A stretch of DNA of 59,249 bases from an uncultured Pelagibacteraceae bacterium (GTDB lineage Bacteria; Pseudomonadota; Alphaproteobacteria; Pelagibacterales; Pelagibacteraceae): positions 1 through 59,249 of the forward strand of contig CACNJC010000006.1 of NCBI GenBank assembly GCA_902620585.1. Reading direction: 5' to 3'. Positions within the stretch are counted from its first letter, which is position 1. Every line of letters starts with the position of its first letter. Below, one piece after another: positions 1 through 59,249 of this stretch. The notes beneath the pieces were generated by a model. It made no database searches, was not told where the DNA came from, and saw only the letters and a list, made by a program, of their open reading frames with translations. A program made the translations under genes and the position numbers.

Positions 1-40
1 AAAACATGAAAGAGATGAAAAAATTTTTGTTGAAGATTAA
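1..40 (+). CDS. 3' end of a partial plus-strand gene (unidentified)
   Basis: The frame from base 2 reads KHERDEKIFVED and then TAA at 38-40. This acidic, charged tail looks like a genuine protein C-terminus. It converges on the GST gene, and the two stop codons overlap in TTAA, an arrangement seen at other convergent pairs in this window. Too little is present to name the product, and another frame (from base 6) is also open to base 53, so this call is tentative. Confidence 0.35.
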   Translation, partial: KHERDEKIFVED

Positions 41-663
41 GCTTTTGGGATAACATCACCTTTTTGTAATAAATCATAACCTTTCTTAACTGCTTCTCTA
101 TCAGAGATTTCCTCGTACCAACGAGTTAGGTGGTTAAATTTTTTTAAACCTATATCATGCCATTCATGTCTAGCTATCCAAGGAAAAGTTGCAATATCAG
201 CAATAGTAAAATCTTTCCCAGCTAAAAATTTTGAAGTTTCAAGTCTCTCGTCTAAATCTTTATAAATTTGAGTTGCAATTTTGAAATACCTTTTTTCACC
301 AAATTCACTTTTACCAGGATTATAATGGTGAAACTGGTGATGTTGACCTAACATTGGGCCAATATAGGCCATTTGACCCATTAACCATTGATTAATTTCA
401 GATCTTTGATCATTATTATAAAACATTCCACTCTTTTCTCCTAAATACATCAAAATTGCACCTGACTCAAAAAGAGTTTTGTTAGCGTCATGATCTATAA
501 TTACAGGTATTTTTTTGAAAGGGCTTATTTTTTTAAATTCCGGTTTAAACTGTTCATTTTTGTATAAATTAATTTTTGTTACTTTATAATCAAATTTAAT
601 TTCCTCTAACATAATCGATATTTTTTTACCGTTTGGCGTATCAGCTGTTAAAAGCTCAATCAT
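37..663 (-). CDS. Glutathione S-transferase family protein (Nu-class, YfcG/YghU-like)
   Basis: A 208-residue cytosolic thiol transferase or disulfide reductase. The thioredoxin-fold N-domain begins with the TPNGKKIS motif (residues 9-16) seen in YfcG-like Nu-class GSTs. The glutathione-binding cis-proline lies in KIPVI (51-55) and the gamma-glutamyl-contacting ES pair at 66-67. An all-helical C-domain follows. The start overlaps the stop of the upstream reductase gene by four bases, so it is probably last in a proteorhodopsin-ferredoxin-FNR-GST unit. Family assignment is firm; the physiological substrate is unknown, but the neighbours suggest thiol redox work. Confidence 0.88.
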   Translation of the reverse strand: MIELLTADTPNGKKISIMLEEIKFDYKVTKINLYKNEQFKPEFKKISPFKKIPVIIDHDANKTLFESGAILMYLGEKSGMFYNNDQRSEINQWLMGQMAYIGPMLGQHHQFHHYNPGKSEFGEKRYFKIATQIYKDLDERLETSKFLAGKDFTIADIATFPWIARHEWHDIGLKKFNHLTRWYEEISDREAVKKGYDLLQKGDVIPKA

Positions 664-1673
664 TTTTTTCCAAGTCTATCTTGGATAGTTTTTGAAGAAG
701 TAGTAAACTCAAATCTATATTTTTCATTGGGTCTTGCTCTTTTAAAACATTCAACAGAGGCCAAGGCCACTTCATGAAAGCCTGACAGAATTAATTTTAA
801 TTTTCCTGGATAAGTACAAATATCACCGACGGCAAAAATACCTCTTTTATTTGTTTCAAAATTTTCAGGATTTACTTTAATAGTTTTTTTGTCCATGTTC
901 AGCCCCCATTCTGCTATAGGCCCAAGTTTCATAACAAGTCCAAAAAAACTTAATATCATATCAGTATTAATCTTTTCAGTTTTACCATCTTCATATTTTA
1001 AAGTTATTGATTTTATATCTTTATCTCCTTCGATAGAGTCTAATTGGCAAGGAGTTTTTATCGAAATTTTACCATCTTTCTCAAGTTTTTTAATTTCTGA
1101 TAAAGTATGAGGAGCGCCTCTAAATTCATTTCGTCTATGAATTAAATTAATCTTTGAAAATTTTGAAAGTTCTAAAGCCCAGTCCAAAGCTGAGTCTCCT
1201 CCTCCAAAAATTGAAATATTTTTATTTTTAAATCTGTCTTTATTTTTTACTGAGTAAAAAATGAATTTTCCCTCAAATTTTTCAGTATCTTTTAATGTCA
1301 ACTTTCTGGGTTCGAAAGAACCAACCCCACCAGCAATTATTAGATTAGGGGCGATAAACTCATTTTTATTATTCGTTTTTATAAACCAATTGTCACTTTT
1401 TTGTTGAACTTCCTCTACTCTCTCATTTAAAAAAAACTCAGTTTTGAAAGGTTTGATTTGTTCAAGTAATTTATTTGTTAACTCTTCGCCGGTACATTCG
1501 GGTATACCTGGAATATCATAAATTGGTTTGTCCGGATAGAGTTGAATACATTGTCCTCCTGCTTTATCTAAATTATCAATTACAACTGCATTAAGGCCTT
1601 TGATGCCTAATTGATGGACTGCAAATAGTCCTACAGGACCAGCTCCAATAATAATAACATCTTTTTTAGTCAT
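660..1673 (-). CDS. Ferredoxin--NADP(+) reductase, thioredoxin-reductase-like type
   Basis: A 337-residue FAD/NAD(P)H flavoenzyme with two Rossmann modules. The FAD-binding GAGPVG lies at residues 10-15, a second nucleotide-binding GGGDSA at 157-162, and the FAD-closing FAVGDI near residue 280. It lacks the CxxC redox pair of true thioredoxin reductases, which matches the YumC/TrxR-like FNR family that passes electrons between NADPH and ferredoxin. The upstream 2Fe-2S ferredoxin gene ends in a TAATG junction with this start, so the two are translationally coupled and the ferredoxin is the obvious partner. Confidence 0.9.
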   Translation of the reverse strand: MTKKDVIIIGAGPVGLFAVHQLGIKGLNAVVIDNLDKAGGQCIQLYPDKPIYDIPGIPECTGEELTNKLLEQIKPFKTEFFLNERVEEVQQKSDNWFIKTNNKNEFIAPNLIIAGGVGSFEPRKLTLKDTEKFEGKFIFYSVKNKDRFKNKNISIFGGGDSALDWALELSKFSKINLIHRRNEFRGAPHTLSEIKKLEKDGKISIKTPCQLDSIEGDKDIKSITLKYEDGKTEKINTDMILSFFGLVMKLGPIAEWGLNMDKKTIKVNPENFETNKRGIFAVGDICTYPGKLKLILSGFHEVALASVECFKRARPNEKYRFEFTTSSKTIQDRLGKK

Positions 1674-1993
1674 TAAGATTGCTTTTCAGGTGTTGTAACT
1701 TGAAGCCCGTCTAACTCATCACTGACTATCAGTTGGCAACTAAGTCTGCTATTTTTTTTTGGTTCAAATGCCATATCGATCATATCAATTTCTCCTTCCT
1801 CAGCTTTAGGAAGTTTATCTAACCATTTTTCTTCGACATAAACATGGCAAGTAGCGCAGGCCATAGATCCTCCGCAATCAGCATCTATACCGGGTATATC
1901 GTTCTGTATAGCACCTTCCATCACGGAAAGACCGTTTTCAACTTCTATTGTTTTCGAATTTCCTTGTTGATCTAAGTATGTGATTTTTGTCAT
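1673..1993 (-). CDS. 2Fe-2S ferredoxin, adrenodoxin type
   Basis: A 106-residue electron carrier. Cluster ligands are C40, C46, C49 and C86, giving C-x5-C-x2-C-x36-C, the vertebrate/proteobacterial adrenodoxin pattern. A longer open frame starts at 2041, but its extra 16 codons overlap the proteorhodopsin terminator and add a hydrophobic tail absent from this family, so the ATG at 1993 (MTKITYLD) is preferred. Its stop overlaps the start of the FNR gene (TAATG). Adrenodoxin-type ferredoxins serve P450s and Fe-S assembly; here the neighbour suggests reduction by the adjacent FNR. Confidence 0.9.
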   Translation of the reverse strand: MTKITYLDQQGNSKTIEVENGLSVMEGAIQNDIPGIDADCGGSMACATCHVYVEEKWLDKLPKAEEGEIDMIDMAFEPKKNSRLSCQLIVSDELDGLQVTTPEKQS

Positions 1994-2011
1994 CGTAATA
2001 TATATAAGTAT

Positions 2012-2056
2012 AAAAAGAAAAAGGGCAAGTATGTAAAACATACCTGCCCTTTTTTT
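2012..2056 (-). terminator. Intrinsic terminator of the proteorhodopsin gene
   Basis: A stem of GGGCA/TGCCC plus GTATGT/ACATAC (2023-2034 with 2038-2049, opposing single-base bulge a/c) closes a 3-base loop. On the minus strand it is followed by a T-rich run (complement of 2012-2022). A T run also follows on the plus strand, so it could work in both directions. It lies 23 bases after the proteorhodopsin stop and 30 bases before the ferredoxin start, so it probably makes proteorhodopsin mostly monocistronic with read-through into ferredoxin. Confidence 0.85.
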
Positions 2057-2071
2057 ATAAATTATTATCTA

Positions 2072-2842
2072 TTATCTAGAAGATAATCTTGTGTTTTGCA
2101 TTGCTGCTGCCCAGATTACAAGACCGAAAGCGATCTTATTAATAAAGTCAGCTAAGTTATAAATTATGTTCAATGCATTTGCATCTACGCCACCAGTTAG
2201 GTAACCGAATACATATCCTAAAGGATATATTGCCCAACCAATAGTTACGATTATTCTCATTGCACTGAAAGCAGTCGTCATTGCTCTGTTTCCAGTTTTA
2301 GAAGCTAAAGTACCTGCTTCACCAGAGAATATTTCAAACAAGATATAAATCCATCCCGCCATTCCGATTACGAAACCTACAAATGGTTGAATGTAACCAG
2401 CTTCACCTAAGTATCCACCGATTAACATTACTAAAGAACCAATTAATAGTTTCCAGAATATTGAGCTTGGCACTTTTCTTACAGCTGCCAAGATTAGATA
2501 GAATTCTACCATTTGAAGTGGAACAGTAATTAACCAATCAATATATCTGTATACTGTTGGTGTATCACCTGTTGTCACCCAAACTTCTCTCATATACATG
2601 TAGTGAATAAACGCAACACCAGTAACTAATCCAGCTACTGAAATTGATGTTCTCCATGATGCTGCTACAGTTCCTCTTTCAGCGAAAAAGAATACAGTAG
2701 TTGCAATCATACCCATAGATACGAGCCAAAACGATATACCAACGAAATCATCCGTTGCTAACATCGCAGTCGCTGCGTTAGCTGAGCTAGTAATACCTAA
2801 AAAGGCAACTGCCGCTAAAGCAAAAAGACTTAATTTTCTCAT
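2072..2842 (-). CDS. Proteorhodopsin, blue-absorbing light-driven proton pump
   Basis: A 256-residue seven-helix retinal protein with an N-terminal signal peptide (about residues 1-23). Helix C carries D102, T106 and E113, equivalent to D97/T101/E108 of green proteorhodopsin (proton acceptor and donor), and H80 matches H75. Q110 matches position 105, where Gln indicates blue tuning as in open-ocean forms. K236 in helix G is the retinal Schiff-base lysine. The start is preceded by a strong Shine-Dalgarno (GGGAGG) and by inverted repeats. It pumps protons across the inner membrane and is the best-known feature of this SAR11 locus. Retinal-synthesis genes are not in the window. Confidence 0.98.
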   Translation of the reverse strand: MRKLSLFALAAVAFLGITSSANAATAMLATDDFVGISFWLVSMGMIATTVFFFAERGTVAASWRTSISVAGLVTGVAFIHYMYMREVWVTTGDTPTVYRYIDWLITVPLQMVEFYLILAAVRKVPSSIFWKLLIGSLVMLIGGYLGEAGYIQPFVGFVIGMAGWIYILFEIFSGEAGTLASKTGNRAMTTAFSAMRIIVTIGWAIYPLGYVFGYLTGGVDANALNIIYNLADFINKIAFGLVIWAAAMQNTRLSSR

Positions 2843-3068
2843 GAAAACCTCCCTCGTTAGTTAGTTTTCTTTTTTAGTTTAATATTAAACTATTCAATAA
2901 ATGATTAACTCTTCATTTATGAATAAGTTGGGCGAACCTTAATAAAAATTGAAGTTACAGTGAAGCCTTTTTTTACCTAAAAAACCCCGTATTTATTGGA
3001 TTTTTTGTTTTTTTTTGGGGATATTTATGAAATAATGAGAAATAAATTAACTTTTCAAAGGTATTAAA
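2843..3068 (-). promoter_or_regulatory. Proteorhodopsin/prpE divergent region with a palindrome and a stem-loop
   Basis: This 226-base gap is the longest non-coding stretch outside RNA genes. It contains an 18-bp perfect palindrome, TAGTTTAATATTAAACTA (2875-2892). Immediately next to it is a stem-loop of ATAAATGA/TCATTTAT (2897-2904 with 2913-2920), extendable by TTC/GAA (2893-2895 with 2921-2923) around one bulged base. Both lie 33-81 bases before the proteorhodopsin start. On the prpE side an AAAGG (3057-3061) precedes the TTG start. I could not fix a -35/-10 pair with confidence; the role of the repeats (operator or 5' UTR structure) is inference. Confidence 0.5.
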
Positions 3069-4967
3069 TTGAGTCGAAAATATAAGGAAATTTACGAAAA
3101 TTCAATAAATAATAAAGAGGAATTTTGGAGAAATATCTCTGAAGATATATTTTGGTATCAAAAGCCTACTAAAATACTTAACTCTAGCAATCCTCCTTTT
3201 TACAAGTGGTTTGAAGATGGAATAACTAATACTTGTTACAATGCCTTAGACCATCATATCGATCAAGGCAGAGGAGAAAAGTTAGCAATTATCTATGATA
3301 GCCCTATAACCGGGGTTAAAAAAAAAATTTCTTATAAAGATTTAAGGGACAAGGTAGCTTTATTCGCTGGAGCTTTAAAAAAACAAGGAATTAATAAAGG
3401 CGATAGAGTAATAATTTACATGCCAATGATTCCAGAAGCAGTTATTTCAATGTTGGCTTGTGGAAGAATCGGTGCAGTACACTCTGTAGTGTTTGGTGGT
3501 TTTGCGGCTAATGAGCTCGCAAGTAGAATAGATGACTCAAAAGCAAAATTAATAATTTCTGCCTCTTGTGGTTATGAGCCTGGTCGTACTGTGCATTATA
3601 AACCATTGGTTAACAAAGCTCTTGAGCTTGCATCACATAAACCAAATAAATGTATAATTTTTCAAAGAGAGAAAAATAAAGCAGAATTAAACACAACGAT
3701 GGATATCACTTGGGAGGACGCACACAAAGGTGTTCAACCCGCAGAGTGTGAAAAGATGAATTCTAATGATTATGCTTATATTCTTTACACTTCAGGAACT
3801 ACGGGATTGCCAAAAGGAATTGTAAGAGACATTGGTGGACATATAGTTGCGCTAAAGTGGACAATGAAAAATATTTATAACATCAATCAAGATGATGTAT
3901 GGTGGTCAGCAAGCGATATTGGATGGATCGTTGGTCACTCTTATATAGTTTATGCTCCATTATTTTATGGATGTACAACTATTCTTTTCGAAGGGAAACC
4001 AGTAGGAACCCCTGATGCAGGAGTTTTTTGGAGAATAATTTCAGAACATAAAGTTAAGTCTCTATTTACAGCACCTACAGCTATTAGGGCTATCAAAAAA
4101 GAGGATCCAAATGGTGATTTTTTTAAAAAATATGATTTAAGTAAATTTGAAAAGCTTTTTCTTGCTGGAGAAAGAGCTGATCCTGATACAATTAAATGGT
4201 TTGAAAAACTTTCAGGTTCTCCCGTAATTGATCATTGGTGGCAAACTGAAACAAGCTGGGCAATTACATCTGACTGCACTGGGATTGAGTCTTTTCCTGT
4301 AAAATATGGTTCAGCATTTAAACCTGTACCAGGTTATGATTTAAAAGTATTGAACTCCGATGGTAAAGAAGTAAAGCCAGGAAAAATGGGTGATATTGTA
4401 GTAAAGCTTCCTCTTCCCCCTGGTACTTTTCCAACTCTTTGGGGAGCAGATAAAAGATACAAAGAAAATTATATGTCTACTTATCCAGGCTATTATTTAA
4501 CTTATGATGCAGGTCATATCGATGAGGATGGATATGTTTGGATAATGTCAAGAACCGATGACATAATAAATGTTGCTGGGCACAGACTTTCCACAGGTGC
4601 AATTGAAGAAGTTTTAGCAGAGCACAAGGACGTTGCTGAATGTGCTGTCCTTGGAATAGCCGATAAACTAAAAGGTCAAATACCTATTGGACTTTTAGCT
4701 TTAAAGGCAGGAGTAACTAAAGAAAAAAAAGAAATAATTTCTGAATGTGTAAAAATGGTAAGAGATAAAGTGGGGCCAGTTGCTGCTTTTAAGATTGCAA
4801 TTATTGTAAAAAGACTGCCTAAGACAAGATCAGGAAAGATATTAAGAGGTACAGTAAGAAAAATTGCTGACAATGAGCCTTATAAAATGCCTGCAACAAT
4901 TGATGATCCAGCAATTTTAGATGAAATTAAAAAAGACTTAAAAGATAATAATATTTTAAAGGATTAA
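3069..4967 (+). CDS. prpE: Propionate--CoA ligase (acyl-CoA synthetase, PrpE/ACSS3 type)
   Basis: A 632-residue AMP-forming ligase making propionyl-CoA (or acetyl-CoA) from the acid, ATP and CoA. It shows the P-loop TSGTTGLPKG, the PrpE-style segment IVRDIGGH just after it, the WWQTETSWAI adenylate-binding motif and the C-terminal LPKTRSGKILR with its acetylatable catalytic lysine. It begins at a TTG codon seven bases after AAAGG. Its length fits PrpE rather than Acs (about 650 residues). It is divergent from proteorhodopsin and converges on the cupredoxin gene with a single base between the stops. Substrate preference between propionate and acetate is not certain from sequence. Confidence 0.88.
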   Translation: MSRKYKEIYENSINNKEEFWRNISEDIFWYQKPTKILNSSNPPFYKWFEDGITNTCYNALDHHIDQGRGEKLAIIYDSPITGVKKKISYKDLRDKVALFAGALKKQGINKGDRVIIYMPMIPEAVISMLACGRIGAVHSVVFGGFAANELASRIDDSKAKLIISASCGYEPGRTVHYKPLVNKALELASHKPNKCIIFQREKNKAELNTTMDITWEDAHKGVQPAECEKMNSNDYAYILYTSGTTGLPKGIVRDIGGHIVALKWTMKNIYNINQDDVWWSASDIGWIVGHSYIVYAPLFYGCTTILFEGKPVGTPDAGVFWRIISEHKVKSLFTAPTAIRAIKKEDPNGDFFKKYDLSKFEKLFLAGERADPDTIKWFEKLSGSPVIDHWWQTETSWAITSDCTGIESFPVKYGSAFKPVPGYDLKVLNSDGKEVKPGKMGDIVVKLPLPPGTFPTLWGADKRYKENYMSTYPGYYLTYDAGHIDEDGYVWIMSRTDDIINVAGHRLSTGAIEEVLAEHKDVAECAVLGIADKLKGQIPIGLLALKAGVTKEKKEIISECVKMVRDKVGPVAAFKIAIIVKRLPKTRSGKILRGTVRKIADNEPYKMPATIDDPAILDEIKKDLKDNNILKD

Positions 4968-4968
4968 A

Positions 4969-5466
4969 TTATATACTGTTAATTTTGGCTATCATGCCAA
5001 CATCGTAGTGACCTGGAACATTACACGCAGCTTCTATATCAACAGTGTTGCTAAATTTCCAAATCAGCTCAGCGCTTTCTCCGGGTGATAGTAAAACACT
5101 GTTGGAATGAGAGTGAGCCATAGCTGGATTTTTTTTTGACATTTCCATCATCTTTTTTTTATCAATTTTATCTGCCAAAAGAATTTCGTGTTCAACCATC
5201 ATCTGCATTTCTGGTTGATGTTTTAAATGCATTTCTTTAGAAGCAATGTTAAATTCATGAACAAGTTGACCTTTATTTTCTACTACAAATTTAATAGTCT
5301 CATTTTTTTTAATCTCAAACTGCTTTGGCTGATAATAATTATCAAACATTGAAACTTTTATTACCCTATCTATGTTTTCTTCTTCACCTTTTTCACCTAT
5401 TTTTTTCATAGGTCCGGAAAAAAGAATATTGGGAATTAAAATAAAAAGTAGTATTAGTTTTTTCAT
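4969..5466 (-). CDS. Periplasmic cupredoxin (plastocyanin-like copper protein)
   Basis: A 165-residue exported protein with a signal peptide at about 1-17. Type-1 copper ligands are H70 (QLVHEF), C148, H153 and M158 in ACNVPGHYDVGM. Between the two ligand regions lies a His/Met-rich insertion (about 79-121, with several Met and His residues such as MQMM and MAHSH) that could bind extra copper. Its start overlaps the dihydroorotase stop by four bases. It may carry electrons or chaperone copper to an oxidase; the true role is unknown. Confidence 0.82.
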   Translation of the reverse strand: MKKLILLFILIPNILFSGPMKKIGEKGEEENIDRVIKVSMFDNYYQPKQFEIKKNETIKFVVENKGQLVHEFNIASKEMHLKHQPEMQMMVEHEILLADKIDKKKMMEMSKKNPAMAHSHSNSVLLSPGESAELIWKFSNTVDIEAACNVPGHYDVGMIAKINSI

Positions 5467-6782
5467 AATATAAATTCAAGAGGTTTTCCAACTTGATTAG
5501 AAATTATCTTACCATTTTCCATAACGATTGAACCATTAACAATTGTCGCAATAGGAAATCCTTTCACTTTGTAATTATTAAATGGTGTCCAACCGCACTT
5601 ACTTACAATCATTTCATCTTTAATAATTTGCTCTTTGTTCATATCTACTATTGTTAAATCAGCATCAAAATCTTCTTTGATAAAACCTTTTTCTTTAATT
5701 CCAAATATTCTACATGGATTTTCACACATTAATTTTATTAATTGTTCAAGAGTAAGCCTGTTATTGTTGACATGATCTAACATCACTGGAAATATGGTCT
5801 GAACTCCAGGCATTCCTGATGGTGAGTTAGGATATTGCTTTTGTTTATTTTCTTTTGTGTGTGGAGCATGATCAGAGCCTAGAACATCTACAATGTTATT
5901 TTTAATAGCAGTCCATAATCTATCATAGTGATCTTTTGTTCTTAAAGGAGGGTTCATTTGAGCATATGTTCCTAATTTGTCATAACAATCTGGAGCATAC
6001 ATGGTTAAGTGTTGAGGTGTAGTTTCAAAAGTTACATTCTTTTTGTGCATTGCAAGAAAATCTACCTCTTCCTTAGTTGTCACATGTAATACATGTATCT
6101 TTTTATCATATCGCTCTGCGATTTTAACCACTCTTCGAGTTGAAGACATGGCTGTTTCACTATTTCTCCAATCCGGATGGGAATGAACATTTCCTTTTTT
6201 AATAAATTTTTTTCTTGAATTAAGCATCTCTTCATCTTCTGAATGAATTGAGACTATTCTATCAGCATTTGAAATTACTTTTTCTATGTCTGCTTCCTTA
6301 TCGACTAATAAATTCCCTGTTGATGAACCTGCAAAAAGTTTTATTCCACAACACCCTTTTAAGTTTTTTAGCTGAGACAGTTGATCAATATTGTCGGGTG
6401 TTGCTCCAAAATAAAAAGCATAATTGCTGTGCATTCTATTTTTAGCTAATTGAAGTTTTTTTTCAAATTCAATTAAATTAGACGTAGGTGGATTTGTATT
6501 TGGCATTTCAAATAGAGAGGTAACTCCACCTAGCACTGCCGCTTTACTTCCACTTTCTAAATCTTCTGCATTTGTTGATCCAGGTTCACGGAAATGAACT
6601 TGTGTATCGATTATTCCAGGAAGAATTACTTTGTTCGTTGCATCAAAAACTTTTGAGCTGTTTAACTGAATTTTGCCTATCTTTTTTATTTTTTTTCCAG
6701 ATAAACCGAGGTCTGTTTTAACTAATCTACCATTAATGTAACAGGAGCCATTTTTTATGATGAGACTATAATTATCAGACAT
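5463..6782 (-). CDS. pyrC: Dihydroorotase
   Basis: A 439-residue amidohydrolase cyclising N-carbamoyl-aspartate to dihydroorotate in pyrimidine synthesis. Metal ligands and signatures are H63 and R65 in QVHFREPG, the carbamylated lysine K148 (GIKLFAGS), H180, H233 and D304 in GSDHAPHTKE. The last motif separates dihydroorotases from allantoinases and hydantoinases. It is first in a two-gene minus-strand unit with the cupredoxin and divergent from ygfZ, 36 bases away. Class I/multifunctional-type length supports catalytic dihydroorotase rather than an inactive PyrC' form, since the metal residues are present. Confidence 0.9.
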   Translation of the reverse strand: MSDNYSLIIKNGSCYINGRLVKTDLGLSGKKIKKIGKIQLNSSKVFDATNKVILPGIIDTQVHFREPGSTNAEDLESGSKAAVLGGVTSLFEMPNTNPPTSNLIEFEKKLQLAKNRMHSNYAFYFGATPDNIDQLSQLKNLKGCCGIKLFAGSSTGNLLVDKEADIEKVISNADRIVSIHSEDEEMLNSRKKFIKKGNVHSHPDWRNSETAMSSTRRVVKIAERYDKKIHVLHVTTKEEVDFLAMHKKNVTFETTPQHLTMYAPDCYDKLGTYAQMNPPLRTKDHYDRLWTAIKNNIVDVLGSDHAPHTKENKQKQYPNSPSGMPGVQTIFPVMLDHVNNNRLTLEQLIKLMCENPCRIFGIKEKGFIKEDFDADLTIVDMNKEQIIKDEMIVSKCGWTPFNNYKVKGFPIATIVNGSIVMENGKIISNQVGKPLEFIL

Positions 6783-6797
6783 ATTTTATAAAATTAC

Positions 6798-6810
6798 TAT
6801 ACTATATACT
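6798..6810 (+). promoter_or_regulatory. Candidate -10 boxes of ygfZ
   Basis: Two overlapping TATACT hexamers (6798-6803 and 6805-6810) lie 15 and 8 bases before the ygfZ ATG, which has no Shine-Dalgarno. Initiation 6-7 bases after the second would give a leaderless or nearly leaderless mRNA. No convincing -35 was found, so this rests on position and consensus only. Confidence 0.35.
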
Positions 6811-6818
6811 CTATTAAT

Positions 6819-7694
6819 ATGGAAAAAGACCAGATTATTATTTTTGAAAATAGAGGGTTATTATCTATTACTGGAGAAGACGCTAAAGAATTCCTTCAAA
6901 ATATAATTACAAACGATATTAATAAAGTTTCTGAAACTAGCTCAGTTTTTGCAGCACTGTTAAGCCCTCAAGGTAAATATCTATTTGATTTTTTTGTAAT
7001 TAAGAATGATGAAGGCTATTTACTAGATTGTAATAAGAATTCAATTAAAGAACTTGTTGAAAATTTATCTAGATATAAAATAAGATCAAAAGTAAATATA
7101 AAAGATTTGTCTTCTGACTTTGTTGTAGGAGTAATCAATTTCGAAAATTTCAAAATAATACAAAAAGAGTTGGGCAAAAAAGAAACAACCCTTAAATTTA
7201 GAGATAGTCCAATTTTTGTTGATCCTAGAGATAATGATTTAGGTGCAAGAATAATATCTCCTCTAGAAAAACTTTATTTAACAATAAAGAAACTTAATTT
7301 GAAAATTGTTGAAAATAAGTCTTATCTTGAAAAAGCTTTCCTCAAAGGAATTCCAATTGAAGGTTTAAATAACTTGCAAAATCAATTATTCGGACTTGAA
7401 ATTAATTTTGAAAAATTAAATGCAATTGATTTTAAAAAAGGTTGTTATGTTGGGCAAGAAAATACTGCTAGAATGAAATTAAAAAATAAAATCAGACGAC
7501 AATTAATGTCTATTAAAACAGAAAAAGAAGTAAAAATTGGAGATGAAATTAAATACAAAGATAGTGTAATAGGAAGAGTCTTAATTGATAAACCTTATCC
7601 CTTTGCAATTATTAAGTTATTTGACCCGGAGTTTTCTATTTTTAAAGATAAAAAATTAAAAATCTTTAGTGATAATGTAGAGATAATATCGTGA
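6819..7694 (+). CDS. ygfZ: Folate-binding Fe-S cluster repair protein YgfZ
   Basis: A 291-residue protein of the aminomethyltransferase fold (GcvT-like without the glycine-cleavage role). The diagnostic YgfZ/IBA57 signature KGCYVGQE lies at 207-214, with C209 the conserved cysteine. The family uses tetrahydrofolate and supports assembly or repair of 4Fe-4S proteins in the cytosol. It is coupled to the next gene, whose GTG start overlaps this stop (GTGA). The start has no Shine-Dalgarno and sits just behind TATACT boxes. Confidence 0.9.
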   Translation: MEKDQIIIFENRGLLSITGEDAKEFLQNIITNDINKVSETSSVFAALLSPQGKYLFDFFVIKNDEGYLLDCNKNSIKELVENLSRYKIRSKVNIKDLSSDFVVGVINFENFKIIQKELGKKETTLKFRDSPIFVDPRDNDLGARIISPLEKLYLTIKKLNLKIVENKSYLEKAFLKGIPIEGLNNLQNQLFGLEINFEKLNAIDFKKGCYVGQENTARMKLKNKIRRQLMSIKTEKEVKIGDEIKYKDSVIGRVLIDKPYPFAIIKLFDPEFSIFKDKKLKIFSDNVEIIS

Positions 7695-8134
7695 AAAATA
7701 CTAATGAAAATTTTAATTGGTCTTGTAAACACACTTGGAGTCAAAGTGCTAAAAATACTCTATGGTGTCTATTAGGTTGTTCAATAGGAGATTTTGGAAC
7801 TATTTTATTTTTTCAACTTACTAAAATACCTTTTGCTGTAATGGGAATAATGATTTTGGCAATAATCAATGGATTAATTACTAGTATTATTCTTGAAACA
7901 ATTATTCTTATGAGACAAAAATTTAAATTTTCAGAGGCTTTAAAAACTGCTTTAGGAATGAGTTTCATCTCAATGATAAGTATGGAAGTTGCAATGAATT
8001 TAGTGGATTATCTTTTAGTAGGTGATGCGAGGTTAACTTGGTGGGTAATACCTTTTATGTTAACAGCTGGGTTCTTGACTCCTTGGCCTTATAACTATTG
8101 GCGGTTAAAAAAGTTTAATGAAGCTTGTCATTAA
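7691..8134 (+). CDS. DUF4396 membrane protein
   Basis: A 147-residue protein with three to four predicted membrane helices (about 28-48, 49-73, 88-108 and 117-135). The N-terminal segment SCKHTWSQSAKNTLWCLLGCSIGDF carries His and Cys residues typical of DUF4396, a family of unknown function sometimes found near copper or heavy-metal genes. The GTG start overlaps the ygfZ stop by four bases, so translation is coupled. Family assignment is from pattern memory; no function is claimed. Confidence 0.7.
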   Translation: MKNTNENFNWSCKHTWSQSAKNTLWCLLGCSIGDFGTILFFQLTKIPFAVMGIMILAIINGLITSIILETIILMRQKFKFSEALKTALGMSFISMISMEVAMNLVDYLLVGDARLTWWVIPFMLTAGFLTPWPYNYWRLKKFNEACH

Positions 8135-8137
8135 AAT

Positions 8138-8254
8138 TTATAAAGCATTTAAAAGTCTAGATAACGAAGCAAGAATTCCATAACCACTAAGCTCAATAAA
8201 TAAAACAATTAAGATAATTAAAATTATCCTTTTATGTTTATGGAAAAATTCCAT
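8138..8254 (-). CDS. 38-residue single-span membrane protein behind tRNA-Leu
   Basis: A short gene starting MEFFHKHKRIILIILIVLF and ending LLNAL. A basic N-terminus (residues 5-9) is followed by one hydrophobic helix (about 10-30), giving a small inner-membrane protein with a cytoplasmic N-terminus. The start has a good Shine-Dalgarno (AAAAAGGAGTGAAAAT-ATG, GGAG seven to eight bases away). The ATG lies only 15 bases after the CCA end of tRNA-Leu, so it is probably on the same transcript. It converges on the DUF4396 gene with three bases between. I recognise no family. Confidence 0.55.
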   Translation of the reverse strand: MEFFHKHKRIILIILIVLFIELSGYGILASLSRLLNAL

Positions 8255-8269
8255 ATTTTCACTCCTTTT

Positions 8270-8353
8270 TGGTGCGGTCGGAGAGACTCGAACTCTCACG
8301 GGAAACCCACACGCCCCTCAAGCGTGCCTGTCTACCAATTTCAGCACGACCGC
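8270..8353 (-). tRNA. tRNA-Leu (anticodon GAG)
   Basis: An 84-base class II tRNA with encoded CCA (complement of 8270-8272). The acceptor stem GCGGTCG pairs with CGACCGC. The anticodon stem CACGC/GCGTG encloses the loop TTGAGGG, giving GAG. A long variable arm (GTGGGTTTCCC) fits leucine, and the T arm GAGAGTTCGAGTCTCTC is perfect. It reads CUU/CUC codons and lies upstream of a small membrane-protein gene on the same strand. Confidence 0.96.
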
Positions 8354-8416
8354 TTATTAATTATGCGACAATAAATGAATGACAATTTTAGTGCAAGTTG
8401 ATAGATTAGAATAAGT

Positions 8417-9406
8417 ATGTCTGCACAAGAACAATTAAATAGTAGTACAGCTGAGATTTACAAGAAAATCTCTAAACATGTTCCTGAAATTGAATGGAAA
8501 ATTCATGCTCCGTTGATTGAAAAAATTAATAAACTTAAAAAAGAAAAAAATGCTGTTATTCTTGCACACAACTACCAAACACCAGAAATTTATCATGGCG
8601 TATCGGACATAGCTGCAGATTCTTTAGCCTTAGCTGTTGAAGCATCAAAAACTTCTGCGGATATAATTATTTTATGTGGTGTTCATTTTATGGCTGAAAC
8701 AGCAAAATTAATGAGTCCTGAAAAAAGAGTTTTTATTCCAGATATGAAAGCTGGTTGTTCCCTAGCAGAGTCTTTAACGGGTGAAGATGTAAGGTTGCTT
8801 AAAAAACAATACCCTGGAGTTCCAGTAGTTTCATACGTAAATACCTCAGCTGATGTAAAAGCTGAAACAGACGTTTGTTGTACTTCTGCTAATGCTGTAA
8901 AAGTTGTTGAGTCTTTAAAAACAAAGCAAGTTATATTTTTACCTGATCAACATTTAGCAAACTATGTTGCAAAACAAACTAAAGTTAAAATTATTTCTTG
9001 GAAAGGATCATGTATAGTTCATGAACAATTTTCTGCAAAAGAAATTGAGGATATAAGAGAAAATAATCCTGGAATAAAAGTTATAGGTCATCCGGAATGC
9101 CCAAGTGATGTTTTAGATGCTTGTGATTTTGCAGGATCTACTGGCGGAATGATTGATTATGTAAAAAAAAATCAACCACAAAAAGTTATGTTAGTTACGG
9201 AATGTTCAATGAGTGATAACGTTCAATCAGATAATCCAAACGTTGAATTTATAAAACCTTGTAATTTATGTCCTTATATGAAGAAAATTACATTAGAAAA
9301 AATTTTAGATTGTCTTGAAAACGAAAAAAACGAAATTTTTATAGAAAAAAAAATAGCAGAAGCAGCTCGAATGTCAGTAAAAAGAATGGCTGAAATTGGT
9401 CGTTAG
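8417..9406 (+). CDS. nadA: Quinolinate synthase
   Basis: A 329-residue enzyme condensing iminoaspartate with dihydroxyacetone phosphate to quinolinate in NAD synthesis. The N-terminal LAHNYQTPEI and the central GSCIVHEQF segments are NadA hallmarks. Conserved cysteines for the oxygen-sensitive 4Fe-4S cluster occur in the LCGVHF, HPECPSD and CNLCPYM segments. It is followed by nadC with overlapping frames. The usual aspartate oxidase gene nadB is not beside it. Confidence 0.95.
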   Translation: MSAQEQLNSSTAEIYKKISKHVPEIEWKIHAPLIEKINKLKKEKNAVILAHNYQTPEIYHGVSDIAADSLALAVEASKTSADIIILCGVHFMAETAKLMSPEKRVFIPDMKAGCSLAESLTGEDVRLLKKQYPGVPVVSYVNTSADVKAETDVCCTSANAVKVVESLKTKQVIFLPDQHLANYVAKQTKVKIISWKGSCIVHEQFSAKEIEDIRENNPGIKVIGHPECPSDVLDACDFAGSTGGMIDYVKKNQPQKVMLVTECSMSDNVQSDNPNVEFIKPCNLCPYMKKITLEKILDCLENEKNEIFIEKKIAEAARMSVKRMAEIGR

Positions 9407-10241
9407 ATCAGTGCAAAAGTTAAATCAAAAATATATTAATTCTGTTGTAAAAAAAGCGCTAGATGAAGATTTAAAACCAAGAGGAGACATCACAACTAAT
9501 TTAATTAGTTTTAAAAACAAAATGTCCAAGGCAAAAATCATTGCTAAACAAAATGGTATTATTGCTGGATTAGGTTTTTGTAAAGCAGCTTTTAAATTGA
9601 TCGGTAAAGAAACAAAATTTATAGCAAAAATAAAAGATGGAAAAAAAATTAAAAAGAACAAGGTAATTGCAGAAATAAAAGCTAAAACAAAAACAATTTT
9701 AATTGCTGAGAGAACTGCTCTAAATTTTCTTAATCATGCTTCTGGTATAGCCACTTTAACTAACCAATATGTTAATAAAGTAAATAAAAAAACCAAAATA
9801 TGTTGTACACGAAAAACTAAACCGAATCTTAGATTATTAGAAAAATATGCCGTGAAAATAGGTGGCGGATATAATCATCGATACAATTTGAGTGATGAAA
9901 TACTAATTAAAGATAATCATATAAACGCTGAAAATAATTTAGAGAGATTAATTAAGAAAGCAATCAAAACTAAAAAAGTCATTACTGTTGAAATAGAAAA
10001 CTTTAAACAATTGAATCAAGTTTTAGGTATAAAGTTTAAAAGAATTTTATTCGATAATATAAATACAAAACAATTAAAAAAATTTTTAAAAATTTGCAAA
10101 AACAGATACGAAACTGAGTATTCTGGTAATGCTACTCTTAAAAACATTAAGAAAATTTCAAACACAGGAATTAATAGAATCTCAGTAGGAGCTATAACTC
10201 ATAGTGCTAAATCGTTCGATACTAGTTTGGTGCTTAATTAA
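9396..10241 (+). CDS. nadC: Nicotinate-nucleotide pyrophosphorylase (carboxylating)
   Basis: A roughly 280-residue quinolinate phosphoribosyltransferase, the step after NadA. Motifs include RTALNFLNHASGIAT, CTRKTKPNLR, EKYAVKIGGGYNHR and LIKDNHI, which line the quinolinate/PRPP site. No ATG is available: the start is TTG at 9396 (11-base overlap with nadA) or GTG at 9411 (five bases after the nadA stop), and I cannot decide between them. The protein is unusually lysine-rich, a common effect of the AT bias here. It ends convergently with ppdK after a 129-base gap. Confidence 0.93.
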   Translation: MVVRSVQKLNQKYINSVVKKALDEDLKPRGDITTNLISFKNKMSKAKIIAKQNGIIAGLGFCKAAFKLIGKETKFIAKIKDGKKIKKNKVIAEIKAKTKTILIAERTALNFLNHASGIATLTNQYVNKVNKKTKICCTRKTKPNLRLLEKYAVKIGGGYNHRYNLSDEILIKDNHINAENNLERLIKKAIKTKKVITVEIENFKQLNQVLGIKFKRILFDNINTKQLKKFLKICKNRYETEYSGNATLKNIKKISNTGINRISVGAITHSAKSFDTSLVLN

Positions 10242-10370
10242 AACTTTTTATTATACGTAAAAGAAACTAAAGAAGAGTTCATATCATTATTCTTATTTTT
10301 TGTTCCAGTTGTTTAATAACAATGGTTATATGATGAATAATCTGCAAAGATGATATGTTATTTTTTTAAT
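10242..10370. other. Convergent nadC/ppdK intergenic region with possible structure
   Basis: No gene was found in these 129 bases. CATATCAT (10280-10287) is complementary to ATGATATG (10350-10357), which is followed on the plus strand by a T-rich run to 10367. A smaller TTGTT/AACAA stem with loop TAAT lies inside. This could be a loose terminator serving both convergent genes, but the long AT-only outer loop makes it weak. Confidence 0.25.
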
Positions 10371-13031
10371 CTATTTTCTTAATTCCGCTTGTGCCGCAGC
10401 TAATCTTGCAACTGGAACTCTAAATGGAGAACAGGAAACATAATTCAAACCTGTTCTAGAGCAAAACTCTATGCTCTTTGGATCTCCGCCGTGTTCACCA
10501 CAAATTCCTAGTTTAAGTTTTTTATTTACTTTTTTTCCTCTAGTAGAAGCTAGTTCCACCAGTTCACCTACTCCGTTTTGATCTATACTTACAAATGGAT
10601 CAATTTCAAAAATTTTATTATCAATATAGTCGTTTAAAAATTTACCTGAGTCATCTCGGCTTATACCTAGAGTCGTCTGTGTTAAATCATTAGTTCCAAA
10701 ACTAAAGAAGTCAGCATGCTTTGAAATCGATTTAGCCTGCAAAGCTGCTCTAGGTAGCTCAATCATTGTTCCAACGATAAAATCTAATTTAGTTTTATTT
10801 TTAAATTCAATTTTTTTAGCTACTCTTTTTACTAAAGCTCTCAAGATTTTTAACTCTGTATCTGTTGACACTAATGGTATCATTATTTCTACGAGCGCTG
10901 CTTTTATTTTTTCTTTTTTAAGCTCAACCAAAGCTTCAAAAATCGCTTCACATTGCATTTCATAAATTTCAGGGAATGAAATACCTAGTCTACATCCTCT
11001 ATGTCCTAACATTGGATTTTCTTCATGAAGTTCTGCAATTCTGTCTTTAATTTCTTTTGATGACAAATTTAAAGATCGTGCAACTTCTTCTATATCTTTA
11101 TCTGCTTTAGGTAAAAATTCATGAAGAGGTGGGTCTAACAATCTTACAGTCACAGGAAGACCAGACATAACTTTAAATATCTTTTTAAAGTCATCTTTTT
11201 GATAGGGTAAAAGTTTTAATAATGCATGATTTCTATCCTCCATCGATCTTGATAATATCATTTGTCTTACAGACAAGATTCTTTCCTCGTCAAAAAACAT
11301 ATGTTCCGTCCTACACAGTCCAATGCCTTCTGCGCCAAATTCTCTAGCTGTTTTACTGTCAGATTCTGTCTCAGCATTTGTTCTCACTTTTAATTTTCTG
11401 AATTCATCGGCCCATTTCATAATTGTGGAAAAATATCCAGATATATCTGGTTTAACTGTTGGGACTGAGCCTTTAATTACCTTTCCGCTTCCACCATCAA
11501 TGGTTATGATATCACCTTCTTTTATAATTTCATCTCCCGCTTTAAATTGCTTAGCATCATAATCTATCGTAATTTCACTAGATCCTGATACACATGGTCT
11601 TCCCATCCCTCTAGCTACAACTGCTGCATGACTTGTCATTCCCCCTCTTGCTGTCAAAATCCCTTTTGCTGCATGCATTCCATGAATATCCTCTGGTGAA
11701 GTTTCAAGTCGAACTAAAATTGTATCTTGCATCATTCCATTTAACCTCTCTGCTTCATTTGCAGTAAAAACAACTTTTCCACTTGCTGCTCCTGGAGAAG
11801 CTGGCAAACCAGATGCGATGATCTCTTTTTTTATTTTTTCATCCAAAGTTGGATGTAAAAGAGTGTCAAGTGTATTTGGATCAATTCTTAAGACAGCTTC
11901 TTTTTTTGTAATAAGTTTTTCTTTAACCATATCAACAGCAATTTTTATTGCAGCTTTCGCAGTTCGTTTTCCAGATCTTGTTTGCAACATCCATAATTTA
12001 TTATTTTCAACAGTAAACTCAATATCTTGCATATCTCGATAGTGTTTTTCTAACTTTATAAAAACTTTTGCCAGTTGTTGATAAACTTTTGGCATTACCT
12101 CTTCCATCGAAGGTTCTTTTGAGCCAGATTCTATTTTTGCTTTTTTTGTTATGTATTGAGGCGTTCTTGTGCCAGCAACTACATCTTCACCTTGAGCATT
12201 TATTAAAAATTCTCCAAAAAATAATTTTTCACCTGTTGAAGGATTTCTTGTGAACGCCACGCCAGTTGAACAATCTTTACCCATATTTCCGAAAACCATA
12301 GCTTGCACATTTACTGCTGTTCCCCAATGATCTGGAATTTGATTTAATTTTCTATAAGTCTTAGCTCTTTGACTTTCCCATGATAAAAAAACCGAGTTAA
12401 TAGCACCATAAAGTTGTTTTTTAACATCTTGTGGAAAATTTATTTTTTTTTCTTTTTTTACTAATTCTTTGAAATTTTTTATTAATCCATCCCAATCACT
12501 TTCATCAAGCTCCGTGTCTTGAAGAACTCCTTTAGTAAGCTTGTAATTATCAATCAATTCTTCAAATAAATGTCCTTCAACTCCTAAAACAACGTTACTA
12601 TACATTTGTATGAATCTTCTATAACTGTCCTTAGCAAATCTTCCATTTGATGTTCTTTTTTTTAGTGCCTCAACAGTCTTATCATTCAATCCCAAATTTA
12701 AAATGGTATCCATCATACCAGGCATTGATACTCTTGCACCTGACCTTACAGAAATCAACAATGGATTGACTAGGTCACCAAACTTCTTTTTTGTTTTTTT
12801 TTCTATCTTTTTTAATTCTGACTCGATATTTGTTATTATATTTTTTGACAACTTTTTTTTATTTTTATAAAAGATTTCACACACATTAGTTGAAATAGTA
12901 AAGCCAGGTGGAACCGGTAAACCAAGACTACCCATTTCTCCAAGATTGGCTCCCTTGCCACCTAATATATTTTTTTTATTTTTTAACTTTTTTGCAGACT
13001 TATCATCAAAGCTAAAAATCAATTTTGTCAT
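10371..13031 (-). CDS. ppdK: Pyruvate, phosphate dikinase
   Basis: An 886-residue enzyme interconverting pyruvate + ATP + Pi with phosphoenolpyruvate + AMP + PPi, which allows gluconeogenesis or PPi-linked glycolysis. It has the N-terminal ATP-grasp region (GGKGANLGEM), the swivelling phosphohistidine domain with the catalytic His in GGMTSHAAVVARGMG (about residue 467), and a C-terminal PEP-binding barrel ending in the LGICGEHGGDP active-site motif with its catalytic Cys. Length fits bacterial PPDK. The start shares one base with the glyS stop (TAATG), so it is probably last in an sppA-glyQ-glyS-ppdK unit. Confidence 0.96.
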   Translation of the reverse strand: MTKLIFSFDDKSAKKLKNKKNILGGKGANLGEMGSLGLPVPPGFTISTNVCEIFYKNKKKLSKNIITNIESELKKIEKKTKKKFGDLVNPLLISVRSGARVSMPGMMDTILNLGLNDKTVEALKKRTSNGRFAKDSYRRFIQMYSNVVLGVEGHLFEELIDNYKLTKGVLQDTELDESDWDGLIKNFKELVKKEKKINFPQDVKKQLYGAINSVFLSWESQRAKTYRKLNQIPDHWGTAVNVQAMVFGNMGKDCSTGVAFTRNPSTGEKLFFGEFLINAQGEDVVAGTRTPQYITKKAKIESGSKEPSMEEVMPKVYQQLAKVFIKLEKHYRDMQDIEFTVENNKLWMLQTRSGKRTAKAAIKIAVDMVKEKLITKKEAVLRIDPNTLDTLLHPTLDEKIKKEIIASGLPASPGAASGKVVFTANEAERLNGMMQDTILVRLETSPEDIHGMHAAKGILTARGGMTSHAAVVARGMGRPCVSGSSEITIDYDAKQFKAGDEIIKEGDIITIDGGSGKVIKGSVPTVKPDISGYFSTIMKWADEFRKLKVRTNAETESDSKTAREFGAEGIGLCRTEHMFFDEERILSVRQMILSRSMEDRNHALLKLLPYQKDDFKKIFKVMSGLPVTVRLLDPPLHEFLPKADKDIEEVARSLNLSSKEIKDRIAELHEENPMLGHRGCRLGISFPEIYEMQCEAIFEALVELKKEKIKAALVEIMIPLVSTDTELKILRALVKRVAKKIEFKNKTKLDFIVGTMIELPRAALQAKSISKHADFFSFGTNDLTQTTLGISRDDSGKFLNDYIDNKIFEIDPFVSIDQNGVGELVELASTRGKKVNKKLKLGICGEHGGDPKSIEFCSRTGLNYVSCSPFRVPVARLAAAQAELRK

Positions 13032-15085
13032 TATAGGCCTTCTAGTTTAGAAAAATTAATAAAACTATTAAATGTATTACAATACATTTTCAATAACTCT
13101 AGTCTATTTTTTTTAATATCTTGATTTTCGTCATTTACAACCACATTGTCAAAAAAATTATCTGTAAATTGTTTTGTTTCTGACAGCCTTATTAATAAGT
13201 TTTCATAATCTTTATTACTTTCTTTCATTGTAAAAGCTTTTCTAATTTCGTTTATTTTCTCAAATAGCTGTTTTTCTTCTTCTGTTCTAAACAAGACAGC
13301 ATCTGGCCTGCCATCAATTCCTTGGCCCTCTTTGTCAGTAATATTGGAGGCTCTTTTGTAAGAACTTATTGCATTAATTCCAACATCTTTATTAATATAT
13401 CTATTCATTAGTATTGTCTTTTTATAAAGGTCCAAAAAATTATCGCCAACATGAGAGCTTATTGAAGCCTCAATAATATCTGTTTTAATGTTTTTCAACT
13501 TTAAAATATTTCTCATTCTTTCTTTTAAAAAATCAAGAACTTCAACTTCAGTATCTTCATTTTCTATTCTTACGCCTTGCTCCTCATAAAGTCTTATAGA
13601 ATAGTTAATTATCTCTCTTAATTTAATTGACAATTTATTTTCAATAATGATTCTAAGCAAACCAATTGCAGACCTTCTAAGAGCGAAAGGGTCTTTAGAG
13701 CTTGTTGGCTTTTCATTAATTAGAAAAAAACCAACTAAGCTATCAATCTTATCTACAATAGCAATTGAATAGCTAAAGGGTTTTTTTGGTATTGGCGATG
13801 TTAAACCAATAGGAAGATAATGTTCACTTACAGAATTTGCAACATCTTCCTCAAAACCTTGGGCTAAAGCAAAATACTTTCCCATTATACCTTGCAATTC
13901 TGGATATTCTCCAACTAAATCTGAACATAAATCTGCTTTTGAAATAGATGCACTGACTTGAATTTTTTCTTTATTAATATTTAATTCATCAGAAAGAAAG
14001 CCTGCGAGATTTCTGTTTCTTTGGGTTTTGTCGTAGATAGTTCCAATTTTTTCATAAAACGTAATTTTTTTAAGACTAGCTATTTGTTTAATAAGGTTTT
14101 TAGATCTGTCTTTATTCCAAAAAAACTTAGCATCTGAAAGTCTTGCTTCTACAACTCTTTTATTTCCATCTGAGATAAGTTTTTTTTCATCTTTTTTGTT
14201 TGCTACAACAAAAAATTGATTTGTTAATCTATCCCGAGAGTCAAATATAGGAAAATATCTTTGATGTTTTTCAAGTGTTGAAATAATTATTTCATTAGGT
14301 ATTTTTAAATATTCTTTATCGAAATTGACTAACAAAACATTTGGGTCTTCAACTATATTAACTACTTCCTCTAAAAGACTTTCATTTTGTTGTTCTTTGT
14401 AATTTTTTAATTTTGAAATTGTATTAAATCTTTTTAAAATTATTTTTTTTCTCTCATTTTGATCCAGAATAATTTTATTAGTTTTAAGAAATGAATAATA
14501 TTCATTAAAATTTTTAATATTTTTAGATTTTGTAGTTAAATTTTCTTCAATAATAATATGATCACAAGACTCTAAATGTTGAATTTTAAAAGATACTTTT
14601 TTACCATTAAATATAGAAAATATTGACCTGAGTGGCCTGCCCCAGATCAAATCATTTGTCGACCACTTCATAGATTTTTTCCAGTTAATTTCTGATATAG
14701 CTTTTGGCAAAATAGTAACTAGCAAATCTGCCACTAAAATATTTTTTTCTGGTGTTTTTATGAAGTAAAATTCACCTTTTTCTGTCGATTTTTTTAACAG
14801 ATCTTTTTCAGAAACATTGCGAGATTTCATAAATGCCTCTAAAATTTTATTTTCTACACCTACTTTAGGACCTCTTATTTCGTTAGGTTTAATTTTTATC
14901 TTTTCGGGAAGTCCCTTTATGTAGATACTTAATCTAGTTGGACTTGAATACTCTAAGCATTCTTTATAATTTAAGCCCTCATTTTGTAAAGAATTTTCTA
15001 AATAATTTTTTAATTGATTTCTGGCATTTATTTGAAGCTGAGGTGGTATTTCCTCGCTGTAAAGTTCGAGCAAAAATTCAGGCAT
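13031..15085 (-). CDS. glyS: Glycyl-tRNA synthetase beta subunit
   Basis: A 684-residue subunit of the alpha2beta2 bacterial glycyl-tRNA synthetase. The N-terminus MPEFLLELYSEEIPP is the family hallmark. The central part has the HD-like segment (KADLCSDLVGEYPELQG-like) and the C-terminus the tRNA-binding region with DALFRTEEE-like residues (here DAVLFRTEEE). It binds tRNA-Gly while GlyQ makes the adenylate. It starts six bases after glyQ and is the partner of that gene. Confidence 0.96.
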   Translation of the reverse strand: MPEFLLELYSEEIPPQLQINARNQLKNYLENSLQNEGLNYKECLEYSSPTRLSIYIKGLPEKIKIKPNEIRGPKVGVENKILEAFMKSRNVSEKDLLKKSTEKGEFYFIKTPEKNILVADLLVTILPKAISEINWKKSMKWSTNDLIWGRPLRSIFSIFNGKKVSFKIQHLESCDHIIIEENLTTKSKNIKNFNEYYSFLKTNKIILDQNERKKIILKRFNTISKLKNYKEQQNESLLEEVVNIVEDPNVLLVNFDKEYLKIPNEIIISTLEKHQRYFPIFDSRDRLTNQFFVVANKKDEKKLISDGNKRVVEARLSDAKFFWNKDRSKNLIKQIASLKKITFYEKIGTIYDKTQRNRNLAGFLSDELNINKEKIQVSASISKADLCSDLVGEYPELQGIMGKYFALAQGFEEDVANSVSEHYLPIGLTSPIPKKPFSYSIAIVDKIDSLVGFFLINEKPTSSKDPFALRRSAIGLLRIIIENKLSIKLREIINYSIRLYEEQGVRIENEDTEVEVLDFLKERMRNILKLKNIKTDIIEASISSHVGDNFLDLYKKTILMNRYINKDVGINAISSYKRASNITDKEGQGIDGRPDAVLFRTEEEKQLFEKINEIRKAFTMKESNKDYENLLIRLSETKQFTDNFFDNVVVNDENQDIKKNRLELLKMYCNTFNSFINFSKLEGL

Positions 15086-15091
15086 AAAAAT

Positions 15092-15964
15092 TTAAATTTG
15101 AGTGCTTAGCCAAAGTGCCCCGCAACCTTTTGAAAGTTCTCTTATTCTGTTTATATAACCAGTTCTCTCTGCAACACCAATAACTCCTCTAGCATCAAGT
15201 AAATTAAACAAATGGCTAGCTTTTAAGCATTGGTCGTAAGCTGGTAAAGAAAGTTTTTTATCTAACAGTGATTTGCATTCTGTTTCACATACTTCAAAAC
15301 TTTTTAACAATGTTTCAGTATTAGCAAATTCAAAATTGTAGGCAGAAAATTCTTTTTCCGCTTGTAAAAATACCTCTCTGTATTTTACACCTTCATTATT
15401 CCAGTCTAAATCAAATACATTTTTTTTACCTTGCACAAACATACATAGCCTCTCCAAGCCATAAGTTAATTCTACAGGAACTGGTTTACATTCTATTCCA
15501 GTCATTTGCTGAAAATATGTAAATTGAGTAATCTCCATTCCATCGCACCAAACTTCCCAGCCTAGTCCTGCTGCACCCAGAGTTGGGCTTTCCCAATCAT
15601 CTTCGATAAATCTAATATCATGTTTTTTAACATCTATACCAATAGCTGATAAACTTTTAAGATAAATTTTTTTAATGTTTTCAGGAGAAGGTTTGATTAT
15701 TACTTGATACTGATAATAATGTTGTAACCGATTTGGATTTTCTCCATACCTGCCGTCTGTAGGCCTTCTTGAAGGTTGTACATATGCTGCTTTCCAAGAG
15801 TGTGGTCCTAGAGATCTTAAAGTTGTCGCTGGGTGAAATGTGCCGGCACCAACTTCTAAATCATATGGTTGAAGAATTACACAACCGTAATTGCTCCAGA
15901 ATTTTTGTAAATTCATTATTATTTCTTGAAATGATAAAAGTTTTAATTTCTTTTTTTTTGGCAT
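15092..15964 (-). CDS. glyQ: Glycyl-tRNA synthetase alpha subunit
   Basis: A 290-residue catalytic class II synthetase subunit charging tRNA-Gly with GlyS. Diagnostic segments are [20 protein letters not shown], the motif 2-like [25 protein letters not shown] region with its ATP-binding arginines, and the [11 protein letters not shown] motif 3. It abuts the preceding sppA-like gene (stop and ATG adjacent), so both are probably on one transcript. Confidence 0.97.
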
Positions 15965-16777
15965 TTATAAACCAAATCTTTGCCACATCGATTTTTCTTC
16001 TAAATTATTTATTATTTTATCAAAAGGATCTGAGATTGATGATGAAAGTTTTTTTGCAAAAAATCCTTTTTTCTTTTCAAAATTTTTGATAATGACTTTA
16101 TCACCAAATTTTTCTTTTAGAACTTGATCGGCGTTTCCAATTCCATCAATTAAACCTAATTTTAATGCAGATTTACCTGTCCAAAATTCTCCTGTAAAAA
16201 TATTATTCTTTTCTGGATCTTTTAATTTTGATCCCCGACTAGTCTCAACAACTTTAATAAAATCAGCATGCAATTCTAGTTGAATATTTTTCAATCTTTT
16301 TACATCTTCTTCTTTTTCCTCTACAAATGGATCTAAAGTGCTTTTATTTTTTCCTGCAGTATATACTCTTCTTTGAACACCAATCTTTTGAATCAAATCT
16401 TTAAATCCAAATGAAGCAGATATAACTCCGATTGAACCAATTATTGAACTTGAGTTGGCGAATATTTCATCTCCCGCACAAGCTATGAAGTAACCTCCAG
16501 AGGCAGCAACATCTTCTGCAAAAATTAGAACTTTTATTTTTTTTTTGTCTGCAAGCTCCCTTATGTAGCTATAAATTAAATGAGATTGAACTGGCGAACC
16601 TCCAGGAGAATTTATTGAAATAGCTACATGAGAAATTTTTTTCACTGAAAAAGCTTTTTTTAATATATCCCTTTGATTGGCCAATTCCATGCCTTGTTTA
16701 AATCTACCGGCAGAACCAATAATTCCGGTTAGTCTCACATGAGGTATTACTGTTTTTTTTTTGAAAATAGAAAACAT
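15965..16777 (-). CDS. S49 family signal peptide peptidase (SppA/SohB-like)
   Basis: A 270-residue short-form S49 serine protease with the ClpP-like fold. The nucleophile is S93 in AASGGYFIAC and the general-base lysine probably K145 in AGKNKSTLDPF. The oxyanion segment INSPGGSP lies at 55-62. No clear N-terminal transmembrane segment is visible, unlike many SppA proteins, so it may be peripheral. The family digests leftover signal peptides or membrane protein fragments. First gene of the minus-strand unit leading into glyQ-glyS-ppdK. Confidence 0.85.
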   Translation of the reverse strand: MFSIFKKKTVIPHVRLTGIIGSAGRFKQGMELANQRDILKKAFSVKKISHVAISINSPGGSPVQSHLIYSYIRELADKKKIKVLIFAEDVAASGGYFIACAGDEIFANSSSIIGSIGVISASFGFKDLIQKIGVQRRVYTAGKNKSTLDPFVEEKEEDVKRLKNIQLELHADFIKVVETSRGSKLKDPEKNNIFTGEFWTGKSALKLGLIDGIGNADQVLKEKFGDKVIIKNFEKKKGFFAKKLSSSISDPFDKIINNLEEKSMWQRFGL

Positions 16778-16925
16778 TTTTTTTTTGATAGTTACAATTA
16801 TTCTTATAGCAGTAATAAATTAAATTTTAATTATTTTATTACGCTACTTGTAGTTGAATTAAAGGTGCGTCACCACGGTTTCATTTAAAAATTTATTATT
16901 TTAAAAATCAATTATAATTAAAATT
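16778..16925. promoter_or_regulatory. Divergent sppA/ispB intergenic region
   Basis: A 148-base divergent gap. A short GC-rich island (about 16841-16880) containing the small hairpin GGTG-CGT-CACC (16864-16874) stands out in otherwise A/T sequence. A perfect TATAAT (16913-16918) lies seven bases before the ispB ATG, which lacks a Shine-Dalgarno, so ispB could be transcribed without a leader. No convincing -35 and no known riboswitch class was recognised on either strand. Confidence 0.4.
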
Positions 16926-17939
16926 ATGGGTTCAGTTGTACCACTAAAAAAATCTGCAAATTCAGCCTACTTGGAGCTAAAAAACCTATTGGGTAAAAAA
17001 CTCGATAAAGTAGAGATCCTTATAGAAGCAAAACTAAAAAGTAATGTTAATTTGATTGAAAAAATGAGTGGACACCACTTGAAATCAGGAGGGAAAAGAC
17101 TTAGGGCTCTTTTAACTTTAGGATCCTCAAAATTATCAGGCTATGAATTAGGAAGTAGAGATATTAATTTAGCTGCTTGTGTGGAGCTAATTCACTCTGC
17201 AACATTATTACATGACGATGTAATTGACGAGAGTTCATTGAGAAGAGGCGTAAAGACTACTAATTCTATTTGGGGAAATCAGTCTTCTATTTTAGTTGGT
17301 GACTATCTTTTAAGTAGATGTTTTGAAATAATGGTAGATGACGGTGATTTAGAGATTTTAAAATTATTATCCTCTACTTCAGCAAAAATCGCCCAGGGTG
17401 AAGTTCTGCAACTTCAGCACAAAGGGGAAGCCGACCTTCTTGAAGATACATATCTAGATATTATAAATTTAAAAACTGCTTCACTTTTTTCAGCTGCGAC
17501 AAAAACTGGAGCGTGTCTAGCAAAAGTAAATGACAAAGAAAAAAAAGCACTGGAGTCATACGGAAAAAATTTAGGTCTAGCTTTTCAAATTGCAGATGAT
17601 GCTCTTGATTATTATGGAAAAGATAAATTTTTTGGAAAAGAAATCGGTAAAGACTTTTTTGAAGCAAAAGTAACTCTCCCTTTAATTATTGTATTTCAAA
17701 AAGGTAATGAAGAAGAAAGACATTTTTTATCAGAAATTTTAAAAAAAGATAAACGAAACGAAGATGATTTCAGTGAAACTTTAGCTTTAATTAATAAATA
17801 TAAAGCTATTGAAGCAAGTTTAAAAAGAGCTGAGTTCTTTGTAAATGTTTCTCACGACTCTTTAGGAATTTTTCCTGACAATCAAGAAAAAAAAATTCTA
17901 CAAAGTTTAACAAGTTTTAGTCTTAATAGATCTTTTTAA
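16926..17939 (+). CDS. ispB: Octaprenyl (polyprenyl) diphosphate synthase
   Basis: A 337-residue trans-prenyltransferase making the long isoprenoid tail of ubiquinone. First aspartate-rich motif DDVID within LLHDDVIDESSLRRG, second DDALD within FQIADDALDYYG. The small residues before the first motif allow long chains. The N-terminus MGSVVPLKKS matches alphaproteobacterial homologues and supports the start. It converges on pdxH with the stops overlapping by four bases. Confidence 0.93.
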   Translation: MGSVVPLKKSANSAYLELKNLLGKKLDKVEILIEAKLKSNVNLIEKMSGHHLKSGGKRLRALLTLGSSKLSGYELGSRDINLAACVELIHSATLLHDDVIDESSLRRGVKTTNSIWGNQSSILVGDYLLSRCFEIMVDDGDLEILKLLSSTSAKIAQGEVLQLQHKGEADLLEDTYLDIINLKTASLFSAATKTGACLAKVNDKEKKALESYGKNLGLAFQIADDALDYYGKDKFFGKEIGKDFFEAKVTLPLIIVFQKGNEEERHFLSEILKKDKRNEDDFSETLALINKYKAIEASLKRAEFFVNVSHDSLGIFPDNQEKKILQSLTSFSLNRSF

Positions 17940-18568
17940 GGATAAAGAAGTTCTTTATTCCATTTATCGCCTGATTTTTTATAATTTAATCTTTCATGAA
18001 TTCTGCCTTCTCCATCCAACCAAAATTCTATTTGGTTTGGTATAAGCCTCCATCCCGACCAATTTGGTGGTCTTGGAACATTATTTTGTTCTGGAAATTT
18101 TTTTTCAAACTCTTTTATTTTGTTAATAAAAGTTTCTCTCTTATTAAGAATTTGAGATTGAGAAGAAGCCCATGCTCCAATTCTATTTTTATATGGTCTT
18201 GAGTAATAATAATCATCAGCTTCTTTTGAAGTTACTTCTTCCACTTTCCCTAGTATTCTAACTTGTCGCCTTAAACTCTTCCAGTGAAAACACATTGATG
18301 CTTTATTATTGCTTTTTAGTTCTTCACCTTTTTTACTATTAAAATTCGTATAAAAAACAAAACCTTTATCATTTAATCCTTTTAATAAAACCATTCTTAC
18401 ATTTGGCTGATTGTCTTTATCCGATGTAGCTATCGCAACTGCGTTGGGATCATTTATTTCACTTTTCTCAGCCTCAGAAAACCATTTTTTGAATAAATCA
18501 ATGGGATTATCTGCCTCTTCGAAGCAGCTGTCTAATCCTAGTGAATTTTTGCCATTTTTTTGATTCAT
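17936..18568 (-). CDS. pdxH: Pyridoxamine 5'-phosphate oxidase
   Basis: A 210-residue FMN flavoprotein oxidising pyridoxine or pyridoxamine phosphate to pyridoxal 5'-phosphate (B6 synthesis and salvage). Conserved features are the FMN-binding RMVLLKG and FYTNFNSKKGEEL segments and the C-terminal RPPNWSGWRLIPNQIEFW...RIHER block. Slightly shorter than the E. coli protein (218). It shares TTAA stop bases with convergent ispB and is divergent from aroC with 34 bases between. Confidence 0.95.
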   Translation of the reverse strand: MNQKNGKNSLGLDSCFEEADNPIDLFKKWFSEAEKSEINDPNAVAIATSDKDNQPNVRMVLLKGLNDKGFVFYTNFNSKKGEELKSNNKASMCFHWKSLRRQVRILGKVEEVTSKEADDYYYSRPYKNRIGAWASSQSQILNKRETFINKIKEFEKKFPEQNNVPRPPNWSGWRLIPNQIEFWLDGEGRIHERLNYKKSGDKWNKELLYP

Positions 18569-18602
18569 ATATTCTATAAAATAATTTATACATTAAATAA
18601 CT

Positions 18603-19685
18603 ATGTCTTTTAATACTTTTGGTAAAATATTTAGATTTACTACATGGGGAGAGTCTCATGGTCCAGCAATTGGCTGTGTAATTGACGGCTGTCCTCCAAA
18701 TATACCTTTATCAGAAAAGGATGTCCAAAAAGACATGGATAGACGCAGACCTGGACAGTCTAAGTTTACAACTCAGAGAAAAGAGAGTGATAAAGTGACG
18801 TTTTTATCAGGCGTGTTTGAAGGAAAAACAACCGGAACACCAATTTCAATTATAATTTATAACGAGGATAAAAAATCGAGAGATTATGAATCTATTAAAA
18901 ATAAATTTAGGCCTGGACATGCTGATTTCACTTACTTCAAAAAATATGGAATAAGAGATTTCAGGGGTGGTGGAAGACAATCTGCCAGAGAAACTGCATC
19001 TAGAGTGGCAGCTGGTGCTGTTGCTAAGATTGTTTTAAAAAAAATAATTGGCTCAAAATTCAACGTGATAGGTGCTGTAACTCAACTAGGATTAATGTCA
19101 TGCAATAAACAAAATTGGAATAATTCAGAGATAAGAAAAAATCCTTTTTTCTGTCCTGATAAAAAATCAGTAAAGCTTTGGGAAAAATATCTTTTAGCAG
19201 TTAGAAAAGCTGGCTCTTCGTGTGGGGCTGTAATAGAATTAAGAGCATCTGGAGTGCCTGTGGGTTTAGGTGCTCCTATTTATTCTAAATTAGATACTGA
19301 TATTTCTGCTGCCCTAATGAGTATAAATGCAGTTAAAGGTGTTAACATTGGGTCAGGGATGAATGCAGCTTTTTTAAGTGGTGAAGAAAACTCTGATGAA
19401 ATGAGAAAAGGTTCAGGTAAAATTAAATTTAAATCAAATCATGCTGGCGGAATCTTAGGAGGTATTTCTTCTGGTCAAGATATTGTAGCTTCTTTTGCTG
19501 TTAAACCTACTTCATCAATTTTGACAAGCAGAGAAACTATAGATAAAAAAGGTAAAAACACCAAGATTTCTGTCAAAGGAAGGCATGATCCTTGTGTTGG
19601 AATTAGAGCAGTTCCAATTGGAGAAGCAATGATAAGCTGTGTGCTATTAGATCATTTGCTTATGCATAGGGCGCAGTGTGGTTAG
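18603..19685 (+). CDS. aroC: Chorismate synthase
   Basis: A 360-residue enzyme converting EPSP to chorismate with reduced FMN, the last shared step of aromatic synthesis. Signatures: [14 protein letters not shown] (residues 11-24), [16 protein letters not shown] with its catalytic arginine, and the C-terminal [16 protein letters not shown]. Length typical. It converges on dxs with a four-base stop overlap, leaving no room for a terminator. Confidence 0.97.
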
Positions 19686-21601
19686 CTTGAAATTTTATTT
19701 TTATTTTTTACTAAGACAATATTAGAATTTAAAGTTTCTTGAATTTTACTAGCAATTGACAGGCTGTCCAATCCTGCTTTTTCATACATTTTCTCTGGAG
19801 TATCTTGATCAATAAAAATATCAGGTAAAATCATAGATCTAAATTTTAACCCTTTATCAAATACTCCTCTGTCTGATAAAAACTGCATTACGTGAGAACC
19901 AAATCCACCAACTGAACCTTCTTCAATCGTAATAAGTGCTTCATGGTTATTTGCTGCTTCCATGATTAATTTTTCATCAAGTGGTTTAGCAAACCTAGCG
20001 TCAATAATTGTAATATTTATTCCTTTTTTAATTAATATGTCTGAAGCTTTTCTACACTCCTCTAATCTAGTTCCAAAATTTAAAATCGCAGCTTTTTTTC
20101 CCTCCAGAACCACTCTTCCTTTTCCGATCTCTAAAAGTTCATTAATTGATGGCAAAGTAACTCCTGTTCCGTTTCCTCTCGGATATCTAAACGCTGAAGG
20201 ACGATCGTTAATATGAACAGAAGTATTGATCATCTTAACTAATTCCGACTCATCGCTAGCAGCCATGACTACAAAATTTGGTAATGTTGCTAAATAAGTT
20301 ATATCAAATGAACCAGCATGTGTTGGTCCATCTGCACCAACTAAACCAGCTCTATCTATAGCAAATCTTACTGGTAAAGATTGAATAGCAACATCGTGTA
20401 CAACCTGATCATAAGCTCTTTGTAAGAAAGTTGAATAAATTGCAGCGTATGGTTTATATCCTTCAGTTGCTAAACCAGCTGCAAAAGTAACTGCATGTTG
20501 TTCCGCAATTCCAACATCGAAAGTTCTATCTGGAAATTTTTTTTCAAATAAGTTTAAACCAGTCCCGGATGGCATAGCTCCTGTTATACCGATAATTTTA
20601 GTATCCTGTTCAGCGTGCTTAATCAAAGTTTCGGCAAAAACTTTAGTGTAAGAGGGTGCATTTGATTTAGATTTACTTTGCTCCCCAGTAGCAATATCAA
20701 ATTTAGATACCCCATGATACTTGTCACCTGACTGTTCAGCTGGTTTATAGCCTTTGCCTTTTTGAGTTCTCACGTGAATTAAAATCGGCCCCTCGTGGTT
20801 AGAATTCTTAACATTTTCAAATATTTGAACTAGATTATCAACATCATGCCCATCTATGGGACCTACATAATAAAAACCTAATTCACTAAATAAAGTTCCA
20901 CCTGTAACAATTCCTCTAAGTAAATCCTCTGCTTTACCGGCTTTTTGGCTAAATCTTTTTGAAAAAGCCGAGATAACCATTTTTACTGTTTCTCTCAAGC
21001 TAAAATATAACTTGCCAGATAGAAGTCTTGTTAAATATTTGCTCATAGCTCCTACAGGTTTTGCTATGGACATATCATTATCATTAAGAATGACTATAAG
21101 TTTAGACTTCAACGCTCCAGCATTATTCATTGCCTCGTAAGCCATACCCGCGCTCATAGCACCATCACCAATAACCGCCACTACATTGTTATTGTTATTT
21201 GATAATTTTTTAGCAACAGCCATACCAAGTGTTGACGAAATAGAAGTTGAGCTATGTGCTGCTCCAAATGGATCGTATTCACTTTCGGATCTTTTAGTAA
21301 ACCCAGATAATCCCCCTCCCTTTCTAAGAGTTTTAATTCTATCTTTTCTTCCAGTTATAATTTTATGTGGGTAGCACTGATGACTTACATCCCAAACTAA
21401 TTTGTCTTTAGGAGTATCGAACACGTAGTGTAAAGCTACTGTCAATTCAACAACTCCTAAACCAGCGCCAAGATGTCCTCCTGTTTCTGATACTACATCG
21501 ATCAATTCGTCTCTTAATTCATCTGAAATTTGTTTAAGATCTTCTTTTTTGAATTTTCTTAAATCTGCCGGAAAGTTAATTTTTCTAATCAGTTTAGTCA
21601 T
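19682..21601 (-). CDS. dxs: 1-deoxy-D-xylulose-5-phosphate synthase
   Basis: A 639-residue thiamine-diphosphate enzyme joining pyruvate and glyceraldehyde 3-phosphate, the entry step of the MEP isoprenoid pathway. TPP-binding [18 protein letters not shown], the [23 protein letters not shown] motif with catalytic residues, and the EEGSVGGFG segment near the C-terminus are all present. It starts directly at the stop of ispA (one shared base), so precursor and prenyl chain-building genes are coupled; with ispB nearby they supply quinones and the C20 precursor of retinal. Confidence 0.97.
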
Positions 21602-22476
21602 TAAAAGTTTCTTCCAAAAATAAAATTTATAGTGTCAGATAAATCATTCGCTTTTTTTCCATGTTTTTTTAATTTAAGCAATATTTTTCTTTTTAAATTA
21701 TTCGCGAAGATATGTGCTTTTTTATACCCCATCAAGTTAATTAGAGTTGATTTTCCTTTTTTACTATCTTTATTTATCGGTTTTCCAACTAATTTTTTAT
21801 TACCTTTAATATCCAAAAAATCGTCAGTCAATTGAAATAAAAGTCCAATTTCCTCTCCCAGTATACTTAAAAAATTTTTTTCTTTAATATTTTTATTCGC
21901 TAGTACTCCTACCGCATATAAGCAAAAATTAAATAATTTACCTGTTTTTTTAGTTTGCATGACTAATATTTGATTTAAAGTTTTTTTCTTATTCTCAAAT
22001 TTTAAATCAAGTTCTTGACCACCTGCAATTCCTGTATGTCCTGAACAAAAAGCTAAATACTGTATTAAATCATTTTTTTGATATGGAGGAATAATGTATT
22101 TTTTATCTGCAATCATCTCAAAAGCTAAAGTTAATAAAGAGTTTCCTGCCAACACTGCCGACGCCTCACCAAATTTTTTATGTGTTGACGGTTTGCCTCT
22201 TCTGAATGCATCATTGTCCATGCACGGAAGATCATCATGAATTAAAGAATATGAATGTATACATTCAACCGCGGCGCAAACATTAATTAATTTTCTTTGA
22301 CTAAGATTAAATATTTTACCCGCACTCAATATAATAGTAGATCTTATTTTTTTTCCTCCAGATATAACTCCATATTTCATAGGATTAATTAAAAGAGATC
22401 TATCTTGTCTGTTAAGATAGTTTATTAAGAATTTGTCAATTTTTTTTGCATTTTTGCTTAACCTGCTATTTATCAT
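21601..22476 (-). CDS. ispA: Farnesyl/geranylgeranyl diphosphate synthase
   Basis: A 291-residue short-chain trans-prenyltransferase. First aspartate motif in [12 protein letters not shown] (insert form typical of type II FPP/GGPP synthases), second in [12 protein letters not shown]. An in-frame TTG at 22500 would add eight codons; the ATG at 22476 is preferred because AAAGGG lies just upstream and the overlap with xseB drops to 11 bases. The xseB-ispA-dxs order is common in proteobacteria. Product length (C15 or C20) is not decided by sequence alone. Confidence 0.9.
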
Positions 22477-22699
22477 TGTTCCCTTTTTTTCTCTCGACAA
22501 TAGATGATATTTCTTTAACTTTTTTTTTAAATAATTCCTCTATATGATTGTTAAGTTGTATCAGCCTTTTATAATCATCAATGGAATCATTTAGATCAGT
22601 GTATTTGTTCTCCAGTTTTGTTAAAATATCGTTAATTTCATCTCTCGCCTCTTTTATTGATTTACTTTTTACGTCAGCTGGAATATTTTCATTTTTCAT
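22466..22699 (-). CDS. xseB: Exodeoxyribonuclease VII small subunit
   Basis: A 77-residue all-helical protein that with XseA forms the single-strand exonuclease VII. The core motif DEINDILTKLENKYTDLNDSIDDYKRLIQLNNHIEELFKKK matches the XseB helical hairpin. xseA is not in this window. It overlaps ispA and is divergent from tsaC, with only 21 bases between starts. Confidence 0.9.
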   Translation of the reverse strand: MKNENIPADVKSKSIKEARDEINDILTKLENKYTDLNDSIDDYKRLIQLNNHIEELFKKKVKEISSIVERKKGNNDK

Positions 22700-22705
22700 T
22701 ACTCT

Positions 22706-22711
22706 TATAAT
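22706..22711 (+). promoter_or_regulatory. Candidate -10 box of tsaC
   Basis: A perfect TATAAT nine bases before the tsaC ATG, inside a 21-base gap to the divergent xseB start. Initiation 6-7 bases downstream would leave zero to three bases of leader. There is no Shine-Dalgarno before the ATG. Any -35 would fall inside xseB; none was fixed. Confidence 0.4.
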
Positions 22712-22720
22712 AATAACATT

Positions 22721-23668
22721 ATGAAAAATATCTATTCAAATATATTTCCTTTTAATAAAAAAACGCTCAACAAATCCGCTGCTAGTTTAAAAAAAGGGAA
22801 TGTAGTAGGTTTACCCACTGAAACAGTTTACGGGTTAGCTGGTAATGCTTATTCAAAAAAGGCAGTTAAAAAAATTTATAATTTAAAAAAAAGACCAAAA
22901 AAGAATCCATTAATTGTTCATTACTTAGATTTTGAAAACGCGAAGAACGATGTAATATTTAACAATTATTTTTTTAAACTATATAAAAAATTTTGCCCTG
23001 GTCCTATTACTTTTGTTTTAAAAAAAAAAAGAACATCTAGGATACAGTCAGCAGTAACTGCTAATTTAGATACAGTTGCGATAAGATTTCCAAAACATAA
23101 TATGACAAGATCAATTCTTAAAAAGATTAATTTTCCTTTAGCTATGCCAAGCGCTAATTTATCGTCTGGGATAAGTCCTATAAGCGCTTTTGATGTATGT
23201 GATGAATTCAAAAAAAAATTAAAAATTATTATCAATGGAGGTATTTCAAAAATTGGTATTGAGTCTACAGTAATCAGTTTAGTTGGAAAACCGAGGATAT
23301 TAAGGCTGGGTATAATTGAGGGTAGAAAAATTTCTAAGTTCTTTAAAATTAGTCTTTTTAAAAGTGAGTCAAGAATTAGATCTCCAGGCTTATTAAAAAG
23401 ACATTACTCCCCTGGTATACCAATAAAGTTAAATCAAAAAAAAGCTGATAAAGATTGTGCTTTCATTACATTTGGTAAAAAATATAAAGATAAAACAAAT
23501 CATTTTAACCTGAGTAAAAAATCGGACTTGAAAGAGGCTGCTTCTAATTTATATAAAACCTTAAGGAAAATCAAAAATAAAGGATTTAAAAAGATAAATG
23601 TTGTAAAGATACCTAATCAAGGGGCAGGTCTAGCAATAAACGATCGATTAAAAAGAGCATCATATTAA
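22721..23668 (+). CDS. tsaC: Threonylcarbamoyl-AMP synthase (Sua5/YrdC family, long form)
   Basis: A 315-residue enzyme that makes threonylcarbamoyl-AMP from Thr, bicarbonate and ATP for t6A37 of ANN-decoding tRNAs. The YrdC domain (about 1-195) shows GLPTETVYGLAGNA, the KRPKKNPLIVHY substrate motif, CPGPITFVL and PSANLSSG. A linker with RSPGLLKRHYSPG leads to a C-terminal Sua5 domain (about 225-315), so this is the two-domain Sua5 type. It precedes the ABC transporter by four bases but is probably functionally unrelated. Confidence 0.93.
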   Translation: MKNIYSNIFPFNKKTLNKSAASLKKGNVVGLPTETVYGLAGNAYSKKAVKKIYNLKKRPKKNPLIVHYLDFENAKNDVIFNNYFFKLYKKFCPGPITFVLKKKRTSRIQSAVTANLDTVAIRFPKHNMTRSILKKINFPLAMPSANLSSGISPISAFDVCDEFKKKLKIIINGGISKIGIESTVISLVGKPRILRLGIIEGRKISKFFKISLFKSESRIRSPGLLKRHYSPGIPIKLNQKKADKDCAFITFGKKYKDKTNHFNLSKKSDLKEAASNLYKTLRKIKNKGFKKINVVKIPNQGAGLAINDRLKRASY

Positions 23669-23672
23669 TTAA

Positions 23673-24404
23673 ATGTATATTCAAATTAAAAATTTATCAA
23701 AAATATTTAAAGATAATTATGCTGTTAATGAAATTAATTTTGATATTGAAAAAAATAAAACTGTAGGATTATTAGGCCCCAATGGTTGTGGAAAAACAAC
23801 TTCTATTGGAATGATACTTGGTTTAATTGAGCCTTCAGGGGGAGAAATAATTATTGATAATAAAAATTTACAATCTTTTAAACGTGATGAAATATTGGCT
23901 CGTATAAATTTTGCATCTCCTTATATTGAACTTCCAAAAAAACTTACTGTGAAACAAAATTTAGAAGTTTATGGAAGATTGTATGGTGTAAAAAATTTAA
24001 ACACTCGAATTAATGAAATTTCTGAAGATCTTAATATTAAAGACTTTTTTGAAAAGAAAACAGGAGAGCTTTCCTCTGGACAAAAAAATAGAGTTTCTCT
24101 AGCTAAATCTTTAATAAACAAACCAGAGATTTTACTTTTAGATGAACCGACAGCCAGTCTAGATCCTGATATAGGTGATTTTATTAGAAGCTATATTCAA
24201 GAATACAAGTCCAAAAATCAGGTAACTATTCTTTTAGCTTCCCACAACATGAACGAAGTTGAGAGACTTTGTGACAGCATAATTATGATGAAAAAAGGAA
24301 AAATTATAGATAGAGGAACGTGTAAGGAAATTATCAAAAAACATGGAAGAGATAATCTTGAAGAAACGTTTTTAAAATTAGCGAGGAGTAAAGATGAATT
24401 TTAA
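23673..24404 (+). CDS. ABC transporter ATP-binding protein (ABC-2 exporter type)
   Basis: A 243-residue ATPase: Walker A GPNGCGKT (35-42), signature LSSGQ (133-137), Walker B LLLDEPT (154-160), and the switch His in LLASHNMNEVERLCD. It resembles the CcmA/NodI/YadG group that pairs with ABC-2 permeases. The permease gene overlaps by 11 bases, so the two form one exporter. The substrate is not visible in sequence; the adjacent glycosyltransferases allow a glycan or lipid-linked substrate, but this is inference. Confidence 0.9.
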   Translation: MYIQIKNLSKIFKDNYAVNEINFDIEKNKTVGLLGPNGCGKTTSIGMILGLIEPSGGEIIIDNKNLQSFKRDEILARINFASPYIELPKKLTVKQNLEVYGRLYGVKNLNTRINEISEDLNIKDFFEKKTGELSSGQKNRVSLAKSLINKPEILLLDEPTASLDPDIGDFIRSYIQEYKSKNQVTILLASHNMNEVERLCDSIIMMKKGKIIDRGTCKEIIKKHGRDNLEETFLKLARSKDEF

Positions 24405-25185
24405 CAAAATATATGCACTTGGACTAAGGCATTTGTACTTAATAAGCAACTCTTTTCCCAGAGTTCTAGATTTAATTTACTGGCCAACAGTACAAATTTT
24501 TTTATGGGGATTTATATCAAAATTTTTTACATTAAATTCTGATTATTATAGTAACACGGTAGGCATCATTCTTACTGCAGCAATTTTATACGATTTTTTA
24601 TTTCGTGCTAGCATTAGCTTTAATATGATGTTTTTGGAAGAAATTTGGAGTAGAAACTTTACGAACCTGTTTATTGCTCCAATAAAAATTAGTGAAATAA
24701 TTACTTCATTAACTCTTACTGCAATTTTGCGGACTTTAATTGGTTTAGTGCCTGCAGCAATTTTAGCTGTCCCATTGTTTGGTGTGTCTATATTTGAACT
24801 TGGTTTACCATTATTATTTTTATTGATAGCGCTTTACTTGTTTGGAATTAGTTTAGGACTTTTAGTAGCGTCCGGATTATTAAGATTCGGTCCATCGTTT
24901 GAAAATATAGCATGGGCAAGTTTATTCTTTTTTGCTCCTTTAGGCTGTATTTATTATCCTATTGAGATTTTACCTAGCTCGCTTCAAATTATTGCTAAGG
25001 GACTTCCATTAGTTCACATATTTGAGGAAATGAGGAATATTTTGATTAATAATGTTGTAAATTATACTCATATAATGAAATCGATATCAATATCTGTAGT
25101 TTATTTTATATTTGGTGTTATAATTTTCTATATTTCATATTCAGGAGCGAAAAAAAGAGGCACCTTAATAAATATGGGTGAATAA
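24394..25185 (+). CDS. ABC-2 type transporter permease
   Basis: A 263-residue integral membrane protein with about six hydrophobic helices (around 25-45, 53-75, 103-130, 137-160, 170-190 and 225-247), the usual ABC-2 topology (YadH/NodJ-like). It contains the conserved region around APLGCIYYPIEILPSSLQIIAKGLPLVH that defines the ABC-2 family. Translationally coupled to the ATPase upstream. Exports an unknown substrate. Confidence 0.88.
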   Translation: MNFNKIYALGLRHLYLISNSFPRVLDLIYWPTVQIFLWGFISKFFTLNSDYYSNTVGIILTAAILYDFLFRASISFNMMFLEEIWSRNFTNLFIAPIKISEIITSLTLTAILRTLIGLVPAAILAVPLFGVSIFELGLPLLFLLIALYLFGISLGLLVASGLLRFGPSFENIAWASLFFFAPLGCIYYPIEILPSSLQIIAKGLPLVHIFEEMRNILINNVVNYTHIMKSISISVVYFIFGVIIFYISYSGAKKRGTLINMGE

Positions 25186-25187
25186 AA

Positions 25188-25895
25188 ATGCGTAAGGAAA
25201 TAGAAAAAATAAAAGAAACAGAGTCGCCTCCTAAAATAATCAAAAATCTATACTCAGCAGAGGAAATAAAAGAATTTTTGAAATTGTATAATGACCTTCC
25301 GACTACAGTACATAATAAGAAACAAAATGTAATAAAAAAAAGATGGCTTGAAGGTTATAATAAAAAACTAGAGAAATTATTTTGTGATAGACTAAAAAAA
25401 GAAATTGGAGACTTTAAAATGGATAATCTTTTAGATGAAAGTGGAAAAGACTGTTTTGGTCTTATCCAAGAAAGTTATGCTCCTATAGGTTTACACGTAG
25501 ACGGCGGATTTGAATTAAAAAATCAAATTTACAAACAAAGTTTAATTCCACTTACGCCAATCGGCAGTACAATAATTTTTAAAAATAGATTTTATGAAGG
25601 TTCAACTAACTTTACAAAAGATCCAGAAGAATTAAAAAAAAAAGACTTGAAATACGGGCAAAATAAACGATCCTCACAACACTTGGATATGTATGGTGAC
25701 AAACCTTTCGATAAAGAAATTCATGAAAAATATTTAAAACATGAAAATATTGATAACTTAAAAGGTTTAGAAGTCGAATTAATTTATGAGTGGGAAATTG
25801 GATCAATGCTAATCTTTGATAGAACACATTTACATTGCTCTTCGTCAGTAATTGAAGGTAAAAAAATAGGAATAGCAACGTTTACTAAAAAATAA
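25188..25895 (+). CDS. Putative Fe(II)/2-oxoglutarate-dependent oxygenase
   Basis: A 235-residue soluble protein. The segment GLHVDGGF gives an HxD facial-triad pair (H103, D105), and a distal histidine follows in FDRTHLHCSS (H214 or H216) with a nearby basic residue suited to binding 2-oxoglutarate, all on a double-stranded beta-helix-like pattern. It starts two bases after the permease and ends one base before the GT17 gene, so it is part of the same plus-strand run. Substrate unknown. The call rests on the triad and spacing, not on a recognised named family. Confidence 0.65.
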   Translation: MRKEIEKIKETESPPKIIKNLYSAEEIKEFLKLYNDLPTTVHNKKQNVIKKRWLEGYNKKLEKLFCDRLKKEIGDFKMDNLLDESGKDCFGLIQESYAPIGLHVDGGFELKNQIYKQSLIPLTPIGSTIIFKNRFYEGSTNFTKDPEELKKKDLKYGQNKRSSQHLDMYGDKPFDKEIHEKYLKHENIDNLKGLEVELIYEWEIGSMLIFDRTHLHCSSSVIEGKKIGIATFTKK

Positions 25896-25896
25896 T

Positions 25897-26706
25897 ATGG
25901 CCATATATGATTGTTTTCAATTTTTCAATGAAGATCATATATCTGATTTAAGATTTAATATTTTAGATGAATTTGTTGATAAATTTGTAGTTGTTGAGTC
26001 TACAGTTAATCATCAAGGTATCCCAAAAAAACTACATTTCAAAATAAATGATTATAAAAAATTCAAAAACAAAATAAAATATATTATAGTTGACGATACA
26101 CCTGAAAATATAAAAAAGCCTCATGAGGGTGGAGAGTCATTGGTTGAACAACATCAAAGGAATTCAATAACAAAAGGTTTAATAGAATGTCATGATGATG
26201 ATTTAATTATCTTATCTGATATTGATGAAATACCAGACTTGACCAAACTAAATAAATTTAACCGAAAAAATAAATATGCTGTTTTTTCCCAAAAAGCTTA
26301 TGCTTATAAACTTAATTTACAAAATAAAGCCGAGGATAATTGGCATGGTTCACGAATGTGTTTAAAAAAAAACCTTAAATCACCACAGTGGCTGAGAAAC
26401 TTAAAATTTAAGAGATATCCATTTTGGAGATTGGATAAACCACGAGGTCTTCAAATTATTGAAAACGGTGGGTGGCATTTTGCATATTTGTTAAGTCCTG
26501 AAGGAATTTCACAAAAAATCAAATCTTTTGCCCACGGGGAAGACAATAAAATAGAAAATACTGATATATGTAAAATCGAAGACAAAATGGAAAAATATTT
26601 ACATCCTACTAAAGGCTTCGAGCTCACAAAAGTTAAATTGAACGAGTCTTTTCCAAAACATATTTTAAATAATTTAGCTTATTACGATAAGTGGATAGCT
26701 AAATAG
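25897..26706 (+). CDS. Glycosyltransferase family 17 protein
   Basis: A 269-residue enzyme resembling the GT17 family (the family of eukaryotic beta-1,4-mannosyl-glycoprotein GlcNAc-transferase III). Typical segments: the opening IYDCFQFFNE, DKFVVVEST, and the metal/nucleotide-sugar motif ILSDIDEIPD at about 104-113, followed by GGWHFAYLLSPEGISQKIKSFAHGE. No signal peptide or membrane span. It sits between two oxygenase genes. Bacterial GT17 proteins are usually in surface-glycan loci; acceptor unknown. Confidence 0.85.
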   Translation: MAIYDCFQFFNEDHISDLRFNILDEFVDKFVVVESTVNHQGIPKKLHFKINDYKKFKNKIKYIIVDDTPENIKKPHEGGESLVEQHQRNSITKGLIECHDDDLIILSDIDEIPDLTKLNKFNRKNKYAVFSQKAYAYKLNLQNKAEDNWHGSRMCLKKNLKSPQWLRNLKFKRYPFWRLDKPRGLQIIENGGWHFAYLLSPEGISQKIKSFAHGEDNKIENTDICKIEDKMEKYLHPTKGFELTKVKLNESFPKHILNNLAYYDKWIAK

Positions 26707-26708
26707 TA

Positions 26709-27557
26709 TTATTTTTTTTTCCTTAAATACTTTTTTTCGAAATCTTTCATTTTTTTATAAAAAGAAAATCTTCTAAGAAATTTTTTAAAAAAATCATTTT
26801 TTTCATAGATTTCATTTTTAAAACCTGATCTGTTTTTAAAATAAGTTCTATTTTTTTGATCTGAGTCTAAAATTTCCTCTTTAGGTCGTCCTTTTGAAAA
26901 GTAATAGAGAGCGATCGATTTTCTTGAAATATTATCTGGGCAGTCAATCGGATCTGGATGACCATGATTACTAAAATCAGTTGTAGAAAAAATTACCATT
27001 TTATTGAAACTAGGTAATATTTTTTGTTTACAATTTTTCATTTCTTTGTCCCAAAGTTCTAAACAACCTTTATAATCCTCTTTCCAACCTTTATTTAGGT
27101 AAATTAAAACATTTACTCTTCTATCAAAATTATTTGTTGGATGCTTACTAAAATCTGTATGAACTTTTAATAACCCACCTGATTTAATTTCATGCAAGCC
27201 TCCTCCATTTAATTTTTCATCAGGTATAAGTTTTTCTTTGATAGATGTAATGATTTGTAAAAAATTTAAAAAAGTTTCAGAATTAAGAAAATCGAAAAAA
27301 TTTTTAATATTTTCTGGAAAATTACTATAGTCGTTATTTGCAAATTTTATTTCATTTTGATTTTTATAATTTTGAGAGTCTTTCAAATTTGATAAATCTG
27401 GAAACTCTTTCAAAATAGTATCTAAATAATCTGTAGAAAAAAAATTATCAATTTCAATATGCGGAAATGGGTCAGCTAGAGAATATTGGTTCTTTAGTGA
27501 TAGTGCCATCTGACTAAGGTTTTCACTTTTTTTTGATAATATTTTATTGTATTTCAT
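26709..27557 (-). CDS. 2-oxoglutarate/Fe(II) oxygenase, prolyl-4-hydroxylase-like
   Basis: A 282-residue P4Hc-type oxygenase. The triad is H133 and D135 (KVHTDF) plus H198 (SNHGHP), with R212 (NISRKS) as the 2-oxoglutarate-binding arginine. The motif between them, NVLIYLNKGW...GCLELWD, is typical of the family that hydroxylates peptide side chains or sugars. It is inverted relative to its neighbours and converges on the GT17 gene with two bases between; its start is 40 bases from the next gene. Target unknown. Confidence 0.85.
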   Translation of the reverse strand: MKYNKILSKKSENLSQMALSLKNQYSLADPFPHIEIDNFFSTDYLDTILKEFPDLSNLKDSQNYKNQNEIKFANNDYSNFPENIKNFFDFLNSETFLNFLQIITSIKEKLIPDEKLNGGGLHEIKSGGLLKVHTDFSKHPTNNFDRRVNVLIYLNKGWKEDYKGCLELWDKEMKNCKQKILPSFNKMVIFSTTDFSNHGHPDPIDCPDNISRKSIALYYFSKGRPKEEILDSDQKNRTYFKNRSGFKNEIYEKNDFFKKFLRRFSFYKKMKDFEKKYLRKKK

Positions 27558-27597
27558 AATTATAATGCAATATTAAGACAAAAACGGGTTAGATGAA

Positions 27598-28422
27598 ATG
27601 AAAAAAAATCTTGTCATTGCTGCTGCTGTTGATTTGCAGATTGAACAAATCATCCTATTTATCAAAAGCTTAAGAAAACATTATAAAGATGATATTTGTT
27701 TTATCATTGGTTTTGATAATCACGAATTGGAAAATGAATTAAAAAAATATCAAGTCATTATAATAAAAACAAAAATTAAAAAAAAAGCTATTCAATTCAG
27801 AAGATATGAAATTTTCTTGAATTTTTTAAAAACGAAAAATTATGATAATGTACTGTGTTCTGATAGTAGAGATATATACTTTCAATCGAATCCTTTTAAT
27901 TTTAATTACAAAGGTGAAATAAATTTTTTTCTTGAAGATAAGAAAATTAATGAATGTCCATTTAATACAAATTGGATATTAAAAACCTATGGAAAAAAAG
28001 ATTTCGAAAGTATTAGCAACAAAACAATATTATGTTCTGGCACTGTTTTAGGAAAACAAAAAAAAGTTGAAGAATATTTAAGAATATTAATCAATAATAT
28101 TTCAAAATATAGATACAAAAGAAAATTAAAATATTCTCTTACGTTTAGAATTGATCCAGAGGGCAGAGGGTGCGATCAAGGACATGCAAATTATTTAGTG
28201 CATAAAAATTTAATTAAAGATTTTTATTTCTATTCAAATAAAAAAGGGCCTATTGCAACAGTATTTCATTTAGATGAAATTATTTTTAATAGAAATAATG
28301 AGTTAATAAACTCATTAAATGAACCTTATATTATAGTTCATCAATACGATAAAAAATGGGATAAATTTAAAACCAATGTAAATCAAATTAGACTTCAGCT
28401 AGGATTAAATCAAATTATCTAA
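27598..28422 (+). CDS. Putative glycosyltransferase, GT-A-like
   Basis: A 274-residue protein with an N-terminal Rossmann-like region (VIAAAVDLQIEQIILFIKSL), then NVLCSDSRDIYFQ with a DxxD-like metal motif at residues 89-92, where GT-A enzymes have DxD. Later conserved-looking residues include LCSGTVLG and CDQGHANYLVH. No signal peptide. The pattern fits glycosyltransferases that act on surface glycans, but I cannot place it in a numbered family. It ends 10 bases before convergent tRNA-Arg. Very AT-rich and lysine-rich even for this window. Confidence 0.6.
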   Translation: MKKNLVIAAAVDLQIEQIILFIKSLRKHYKDDICFIIGFDNHELENELKKYQVIIIKTKIKKKAIQFRRYEIFLNFLKTKNYDNVLCSDSRDIYFQSNPFNFNYKGEINFFLEDKKINECPFNTNWILKTYGKKDFESISNKTILCSGTVLGKQKKVEEYLRILINNISKYRYKRKLKYSLTFRIDPEGRGCDQGHANYLVHKNLIKDFYFYSNKKGPIATVFHLDEIIFNRNNELINSLNEPYIIVHQYDKKWDKFKTNVNQIRLQLGLNQII

Positions 28423-28432
28423 TGATCAGATT

Positions 28433-28506
28433 TGCGCCCGGAAGGATTTGAACCCTCAACCTCCTGATCCGAAGTCAGGCGCTCTATCCAGTTGAGCTAC
28501 GAACGC
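28433..28506 (-). tRNA. tRNA-Arg (anticodon TCG)
   Basis: A 74-base tRNA. The acceptor GCGTTCG pairs with CGGGCGC using two G-T pairs. The anticodon stem CCTGA/TCAGG encloses CTTCGGA, giving UCG, which reads CGN codons. The T arm is GAGGGTTCAAATCCTTC. CCA is not encoded (the gene is followed by AA), unlike the other three tRNAs in this window. It marks the right edge of the oxygenase/glycosyltransferase block. Confidence 0.96.
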
Positions 28507-28513
28507 ATATGCT

Positions 28514-28519
28514 TATAAT
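28514..28519 (+). promoter_or_regulatory. Candidate -10 box of rluD
   Basis: A perfect TATAAT 12 bases before the rluD ATG, within the 25-base gap behind tRNA-Arg. The ATG has no Shine-Dalgarno. Initiation 6-7 bases downstream would give a leader of about five to six bases. The same box lies close to the divergent tRNA-Arg start, so a shared promoter zone is likely. Confidence 0.4.
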
Positions 28520-28531
28520 CTAAATTAAATC

Positions 28532-29512
28532 ATGAATAACTCAATGAAATTTTTAGTTGAAGATAGTAATAATAACGAAAGACTTGATGTCTTTTTGTCG
28601 AAAAAAATAAGTTATCTTACAAGATCTTATTTAAAAAAGATTATTGAGAAGAAGTATGTGAAAATTAATAACGAGATTGTTATTTTTCCATCAAAAAAAA
28701 TTAAAAAAGATGATTCTGTATTAATTGTTTTAGCTTCAGAAAAATCAAAAAAGTTACTACCAAGCAAAATTAAATTAGATATTTGTTTTGAGGACAAAGA
28801 TATTCTAATTATTAATAAACCAAAAGGTATGGTTGTACATCCTGGAGCAGGAAACTATGAAAATACTCTGGCAAATGCTTTAGTTCACAAGTACAAAAAT
28901 AAACTTTCAAATATTAGTGGAGAATTCAGACCTGGAATAGTGCATAGAATTGATAAGGATACAAGTGGATTATTAGTAATAGCAAAAAATAATCTAGCAC
29001 ATTCACAACTTGGAAAACAGTTCAGTGAGCACTCTATTGAAAGAAAGTATTTGTGCTTAGTATGGGGCGTAATAAGACCTTTAAATGGAAGAATTGAGAC
29101 ATTCATCTCAAGAAATAAAAAAAATAGACAATTAATGATGGTTAGCGATATTAATGGAAAAAAAGCCATAACAAATTATAAAACTGTCAAAACATTTAAT
29201 ATTACCGATATTCCTAAACTAAGTTTAGTTGAATGTGATTTAGATACTGGAAGAACTCATCAAATTAGAGTTCATATGAAATATAAAGGAACATCTTTGT
29301 TAGGTGATTATCAATATGGAAAAAAAAATATAAAATTCAAAAAGATTAACAAGAAATTCTTTGAAATTCTTTCGAATTTAAATGGTCAAGCTCTTCATGC
29401 AAAAAGTTTAGGATTTGTTCACCCCACAACAAATAAATTTGTCAATTTTGACTCAAAACTGCCGAACAGTTTTAAAAAATTATTGGATTTATTGGAAAAT
29501 CTGAGTAGTTGA
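28532..29512 (+). CDS. rluD: 23S rRNA pseudouridine synthase, RluD/RluA family
   Basis: A 326-residue enzyme with an N-terminal S4 RNA-binding domain (about 14-75, RLDVFLSKKI...YVKIN) and a RluA catalytic domain. The active-site motif GIVHRIDKDTSGLLVIAKN holds the catalytic aspartate, and DTGRTHQIRVHM is the second hallmark. The S4 domain plus length favour RluD (23S helix 69) over RluA. Upstream of rpoH by 30 bases. Confidence 0.9.
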   Translation: MNNSMKFLVEDSNNNERLDVFLSKKISYLTRSYLKKIIEKKYVKINNEIVIFPSKKIKKDDSVLIVLASEKSKKLLPSKIKLDICFEDKDILIINKPKGMVVHPGAGNYENTLANALVHKYKNKLSNISGEFRPGIVHRIDKDTSGLLVIAKNNLAHSQLGKQFSEHSIERKYLCLVWGVIRPLNGRIETFISRNKKNRQLMMVSDINGKKAITNYKTVKTFNITDIPKLSLVECDLDTGRTHQIRVHMKYKGTSLLGDYQYGKKNIKFKKINKKFFEILSNLNGQALHAKSLGFVHPTTNKFVNFDSKLPNSFKKLLDLLENLSS

Positions 29513-29542
29513 AAAATAATTTTTAATATATAAATCTTATCT

Positions 29543-30439
29543 ATGAATAAAGATAAAAATTTGAGCAATCTGCCAACACCATCAATAGGTGGTCTATCTC
29601 TTTACTTGGCACAAATAAAAAAATTTCCTATGCTAGATGCAGAAGAAGAATATATGCTAGCAAAAAACTGGAGGGAAAATGGAAATTTACAATCTGCACA
29701 TAAATTAGTTACGAGTCATTTAAGATTGGTTGCAAAAATTGCAATGGGATACCGGGGTTATGGATTGCCAGTAAACGAATTAATTTCAGAAGGAAATATT
29801 GGTTTGATGCAGGCAGTAAAAAAATTTGACCCAGATAAAGGATTTAGACTTGCGACTTATGCAATGTGGTGGATTAAAGCATCAATACAAGAATATGTTT
29901 TAAGATCATGGAGCTTAGTAAAAATGGGAACCACTACCGCACAAAAAAAACTTTTTTTTAATTTAAAGAAACTTAAAAATCAGATTGCGCCTGGACAAGA
30001 AGGTGACTTAAAAAATGAACAAGTAAAAGAAATTTCAAAACGATTGGATGTGGACACTGAAGAAGTAGTAAATATGAATAGAAGAATGATGGGTCAAGAA
30101 AAGTCTTTAAATGATCCAATTAAACATGGAGAAACAGATGAATGGCAAGACTGGTTAGTTGATGACGCCATGGATCAGGAGTTAGTCGTTTCACAAAGAC
30201 AAGAGTATGATGATAAAAAAGAACTATTGAACGATGCTATGAATATACTAAATGATAGAGAAAAAGAAATTATTCAAGCAAGAAGACTTTCTGAAAGTCC
30301 CAAAACCTTGGAGGAATTAAGCAAAAAATACAAAATTAGTAGAGAGAGAATTAGACAAATTGAAACTAAAGCTTTTGAGAAATTACAAAAATCAATGATA
30401 AATTCAAGCAAATCAAAAAATTTACTTCCTGCCAATTAA
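29543..30439 (+). CDS. rpoH: RNA polymerase sigma-32 (heat-shock) factor
   Basis: A 298-residue sigma-70-family factor. Region 2 is [19 protein letters not shown]-like with [29 protein letters not shown] (here [10 protein letters not shown]). The RpoH box [12 protein letters not shown] that separates sigma-32 from RpoD follows region 2.4. Region 4.2 has the helix-turn-helix [27 protein letters not shown]. It directs heat-shock genes such as ftsH and chaperones. It converges on purA with a four-base stop overlap. Confidence 0.95.
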
Positions 30440-31728
30440 GTTTTAAATGGATCTTCTATCAAAATTGTGTCTTCTCTTTCTGGGCTGGTTGAAATACTTG
30501 AGATTTTTGCGCCTACAAAATCTTCTAAAGCAAAAATATAATTCTTAGCTTTTTCAGGCAAATCTTTGATATTTCTTATTCCTTGAGTTGAACTTTTCCA
30601 GCCTGGAAAAGTTTTGTAAATTGGTTTTATATTAAATTGATCTTCTGAAGCAGCTGGTAAATAATTAATTTTTGTTCCATTCAATTCATATTCTACACAC
30701 ATTTTAATTTCATCTAAGTCGTCTAAAACGTCCAATTTAGTTAAAGCAATTCCATTAATTCCTGAAATTTTAATTGTTTGGCGAACTAAAACTCCATCGA
30801 ACCAACCACATCTTCTTTTTCTTGCTGTTACCGTGCCAAATTCTTTACCTCTTTTACCAAGACTTTCACCTATCTTATTTTTAAGCTCTGTAGGAAAAGG
30901 TCCGCTGCCGACTCTTGTTGTATAAGCTTTTGTAATACCAAGGACATAGTTTATTTTATTTGGACCAGATCCAGATCCTGTAGCAGCCATTGCGGGGACT
31001 GTATTTGATGAAGTGACAAAAGGATATGTTCCATGATCTACATCTAAAAGTATTCCTTGTGCTCCTTCAAACAATATTTTTTTTCTTTCTTTTGTGAATT
31101 CATCTAGTTTTAGCCAAACAGGTTGGGCAAATTTTAAAATTTCTGGGGCAATTTTTAATAATTTTTTTTTAAGATCATCTTTTTTATAGATTTTCTTTTT
31201 TAAACCTTTCCTTATTGCATTATGATGTAATAAAACATTTTCTAATCTACTATCAAGATTATGTTTAGATCTAAGATCCATTACACGAATAGAACGTCTT
31301 CCCACTTTATCTTCGTAACATGGGCCTATACCTCTTCTGGTAGTGCCTATTTTGCCTTTTCCAGCGGCGTCTTCTCTTATTTCATCCATTTCTTGATGAA
31401 ACGGGAGTATCAGAGAAGCTGATTCAGAGATCATAAAATTTTCAGACGTAACATTAATTCCTTTCTTTTTTATCTCTTTAATTTCATCTAATAAAGCCCA
31501 TGGATCAATAACAACACCGTTTCCTAAAACTGAAATTTTTCCCTTTCTAACTATACCTGAAGGTAAAAGTCTCAACTTAAAAACTTTTTTATCGATAACT
31601 AAAGTATGGCCAGCGTTATGACCTCCTTGAAACCTTACCACTACATCTGCTTCGCTAGAGAGCCAATCAACAATTTTTCCTTTTCCTTCATCTCCCCACT
31701 GTGAACCTACAACAACTATATTTTTCAT
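30436..31728 (-). CDS. purA: Adenylosuccinate synthase
   Basis: A 430-residue GTP-dependent ligase forming adenylosuccinate from IMP and aspartate, the committed step to AMP. Signatures: [17 protein letters not shown]-loop (8-23), GGHNAGHT, the [12 protein letters not shown]-like segment ([13 protein letters not shown]), and [19 protein letters not shown]. Its start shares one base with the thiD stop. Length typical. Confidence 0.97.
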
Positions 31729-32540
31729 TATCTAAATTTCTTATTTACTATTATTGAGTTTAAATGGTTAATTGGTCCATGTCCTTTTCCATAATTAGGA
31801 TTAGATCCTATAGCTTGGTTAACATATTTAATTCCTAACTCACAGGATTTCTTTAAGGGTTTTCCACATGATAAAAAAGTTGCGATTGCACTCGACAAAG
31901 TACAGCCCGTTCCATGGGTATTTTTTGTTTTAATTTTTTTGTTTTTAAAAATTTTAATTTCTTTTTGATTGAGCAAAATATCCTCTAAATATTTTGACTT
32001 TCTATGGCCGCCCTTTATTAAAACATTTTTAACTCCAAATTTAATTAATATTTGTGCTGCATAGATCATGTCATCTAAATTTTTAATTTTTGTATTAGTC
32101 AAAACTTCAGCTTCAGGAATATTAGGTGTTAATAAATAAGCTTTTTTAATAAGTTTATTTTTCAAAGTTTTTATTGCAGACTGGTTGATCAGTCTTGCAC
32201 CACCTTTAGCAATCATAACAGGGTCCAAAATAATTTTAGAAGTTTTGATCTTTTTTAAAGCACTTGCAATAGAAATAATTACCTTCGAAGAGTGAAGCAT
32301 ACCAATCTTAATTGCATTTGGTTTAATGTCTTTACAAGAAAAAGTAACTTGCTTTTCAATTTCCTTGGGCTTGATTGGAATTACTGCATAAACTCCCTTT
32401 GTATTTTGAACTGTAACAGCAGTAACAGCTGTCATTGCATAACTACCAAGAGACGTAACTGTTTTGATATCTGCTTGAATTCCTGCACCACCTGATGAGT
32501 CAGAGCCAGCTATTATTAAAATTTTAGATTTAGGTTTCAA
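31728..32540 (-). CDS. thiD: Hydroxymethylpyrimidine / phosphomethylpyrimidine kinase
   Basis: A 270-residue ribokinase-fold enzyme phosphorylating HMP and HMP-P for thiamine. Signatures: [16 protein letters not shown] (12-27), [17 protein letters not shown], and the ATP/anion-hole motif [14 protein letters not shown] with the catalytic Asp position occupied in the GTGC context. Lies between purA and glmM in a tightly packed minus-strand run. No thiC is nearby, which fits use of imported pyrimidine precursor. Confidence 0.93.
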
Positions 32541-32543
32541 TTT

Positions 32544-33875
32544 CTATCTAATTGATTTTTTAATCATTTTTATACATTTTAAAATTAATCTTTTATCATA
32601 TGACTCTGCCATAATCCTGATTTTTGGTTCTGTGCCAGATTTTCTAACTAAAATTCTACCTTTGTTTCTCATAAGCTTATTAGCTTTTTTTACTGCGCTC
32701 TTACAAATAGTTTTACTAATTATATTCTTATCGTTAACGTTGACGTTTTCTAAAATTTGCGGCAAAGGTTTAAAAACATTCAATAATTCGCTCGCTTTTT
32801 TTCTCTTTCTTAAAGAGAACAAAACTTCTAAGGCTACCATTAATCCATCACCGGTAGTTGCAAATTTTCCCAAAATGATATGTCCAGATTGCTCACCACC
32901 TAAATTAAAATTAAATTTTTTCATTTTTTCTTTTACATATCTATCTCCAACCTGAGATCTATAAAACTTTATTTTCTGATCTTTTAAAAAATTTTCTAAT
33001 CCATAGTTTGACATAAGTGTGCCAATTACACCTCCTTTAAGAATTTTTTTTATTTTCCATCTTTTAGCAAGCATTGCGATTATTTGATCTCCATCGATTA
33101 TTTTTCCTTTTTCATCACACATAATAACTCTGTCGGCGTCCCCATCAAAAGAAATGCCTATATGAGCTTTAAATTTTTTTACAGCTGAGCAAATCTTCTT
33201 CGGATAAGTAGAGCCACACTTGTCATTAATATTTAAACCATTTGGTTTTACTCCAATTGAAATAACTTTTGCTCCAAGATCTTTAAATAATTTAGGAGCT
33301 GCCTTATATCCTGCGCCATTAGCGCAATCCAAAACTATTTTTGTTCCTCTCAAATGAAAATTATTTGGAAAGTTTTTTTTTAATATGTGAATGTATTTAT
33401 CATTGCCGTCTTCCAATCTTTTTACTCTTCCTAGTAATTTCGGATTTGTAAGTTGTTTTGTATTTTTCGCATCAATTAGTTTTTCAATTTTTTTTTCGAT
33501 TTTGTTAGATAATTTCAGTCCGTCTGGTCCAAATAATTTAAGTCCATTGTCATGATAAGGATTATGAGATGCTGTAATCATAATCCCCATATTTGCTTTC
33601 ATTGATTTAGTTAACATTGCAAGGCCGTTAGTTGGTAGAGGTCCAAGAGTATAAACATGCATTCCTCCAGATACTAAACCTGATACTAGAGCAGGTTCTA
33701 AAGTGTATCCTGATAATCTAGTATCCTTAGCTATAATAGCGACTTGTTTTGTTTTTTTTTGATTCTTAAAATATGTTCCCGATGCAAGTCCAAATTTGAA
33801 AAATTTTTCCCCAGTAATGTTTCCTTGATTAACTGTTCCACGTATTCCATCAGTTCCGAAGTATTTATTTCTCAT
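32544..33875 (-). CDS. glmM: Phosphoglucosamine mutase
   Basis: A 443-residue phosphohexomutase making glucosamine-1-phosphate for peptidoglycan and lipopolysaccharide. The N-terminus RNKYFGTDGIRGTVN and the active serine in IMITASHNPYHDNG are diagnostic for GlmM. The metal loop SFDGDADRV and the sugar-binding GGEQSGHI are also present. The C-terminus has the phosphate-binding RKSGTEPKIRIM. The start shares one base with the folP stop; the ftsH-folP-glmM order is common in proteobacteria. Confidence 0.96.
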   Translation of the reverse strand: MRNKYFGTDGIRGTVNQGNITGEKFFKFGLASGTYFKNQKKTKQVAIIAKDTRLSGYTLEPALVSGLVSGGMHVYTLGPLPTNGLAMLTKSMKANMGIMITASHNPYHDNGLKLFGPDGLKLSNKIEKKIEKLIDAKNTKQLTNPKLLGRVKRLEDGNDKYIHILKKNFPNNFHLRGTKIVLDCANGAGYKAAPKLFKDLGAKVISIGVKPNGLNINDKCGSTYPKKICSAVKKFKAHIGISFDGDADRVIMCDEKGKIIDGDQIIAMLAKRWKIKKILKGGVIGTLMSNYGLENFLKDQKIKFYRSQVGDRYVKEKMKKFNFNLGGEQSGHIILGKFATTGDGLMVALEVLFSLRKRKKASELLNVFKPLPQILENVNVNDKNIISKTICKSAVKKANKLMRNKGRILVRKSGTEPKIRIMAESYDKRLILKCIKMIKKSIR

Positions 33876-34942
33876 TAATTTTTTAAATATGATAAAATTT
33901 TACTAAAAACTAAAATACCTTGTTTGACTTCATTAACATTGTGAACTCTAAAAATTTGTACACCTTGCGATAATAAAAACAATACAGATGCAACCGTACC
34001 CCCTATTCTTTCCTTACTATCGTTATTTCCAGAAATTTGACTTATAAATCTTTTTCTAGAGGCTCCAATCAAAATAGGCAATCCAAGACTATGAAACAAA
34101 GAAATCTTCGAAATTAAAGTCAAATTATGTTTCAAATTTTTACCAAAACCTATGCCTGGGTCTAAAATTATTTTATTATTATCAATTTTTTTAATGTTGT
34201 CTTCGAAAAAATCGTAAATATCTAATAAAACATTTTTATATTTTGGGTTCTTCTGCATAGTATTTGGTGTCCCTTGCATATGATGTAAGACTTTTGGAAC
34301 ATTAAATTTTTTTAATTTTGATAACGAGCGATCGTCGTAATTAAAACCTGAAACATCGTTTATTAAATTCGCTCCATAGTTTAATGAATTAATCATAACA
34401 TCTGACTTTCTTGTATCAATAGATAAACAGGTTTTTTTAAATTTTTTTTTAAAATTTTTCACAATATATTTTATTCTTTTCCATTCCAAATTTGTTGGAA
34501 CTGTTTTTGAATCAGGTCTTGTTGACTCTCCCCCAACATCAATTATGTTAGCACCAGATCTTATCATATTAAGAATATGGTTATGCGCTTTTTTATAGTT
34601 ATTAAATTTACCACCGTCTGAAAAACTGTCTGGAGTTAAGTTTAAAATTCCCATAATTGACGGCTTTAAAAAATTTATATTAGGTAAAAAGTTATTTCTT
34701 TTCGCTGTTATCTTTTTTATATCTTTGTTTACTTTCTTTCTGAAAGGTTTGTTTAAATTTTTTATTTCTTTTATTTTGATTACCTTTGAATAAATTGTAT
34801 TACCTTTTCTTCTAAAAATTTCAGCTTTATCAAAAGCGATATTATTATTACCACACAATGGCAAGGCGAGTTTTTTTTTGATTAGAAATTTTGCATTAAT
34901 TCCATAATAAAAATTACACGCTCTAGTGTAATATTTTGTCAT
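33875..34942 (-). CDS. folP: Dihydropteroate synthase with N-terminal extension
   Basis: A 355-residue protein. The catalytic TIM barrel starts near residue 90 with IMGILNLTPDSFSDGG, followed by GANIIDVGGESTRPDS, LINDVSGF, ILDPGIGFGK and LIGASRKRFI, all typical FolP motifs for joining pABA to hydroxymethyl-dihydropterin diphosphate. The first about 90 residues are a basic extension of the kind seen in other alphaproteobacterial FolP proteins; its function is unknown to me. Seven bases downstream of ftsH. Confidence 0.93.
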   Translation of the reverse strand: MTKYYTRACNFYYGINAKFLIKKKLALPLCGNNNIAFDKAEIFRRKGNTIYSKVIKIKEIKNLNKPFRKKVNKDIKKITAKRNNFLPNINFLKPSIMGILNLTPDSFSDGGKFNNYKKAHNHILNMIRSGANIIDVGGESTRPDSKTVPTNLEWKRIKYIVKNFKKKFKKTCLSIDTRKSDVMINSLNYGANLINDVSGFNYDDRSLSKLKKFNVPKVLHHMQGTPNTMQKNPKYKNVLLDIYDFFEDNIKKIDNNKIILDPGIGFGKNLKHNLTLISKISLFHSLGLPILIGASRKRFISQISGNNDSKERIGGTVASVLFLLSQGVQIFRVHNVNEVKQGILVFSKILSYLKN

Positions 34943-34949
34943 GATTTTT

Positions 34950-36845
34950 TTAGATTGCTGGCTTTGGCTTTAAACCTAATGATCCGAGAGCTGATGAAGC
35001 TTTCCCATCATCCTCATCTTCTTCTTTAAAAGATTTTGAAGGCTTAATATTTTTTAAAATTAAGTCTCTTATTTCATCTCCTGATAAAGTTTCATAAACT
35101 AAAAGAGCTTTTGCAATTTTATGCAAATCATCGATTTTTTCAGTAAGAATTTTTCTTGCTCTTTCGTATCCTTTGTCTACAATTTTTTTGACTTCGGCAT
35201 CCACCTTTTTGGCTGTTTCTTCAGACATGTTTTGTTGTTTGGTTACAGATCTTCCCAAAAATACCTCTTCTTCGTTTTCTCCATAAGAAATTGTTCCTAG
35301 CTCTGCACTCATACCATATTTGGTTACCATGTTTTTCGCCATTTTAGTAACCATATCGATATCTGATGAGGCTCCTGATGTAACTTTGTCATGTCCAAAA
35401 ATTAATTCCTCAGCTATCCTTCCTCCCATTGCAACTGCAATATCAGAATGCATTTTTTCTCTTGAAACGGACAATTGATCTCTTTCGGGCAACCTCATTA
35501 CCATACCTAAAGCTCTACCTCTTGGAATAATAGTTGCCTTGTGAATTGGGTCTGAAGCCTTCTCATTTAAAGCAACAATTGCATGCCCACCTTCGTGATA
35601 AGCTGTTAATTTTTTTTCGTCTTCAGACATCACCATTGATCTTCTCTCAGCGCCCATCATTACCTTGTCTTTAGCTTCTTCGACATCTGACATCGTAACA
35701 ACTCTTTTATTTTTTCTTGCTGCTAATAAAGCAGATTCGTTTATTAAATTTGCTAGGTCAGCTCCAGAAAAACCTGGAGTTCCTCTTGCAATTGTTCTTA
35801 GCTTAACATCTGGACCTGTGCTTATCTTTTTAACATGAACTTTTAAAATTGCCTCTCTTCCAATAATGTCTGGATTTGAAACTACGACTTGTCTGTCGAA
35901 TCTTCCTGGTCTTAATAATGCTGGATCTAACACATCTGGTCTATTAGTTGCAGCAATTAATATAATTCCTTCGTTAGTATCAAAACCATCCATTTCTACT
36001 AAAAGCTGATTAAGAGTTTGTTCTCTCTCGTCATTTCCTCCTCCAAGGCCTGCACCCCTACTTCTTCCCACTGCATCAATCTCATCTATAAAAATGATAC
36101 AAGGAGAATGTTTTTTGCCTTGTTCAAACATATCTCTAACTCTAGATGCTCCAACACCGACAAACATCTCAACGAAATCTGATCCGGAAATAGAAAAGAA
36201 AGGTACGTTAGCTTCCCCGGCAATTGCTTTAGCTAATAAGGTTTTTCCAGTTCCAGGAGGACCAATTAGTAAAGCTCCTTTTGGAATTTTTCCACCAAGT
36301 CTACTAAATTTTTTTGGATCTTTTAAAAATTCAACTATTTCTTCTACTTCTTCTTTAGCTTCTTCTACACCTGCTACATCATTAAATGTAACTTTGCCGT
36401 GAGCCTCATTTAGTAATTTTGCTTTGGATCTTCCAAACCCCATAGCTCCACCTTTTCCACCTTGCATCTGTCGCATGAAGAAAATCCAAACTCCAATCAA
36501 TAATAACATCGGAAACCACGATAACAATATACCTAAAAGTGATGGCATTTTATCTTCTAAAGGAGTAGCTACAATGCTGATATTTTGTTCAGTTAACTTT
36601 TCAACAAGGTTAGGATAATTAGGTGAATATGTGCTAAATGTTTTTCCGTCAGATAAAACTCCAGAAATATTGTTTCCTTGTATCTGTACCTCAACAACTC
36701 TCCCAGACTCTACTTCACTCATGAAACTTGAAAAAGGTAGTTTATTTTTTTCAGAATTAATCTTTTTTGGATCTTGAAACATGTTGAATAGGCCTACCGA
36801 AAGTAAGACTATGATCACCCACATTATTAAATTCTTTAAATTCAT
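34950..36845 (-). CDS. ftsH: ATP-dependent zinc metalloprotease FtsH
   Basis: A 631-residue membrane AAA+ protease degrading membrane proteins and short-lived regulators (such as sigma-32 in E. coli). Two N-terminal membrane spans (about 6-22 and 105-125) flank a periplasmic domain. The AAA module has Walker A GPPGTGKT, Walker B IIFIDEID and the SRH region. The zinc site reads HEGGH (canonical HExxH; usually HEAGH). Near the end of the run it is followed by folP and glmM. rpoH is in the same window but separate. Confidence 0.97.
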
Positions 36846-36931
36846 ATATTCTAAATAAGCATTATTTTCTATTTAACAAGACTATAATAATTACAATTAA
36901 GTTGTAAATAAGACATAATATGACACATTTG

Positions 36932-37963
36932 TTAAAATTGCTTATTTTTTATCTCTTTCTTAAAGGTTATATGATTTTTTTCCCTTAAAATAACACATCC
37001 TCCAAGGGTAAGTTTTGCATTTTTGTTTGTTTTTAATTGATTAATTAAATTAAATATTTTTTTTGATCTGGGTGCGTAATAAGAATTAGTAAAATCTTTA
37101 AATATTTTATTAAATACCCTCATTTTCATTTCTTGATTTAATTTATCAAAACTGCTTAATTTTAATAATACTTTACTGTTCTTTTTTTGAATTAGATTTT
37201 TATAGATTTTGCTAAAATATAAATCTAATGTGTCCCGACTTGAGGCTAAGTTTTTTATCGATCTAAAAACTTGATCATATTTAATACCACTTTTTTCAAG
37301 GATTCTCTTTAAGTTTCTAATTCTAGTTCTCAAAAATTTTTTATCCCTATTAGATGGATCTTTAAAAAACTTGCCAAAAACAATTTTTGATATTTTAGTT
37401 AATTGGATTTTCTTAATATCTAAAAGTGGTCTTACCAAATTTATATTTCCACTAATTTTATTAGCTTGTTTCATGGATGAAAGGCCTTGTAAACCACTGC
37501 CTCTTGAGAGCCTAATAAAAAAGGTTTCAACTTGATCCTCAAAATTGTGAGCGGTAAGGATTATCTTTATTTTCTTTTTTTTACAAAAAGAAGCAAGAAG
37601 ATCATATCTAATTGATCTGGCTTCACTCTGGATATTTTTCTCTATTTTTTTTTTGTTTGTTAAAATATTAAGTTTTATTTGATATTTTTTAAGTAGCTTC
37701 TTTACTGATTTAGCCTCTAAAGAGGAGTTCTTTCTAATGCTATGATCAATTAACACATAATAAATTTTACATTTATGCTGATAGCTAAAAGATTTTGATA
37801 AAGCTGCTAAAGCCAAACTATCAGGGCCTCCAGAAACAGCAACCAAAAATGATTTATTTTTAAAAGAGTTTAGTTTATTTCTAAACTTAGAATAAATGCT
37901 AAATAATTCCTTATAATTCTTAAAATTATTTTTAAGTATTACATTTGAATTTTTTTTGCTCAT
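36932..37963 (-). CDS. tilS: tRNA(Ile)-lysidine synthase
   Basis: A 343-residue N-type ATP pyrophosphatase that converts C34 to lysidine so that tRNA-Ile(CAU) reads AUA, an important codon in such AT-rich genes. The PP-loop AVSGGPDSLALAAL (about 42-55), LIDHSIRKNS, LTAHNFEDQVETFFIRLSRGSGLQGL are diagnostic. The C-terminal domain is short compared with the about 430-residue E. coli enzyme. The start overlaps the cpoB stop by 32 bases. Confidence 0.93.
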   Translation of the reverse strand: MSKKNSNVILKNNFKNYKELFSIYSKFRNKLNSFKNKSFLVAVSGGPDSLALAALSKSFSYQHKCKIYYVLIDHSIRKNSSLEAKSVKKLLKKYQIKLNILTNKKKIEKNIQSEARSIRYDLLASFCKKKKIKIILTAHNFEDQVETFFIRLSRGSGLQGLSSMKQANKISGNINLVRPLLDIKKIQLTKISKIVFGKFFKDPSNRDKKFLRTRIRNLKRILEKSGIKYDQVFRSIKNLASSRDTLDLYFSKIYKNLIQKKNSKVLLKLSSFDKLNQEMKMRVFNKIFKDFTNSYYAPRSKKIFNLINQLKTNKNAKLTLGGCVILREKNHITFKKEIKNKQF

Positions 37964-38894
37964 ACTGAGCTTTTTGTAGCACAGACTTGCTTGCTTTTGG
38001 ATATTCTTTTTTTAAAGCCGAAATCATTTTGCAACCTTGATCTTTTTCACCTAACTGGACCATCGTAATTCCTAACTTCAAAAGATTATCTGGCGCTTTT
38101 TTGCTTTTTGGATAATTTTGATAACCATCTAAATATGCTGTAGCTGCATCAGAATAAAGTTGTCTAATTCTAAATGTTTCACCGTACCAATATTGTGCGT
38201 TACCTGCTAAATCGTGATCTTTGTTTTTTTGAATAAATTCTTTTAATGCGAATTCTGCTGTTTCATAATCTCCAACTTTCATAAAACTTACAGCAAATTC
38301 ATATTGCTCTTTAGGAGCTTTATCAGGTAATAGTGACTCTCTTTTTTCAGGTTCTTCTGTAATTACAGTTTGAGCGCTCTCAACTGAACTCGTTTCTTGT
38401 TTGTTAGGTAAATTTGAAACTGAGTAACCTGGGTTAGCACCAAAATCTGCTGGTTGACTAGATCCTGGTAATTTTTTTTTTGCTTTTTTAGATTTTGCTC
38501 CAACATCGGAGTTTTCAAGATCAGAAAATCTTAATTGGTTATCTGACTGGATTTTTGTAACTCTCGAAGATAATTTGTCTAATTTAAAATTAACTTCTTC
38601 GAACTTATTTGTTAGCTCTCGGAATTGATCTTCAATTTCATTTAATTTTAGGAGATGTTTTGTCAAAATATCCTCATTAAGTTCACTAGATTTCATTGAA
38701 GAGGAGGAGCCAGACACGATATCTGATTTTTGGTAAACTGCTTTTTCTAAGGTTTTTAAGTCTTTAGTTAAAACTTGAATTTGATCAGAAATTGCTTGGA
38801 TCATAATTTCTTCTTCCTCTGCTTTTAACGGAGAATTGAGTAAAAAAAGTATTGATAGAAAAAAAATTATAATTTTTTCTTTGATAAATTTCAT
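37932..38894 (-). CDS. cpoB: Tol-Pal system coordinator CpoB (YbgF)
   Basis: A 320-residue periplasmic protein. A signal peptide (about 1-24, ending SPLKA) is followed by a trimerising coiled coil (about 30-125), a low-complexity linker, and C-terminal TPR repeats (about 190-315; for example AGNAQYWYGETFRIRQLYSDAATAYLDGYQNYPKSKKAPDNLLKLG). CpoB links outer-membrane constriction by Tol to peptidoglycan synthesis. It is separated from pal by a strong terminator, so it probably has its own promoter and leads into tilS. Confidence 0.92.
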   Translation of the reverse strand: MKFIKEKIIIFFLSILFLLNSPLKAEEEEIMIQAISDQIQVLTKDLKTLEKAVYQKSDIVSGSSSSMKSSELNEDILTKHLLKLNEIEDQFRELTNKFEEVNFKLDKLSSRVTKIQSDNQLRFSDLENSDVGAKSKKAKKKLPGSSQPADFGANPGYSVSNLPNKQETSSVESAQTVITEEPEKRESLLPDKAPKEQYEFAVSFMKVGDYETAEFALKEFIQKNKDHDLAGNAQYWYGETFRIRQLYSDAATAYLDGYQNYPKSKKAPDNLLKLGITMVQLGEKDQGCKMISALKKEYPKASKSVLQKAQYEQKKFKCNT

Positions 38895-38921
38895 AGTGAA
38901 TCTTTAAATATACAAAATGGC

Positions 38922-38962
38922 AAAAAAAAGACCCTTTAATAGTGTATTTATTAAAGGGTCTT
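38922..38962 (-). terminator. Intrinsic terminator after pal
   Basis: A perfect 13-bp stem, AAGACCCTTTAAT with ATTAAAGGGTCTT (38928-38940 with 38950-38962), closing a 9-base loop. On the minus strand it runs into eight T (complement of 38922-38929). It lies 16 bases after the pal stop and ends the tolQRAB-pal transcript before cpoB. It is the strongest terminator I found in this window. Confidence 0.92.
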
Positions 38963-38977
38963 AAATTTTAAAGAAAA

Positions 38978-39451
38978 TTAATTTACTTTAACTGTAACTG
39001 ATCTTCTGTTTTGAGACCAAGCTAAAGGGCTCGAAGCCGGATTTACTGGTTTTTCTTTTCCATAACTAATGACTGATATTCTTTTTCCTGAAATACCGTA
39101 AGTCATTAAATAATCTCTAGCTGCATTAGCTCTTCTTTCTCCTAAAGCTAAGTTATATTCTCTCGTGCCTCTTTCATCAGCATGACCTTCTATTGTAACG
39201 TTAAGTTTTTTATTTTTTCTCAAGAATGTAGCTTGCTTTCTTAAAGTTGCTCTTGAAGCAGTTGTTAAAGAAGATTTGTTAGTAGCAAAAAATACTCTGT
39301 CAGGAACACCAGATGCAAGATATTTAACTGTTTCTTTTCCAGTATATACATCTCCCTCTAATTTCGATTTTTTACCTGTAGAACAGGCACTTAAAATTAG
39401 TGTCGCGAAGATAACTAAAAGTATGTTTTTTAAATTCGTATTAAGTGTCAT
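38978..39451 (-). CDS. pal: Peptidoglycan-associated lipoprotein Pal
   Basis: A 157-residue outer-membrane lipoprotein. The signal sequence ends in the lipobox LSAC with C23 as the lipidated residue. The OmpA-like domain (about 50-157) has VFFATNKSSL, VTIEGHADERGTREYNLALGERRA with the peptidoglycan-binding Asp and Arg, and a final RRSVTVKVN. The ATG has a clear AGGGG five bases upstream. It anchors the outer membrane to peptidoglycan and partners TolB. Confidence 0.96.
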   Translation of the reverse strand: MTLNTNLKNILLVIFATLILSACSTGKKSKLEGDVYTGKETVKYLASGVPDRVFFATNKSSLTTASRATLRKQATFLRKNKKLNVTIEGHADERGTREYNLALGERRANAARDYLMTYGISGKRISVISYGKEKPVNPASSPLAWSQNRRSVTVKVN

Positions 39452-39471
39452 TTTTTCCCCTATAGTTGATG

Positions 39472-39487
39472 TTTGAAATATTTCAAA
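39472..39487. repeat. 16-bp palindrome between tolB and pal
   Basis: The sequence TTTGAAATATTTCAAA is a perfect palindrome lying 20 bases before the pal start and in the 78-base tolB-pal gap. It could be an operator for an internal pal promoter, a processing site or chance in AT-rich DNA. No other copy was noticed. Confidence 0.35.
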
Positions 39488-39529
39488 TTATTCATGATTA
39501 TTCAAGCTTTAATTACATTAAAATTACCC

Positions 39530-40867
39530 TCACTTTGATAATAAAGAAGACCAAGATGGGTCAGAAGCATCTGTTTTCGTAGATAGTTTTCTCTCATTAT
39601 ACCCAGTTATATCTATTGACCATAGTGATGCAGAAAATCCTTCCCCTTTCGACCCTGCTTTAGTTTCTCTATAAAAAACTAGTACTCGTCCATTCGGAGA
39701 CCATGAAGGAGCTTCTTGATAAAAATTTTCAGTTAAAAGTCTTTCTCCAGAACCATCTGTTCTCATCACACCTATATAAAATCGTCCTTTTCTCATTTTT
39801 GTGAAAGCTATTAAATCTCCTCTTGGTGACCATACTGGAGTTCCATAAATACCTTTTCCAAAAGTTATTCTTTTTACGTTACTTCCATCGCTTCTCATAA
39901 CGTAAAGTTGTTGAAGACCACTTCTATCAGAATTAAAAGCTATATATTTTCCATCTGGAGAAAAAGATGGAGAAGTATCTATTGAAGAATGATTTGTTAT
40001 TCTTTCAACCACTCTAGTTTCTAAATCCATTGTATAAATATCTGAATTCCCTTCTTCGGCAAAACTCATTATTATTTTTTTTCCATCTGGAGAAAATCTT
40101 GGAGCAAAGGTCATTCCTGGAAAGTTTCCAACTACTTCTTGCATACCTGTTTCAATATCAAGCAAATAGACTCTAGGCATATTTCTAAAATAAGAAAGAT
40201 AAGTCACCATTTGATTTGTTGGATTAAATCTTGGAGTTAAAACAAGTTCATTACCTAAAGTTAAATATTTAGTATTAGCTCCATCTTGATCCATAATTGC
40301 TAACTTTTTTACCCTCTCACTTTTAGGTCCACTTTCTGAGACATAGATAATCCTAGTATCAAAATAACCTTCTTCGCCAGTCAAACGTTCATAAATTTTA
40401 TCTGATATTATATGAGCAACTCTTCTCCAGTTAGATGGTGTTGTTGTGAAAGCTAGAGCAGTCATTTCTTTAGCTGCTGTTAAATCCCAGAGTCTAAATT
40501 CCACCTTTAGCTTTCCATCTTTAACTAATAATTTTCCAGTTACTAATGCTTGAGCTTTTATAAGTCTCCAATCTTCGAATCGTGGTTTTAAATGTGCAAT
40601 ATCAGGTTTTTGCACAAAAGCTTCTTTTTTTAACGGATTAAATAATCCAGTATTTTTAAAATTTTTTTCGATGATGGATGATATATCGCTGCCTAATTGT
40701 TTAACTTTTAGTCCTTCATATTCAACAGATTTTATGTCTACGTGTAACGGCGAAATTGCGATTGGTAAAGGATCTAGATTACCTCTTGTTATATCGACTT
40801 CTATTAATGCGTATAAAATTTTTACATTAAAAAAGAACAAGAGAAAAAATAAAATTATTCTTTTCAT
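39530..40867 (-). CDS. tolB: Tol-Pal system protein TolB
   Basis: A 445-residue periplasmic protein. A signal peptide at about 1-20, an N-terminal alpha/beta domain (about 25-155, binds TolA and Pal alternately), then a six-bladed PD40 propeller with repeats such as [34 protein letters not shown] and [12 protein letters not shown]. It starts one base after tolA and sits in the standard tolQ-R-A-B-pal order. Confidence 0.96.
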
Positions 40868-40868
40868 A

Positions 40869-41675
40869 TTATCCTTTTAACATTTCTGTTGGATTAAAAT
40901 TTAATTGCATGTCCTTCCACTTTTCGTATCCTGTAGGTGGAACTTTAAGAGGTTGGCATAATCTTACTGCACGTAAAGCGCTTTCTGCTAATACTTTATA
41001 AAACTTTTGCCCCGGTCTATTCATTCTTTGGTGATCTAAAATTTCTGACTTCATTATTGTCCCGTCTTGTTTTAGTGAAAGTTTAATTCTTACTAGTAAA
41101 TCTTCATCATAAGGTAAACCAAGAGGGACACTCCAACAACCAAAAATCTGAGCTCTAAGAGCATCTTCTTCAGATAACGTTAATCCAGTTGCAAAAGAAT
41201 TTTTTACGCTACTTTGTGTCAATTTATCTTTATTATCTTTTTTGACTGCTTCTACCTCTTTAGCTTTATCAATTAGAGCGGCTATTTCATTTGTATCAAT
41301 TATCTCTTTTTTTTCAAACTCTGAAGATTGTCTAATTTTAGGTTCTACTTCCTCAGGATTCTGTTTTTTTTTAACTATCTGTTTTTTTTCTTTTTTGTCA
41401 TCAGGTAAAGGAATTCGATCAGGTTTCTCTTTGGCTTTTGCTGCTGGTGGAGCTTGTTCAGATACCACTCTTTCCTCTTTTTTTTTAGTTTCTTCAATTA
41501 TTTTTCTAGCTTTAGGAGCAAATGGAATGTTTGTTTTATCCGAAATTTGAATAAGCTCAACTGAAACTATTGGTGGTAAATCTACTGGTTGTCTAACCAT
41601 AAATGGTAAGGTTAAAACGGTTAGTAAAATCATAATCGAGTGAAATATTACAGAATAAAGTAAACTTTTTGTCAT
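40869..41675 (-). CDS. tolA: TolA / TonB C-terminal-like inner-membrane protein
   Basis: A 268-residue protein with one N-terminal membrane anchor (about 5-25), a Lys/Glu-rich helical linker (about 55-170), and a C-terminal TolA/TonB-like domain (about 180-265, including FGCWSVPLG and [27 protein letters not shown]). The position between tolR and tolB identifies it as TolA, although the linker is much shorter than the E. coli one (421 residues overall). It bridges the TolQR motor and TolB-Pal. Confidence 0.9.
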
Positions 41676-41682
41676 TTTTCAT

Positions 41683-42096
41683 TTAATTTTTGTATGGCTC
41701 AGAAATTAATGCGACCTTTGAAAAACCCGCGCCAGACAGTGTTCCCATAACTTCCAAGACTCTTCCATAATTTATAGTCTTATCTCCACGTACATATATT
41801 CTTGTATCAGTTCTATTTTTTGCAATAGCTAAAAGTTTCGGGACAATTTTTTGGTAATTAACTTTATGTTCTTGAATATAAATTTCACCTTTTGAGTTAA
41901 TAGAAATTGTTAACGGCTCTTGATCATCAGGAAGCGAGTCTGCTGCTGACTCAGGTAAATCCACTTGAACTCCTACCGTTAATAATGGAGCTGTAACCAT
42001 AAAAATAATTAATAAAACTAACATAACATCAACAAAAGGTGTTACGTTAATTTCACTCATAGGTTCATTTTTTGAGCGATTTAATTTAAAAGCCAT
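41683..42096 (-). CDS. tolR: Tol-Pal system protein TolR (ExbD family)
   Basis: A 137-residue protein with one transmembrane helix at about 20-42. The motif NVTPFVDVMLVLLIIFMVTAPLL carries the proton-path aspartate (VDVML). A periplasmic domain follows, ending in ISEPYKN. It forms with TolQ the proton-driven motor that energises TolA. Three bases after tolQ. Confidence 0.96.
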   Translation of the reverse strand: MAFKLNRSKNEPMSEINVTPFVDVMLVLLIIFMVTAPLLTVGVQVDLPESAADSLPDDQEPLTISINSKGEIYIQEHKVNYQKIVPKLLAIAKNRTDTRIYVRGDKTINYGRVLEVMGTLSGAGFSKVALISEPYKN

Positions 42097-42099
42097 GAT

Positions 42100-42780
42100 T
42101 TAAAGAATTGATAAAAATCTTTTAGAAAAATTGTCTATTTTTGAAATATATCTTTTAGAGTCACTGTTAAATTTATTGTAAGCAACAACTGCTGGAATTG
42201 CAGCCAATAAACCTAGCGCAGTAGCAAATAAAGCTTCGGCAATTCCAGGTGCTACAATTGCTAAACTTGTATTTCTTGAGATTGCAATTGATTGAAAAGA
42301 ATTCATTATACCCCAAACTGTACCGAACAAACCTATAAATGGCGCTGTAGATCCTATTGTAGCTAAATAAGTAAAATTTTTTTCAATTTTTTTAATTTCT
42401 TTATCAGTAGCAATTTCTAAAATTCTCTCTACGCGTGCAGCCTGGACTGAAGCAGATTGTCTTTTAGTTTTCAAAACCTCATTCATTGCTGTTTTAAAAA
42501 TTATTGTAGCAGGATCTTTCGAGGTAGCTGGTAGGTTATTATTGAAACTTTCTGCAGATTTTGCTTTCCAAAATTTTTTTTCAAAATCTTCTGTTGTTGC
42601 GTTAATATTCTTAAATAACTTGAATTTATCAAATATTAATGCCCATGAAAAAATAGAGCTAGCAATTAAAAGTATGATAACAAATTTTACGACAAAGTCT
42701 GCTCGTAAAAAAAGTTTCCATAGAGAAAAGTCAGTACTTCCACCTAATCCTACTACTTGGGCTGCTATTTCTTGTTCCAT
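42100..42780 (-). CDS. tolQ: Tol-Pal system protein TolQ (ExbB/MotA family)
   Basis: A 226-residue inner-membrane protein with three membrane helices (about 27-48, 140-165 and 175-200). The ExbB/TolQ signature TIGSTAPFIGLFGTVWGIMNSFQSIA is complete. The proton-motor channel partner of TolR. First gene of the tol unit; 69 bases separate it from ruvC, enough for a promoter but I could not fix the boxes. Confidence 0.96.
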   Translation of the reverse strand: MEQEIAAQVVGLGGSTDFSLWKLFLRADFVVKFVIILLIASSIFSWALIFDKFKLFKNINATTEDFEKKFWKAKSAESFNNNLPATSKDPATIIFKTAMNEVLKTKRQSASVQAARVERILEIATDKEIKKIEKNFTYLATIGSTAPFIGLFGTVWGIMNSFQSIAISRNTSLAIVAPGIAEALFATALGLLAAIPAVVAYNKFNSDSKRYISKIDNFSKRFLSIL

Positions 42781-42849
42781 TGATGTTGATTACTTTTAGA
42801 ATGTGTCATGAATTTGACGATTTTAAAGATAAATTAATGGTTTACCTAT

Positions 42850-43341
42850 TTAAATACCTTCATTTAATCTGGTCTCACTATAAAATCTTGCTATTAAAAT
42901 AGCGTCTGACTTGTTTACATCTTTTTTTTTGGCTAGATCATTCGATAGCGAGGGATACATTTCTATTGCTTTGGTTCTGCTTGAGTCTTTAGAAGAATTT
43001 ATTAATTCAAAGTGTTTTTTCCACTTTGATGGCCTTACAAAAAAAATTGGTAATCCTAAAGCTGCACATATGCCTTTTATTGCACCAAAAGTTTGACCAA
43101 AATTAAACATGCTCGTAACACCTTGTCCAGGCATCGCATTCACCTGTTCAACAACCACAGATACTTCTTCATTCTTTGAAATATTGTCCTTTAATAATTT
43201 GACCAATTGGGCACTATTTAGTTGTCTTTTATTTTTTTTTCCTTCAGACATCACCGGTATTTCAAAAATATTAAGCACTTTGTTATTCTCCAAAATAGCT
43301 ATTGCTCCGCTTAGGCCTGGATCAATTCCTATGATTTTCAT
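42850..43341 (-). CDS. ruvC: Holliday-junction resolvase-like RuvC
   Basis: A 163-residue RNase H-fold nuclease. Acidic catalytic positions appear in GIDPGLSGAIAI (D7), VVVEQVNAMPGQG (Glu about 65) and KSDAILIARF (Asp near 148). It resolves four-way junctions with RuvAB, which are not in the window. The spacing of the motifs fits the RuvC superfamily; the central segment (MPGQGVTSMFNFGQTFGAIKG) is slightly unusual compared with E. coli RuvC and resembles phage/alphaproteobacterial RuvC-like nucleases, so RuvC itself is likely but not certain. Overlaps yebC by four bases. Confidence 0.8.
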   Translation of the reverse strand: MKIIGIDPGLSGAIAILENNKVLNIFEIPVMSEGKKNKRQLNSAQLVKLLKDNISKNEEVSVVVEQVNAMPGQGVTSMFNFGQTFGAIKGICAALGLPIFFVRPSKWKKHFELINSSKDSSRTKAIEMYPSLSNDLAKKKDVNKSDAILIARFYSETRLNEGI

Positions 43342-44069
43342 AATTGAGTATTTCCTAAGTTTACATTAACATAAACATTTTGAACATCGTCTAATTCTTC
43401 CAAAGCTTCTATAATTTCTACAATTTTTTCGCTTTGTTCTTTGTTTAAATTTAAATAATTAAGAGGTCTCCATTCTACACCAAAGTATTTAAAGTTATCT
43501 AATTTTTTTTCAAGCTCGTTTTTCACCTTATAAAAATCCTCTTTTTCAGAAATAACTTCATGATAATTATCTAGATTAAAACAATCTTTGGCACCAGAAT
43601 TAGTAGCTATTTCAAATATTTGCTCTTCGCTACATTTTTTTTTATCAATATGTATTACTCCACAATTATAAAATAAATGCGCAGTTGAACCTGACTCACC
43701 TAATCTACCACCTTTCTTTTGTAAAATTGTTCTTATGCTTGATGCAGATCTGTTTTTATTGTCTGTTAATGTTTCTATTATTAAAGCAACGTTGAATGGA
43801 CCAAAGCCTTCGTATCTTAAATTTTCGTAGTTTTTTTCGTCACTCATTTCTGATTTATTTATTGAACGAGCGATATTATCTTTAGGCATATTTGCTTGTT
43901 TAGCTGCTTGAATAGCAGTTCTTAATCTTGGATTCATATCAGGATTTTTGTCACCTAATTTTGCAGCAACTGTTATTTCTCTAGATAGCTTTGAAAAAAT
44001 TTTTGATCTTTCTTTATCAGCGCGACCTTTTTTGTGTTTAATTCCTGCCCAATGTGAATGACCAGCCAT
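43338..44069 (-). CDS. yebC: YebC/PmpR family protein
   Basis: A 243-residue protein with the N-terminal signature MAGHSHWAGIKHKKGRADKERSKIFSKLSREITVAAK. The family was described as transcription regulators near ruvC and more recently as factors relieving ribosome stalling. The yebC-ruvC order is conserved in many bacteria. Its start is two bases from the preceding phosphodiesterase gene. Confidence 0.95.
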   Translation of the reverse strand: MAGHSHWAGIKHKKGRADKERSKIFSKLSREITVAAKLGDKNPDMNPRLRTAIQAAKQANMPKDNIARSINKSEMSDEKNYENLRYEGFGPFNVALIIETLTDNKNRSASSIRTILQKKGGRLGESGSTAHLFYNCGVIHIDKKKCSEEQIFEIATNSGAKDCFNLDNYHEVISEKEDFYKVKNELEKKLDNFKYFGVEWRPLNYLNLNKEQSEKIVEIIEALEELDDVQNVYVNVNLGNTQL

Positions 44070-44071
44070 TA

Positions 44072-44881
44072 TTAAATTCTTTCTTGTAAAGATCCGCCTA
44101 AAATGATTGGTTGAACTTTTTTTGCTAAACCAGTTTTATCGTCAGCTAAAACTAACAATCCTGAAATTGTAGCTTCTCCTAAAGCTGGATGATGATTTTC
44201 TGCTGAAGAGTCTTTTAAAAATTTTTTTAACGAATTATCTCTATTCATTCCTATTACCGAGTTATAATCTCCACACATACCAATATCTGTTTGGTAGGCA
44301 GTACCTTTTTCCATAATTCTGTAATCTGAGGTTGGAACATGAGTATGTGTTCCGACAACCATTGTGGCTTTACCGTCAAATAAATGTCCCATCGCCATTT
44401 TTTCACTAGTAGTTTCAGCATGCATATCTACAATTATAAAATCTGCCTTGCCGTTACCTAATTTAAATCTTTCTAAAAAATTTTTTGCTGCTACAAAAAC
44501 ATCATCACATTTTTTCATAAAAACATTTCCCATTAAATTAAGTACGACAAATTTTTTACCATTCTTAATGAAAATTCCTTCGCCCTTACCTGGTGAGTCT
44601 TTGGGCATATTCGATGGTCTTAAAAAATTTATATTCTTGGAAGCAATACCTTCTGCGTCCTTATGATCCCATACATGATTTCCAGTCGTTATTACATCGA
44701 CACCAGCTGTCAAGAAGTCTTCAAATATTTTTTTTGTTATTCCTCTTCCAGAATCAGCTGCATTTTCTCCATTTAAAACTACAAAATCTATTTTTTTTTC
44801 GTTTATTATCCCTGGTAATTTTCCTTTTACTGCTTTTACACCAGCAGGTCCTGCAACATCTCCTAAAATAAGTATATTCAT
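44072..44881 (-). CDS. YmdB-like metallophosphoesterase
   Basis: A 269-residue calcineurin-like phosphoesterase (family of B. subtilis YmdB, a 2',3'-cyclic-nucleotide phosphodiesterase). Metal ligands appear in ILGDVAG (D8), NGENAADS, TTGNHVWDH (N and H), VDMHAETTSEK and VGTHTHVPTSD. It overlaps the cyclo-ligase stop/start by four bases and precedes yebC. Target nucleotide or RNA end is unknown here. Confidence 0.88.
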   Translation of the reverse strand: MNILILGDVAGPAGVKAVKGKLPGIINEKKIDFVVLNGENAADSGRGITKKIFEDFLTAGVDVITTGNHVWDHKDAEGIASKNINFLRPSNMPKDSPGKGEGIFIKNGKKFVVLNLMGNVFMKKCDDVFVAAKNFLERFKLGNGKADFIIVDMHAETTSEKMAMGHLFDGKATMVVGTHTHVPTSDYRIMEKGTAYQTDIGMCGDYNSVIGMNRDNSLKKFLKDSSAENHHPALGEATISGLLVLADDKTGLAKKVQPIILGGSLQERI

Positions 44882-45441
44882 TTTAAATTGGAAATACCTT
44901 TCTCTGTTAAAATATAATTTAGTTTTACATCATTATTAAATACTGGGATCTTATGATATCTTTGGAATGAAAAAGCAATGCCAATTGTCAAAATATTTTT
45001 ATTTATTTTAATATATTTTTTTATGTAGCGATCATAAAAACCTCCACCATAACCTAACCTATTATTTTTAGAATCATAAGCCAACAAAGGTACAAGCATT
45101 ATATCTGGAATAATGTGACTAGACAATAAAGCAGGTTCCAACATTCCAAATTGATTAATTTTTAAAACATCGTTTTTTTTCCATTTATAAAAACACATCA
45201 TATTATTTTTGTTAATGACAGGAAGCAGTATTTCCAACTTATTAATAAACTTTGTTTCAAATAATCTGAGAGTATTTATTTCAAAAGAGGAAGGATAAAA
45301 ACTGGAAAGAAAGACATTTTTTTTTTTATTTTTTTTTTTTATTAATTTAACTAAAGGATTAAAAAAACTTGGCTTTATATCAAAATATTTTTTTTTTCTT
45401 ATCAACAAATATTTTTTTCTTAAAAGGCTTTTATTTTGCAT
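44878..45441 (-). CDS. 5-formyltetrahydrofolate cyclo-ligase
   Basis: A 187-residue ATP-dependent enzyme (YgfA/MTHFS) recycling 5-formyl-THF to 5,10-methenyl-THF. The C-terminal GGGFYDRYI and MLVPLLAYDSKNNRLGYGGG motifs are diagnostic; the N-terminal KKYLLIRKKK segment is very basic. It directly follows zapA, the same order as in E. coli but with no room for 6S RNA between. Confidence 0.88.
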   Translation of the reverse strand: MQNKSLLRKKYLLIRKKKYFDIKPSFFNPLVKLIKKKNKKKNVFLSSFYPSSFEINTLRLFETKFINKLEILLPVINKNNMMCFYKWKKNDVLKINQFGMLEPALLSSHIIPDIMLVPLLAYDSKNNRLGYGGGFYDRYIKKYIKINKNILTIGIAFSFQRYHKIPVFNNDVKLNYILTEKGISNLK

Positions 45442-45888
45442 TTACTGAACTTTTGAAATTGTTTCAGTATTGGAAATTATTTTTTCTAAAGACTTTGTTG
45501 TTTTGTCTAACATTGACTCATAGAGATTATTACTTTCTTCTATAGTTTTTTTAAAATTATCAAGTTCTTGATTCAATTTATTAATTTCATTTTCCTTGCC
45601 GTCTTTATACCTGATTGCTAATTTCTTTATTTCTTTAAATTTGTTTGCTAACTCATCTAGTTTTTTTTTTTGTTGAGCTACTCTTTGTTTTAAATCAAAG
45701 TATTCATCGATTAATTGTATGGTGGTGATTAACAAAAGTTTATTTTCGCCAATGTTGCCTAATTTATCTTTCAACTCATTATATTTCTTATCCAAAAACT
45801 TAGTTAAGCTCTTTAACGACTCCTCTTGCCCGTCATCGCATGATAAGAGATAATCTTTATTATTAAATTTTACATTTACGTTTGCCAT
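45442..45888 (-). CDS. zapA: Cell division protein ZapA-like
   Basis: A 148-residue protein. The N-terminal ZapA head (about 1-65: VNVKFNNKDYLLSCDDGQEESLKSLTKFLDKKYNELKDKLG ... LLLITTIQLIDEYF) is followed by a long coiled coil. ZapA bundles FtsZ filaments. It is longer than E. coli ZapA (109). It overlaps the preceding coiled-coil gene by 13 bases, so the two may act together at the division ring. Confidence 0.82.
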   Translation of the reverse strand: MANVNVKFNNKDYLLSCDDGQEESLKSLTKFLDKKYNELKDKLGNIGENKLLLITTIQLIDEYFDLKQRVAQQKKKLDELANKFKEIKKLAIRYKDGKENEINKLNQELDNFKKTIEESNNLYESMLDKTTKSLEKIISNTETISKVQ

Positions 45889-46199
45889 TTTTCAACTTCG
45901 TTCACTAAATTTTCTGTTTCTTGACTTAGTTCTTCAATATCTTGATTAAATTTGTCCTCCATATTGGATTTTCTATTAATCTCCTCCTGGAGGCTGTCTA
46001 TTTTTTCCTTTAAATATTTGTGCTCTCTCATAAGTTCCTGATTTTTTTTTTCAATTTCAAATTTTTGTCTCATTAACTGATTTTTCTCAGTTTTAATTTT
46101 TTCAGTTTCATATGATGAATGTGAATAAGTTGATGTTAAATTATTAAGTTTATTTAATAACTCATTTAAATTTTTTTCTTTTTTTTCAAAAATACTCAT
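45876..46199 (-). CDS. Coiled-coil protein beside zapA
   Basis: A 107-residue protein that is coiled coil over nearly its whole length (about 3-104), with heptads rich in Lys, Glu, Leu and Asn. No membrane segment, signal peptide or catalytic motif. The position directly before zapA with a 13-base overlap matches small coiled-coil genes of alphaproteobacteria (DUF4164-like) and invites a ZapB-type role, but that is inference. Confidence 0.7.
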   Translation of the reverse strand: MSIFEKKEKNLNELLNKLNNLTSTYSHSSYETEKIKTEKNQLMRQKFEIEKKNQELMREHKYLKEKIDSLQEEINRKSNMEDKFNQDIEELSQETENLVNEVEKWQT

Positions 46200-46261
46200 A
46201 ATATTTCCTTTATATCATATTATTGATATACTTAGTTTAAGTCTATATAGGTAATTTAACA

Positions 46262-48244
46262 GTGAAGGTAAAATTTAATCAACTATCAAACGCAATTAGA
46301 TTTTTATCAATCGATGCGGTGCAAAAAGCAAATTCTGGCCATCCAGGTATGCCAATGGGTATGGCAGATGTTGCAACAGTATTATTTAAATACCACCTCA
46401 GGTTTAATCCTAAAAATCCCAACTGGATAAATAGAGATAGATTTGTTTTATCAGCTGGGCACGGTTCAATGCTTTTGTATTCATTGCTTTATTTAAATGG
46501 ATACGAAAGCATATCAATTAACGATATAAAAAATTTCAGACAACTGAATTCAATTTGTGCAGGCCATCCAGAATATAAAAAAGGATCTGGTATCGAAACG
46601 ACTACAGGTCCTTTAGGTCAGGGACTTGGTAATGCTGTTGGGATGGCAATTGCAGAAGAGATATTAAGAAAAAAATTTGGACAGTCATTAATTAATAACA
46701 AAACTTTTGTGATTGCTAGTGATGGAGATTTAATGGAGGGAATTAGTCATGAGTCTATGAGTTTAGCAGGACACCTTAAACTTAAAAACCTAATAGTATT
46801 TTTTGATAACAACAAAATATCAATCGATGGTTCAACGTCATTATGTGTATCTGACAATTATAAAAAAAGATTTGAGGGATATGGATGGAGCTTTTTAGAA
46901 GTTAATGGTCATAATGAAAAAGAAATTTCAAAAGCGATTGTTAAAGCTTCAAAAGCATTAAAACCAACTTTAATCTCATGTAAAACTGTAATTGGTTTTG
47001 GGTCTCCAAATAAGTCAGGTAAAGCTTCTTCTCATGGCTCTCCCTTAGGAAATGATGAAATAGCTTTAGTTAGAAAAAAACTTAAATGGGCTAACGAACC
47101 GTTTGAAATACCTGAAGATATTCTGAAAGCTTGGAGAGAAATTGGTTTAAAGGGAGTCAAGTTAGAAGAAAAATGGTTAGATACATTAAATAAAAAAAAT
47201 TCTGACATTAAACATGCTTTGCAAAATACTTACATTAATTCGAGTCTTAAAAATCTTGAAGAATTAATTAAAGAAGAAAAAAAGAAGTATTTTGAAACAA
47301 GACCAAGTATGGCGACAAGACAGTGTTCATCAAATGTGATAAAAAGTGTTTCTAGTATTTTGCCTCAACTAATTGGTGGATCAGCAGACCTTAGTGGGTC
47401 AAATAATACAAAAACAGAGAATTCTAAAGTTATCAATTCCAAAAATTTTGATGGAAATTATATTCATTACGGAGTTAGAGAACATGGAATGTCAGCTATA
47501 ATGAATGGTATAGCATTGTACAGTGGTTTAATTCCATTTGGTGGAACTTTTTTAATATTTTCTGATTACTGTAAACCATCTATAAGATTGTCAGCACTTA
47601 TGGGTTTAAATGTAATTTATATTTTCTCTCATGATTCCATCGGCCTTGGTGAAGACGGTCCTACTCATCAACCTATCGAGCAATTAAATGGTTTAAGAGC
47701 AATTCCAAATTTAAACGTTTTTCGTCCTGCGGATATAAATGAAACTTTAGAGTGTTGGGAATTAGCTTTGAAAAATAAAAATACTCCTAGCGTTATAGCT
47801 TTATCAAGACAAAAGTTACCATACATAAATCCTCAATTTTCGAAGGATAATAAATGTAAAAATGGGGCTTACGTAGTCAAGCTAGATTCTCATGATAATA
47901 AGGTTACATTAATTGCCTCTGGTTCAGAAGTTGAATTAGCTTTAGGCGTACATAATTTGTTAAAAGAAATTAGTATTAGCTCAAAGGTAGTTTCGATGCC
48001 TTGCCAAGAACTTTTTGATAAACAACCAGATACTTTTAAAAAAGACATATTAGATGAACAGTCTTTAATTGTTACAATTGAAGCAGGTAATATTTCCTCT
48101 TGGAAAAAATATTCAGGTAAAGAAGGTCTGTCTTTAGGAATTGATAGATTTGGCGAAAGCGCACCTTACAAGGAAATCTATAATCATGTTAACTTATCTG
48201 CTGAAAAAATAGTTTTAGCAATTCAAGAAAGATTGAGAAAATAA
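46262..48244 (+). CDS. tkt: Transketolase
   Basis: A 660-residue TPP enzyme of the pentose phosphate pathway. N-terminal SGHPGMPMGMADVATVLF, the TPP motif SDGDLMEGISHESMSLAGH, FDNNKISIDG, and the C-half HDSIGLGEDGPTHQPIEQL are all present. The GTG start is preceded by an AGG about 12 bases upstream. It heads a plus-strand carbon-metabolism run with pgk and fba. The gap gene often found between tkt and pgk in alphaproteobacteria is missing here. Confidence 0.96.
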   Translation: MKVKFNQLSNAIRFLSIDAVQKANSGHPGMPMGMADVATVLFKYHLRFNPKNPNWINRDRFVLSAGHGSMLLYSLLYLNGYESISINDIKNFRQLNSICAGHPEYKKGSGIETTTGPLGQGLGNAVGMAIAEEILRKKFGQSLINNKTFVIASDGDLMEGISHESMSLAGHLKLKNLIVFFDNNKISIDGSTSLCVSDNYKKRFEGYGWSFLEVNGHNEKEISKAIVKASKALKPTLISCKTVIGFGSPNKSGKASSHGSPLGNDEIALVRKKLKWANEPFEIPEDILKAWREIGLKGVKLEEKWLDTLNKKNSDIKHALQNTYINSSLKNLEELIKEEKKKYFETRPSMATRQCSSNVIKSVSSILPQLIGGSADLSGSNNTKTENSKVINSKNFDGNYIHYGVREHGMSAIMNGIALYSGLIPFGGTFLIFSDYCKPSIRLSALMGLNVIYIFSHDSIGLGEDGPTHQPIEQLNGLRAIPNLNVFRPADINETLECWELALKNKNTPSVIALSRQKLPYINPQFSKDNKCKNGAYVVKLDSHDNKVTLIASGSEVELALGVHNLLKEISISSKVVSMPCQELFDKQPDTFKKDILDEQSLIVTIEAGNISSWKKYSGKEGLSLGIDRFGESAPYKEIYNHVNLSAEKIVLAIQERLRK

Positions 48245-48255
48245 TTATTACTTTA

Positions 48256-49446
48256 ATGAGCAAAATAAAATATTTTTCTGAAGATTTAAACATTCAGAAT
48301 AAAACAGTAATTTTAAGACTTGATCTGAACGTTCCTATTATTGAAAAAAAAATTCAAGACGAAAGTAGAATAAAATCTTGTTTGCCCTTTTTAAAAGAAT
48401 TAATTTATAGAAAAGCCAAAATTATTATTATAAGTCATTTAGGTAGACCTCAAGGAGAGAGAAATAATGAACTATCACTTACACCAGTTTATAAGTTTTT
48501 AAAAGAAAGTCTTAAAACAAATGTTTTTTTTTTTATGGGTGATATAAACGATAGCATTAAAGACAAGTTTTCCTACTTAAAAGAAGGTGAAATTATCCTA
48601 CTAGAAAATATAAGATTTTTTAAAGAAGAAAATGATAACGATGAAAATTTTGCTAAGAAGCTTGCGTCTCTTGGTGATATTTATGTTAATGATGCCTTTT
48701 CGTGTTCACACAGAAAACAAGCCTCAATTCATAAAATAACTAAATATATCAAAAATTCTTATGCAGGACCACTATTTAAAAAAGAGGTAGACTCAATAAA
48801 TTCAATTATTCAAAATAAAAGAAAACCTGTGACGTGTATCATTGGAGGTTCAAAAGTTTCAACAAAAATTAATGTCATATATAACTTAATTAAAAATGTT
48901 GATAACATAATAATAGTAGGAGCTATGGCAAATAATTTTTTAAAATTTAAAGGATTAGAAATCGGAAAATCATTAATAGAAAAAAATTCTTCTAACATAG
49001 TAGATGATATATATATCAAAGCAAAAAAATATAATTGTAATATTTCTATTCCTGAAGATTTTAATGTTTCTACAGATTTTTCGGGGGATGGAAAAATAAA
49101 AGGACAAGGGACTATAACGAAAGAAGAAATGATATTAGATATTGGTCCAAAAACAATTGAAAATATAAAAGACATAATAGAAAAATCTAATACTGTTTTA
49201 TGGAATGGTCCTGCAGGATATTTTGAAAATGAGGATTTTTCTAAGGGGACTGTATCGATAGCAAAGAAAATTTCAGAAAATACAACTAACAAATCTTTAA
49301 TATCAATACTTGGCGGAGGAGATACCATTTCTGCAGTGAAGAAGAGTAAAGATAAATTTAATTTTACACACTTATCAACAGCAGGTGGAGCGTTTTTAGA
49401 ATTTCTAGAAGGAAAAGACTTGCCCGGCCTCTCTGTTTTAAAATAA
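48256..49446 (+). CDS. pgk: Phosphoglycerate kinase
   Basis: A 396-residue glycolytic/gluconeogenic kinase. RLDLNVPI (about 22-29), ISHLGRPQGE, NDAFSCSHRKQASI, GGSKVSTKI, NGPAGYFEN and the hinge/nucleotide motif ILGGGDTISAV are present. Codon use is very lysine- and asparagine-heavy. It begins 11 bases after tkt and precedes class I fba by nine bases. Confidence 0.96.
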   Translation: MSKIKYFSEDLNIQNKTVILRLDLNVPIIEKKIQDESRIKSCLPFLKELIYRKAKIIIISHLGRPQGERNNELSLTPVYKFLKESLKTNVFFFMGDINDSIKDKFSYLKEGEIILLENIRFFKEENDNDENFAKKLASLGDIYVNDAFSCSHRKQASIHKITKYIKNSYAGPLFKKEVDSINSIIQNKRKPVTCIIGGSKVSTKINVIYNLIKNVDNIIIVGAMANNFLKFKGLEIGKSLIEKNSSNIVDDIYIKAKKYNCNISIPEDFNVSTDFSGDGKIKGQGTITKEEMILDIGPKTIENIKDIIEKSNTVLWNGPAGYFENEDFSKGTVSIAKKISENTTNKSLISILGGGDTISAVKKSKDKFNFTHLSTAGGAFLEFLEGKDLPGLSVLK

Positions 49447-49455
49447 ATAACGAAT

Positions 49456-50472
49456 ATGAAATTAGAAGAAATTGCTAAAAAAATGTGTGCTAAAGGAAAA
49501 GGTATTTTAGCTGCAGATGAAAGCACGGGTACAATTGCAAAAAGATTTAAAAGTATAAATGTAGAAAATACAGAAAAAAATAGACTACTATTTAGACAAA
49601 CTCTTTTTAGCTCGGAAGCAATGAAAAAGTACATTGGAGGAGTTATACTTTTTGACGAAACTATCAAACAAAAAACTACACTTGGTCCCTCAATTCCAGA
49701 ATTAATATCTAACAATAACGCTATTCCGGGAATTAAAGTTGATAAAGGTGCAAAACCTTTAGCAGGATCACCAGAGGAAACAGTTACTGAAGGTCTTGAT
49801 GGCTTGAGAGAAAGGTTAAAAGAATACTATGATTTAGGAGCGAGATTTACAAAATGGAGAGCTGTTTATAAAATTGGTAGCTCGTTTCCGTCGATACAAT
49901 CTATAAAATCTAATGCACACGCTTTAGCTAGATATGCGTCTCTTGTACAAGAGGCAAAAATGGTTCCTATAGTAGAGCCCGAAGTATTAATGGATGGATC
50001 TCATGATATTGACAAGTGTTACCAAGTGACAACAGATGTTTTAAATGAAGTTTATAATGAGCTTGAAATTCACAAAGTAGATTTAAAGGGAACAGTATTG
50101 AAACCAAATATGATTATTCCTGGATCAAACTCAGCTCAAAAATCAAGTTGCGAAGAAATTGCAAAAAAAACTTTAGATTGTTTAAAAAAAAATGTACCTG
50201 GTGAAGTTACTGGTATAGCTTTTTTATCTGGAGGTCAGTCAGAAATTGAGTCTAGCAAAAATTTAAATGAAATTAATAAAATCAACAATACAAATTTTTT
50301 AATTACATTTTCTTACGGAAGAGGGTTGCAGGCAAGTGCTTTAAAAGAATTTGGTAAAGATCAAAAAAATCAAGACAATGTTCAAAAAGCTTTTGATCAT
50401 AGAGCCAAAATGAACGGACTTTCTTCAAGAGGAGAGTGGTCTGAAATTTTAGAAAAAGAGGTTGCTGCTTAA
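49456..50472 (+). CDS. fba: Fructose-bisphosphate aldolase class I
   Basis: A 338-residue Schiff-base aldolase. MCAKGKGILAADESTGTIAKRF is the class I N-terminus. TKWRAVYKIG and VPIVEPEVLMDG surround active-site residues, the Schiff-base lysine is in GTVLKPNMI, and SGGQSEIES binds phosphate. It runs gluconeogenesis or the lower part of sugar metabolism with pgk and tkt. It needs no metal, unlike class II enzymes, which could suit low-zinc ocean water (inference). Confidence 0.95.
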   Translation: MKLEEIAKKMCAKGKGILAADESTGTIAKRFKSINVENTEKNRLLFRQTLFSSEAMKKYIGGVILFDETIKQKTTLGPSIPELISNNNAIPGIKVDKGAKPLAGSPEETVTEGLDGLRERLKEYYDLGARFTKWRAVYKIGSSFPSIQSIKSNAHALARYASLVQEAKMVPIVEPEVLMDGSHDIDKCYQVTTDVLNEVYNELEIHKVDLKGTVLKPNMIIPGSNSAQKSSCEEIAKKTLDCLKKNVPGEVTGIAFLSGGQSEIESSKNLNEINKINNTNFLITFSYGRGLQASALKEFGKDQKNQDNVQKAFDHRAKMNGLSSRGEWSEILEKEVAA

Positions 50473-50477
50473 TCAAC

Positions 50478-51080
50478 TTGAGAAAGTTAGTTTATTTAAT
50501 ATCTCCTAATAAAATTCAAAGTGATTTTTACAATCATCTGGAAAAAGTTTTTTCTGTAAAAAATATTAAATTTTTTCAATTAAGATTAAAAAACAGCAAT
50601 AAAAATAAATTAATCAAAATTGCTAAAAAAATAAGAAAAATTACCAAAAAACATAACGTCAAACTTATAATAAACGACAGCCCCTCTATCTCAAAAATTA
50701 TAAATGCAGATGGATGTCATTTAGGTCAAAACGATGGTTCGGTTATTTTTGCAAAAAAATTTCTTAAAAAGAAAATAGTAGGAGTAACTTGTCATAACTC
50801 CAAACTGTTAGCTAAAATTGCAATAAGAAATAAAGCTGATTATTTGGCTTTTGGATCTTTTAATAAATCAAAATTAAAACCAAATGCTAAAAAAGCTAAT
50901 CTAAATATACTTAGGTGGGCTAAAAAAAATATAAAAAAACCAATTATTGCTATAGGGGGGATTAATAATCTTAACTATAAAAAAATATTAAAATCTGGAG
51001 CTAAATATATTGCATTATCAAGTTTTATTTGGGATAACCCAAAATTAAAACCAGAAATTGCAATAAAGAAATTTAAATGA
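50478..51080 (+). CDS. thiE: Thiamine-phosphate synthase family protein
   Basis: A 200-residue TIM-barrel protein joining HMP-PP and thiazole phosphate. Motifs: FFQLRLKN (QxR), IINDSPSISKIINADGCHLGQNDG (ND and HLGQ), VGVTCHN, and AIGGINNLNYKKIL phosphate loop. The start is TTG. It lies in the fba-efp gap with four-base overlap to efp. Some fba-linked alphaproteobacterial homologues are annotated thiE without proof, so a divergent ThiE/TenI role is possible. Confidence 0.8.
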   Translation: MRKLVYLISPNKIQSDFYNHLEKVFSVKNIKFFQLRLKNSNKNKLIKIAKKIRKITKKHNVKLIINDSPSISKIINADGCHLGQNDGSVIFAKKFLKKKIVGVTCHNSKLLAKIAIRNKADYLAFGSFNKSKLKPNAKKANLNILRWAKKNIKKPIIAIGGINNLNYKKILKSGAKYIALSSFIWDNPKLKPEIAIKKFK

Positions 51081-51640
51081 AAATAACTGCTATCGAAATT
51101 AAACCTGGAATGATCATTGAGCATAAAAACGATTATTGGAATGTTTTAAAAACTCAACATGTAAAACCTGGAAAAGGTGGGGCGTTCAATCAAGTAGAAC
51201 TTAAAAGTGTTATCAAAGGAACAAAATTAAATGAAAGATTTAGATCAAGCGAAACAGTTGAAAAAGCAGAGGTAGATGAAAAGAAATTTAATTTTTTATA
51301 TATTGATGGAGAGAATTGTCATTTCATGGACAACAAAAACTTTGAGCAAATTGAAATACCAAAATCCATTGCGGGAGAAAAGTATAAACTCTTAAAAGAA
51401 AATCTTGAAGTTACAATTTCTTTTATGGAAGAAAAGCCTATTTCAATGACACTTCCAAATAATATAGAATGTTTAATTGAAAGCACTGATGCAGCTATTA
51501 AAAATCAAACGGCCTCTTCTTCTTATAAACCAGCAATTTTAGACTGTGGAATTAAAATAGATGTTCCTCCGTTCATCGAAAGTGGTGAAAAGATTGTAAT
51601 AGATACTCGTACACTTGAATATGTAAAGCGAGTTAATTAA
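51077..51640 (+). CDS. efp: Elongation factor P
   Basis: A 187-residue three-domain translation factor that relieves stalling at polyproline. The modified residue position is K33 in the KPGKGGAF loop (30-37). Domains II and III (GENCHFMD ... DTRTLEYVKRVN) are complete. The start overlaps the thiE stop by four bases, and its stop shares a base with suhB. No epmA or epmB is in this window. Confidence 0.96.
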   Translation: MKITAIEIKPGMIIEHKNDYWNVLKTQHVKPGKGGAFNQVELKSVIKGTKLNERFRSSETVEKAEVDEKKFNFLYIDGENCHFMDNKNFEQIEIPKSIAGEKYKLLKENLEVTISFMEEKPISMTLPNNIECLIESTDAAIKNQTASSSYKPAILDCGIKIDVPPFIESGEKIVIDTRTLEYVKRVN

Positions 51641-52440
51641 TGAGACTAGACTCGCCACAAATAAATATAATGACAAGAGCTTGTATGAAAGCTTCAAGAT
51701 CTTTGATTAGAGATTTTGGAGAATTAGAAAATTTGCAAGTTTCCACAAAAGGTCCGGGAGACTTTGTTACATCTGCAGATAAAAGAACAGAAAAAATTTT
51801 AATTGAAGAGTTACAAAAAGCTCATCCTGATTATGGAATAATTACTGAAGAAAGTGGACAAATTAATAAAACAAATGTTAAAAACAGATGGATAATAGAC
51901 CCTATAGATGGAACAATGAATTTTTTAAATGGGATTCCACAATTTGCAATATCCATAGGATACGAAGAAGATAATGAGATTAAATGCGGAGTAATATTTA
52001 ATCCTATAATGAATGAGATGTTTATTGCAGAAAAAGGGAACGGAGCTTACTTAAATAATTCAAGGATAAGAGTTTCAAATAAAAAAAAAATTGATGATGC
52101 GATAATTGTCACGGGTGGGCCTAAAAAAGCAAGTAAAATTAAAGATAAAATCTTTTCAGAATACATTGATGTATCTAAACATGTTTCTAATGTAAGAAAG
52201 TTTGGAAGTGCTGCTTTGGATATGGCATACGTTGCCTGTGGAAGATTTGATGGATACTGGCAAAGAGAACTTAATTATTGGGATATAGCTGCTGGTATAA
52301 TAATCTTGAAAGAGGCTGGAGGATTTGTTGACTTTTTTGAGATGAGCAATGATGTGCCACTAAAAAGGAACGTTTTAGCTTCAAATTCAAACATTCATAA
52401 TGAATTAAGTAAGCTTATTGTCAAAAAAAATATTGAGTAA
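51640..52440 (+). CDS. suhB: Inositol monophosphatase family protein (SuhB-like)
   Basis: A 266-residue lithium-sensitive-phosphatase-fold enzyme. Metal-site motifs are EESG (about 67-70) and DPIDGTMNFLNGIP (about 86-99); the C-terminal WDIAAGIIILKEAGG is the second IMPase signature. In other bacteria SuhB also joins rRNA antitermination complexes. Translationally joined to efp. Confidence 0.93.
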   Translation: MRLDSPQINIMTRACMKASRSLIRDFGELENLQVSTKGPGDFVTSADKRTEKILIEELQKAHPDYGIITEESGQINKTNVKNRWIIDPIDGTMNFLNGIPQFAISIGYEEDNEIKCGVIFNPIMNEMFIAEKGNGAYLNNSRIRVSNKKKIDDAIIVTGGPKKASKIKDKIFSEYIDVSKHVSNVRKFGSAALDMAYVACGRFDGYWQRELNYWDIAAGIIILKEAGGFVDFFEMSNDVPLKRNVLASNSNIHNELSKLIVKKNIE

Positions 52441-52448
52441 AAACCTCT

Positions 52449-52454
52449 TATAAT
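52449..52454 (+). promoter_or_regulatory. Candidate -10 box of rpmE
   Basis: A perfect TATAAT 14 bases before the rpmE ATG in a 28-base gap. The ATG lacks a Shine-Dalgarno (preceding bases CTCGCATC). Initiation 6-7 bases downstream would give a leader of about eight bases. No -35 was fixed. Confidence 0.35.
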
Positions 52455-52468
52455 ATAAAACTCGCATC

Positions 52469-52693
52469 ATGAAAAAAAAGATACATCCTGATTATCATAA
52501 AATAAAAGTAGTTATGACCGATGGAAGTGAATTCGAAACAAGGTCTACTTGGGGAAAAGAAAACGACACTTTAAAACTGGATATTGATCCAAAGTCACAT
52601 TATGCATGGACTGGTGGTGCTCAAAAAATTCTCGATAAAGGTAGAGTGAGTAAATATAATAAAAAATTTAGTAATCTTAGGAAAAAAAAATAA
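52469..52693 (+). CDS. rpmE: 50S ribosomal protein L31 (bL31), zinc-free form
   Basis: A 74-residue protein starting [19 protein letters not shown] and ending [13 protein letters not shown]. The four zinc-binding cysteines of the C+ form are absent, so it is a cysteine-free L31, which does not need zinc. It lies directly before trcR with three bases between. The pairing of L31 with DUF1013 is common in alphaproteobacteria. Confidence 0.95.
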
Positions 52694-52696
52694 AAT

Positions 52697-53281
52697 ATGT
52701 CTGAAGCTCCTTTTATGCCAAAAGCTACTGCTGTTTGGTTAGTAGAAAATACAACATTAACATTTAAACAAATCGCTGAATTTTGCAATTTACATGAGCT
52801 TGAGATTAAAGGGATAGCTGATGGAGATGTCGCAAAAAGCATTAAAGCTTACAACCCAATCTTAGCAGGACAACTTTCAAGAGATGAAATAGAAACTTGC
52901 TCTAAAGACCCGCAGAAGAAATTAAGTTTATTAAAAAGAATTGATAAAGTTGAAATCAAGGAAAGAAAGAGGCCTAAATACACGCCATTATCTAAACGAC
53001 AAGATAGGCCTGACGCCATTCTATGGTTATGTAAGAACGCTTCTGAATTAACTGACGGTCAAATTTCTAAATTGGTTGGAAGTACAAAAGGAACTGTCTC
53101 ACTGATAAGAAAAAGAAGTTATTGGAATTTTTCAAATCTCAAACCAAGAGATCCAGTTATATTAGCTTTATGTACACAGGAAACATTTGAAAAAAGTCTA
53201 GCGAAAGCCAAAAGAAGGGTTGAAAGAGAGAAAAAAGCTAAATTGAGAGAAGAAAAAAAAGCTCAAAAAGCTTCTATGTAG
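52697..53281 (+). CDS. trcR: Cell-cycle transcriptional regulator TrcR (DUF1013)
   Basis: A 194-residue alphaproteobacterial protein. The opening FMPKATAVWLVENTTLTFKQIAEFC looks like a winged-helix/HTH segment (about 8-35). A second HTH-like block AILWLCKNASELTDGQISKLVGSTKGTVSLIRKRSYWN follows (about 110-150) and a basic coiled C-terminus. In Caulobacter-type bacteria the family acts with cell-cycle control (as I recall). Just upstream of rpsU. Confidence 0.88.
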   Translation: MSEAPFMPKATAVWLVENTTLTFKQIAEFCNLHELEIKGIADGDVAKSIKAYNPILAGQLSRDEIETCSKDPQKKLSLLKRIDKVEIKERKRPKYTPLSKRQDRPDAILWLCKNASELTDGQISKLVGSTKGTVSLIRKRSYWNFSNLKPRDPVILALCTQETFEKSLAKAKRRVEREKKAKLREEKKAQKASM

Positions 53282-53321
53282 ACAATTAATGACGCAAATG
53301 ATAACAAACAAAGAAATTAAC

Positions 53322-53332
53322 AGGAGGTTTTT
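53322..53332 (+). promoter_or_regulatory. Perfect Shine-Dalgarno that decides the rpsU start
   Basis: AGGAGG (53322-53327) followed by five T and then ATC at 53333. It is the strongest ribosome-binding site I noticed in the window, at ideal spacing from a non-standard start codon. The next upstream in-frame codon series has TAA at 53318-53320. Confidence 0.85.
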
Positions 53333-53527
53333 ATCAAAATAGACGTTAAAGATAATAATGTTGAGCAAGCAATAAGAGTTTTAAAAAGAAAACTTCAAAA
53401 AGAAGGTTTTTTCAAAGTTATAAAAATGAAAAGTGTATATGAAAAGCCATCTGAAAAGAAAAAAAGAGTTCAAACAGAAAATATTAAAAGAATAAAAAAA
53501 CTCCAAAAGTTAAAAAATAGGTATTAA
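53333..53527 (+). CDS. rpsU: 30S ribosomal protein S21 (bS21) with ATC start codon
   Basis: A 64-residue bS21. From the ATC, read as Met, the protein runs (M)KIDVKDNNVEQAIRVLKRK, aligns without gap with the alphaproteobacterial M-Q-V-x-V-R-D-N-N-V start, and continues with the family core VYEKPSEKKKR. The frame has a stop at 53318-53320, and no ATG, GTG or TTG occurs before the internal ATG at residue 32, so a canonical start is impossible. An optimal AGGAGG sits five bases before ATC; an ATA two codons later is a poorer option. S21 sits by the anti-Shine-Dalgarno of 16S rRNA. It precedes the cold-shock gene by 29 bases. Confidence 0.9.
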   Translation: MKIDVKDNNVEQAIRVLKRKLQKEGFFKVIKMKSVYEKPSEKKKRVQTENIKRIKKLQKLKNRY

Positions 53528-53556
53528 TAAATAAAAATAAAATGAGAGGATCGAAA

Positions 53557-53760
53557 ATGCCATCCGGTAAAGTAAAGTGGTTTAATTCAAAAAAAGGTTA
53601 TGGATTTATAACTGACGAAGAGACAAATAAAGATATTTTTTTACATGTTTCGGCTTTAGAGCAGTCTAAATTAAGAGTTTTAAAAGAAGAGCAGAAAATA
53701 AAGTACGATATAAAAGAAGAAAAAAATAAACTTCAAGCAATAAATATTAAGAAAGTTTAA
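53557..53760 (+). CDS. Cold-shock domain protein
   Basis: A 67-residue single CSD protein. RNA-binding motifs are KWFNSKKGYGFIT (RNP1-like KGYGFI) and DIFLHVSAL (RNP2). The protein is charged and short at the C-terminus. An ATG at 53542 would add five codons, but AGAGGA sits six bases before the ATG at 53557 (MPSGKVKWFN), which also matches the family start. Possibly co-transcribed with rpsU. Confidence 0.93.
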   Translation: MPSGKVKWFNSKKGYGFITDEETNKDIFLHVSALEQSKLRVLKEEQKIKYDIKEEKNKLQAINIKKV

Positions 53761-53765
53761 TTTAA

Positions 53766-53842
<77 letters not shown>

Positions 53843-53850
53843 AAATCATT

Positions 53851-54597
53851 TTAATTTTTAAATATTTGAATTAATTGATTCGCCTCACTATAACTTTTGT
53901 CAATCATAAGGCCAGCTTTTTTAAAAATTTTATTGTAAGACTCCTTGTCTCTTTCATAACCCCAAAACTGTACTTTATTCTTTTTAAATAAAAAATAATA
54001 AACAGGTCTTATCAGATTTTTAATTTTTTTAATAAAGTTTTTAGTTGAAGAATTCTTAATATTTTCATTATTTTCATTTTCTTGAGATGAAGTATTACAA
54101 ATTATAATCTTGCTGTCATCTTTTAATAAATACTTTACTTTTTTTAACAAATTTGTAGCCTCAACATCACCCATTGCGTACAATAAATCTACCATAAAGA
54201 TGAAATCATATTTTTTAAGTTTTTTATGGTTTGAAGTGAAGTATATATTGCTTAAGTCCCTCTTTAACCATTTGCTTGCAGTATCAGAGAAATCAAAACA
54301 ATCAAATTTTAAATCTTGTCTCTTTTCAACAATAAATTTTTCTATAAATCCAATCCCACATCCATAAGATAATACTCTGGAATTTTTTAAAAGTTTTTTC
54401 TCAATAGCCTTTGCTATTTCAATTTTGTTAGTCCTCCAATTAATAGATAGATCATCAAAGTCATTATAACGTTTAAAAAATTCTTCATAAAATTTATCGT
54501 AAAATTTTATGTCGGCTAATTTAAATATAGTAAGATTTATATTTAATTCTTTAAAATCAATATTGTGCCAGTTACTTTCAAAAGCTTTAATCACCAT
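53851..54597 (-). CDS. Class I SAM-dependent methyltransferase
   Basis: A 248-residue protein. Motif I is RVLSYGCGIGFIEKFI (about 74-89), a GxGxG-type SAM site, with acidic motif II in FDCFDFSD and motif post-I/IV in YDFIFMVDLLYAM. The N-terminal 70 residues are helical and may bind substrate. No signal or membrane segment. Such genes in SAR11 are often surface-glycan or lipid methylases; the substrate is unknown. Nine bases from tal and convergent with tRNA-fMet. Confidence 0.8.
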   Translation of the reverse strand: MVIKAFESNWHNIDFKELNINLTIFKLADIKFYDKFYEEFFKRYNDFDDLSINWRTNKIEIAKAIEKKLLKNSRVLSYGCGIGFIEKFIVEKRQDLKFDCFDFSDTASKWLKRDLSNIYFTSNHKKLKKYDFIFMVDLLYAMGDVEATNLLKKVKYLLKDDSKIIICNTSSQENENNENIKNSSTKNFIKKIKNLIRPVYYFLFKKNKVQFWGYERDKESYNKIFKKAGLMIDKSYSEANQLIQIFKN

Positions 54598-54606
54598 TTT
54601 AATGTT

Positions 54607-55305
54607 TTAAATTTTGAAATTAGATTTTTTACTATCTTCTAAAAAACCCTTAACAGTATTTAAAGTTAGTTGATTTGTTGTTGAACCAAACTTGCTTATT
54701 TTTTCTATTATTTTTGGAGGCATTGTAATGATATTACACTTTAACTCTTTGGCTTGAATAAAATTGTAAGCCTCTCTTGTACTTGCCCATAGAATTTCAA
54801 TATTTTTATATTTTTTCACTAGTTGAAGACTTTTTTTAAATACTGGTATTGGGTCTTTACCTTTATCAGCCATTCGTCCTGCAAAAATAGAAATGATAGA
54901 CTTGCTTGATTTACTTAAACTATTAACAACTTTTTTAGTTTGCTCAAAAGTGTATACTGCAGTTATATTTAATTTTATTTTTTTCTTACTAAGTTCTTCA
55001 ATTACAGGGCCTGTAAAAACACCTTTAGAATTTACGACAGGTATTTTAACATAAACATTTTTTCCCCATTTATTTATTTGATATGCTTGTTTCAGCATAT
55101 CCCTAGTATTATCTGCGAAAACCTCAAAAGAAATTGGTTTTTTTTTACACGTTTTTAATATTTTTAAAGAGTAGTCTTTATAGTTTTTAGCACCAGCCAA
55201 TCTCATTAAGCTAGGGTTAGTAGTAAAACCATCTACTATGGCTTTTTTGTTAAAGTATTTTATAGTTTTATAATCAGCAATATCGCAAAATATTTTTGTT
55301 TTCAT
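54607..55305 (-). CDS. tal: Transaldolase family protein
   Basis: A 232-residue TIM-barrel Schiff-base enzyme. The N-terminal DIADYKTIKYF...DGFTTNPSLM motif, the lysine K87 in VYVKIPV, and SIFAGRMADKGKDP are those of the small transaldolase/fructose-6-phosphate aldolase group. It completes the non-oxidative pentose phosphate pathway with tkt in this window. Its start shares a base with the pntB stop. Distinguishing transaldolase from F6P aldolase needs biochemical data. Confidence 0.88.
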   Translation of the reverse strand: MKTKIFCDIADYKTIKYFNKKAIVDGFTTNPSLMRLAGAKNYKDYSLKILKTCKKKPISFEVFADNTRDMLKQAYQINKWGKNVYVKIPVVNSKGVFTGPVIEELSKKKIKLNITAVYTFEQTKKVVNSLSKSSKSIISIFAGRMADKGKDPIPVFKKSLQLVKKYKNIEILWASTREAYNFIQAKELKCNIITMPPKIIEKISKFGSTTNQLTLNTVKGFLEDSKKSNFKI

Positions 55306-56708
55306 CAGTCTAAATTTTTTACGATATCCTCTGTCATTTTTTTTGCATCCGCAAATAGCATCAAAGTATTATCTTTATAAAATAGTTCATTATCTATCCC
55401 GGCGTATCCCGGAGATAAACTTCTCTTTACAAATAACACTGATTTACATTTTTCTACATCTAAAACTGGCATACCAAAAATCGGGCTTTTTGGGTCTGTT
55501 TTGGCAACTGGATTAGTTACATCATTTGCTCCTATTACAAATGCAACATCAGAATTTGCAAAATCATTATTAATATCTTCAAGTTCAAAAACTTCATCAT
55601 AAGGTACGTTAGCCTCTGCCAAAAGCACATTCATGTGCCCAGGCATTCTTCCTGCCACTGGGTGTATTGCATATGTAACTTTAATATCATTGCTTTTAAG
55701 TTTATCTACCATTTCTCTTAAAGCATGCTGCGCCTGCGCTACTGCCATTCCATAGCCTGGAACTATAATTACTGATGAAGCATTTTTCATTAAAAAAGCT
55801 GCATCTTCTGCATTGCCACTTTTTACTGGTTTTTGATCTCTCTTGTCTTTTTTATCATCAGTGGAATTATCTGCCCCGAAACCACCTAGTATTACACTAA
55901 AGAATGATCTATTCATTGCTTTGCACATTATATAAGAAAGTATTGCTCCTGAAGATCCAACCAATGCCCCAGTGATTATTAAAGCTGTATTCTCTAATGT
56001 AAATCCTATACCCGCTGCAGCCCAGCCAGAGTAAGAGTTCAGCATTGAGATAACCACAGGCATATCTGCGCCGCCAATAGGTATAATTAGTAAAACACCT
56101 ATTAAAAAAGAAATTGTAATTACAGTCCAAAAAATATTTGCTGATTGAGTTTTACATAAATAAAAAATCAAAACAAAGATTCCTATACCAAGTATTAAGT
56201 TTAAAAAGTGTTGGCCCCTGAAAATAATCGGAGAACCAGACATTATTCCTCTTAATTTTAGAAAAGCTATTATGGAACCCGAAAAAGTTACTGCTCCTAC
56301 TGCTGCACCAATAGACATTTCTATGAGACTGGCTAGTTTAATTTTACCAATAACACCTAAATTAAAAGCCTCTGGATTTAAAAAGGCAGCTATTGCGACA
56401 AAAACAGCTGCTAATCCAACTAAACTATGGAAACCTGCAACCAACTCGGGCATCGCAGTCATTGGAATTTTAAATGCTATCAAAGCCCCAACTACACCGC
56501 CAATAATTAAAAAAATTATAACGTAAATAAGCGATGTAGAAAAATTTCCAATCGATAAAAATGTTACTACAATTGCAATTATCATTCCTGCCATTCCGAA
56601 ATAGTTTCCTTTTCTTGATGTATCTGGAGATGACAAACCTCTTAGTGCAAGAATGAAAAGTATTCCTGAGACCAAATAAAAAATTGCTGATAAATCTGCT
56701 GATATCAT
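55305..56708 (-). CDS. pntB: NAD(P) transhydrogenase subunit beta
   Basis: A 467-residue subunit. Nine or so membrane helices (about 1-265) form part of the proton channel, and the C-terminal NADP(H) domain (about 290-467) has VIIVPGYGMAVAQAQHALREM, YAIHPVAGRMPGHMNVLLAEA and VIGANDVTNPVA. Uses proton motive force to reduce NADP with NADH. Overlaps pntAB by four bases. Confidence 0.96.
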   Translation of the reverse strand: MISADLSAIFYLVSGILFILALRGLSSPDTSRKGNYFGMAGMIIAIVVTFLSIGNFSTSLIYVIIFLIIGGVVGALIAFKIPMTAMPELVAGFHSLVGLAAVFVAIAAFLNPEAFNLGVIGKIKLASLIEMSIGAAVGAVTFSGSIIAFLKLRGIMSGSPIIFRGQHFLNLILGIGIFVLIFYLCKTQSANIFWTVITISFLIGVLLIIPIGGADMPVVISMLNSYSGWAAAGIGFTLENTALIITGALVGSSGAILSYIMCKAMNRSFFSVILGGFGADNSTDDKKDKRDQKPVKSGNAEDAAFLMKNASSVIIVPGYGMAVAQAQHALREMVDKLKSNDIKVTYAIHPVAGRMPGHMNVLLAEANVPYDEVFELEDINNDFANSDVAFVIGANDVTNPVAKTDPKSPIFGMPVLDVEKCKSVLFVKRSLSPGYAGIDNELFYKDNTLMLFADAKKMTEDIVKNLD

Positions 56709-57016
56709 TTCTTTTTATCTTTCTTTTTTTTATACATTTGAAGCATTCTTTGAGTTACTAAAAATCCACCAAAAATGTTAATTGCTGCTAATAGTATAGC
56801 GATAAATCCAAAAATACTTGATATATTAAAAATTCTCTCAGAAGACCCTGCTAGGGCTGCGATTATAGCTCCAACAATAATTACTGATGAAATAGCATTT
56901 GTAACAGACATTAGAGGAGTATGAAGAGATGGTGTAACACTCCATACCACATAGTAACCAATAAAAATTGATAAAATGAATATACTTAGTCTAAATATAA
57001 ACGGGTCTATTTCCAT
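56705..57016 (-). CDS. pntAB: NAD(P) transhydrogenase subunit alpha, membrane part
   Basis: A 103-residue protein with three to four membrane helices (about 7-27, 33-55, 66-88). It is the membrane portion of the alpha subunit, encoded as a separate gene as in Rhodospirillum-type alphaproteobacteria. It connects the cytosolic NAD-binding PntAA with the PntB channel. Lies between the two other pnt genes with two-base spacing and four-base overlap. Confidence 0.93.
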   Translation of the reverse strand: MEIDPFIFRLSIFILSIFIGYYVVWSVTPSLHTPLMSVTNAISSVIIVGAIIAALAGSSERIFNISSIFGFIAILLAAINIFGGFLVTQRMLQMYKKKKDKKK

Positions 57017-57018
57017 AA

Positions 57019-58110
57019 TTAAATCTTTATTAATGATTTCTCAATTATTTCGTCTTCTAAATTTATATTAAAGTCTTTTTTTTCTTTGCTGTACAAATTT
57101 CTGATAAAGCTAAAAAGATTTTTAGCATATAAATTAGAGGCAGTTAGTGGTAATTTGTTCATTAAACTTTTAACGCCTATTATCTTTATGCCATTGATTA
57201 TATTAATTTTTCCTGCTTCAGAAAATGCAGAATTTCCTCCTTGCTCTGCTGCTAAATCACAAACAATAGAGCCAGGTTTCATCAATTTTACTAAATCTTC
57301 AGTTAAAATTCTAGGTGCAGGTTTTCCAGGTATTAATGCAGTACATATAACTATATCATTTTTTTTTAATGCCTCTTGCATCATTATGGCTTGTTTTTTT
57401 TTATAATCTTCTGACGCTTCTTTTGCATATCCACCTGCTGTTTCCATATCTTCTGTTTGCTCAACATTTAAAAATTTTCCGCCTAAACTCTCTACTTGCT
57501 CTCTTGATGCTGCTCTTACATCGGTCGCTGAGACAATCGCCCCCAGTCTTTTAGCAGTAGCGATAGCTTGTAAACCGGCAACACCTGCTCCGATTACAAG
57601 AACTTTAGCGGCTGGAACAGTTCCAGCAGCTGTCATCATCATTGGTACAGCTTTTTCAAATTCAGCAATACAATCAACTACTGCTCTATAACCTGCCAAA
57701 TTTGATTGGGAGGATAACACGTCCATAGACTGTGCTCTTGTTATACGAGGTAATAACTCTAGTGAAAAAATTTTCACCTTTTTTTCAATAATTTTGCTGA
57801 TTTGATTTTTGTTTTTTGAAGGATTAAACATTCCGATTAAAATTGTATTCTCTTTTAAAAAACTAATTTCATTTTCAGATGGACAATTTACTTTAATAAT
57901 TGTTTTACTTGAATTTAAAACTTCTTTTGAAGAAGCTTTAATTTCAACTCCGATTTTTGCATACTCGTCATCTTCAATTCCAAGATGTTTTGCGTAATCT
58001 TTTTCAATAAACACTTTAAGTCCTAGTGCTATAATATTTTTAGCAGTTTCCGGTGTTAATGAAACTCTTTTTTCGCTTTTTAAATCTTCTTTAGTAGAGC
58101 CAACTATCAT
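57019..58110 (-). CDS. pntAA: NAD(P) transhydrogenase subunit alpha, NAD-binding part
   Basis: A 363-residue cytosolic domain I. Alanine-dehydrogenase-like N-terminus KEDLKSEKRVSLTPETAKNI, NAD-binding VLVIGAGVAGLQAIATAKRLGA (about 170-191), and the RAASREQVESLGGKF segment. Binds NADH and drives hydride transfer to PntB. Seventeen bases after a small CoxIV-like gene on the same transcript. Confidence 0.95.
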   Translation of the reverse strand: MIVGSTKEDLKSEKRVSLTPETAKNIIALGLKVFIEKDYAKHLGIEDDEYAKIGVEIKASSKEVLNSSKTIIKVNCPSENEISFLKENTILIGMFNPSKNKNQISKIIEKKVKIFSLELLPRITRAQSMDVLSSQSNLAGYRAVVDCIAEFEKAVPMMMTAAGTVPAAKVLVIGAGVAGLQAIATAKRLGAIVSATDVRAASREQVESLGGKFLNVEQTEDMETAGGYAKEASEDYKKKQAIMMQEALKKNDIVICTALIPGKPAPRILTEDLVKLMKPGSIVCDLAAEQGGNSAFSEAGKINIINGIKIIGVKSLMNKLPLTASNLYAKNLFSFIRNLYSKEKKDFNINLEDEIIEKSLIKI

Positions 58111-58127
58111 TTAAAGATATTTCTAGT

Positions 58128-58238
58128 TTAAAGTAGGGTTAAAGCAAGTATCACTAAGATCGCAATTACGGCAATAGTTCCCCATAAAACGAACTTGGTG
58201 AATCCCTTCCAAGTCTCTTTATAATCCTGGTCGCTCAT
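58128..58238 (-). CDS. aa3-type cytochrome oxidase subunit IV-like small protein
   Basis: A 36-residue protein, MSDQDYKETWKGFTKF followed by a single membrane helix (about 17-36). The short charged N-terminus with TWKGFTKF then a hydrophobic helix matches the bacterial aa3-type CoxIV family, which in alphaproteobacteria often sits before pntAA. The start has AAAGG about six bases upstream. Ten bases after rpmJ. Confidence 0.82.
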   Translation of the reverse strand: MSDQDYKETWKGFTKFVLWGTIAVIAILVILALTLL

Positions 58239-58247
58239 ATTAACCTT

Positions 58248-58373
58248 TTAACCTTGGCGTGCTTTAAATCTTGGATTTTTTTTGTTAATTACATATAGCT
58301 TGCCTCTACGCTTAACTAACTTAGAGTTAAGGTCTCTTTTTTTTAAAGATTTTAATGAGCTAGCTATTTTCAT
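58248..58373 (-). CDS. rpmJ: 50S ribosomal protein L36 (bL36)
   Basis: A 41-residue protein, [18 protein letters not shown] and then [23 protein letters not shown], the 41-residue zinc-free alphaproteobacterial L36 form (no Cys ligands). Its ATG lies 13 bases after the 3' end of 5S rRNA; the only Shine-Dalgarno-like bases (AGG) are in the 5S terminal stem. Likely transcribed with 5S. Confidence 0.93.
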
Positions 58374-58386
58374 AATTATAATTAAA

Positions 58387-58503
58387 GCCTGGCAACGTCC
58401 TACTCTCCCATATCTTAAGACAAAGTACCATCGGCGCTGAAGGACTTAACTTCCGAGTTCGGAATGGGATCGGGTGTAACCCCTTCGCAATAATCACCAG
58501 GCA
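58387..58503 (-). rRNA. rrf: 5S ribosomal RNA
   Basis: About 117 bases. Terminal stem TGCCTGG/CCAGGC(A), the conserved loop segment ACCCGATCCCATTCCGAACTCGGAAGTTAAG, and GGGAGAGTAGGACGTTGCCAGGC are all recognisable. No 16S or 23S is beside it: upstream is tRNA-Val, then surface-polysaccharide-type sequence. A separate 5S is known for SAR11. Ends exact to within one or two bases. Confidence 0.95.
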
Positions 58504-58566
58504 ATGGGTTTATAGTATTTTTAGTATAATAAGTAAATAGCAGAATATGTCTTAATTACTTAGTGT

Positions 58567-58641
58567 TGGTGGGCGTGATAAGAATTGAACTTATGACCTC
58601 TACGATGTCAACGTAGCGTTCTACCACTGAACTACACGCCC
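58567..58641 (-). tRNA. tRNA-Val (anticodon GAC)
   Basis: A 75-base tRNA with encoded CCA. The acceptor GGGCGTG pairs with CACGCCC, the anticodon stem CTACG/CGTAG encloses TTGACAT giving GAC, and the T arm is ATAAGTTCAATTCTTAT. It reads GUC/GUU. Its first ten bases overlap the end of the glycosyltransferase gene upstream. Confidence 0.96.
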
Positions 58642-59249
58642 AAATTATTTAAAAAAAGTTTTATCTTTAACTTCAAAAGCTCATATCTTTGTTTGTTTAC
58701 AGAATATCCTTCTTTATTTAGGGTAATTTTATTTTCGTCAATCCAATTTTTTAACTCATCAATATACGTTTTAATCTTAATTGTAGAGTAATTTTGCTCA
58801 TGAACTCTATAAAAAGCTAATGGTTCTTGAATGCATCCTATCTCAAATTTTTTACTTAAATTAATAAAAAAATCAAAATCGCCAAGTATATTTAGTCTTT
58901 TATCAAATTTATAATCTTTAAAAATACTTTTATCTAAACATACTGTCAAAATTCCAATGGTATAACTTCTTAGTAATCTTTTTGTAATATTGCCGTATGG
59001 TAGATGTTTAAAAGTTAAATATTTTTTTTTATTTTTTTCGTTAATAGTATAACTATTTGAATAGACAATCTTGTAATTTTTATTAATTCTTAAAAAGTCT
59101 ACTTGTTTTTTTAGTTTGTCTTTTGACCAAAAATCATCTGTGTCTAAAAAGGTAACGTATTTTCCATTTGTTTTTTGAATTGCTGCATTTCTTGCTTCAT
59201 ACAAATTTAAAAACTTTTTGGAGGAAAAGTATTTTATCCTATTATCAAT
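58632..59249 (-). CDS. Glycosyltransferase family 2 protein, 5' end outside the window
   Basis: At least 205 residues, open to the right edge without a start. The visible part begins IDNRIKYFSSKKFLNLYEARNAAI and continues KTNGKYVTFLDTDDFW, the GT-A metal motif (DTDD) of family 2, then LGDFDFFINLS and VHEQNYSTI, seen in polysaccharide glycosyltransferases. The last two codons and stop (GGC GTG TAG) lie in the 5' end of tRNA-Val. It marks the edge of a surface-glycan region. Confidence 0.85.
   Translation of the reverse strand: MDNRIKYFSSKKFLNLYEARNAAIQKTNGKYVTFLDTDDFWSKDKLKKQVDFLRINKNYKIVYSNSYTINEKNKKKYLTFKHLPYGNITKRLLRSYTIGILTVCLDKSIFKDYKFDKRLNILGDFDFFINLSKKFEIGCIQEPLAFYRVHEQNYSTIKIKTYIDELKNWIDENKITLNKEGYSVNKQRYELLKLKIKLFLNNLGV

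Follow-up and report, generated by a model that had tools for sequence, protein, structure and literature searches.

A non-canonical start codon behind a strong Shine-Dalgarno sequence in the rpsU genes of Pelagibacterales

Background

Non-canonical start codons have been called extremely rare in bacteria (PMC5472188). The gene for initiation factor IF3, infC, has ATT as its start codon in E. coli, ATC in Streptomyces (both PMC5472188), and AUA in Staphylococcus aureus (PMC13009471). IF3 is described as favouring stronger pairs at the third base (PMC10158994) and as repressing the non-canonical starts of both infC and sigR (PMC5472188). sigR of Streptomyces encodes a sigma factor and has a GTC start behind an extensive Shine-Dalgarno (SD) sequence; it was misannotated to a canonical codon lying inside that SD, and its repression by IF3 has been proven by experiment (PMC5472188). 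Two genes of S. aureus, cvfC1 (AUU) and ccpN (AUA), combine a conserved start with a strong, extended SD. These starts are reported to yield about 10% of the output of AUG, and ccpN gives more in rich medium (PMC13009471).

Ribosomal protein S21 (bS21), encoded by rpsU, is among the last and loosely bound proteins of the 30S subunit, and in E. coli it is reported to help SD pairing (PMC10931766). The rpsU gene of Flavobacterium has an exceptional SD within an SD-poor genome, and its autoregulation by bS21 is attributed to this extended SD together with sequestration of the anti-SD (PMC9976891).

Here we compare with these systems an rpsU gene from an uncultured member of the Pelagibacteraceae. 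Pelagibacterales (SAR11) are very abundant marine bacteria. The window, that is, the whole stretch of DNA analysed, covers 59,249 nucleotides of contig CACNJC010000006.1 (assembly GCA_902620585.1). The original prediction, made from the window alone, placed the start of rpsU at an ATC codon and proposed that a very strong SD plus a poor start codon may form a control switch for S21 or IF3. Among the matches listed in a literature search (subscription papers and preprints lay outside its scope), none dealt by title or opening abstract with a non-canonical rpsU start or with a unit of rpsU and initiator tRNA.

Results and discussion

The rpsU gene of the window

In the window, rpsU lies on the plus strand at 53333..53527, encodes 64 amino acids, and ends with TAA at 53525-53527. 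A profile search of the own genome gives a match to PF01165 (Ribosomal_S21) of 4.4e-15, which is above the curated cut-off, and rpsU is found as a single copy in this assembly (85% complete). The start codon is assigned to ATC (53333..53335), which is preceded at a distance of 5 nt by the SD sequence AGGAGG (53322..53327). An in-frame TAA is located at 53318..53320. Between this stop and residue 32, where the first in-frame ATG is found (53426), the window contains no ATG, GTG, or TTG in the rpsU frame. All of these elements are as the original prediction described them, and the comparisons below give good support to ATC, preceded by a strong SD, as the start of rpsU. A mechanical list of open reading frames (ATG, GTG, or TTG starts; at least 40 amino acids) has no plus-strand entry at rpsU, so a gene caller restricted to these three codons would miss the gene here. 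To that extent the expectation that a standard caller overlooks it is borne out, and callers of this kind would elsewhere lose rpsU or misplace its start.

Conservation in Pelagibacterales

In the order, 200 rpsU loci were read. After removal of the frame-shifted L200 and of copies identical over 250 bases, 169 distinct loci are left. Of these, 132 belong to the window's family and represent g1, g2, g3, g4, g6, and g7, all but g5 of the seven genera seen there; the other 37 come from a second family (g8-g11). Eighty named contigs were assigned to g1 by similarity instead of by a label. In the following, ATH stands for ATT, ATC, or ATA.

In the window's family, codon 1 of rpsU is ATT in 127 loci, and just five have ATA (3) or ATC (2). 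ATG at this position in relatives would speak against an ATC start, and ATG, GTG, or TTG is found there in 0 of the 132 loci. The loci are related by descent, so that 132 loci are not 132 independent events; they include loci from single-contig genomes (L150, L152, L154, and L160). Chance or a sequencing error at ATC is ruled out, since all 132 distinct loci have ATH. The upstream regions are conserved as well: GGAGG precedes ATH in 127 of 132 loci, and the other five have GGGGG or GGAG. The distance between SD and ATH is 5 nt in 107 loci, 6 in 10, 4 in 7, and 9 in 3.

The second family has GTT, GTC, or GTA at the aligned position, preceded by ATA in 36 loci and by ATC in one. Upstream, at a distance of 8 nt, stands GGAGG (36 of 37 loci), and because of this spacing ATA or ATC is taken as the start; the GTT, GTC, or GTA that follows could instead be the start. 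That every intact rpsU read in the order (169 distinct loci) has a non-canonical start is well supported by these alignments.

An S21 match is present in 134 of 169 genomes of the window's genus, many of which are incomplete, and in 267 of 297 genomes of the order. Among order genomes at least 90% complete, the profile search finds a match in 141 of 150 and none in nine. Matches in g5 are found in G261 and G315 and are missing in G200 and G271. The latter two and G127 (g1) are 94-99% complete with zero S21 matches, for which loss, divergence, or an assembly gap are possible reasons. In L200 (genome G112) and in genome G047, both of the window's genus, rpsU is disrupted by a frame change and stops, which may be assembly error or decay.

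Upstream region and alternative starts

Upstream of rpsU, 123 of the 132 loci in the window's family share a conserved promoter-like pair, T(A/T)GACA and then TGnTA, with a spacer of 17 in 122 loci and 18 in one. None of 131 control windows taken further upstream contains the pair. In the nine loci without the exact pair, the first element varies (TGGACA in seven, TAGACT in two). In the window, the proposed -35 element TAGACA is at 53279..53284 and the extended -10 element TG-A-TAACAA at 53299..53307, both on the plus strand. From this pair, the transcript is predicted to start at about 53314 and to have a 5' leader of about 19 nt (53314..53332). All but one of the 123 loci have a predicted leader of 15-21 nt; in the remaining locus it is 25 nt. 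Note that the pair came from comparison only; a generic promoter and terminator scan gave nothing useful and did not list it.

A leader of this predicted length would leave little space for a structured leader or for an upstream start. A structured leader of the ribosomal protein type was considered and rejected: no Rfam match is found at rpsU, and the fold of 53300-53420 is no better than that of shuffled sequences (z -0.32).

If the real start were elsewhere, at an upstream canonical codon, through a frameshift, or hidden by a sequencing error, ATH would be an ordinary isoleucine codon. An in-frame ATG, GTG, or TTG does stand before the upstream stop in 24 of 132 family loci. In g3, 18 of 21 loci have an in-frame TTG four codons upstream, which overlaps the SD by one base: its final G also opens the SD. 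This TTG could in principle start translation, which we judge unlikely because it would consume the SD and sit nearly at the 5' end of the predicted transcript. In the other 108 family loci no canonical codon stands in frame before the upstream stop; this stop is at most 7 codons upstream in 98 of the 132 loci and further away in 34. The SD-ATH distance differs between loci by 1, 2, 3, 4, and 5 nt, and since such differences include ones not divisible by three, no single reading frame is kept in the sequence upstream of ATH. Lysine invariably occupies codon 2 (AAA in 122 loci, AAG in 10), which indicates that translation starts at or before it. Codon 1 is also unlike the rest of the gene in its choice of isoleucine codon. 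The other isoleucine codons of the same genes are ATA 302, ATT 197, and ATC 28 times, with ATA at codon 3 in 123 of 132 loci; the preference for ATT at codon 1 far exceeds this usage, and codon 1 is not just any isoleucine codon. The spacing changes and the short predicted leader rule out an upstream or frameshifted start for most loci, and we regard a start other than ATH as highly improbable.

rpsU starts in other Alphaproteobacteria and in control genes

Outside the order, 140 rpsU loci were read from 139 of the 233 genomes of the class with a match (three of the 233 belong to the window's family). A canonical start was called when it stood at the aligned codon or at most two codons before it. 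GTG is found in 66 loci, ATG in 28, TTG in 24, and a non-canonical start in 22. The last number is not an unbiased rate, because six of the loci were picked as relatives of non-canonical ones; among the first 120 loci there are 17. Thus ATG is a minority start of rpsU in the class, of which Pelagibacterales are the extreme. In the 22 loci without a canonical start, the codon at position -1 is ATH in 19, CTG in two, and ACG in one, while ATH directly precedes a canonical start in only three of 118 loci. Relatives keep the non-canonical start in f14 (ATC in 3/3 read), f98 (ATC in 2/2), and f87 (ATA and ATC), and f29 is mixed (ATC in two, TTG in one). Within one family the codon changes from ATA to ATC (L360 and L509). 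A non-canonical start is found in all intact copies read of a ribosomal protein gene in one order, and it recurs across Alphaproteobacteria.

In L219, L357, L360, L406, L509, and L524, an in-frame GTG overlaps the SD. Such loci, and those with a TTG in the same position, could mislead gene callers and be misannotated as sigR was. Three loci outside the order (L394, L343, and L397) have apparent ACG or CTG starts.

In other classes of the phylum, rpsU has ATG at the conserved MP or MT start in 26 of 26 loci. This count refers to ATG at the conserved N-terminus; a tally of the last candidate codon would give 21 ATG and 6 GTG. The draw consisted of 30 loci, of which three were unread and 27 were parsed, the remaining one being a locus of the window's class with GTG. 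For another ribosomal protein gene, rpsO, ATG is found at or near the N-terminus in 28 of 28 genomes. Among 145 control genes, the starts are ATG 135, TTG 6, and GTG 4, where the calling admits canonical codons only and is blind to ATH.

Strength of the Shine-Dalgarno sequence

The pairing of the rpsU SD is -11.5 kcal/mol (RNAduplex, 13-nt 16S tail), the third strongest of 146 genes from the window and from the ribosomal protein regions of three relatives. These regions were taken from relatives because S19 has no match in the own assembly. The 16S tail also comes from three relatives: the 3' end, ...CACCTCCTTTCTAA, was read in 3 of 13 genomes, the own genome not being among them. Absence of the 16S pattern in the other genomes is uninformative, since a long part of the sequence is masked with N in the locus inspected (L496). 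GGAGG within 16 bases upstream is found in 4 of the 145 control genes. The strongest SD among the 146 genes belongs to the gene at 2072-2842 on the minus strand, which has an ATG start and which, from its translation, we take to be proteorhodopsin-like.

A strong SD where strong SDs are rare recalls the rpsU genes of Bacteroidota, to which the original prediction had pointed, and among them that of Flavobacterium. The likeness is partial: the gene is the same and its SD is exceptional, but here the SD ranks third and not first. The pairing energy falls short as well: the mechanism in Bacteroidia is described as resting on anti-SD sequestration and on pairing below -13 kcal/mol (PMC9976891), a value obtained with a different program from ours. 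The Flavobacterium SD is also the stronger one, and the mechanism lies in the SD and the sequestered anti-SD, whereas what is unusual in Pelagibacterales is the start codon. A feedback by S21 could nevertheless be imagined, in which 30S subunits without S21 are less strict on the start codon or prefer strong SDs, and translate rpsU until S21 is replenished. In F. johnsoniae, subunits without S21, or with S21 deprived of its C-terminus, are reported to bind rpsU mRNA more stably, independently of IF3 (PMC9976891), and the SAR11 rpsU SD is among the strongest of the 146 genes. S21 of E. coli, on the other hand, is reported to promote SD pairing and not to block it (PMC10931766), so it would oppose a negative loop acting through the SD. 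We consider such feedback rather unlikely.

infC and discrimination by IF3

IF3 is encoded in the own genome (PF05198 match, 9.4e-31). Judged by eye, infC has an SD followed by ATH at its start in 19 of 29 alphaproteobacterial genomes, one of the 19 being ambiguous. ATH is found in 15 of 18 genomes outside the order, which were chosen for their odd rpsU starts (17 without a canonical start plus the doubtful G478), and in 3 of 3 genomes of the second family; several of these infC genes have a canonical codon further in. As infC shows the same rare codons, discrimination by IF3 is a natural suspect for rpsU. In the window's family, infC starts with GTG or ATG in seven of eight genomes, and the eighth is the ambiguous one. 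Since infC mostly lacks ATH there, the parent IF3 loop is not intact in this family, and IF3's own loop seems to have been altered. In the own genome, infC starts at a GTG right behind a stop codon. Five members of the window's family (L231, L415, L426, L429, and L431) have an infC that begins with GTG directly after a stop and lacks a clear SD, unlike the ATH start of other alphaproteobacteria.

On balance we favour a reading in which rpsU has an infC-like start codon that IF3 discriminates against and the strong SD rescues, which would couple S21 output to initiation capacity. The codon, the SD, their spacing, the promoter-like pair, and the lack of AUG are shown by the comparison of loci. 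The poor start (AUU, less often AUC or AUA) would be usable thanks to the strong SD, which lies 4-9 nt ahead of it and close to the 5' end of the short predicted leader. Initiator tRNA would pair with AUU with the third base mismatched, and IF3 on the 30S subunit would destabilise this complex. When IF3-type discrimination per 30S subunit is low, S21 output would go up, and when it is high, output would go down. A loop of this kind would match S21 to the supply of 30S subunits and IF3 in the style of infC. As S21 joins late and is loosely bound, the loop would keep it in step with both. The proposed switch of strong SD and poor start is plausible, and S21 would join IF3 as the second component of initiation to be made at a rate that may depend on start-codon fidelity.

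rpsU resembles infC in the third-base mismatch of its start codon and in encoding a component of translation initiation. It differs in its product (S21 instead of IF3) and in the mostly GTG or ATG starts of infC in the window's family. cvfC1 and ccpN share with rpsU a conserved start and a strong SD; they encode unrelated proteins, and the parts of that report available to us mention no tRNA in the unit (PMC13009471).

Linkage to the initiator tRNA gene

The ATH start may also merely lower S21 output without responding to anything, and the gene order gives one form of this idea. In the window, an initiator tRNA-fMet gene with anticodon CAT is found downstream of rpsU on the plus strand (53766..53842). 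It has the C1-A72 mismatch, the defining feature of initiator tRNA. It starts 5 nt after a small plus-strand gene (53557..53760, with a further ATG at 53542), which from its translation we presume to be cold-shock-like. Across the window's family, 126 of 132 rpsU loci have an initiator tRNA gene downstream: 98/100 in g1, 20/21 in g3, 2/2 in g2, 5/5 in g6, and 1/1 in g7. The two exceptions in g1 are truncated loci. All 126 tRNAs have the CAT anticodon, and all seven distinct sequences have C1 and A72. The printed examples of g1 and g6 have a cold-shock-like gene between rpsU and the tRNA; in g3, the tRNA gene is only 3-6 nt past the rpsU stop in 20 of 21 loci. No tRNA-fMet gene is found downstream of rpsU in g4 (0/3) or in the second family (0/37).

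Given the gap of 3-6 nt, rpsU and tRNA-fMet in g3 share a transcript, unless there is a promoter inside rpsU. For the majority of loci in the window's family, the rpsU transcript probably yields initiator tRNA as well. E. coli has an initiator tRNA gene cotranscribed with genes of the translation machinery in the metY-rimP-nusA-infB operon. There the tRNA comes first, while here it comes after rpsU or the cold-shock-like gene. Together with the start codon and its SD, the order of rpsU and tRNA-fMet points to control on the start of protein synthesis, and it ties S21 to the initiator tRNA gene.

In such a unit, the promoter could be strong for the sake of the initiator tRNA, and the poor start could act as a fixed throttle that prevents overproduction of S21 and keeps ribosomes off the tRNA behind the stop, with no sensing. 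The tRNA gene after rpsU in most family loci fits this, as does the g3 gap, which is too small for a promoter in between. A strong SD would be odd if low output were the goal. Moreover, ATH is present without the tRNA in 3/3 loci of g4 and 37/37 of the second family. The linkage therefore does not explain the start codon and is disfavoured as its cause, and the codon seems to be older. We hold the throttle to be unlikely, if conceivable.

Discrimination by IF3, which we favour, could be extended to the whole unit. In this tentative scheme, to which we give little weight, Pelagibacteraceae would have an initiation-control transcript, namely a short-leader RNA that yields S21 from AUU and carries the initiator tRNA at its end. 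IF3, initiator tRNA, and S21 would all act on AUU. In g3, where rpsU stops just 3-6 nt short of the tRNA, the terminating ribosome would compete with tRNA folding and RNase P cleavage. The supplies of S21 and initiator tRNA would be mutually regulated, and phage S21 genes with ATG or TTG would bypass the loop.

S21 genes of viruses

Viral S21 genes have ATG or TTG in 54 of 54 distinct loci (33 duplicates excluded): ATG near the domain in 37, TTG near it in 11, and a canonical codon further upstream in six. S21 starts with ATG in the pelagiphages HTVC008M, Aegir, and Kolga, and with TTG in Mosig. The rpsU start in the hosts raises a concrete question: what do S21 genes carried by phages, with their ordinary starts, gain? 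In two viral loci (L315 and L316), ATA also stands directly before the TTG.
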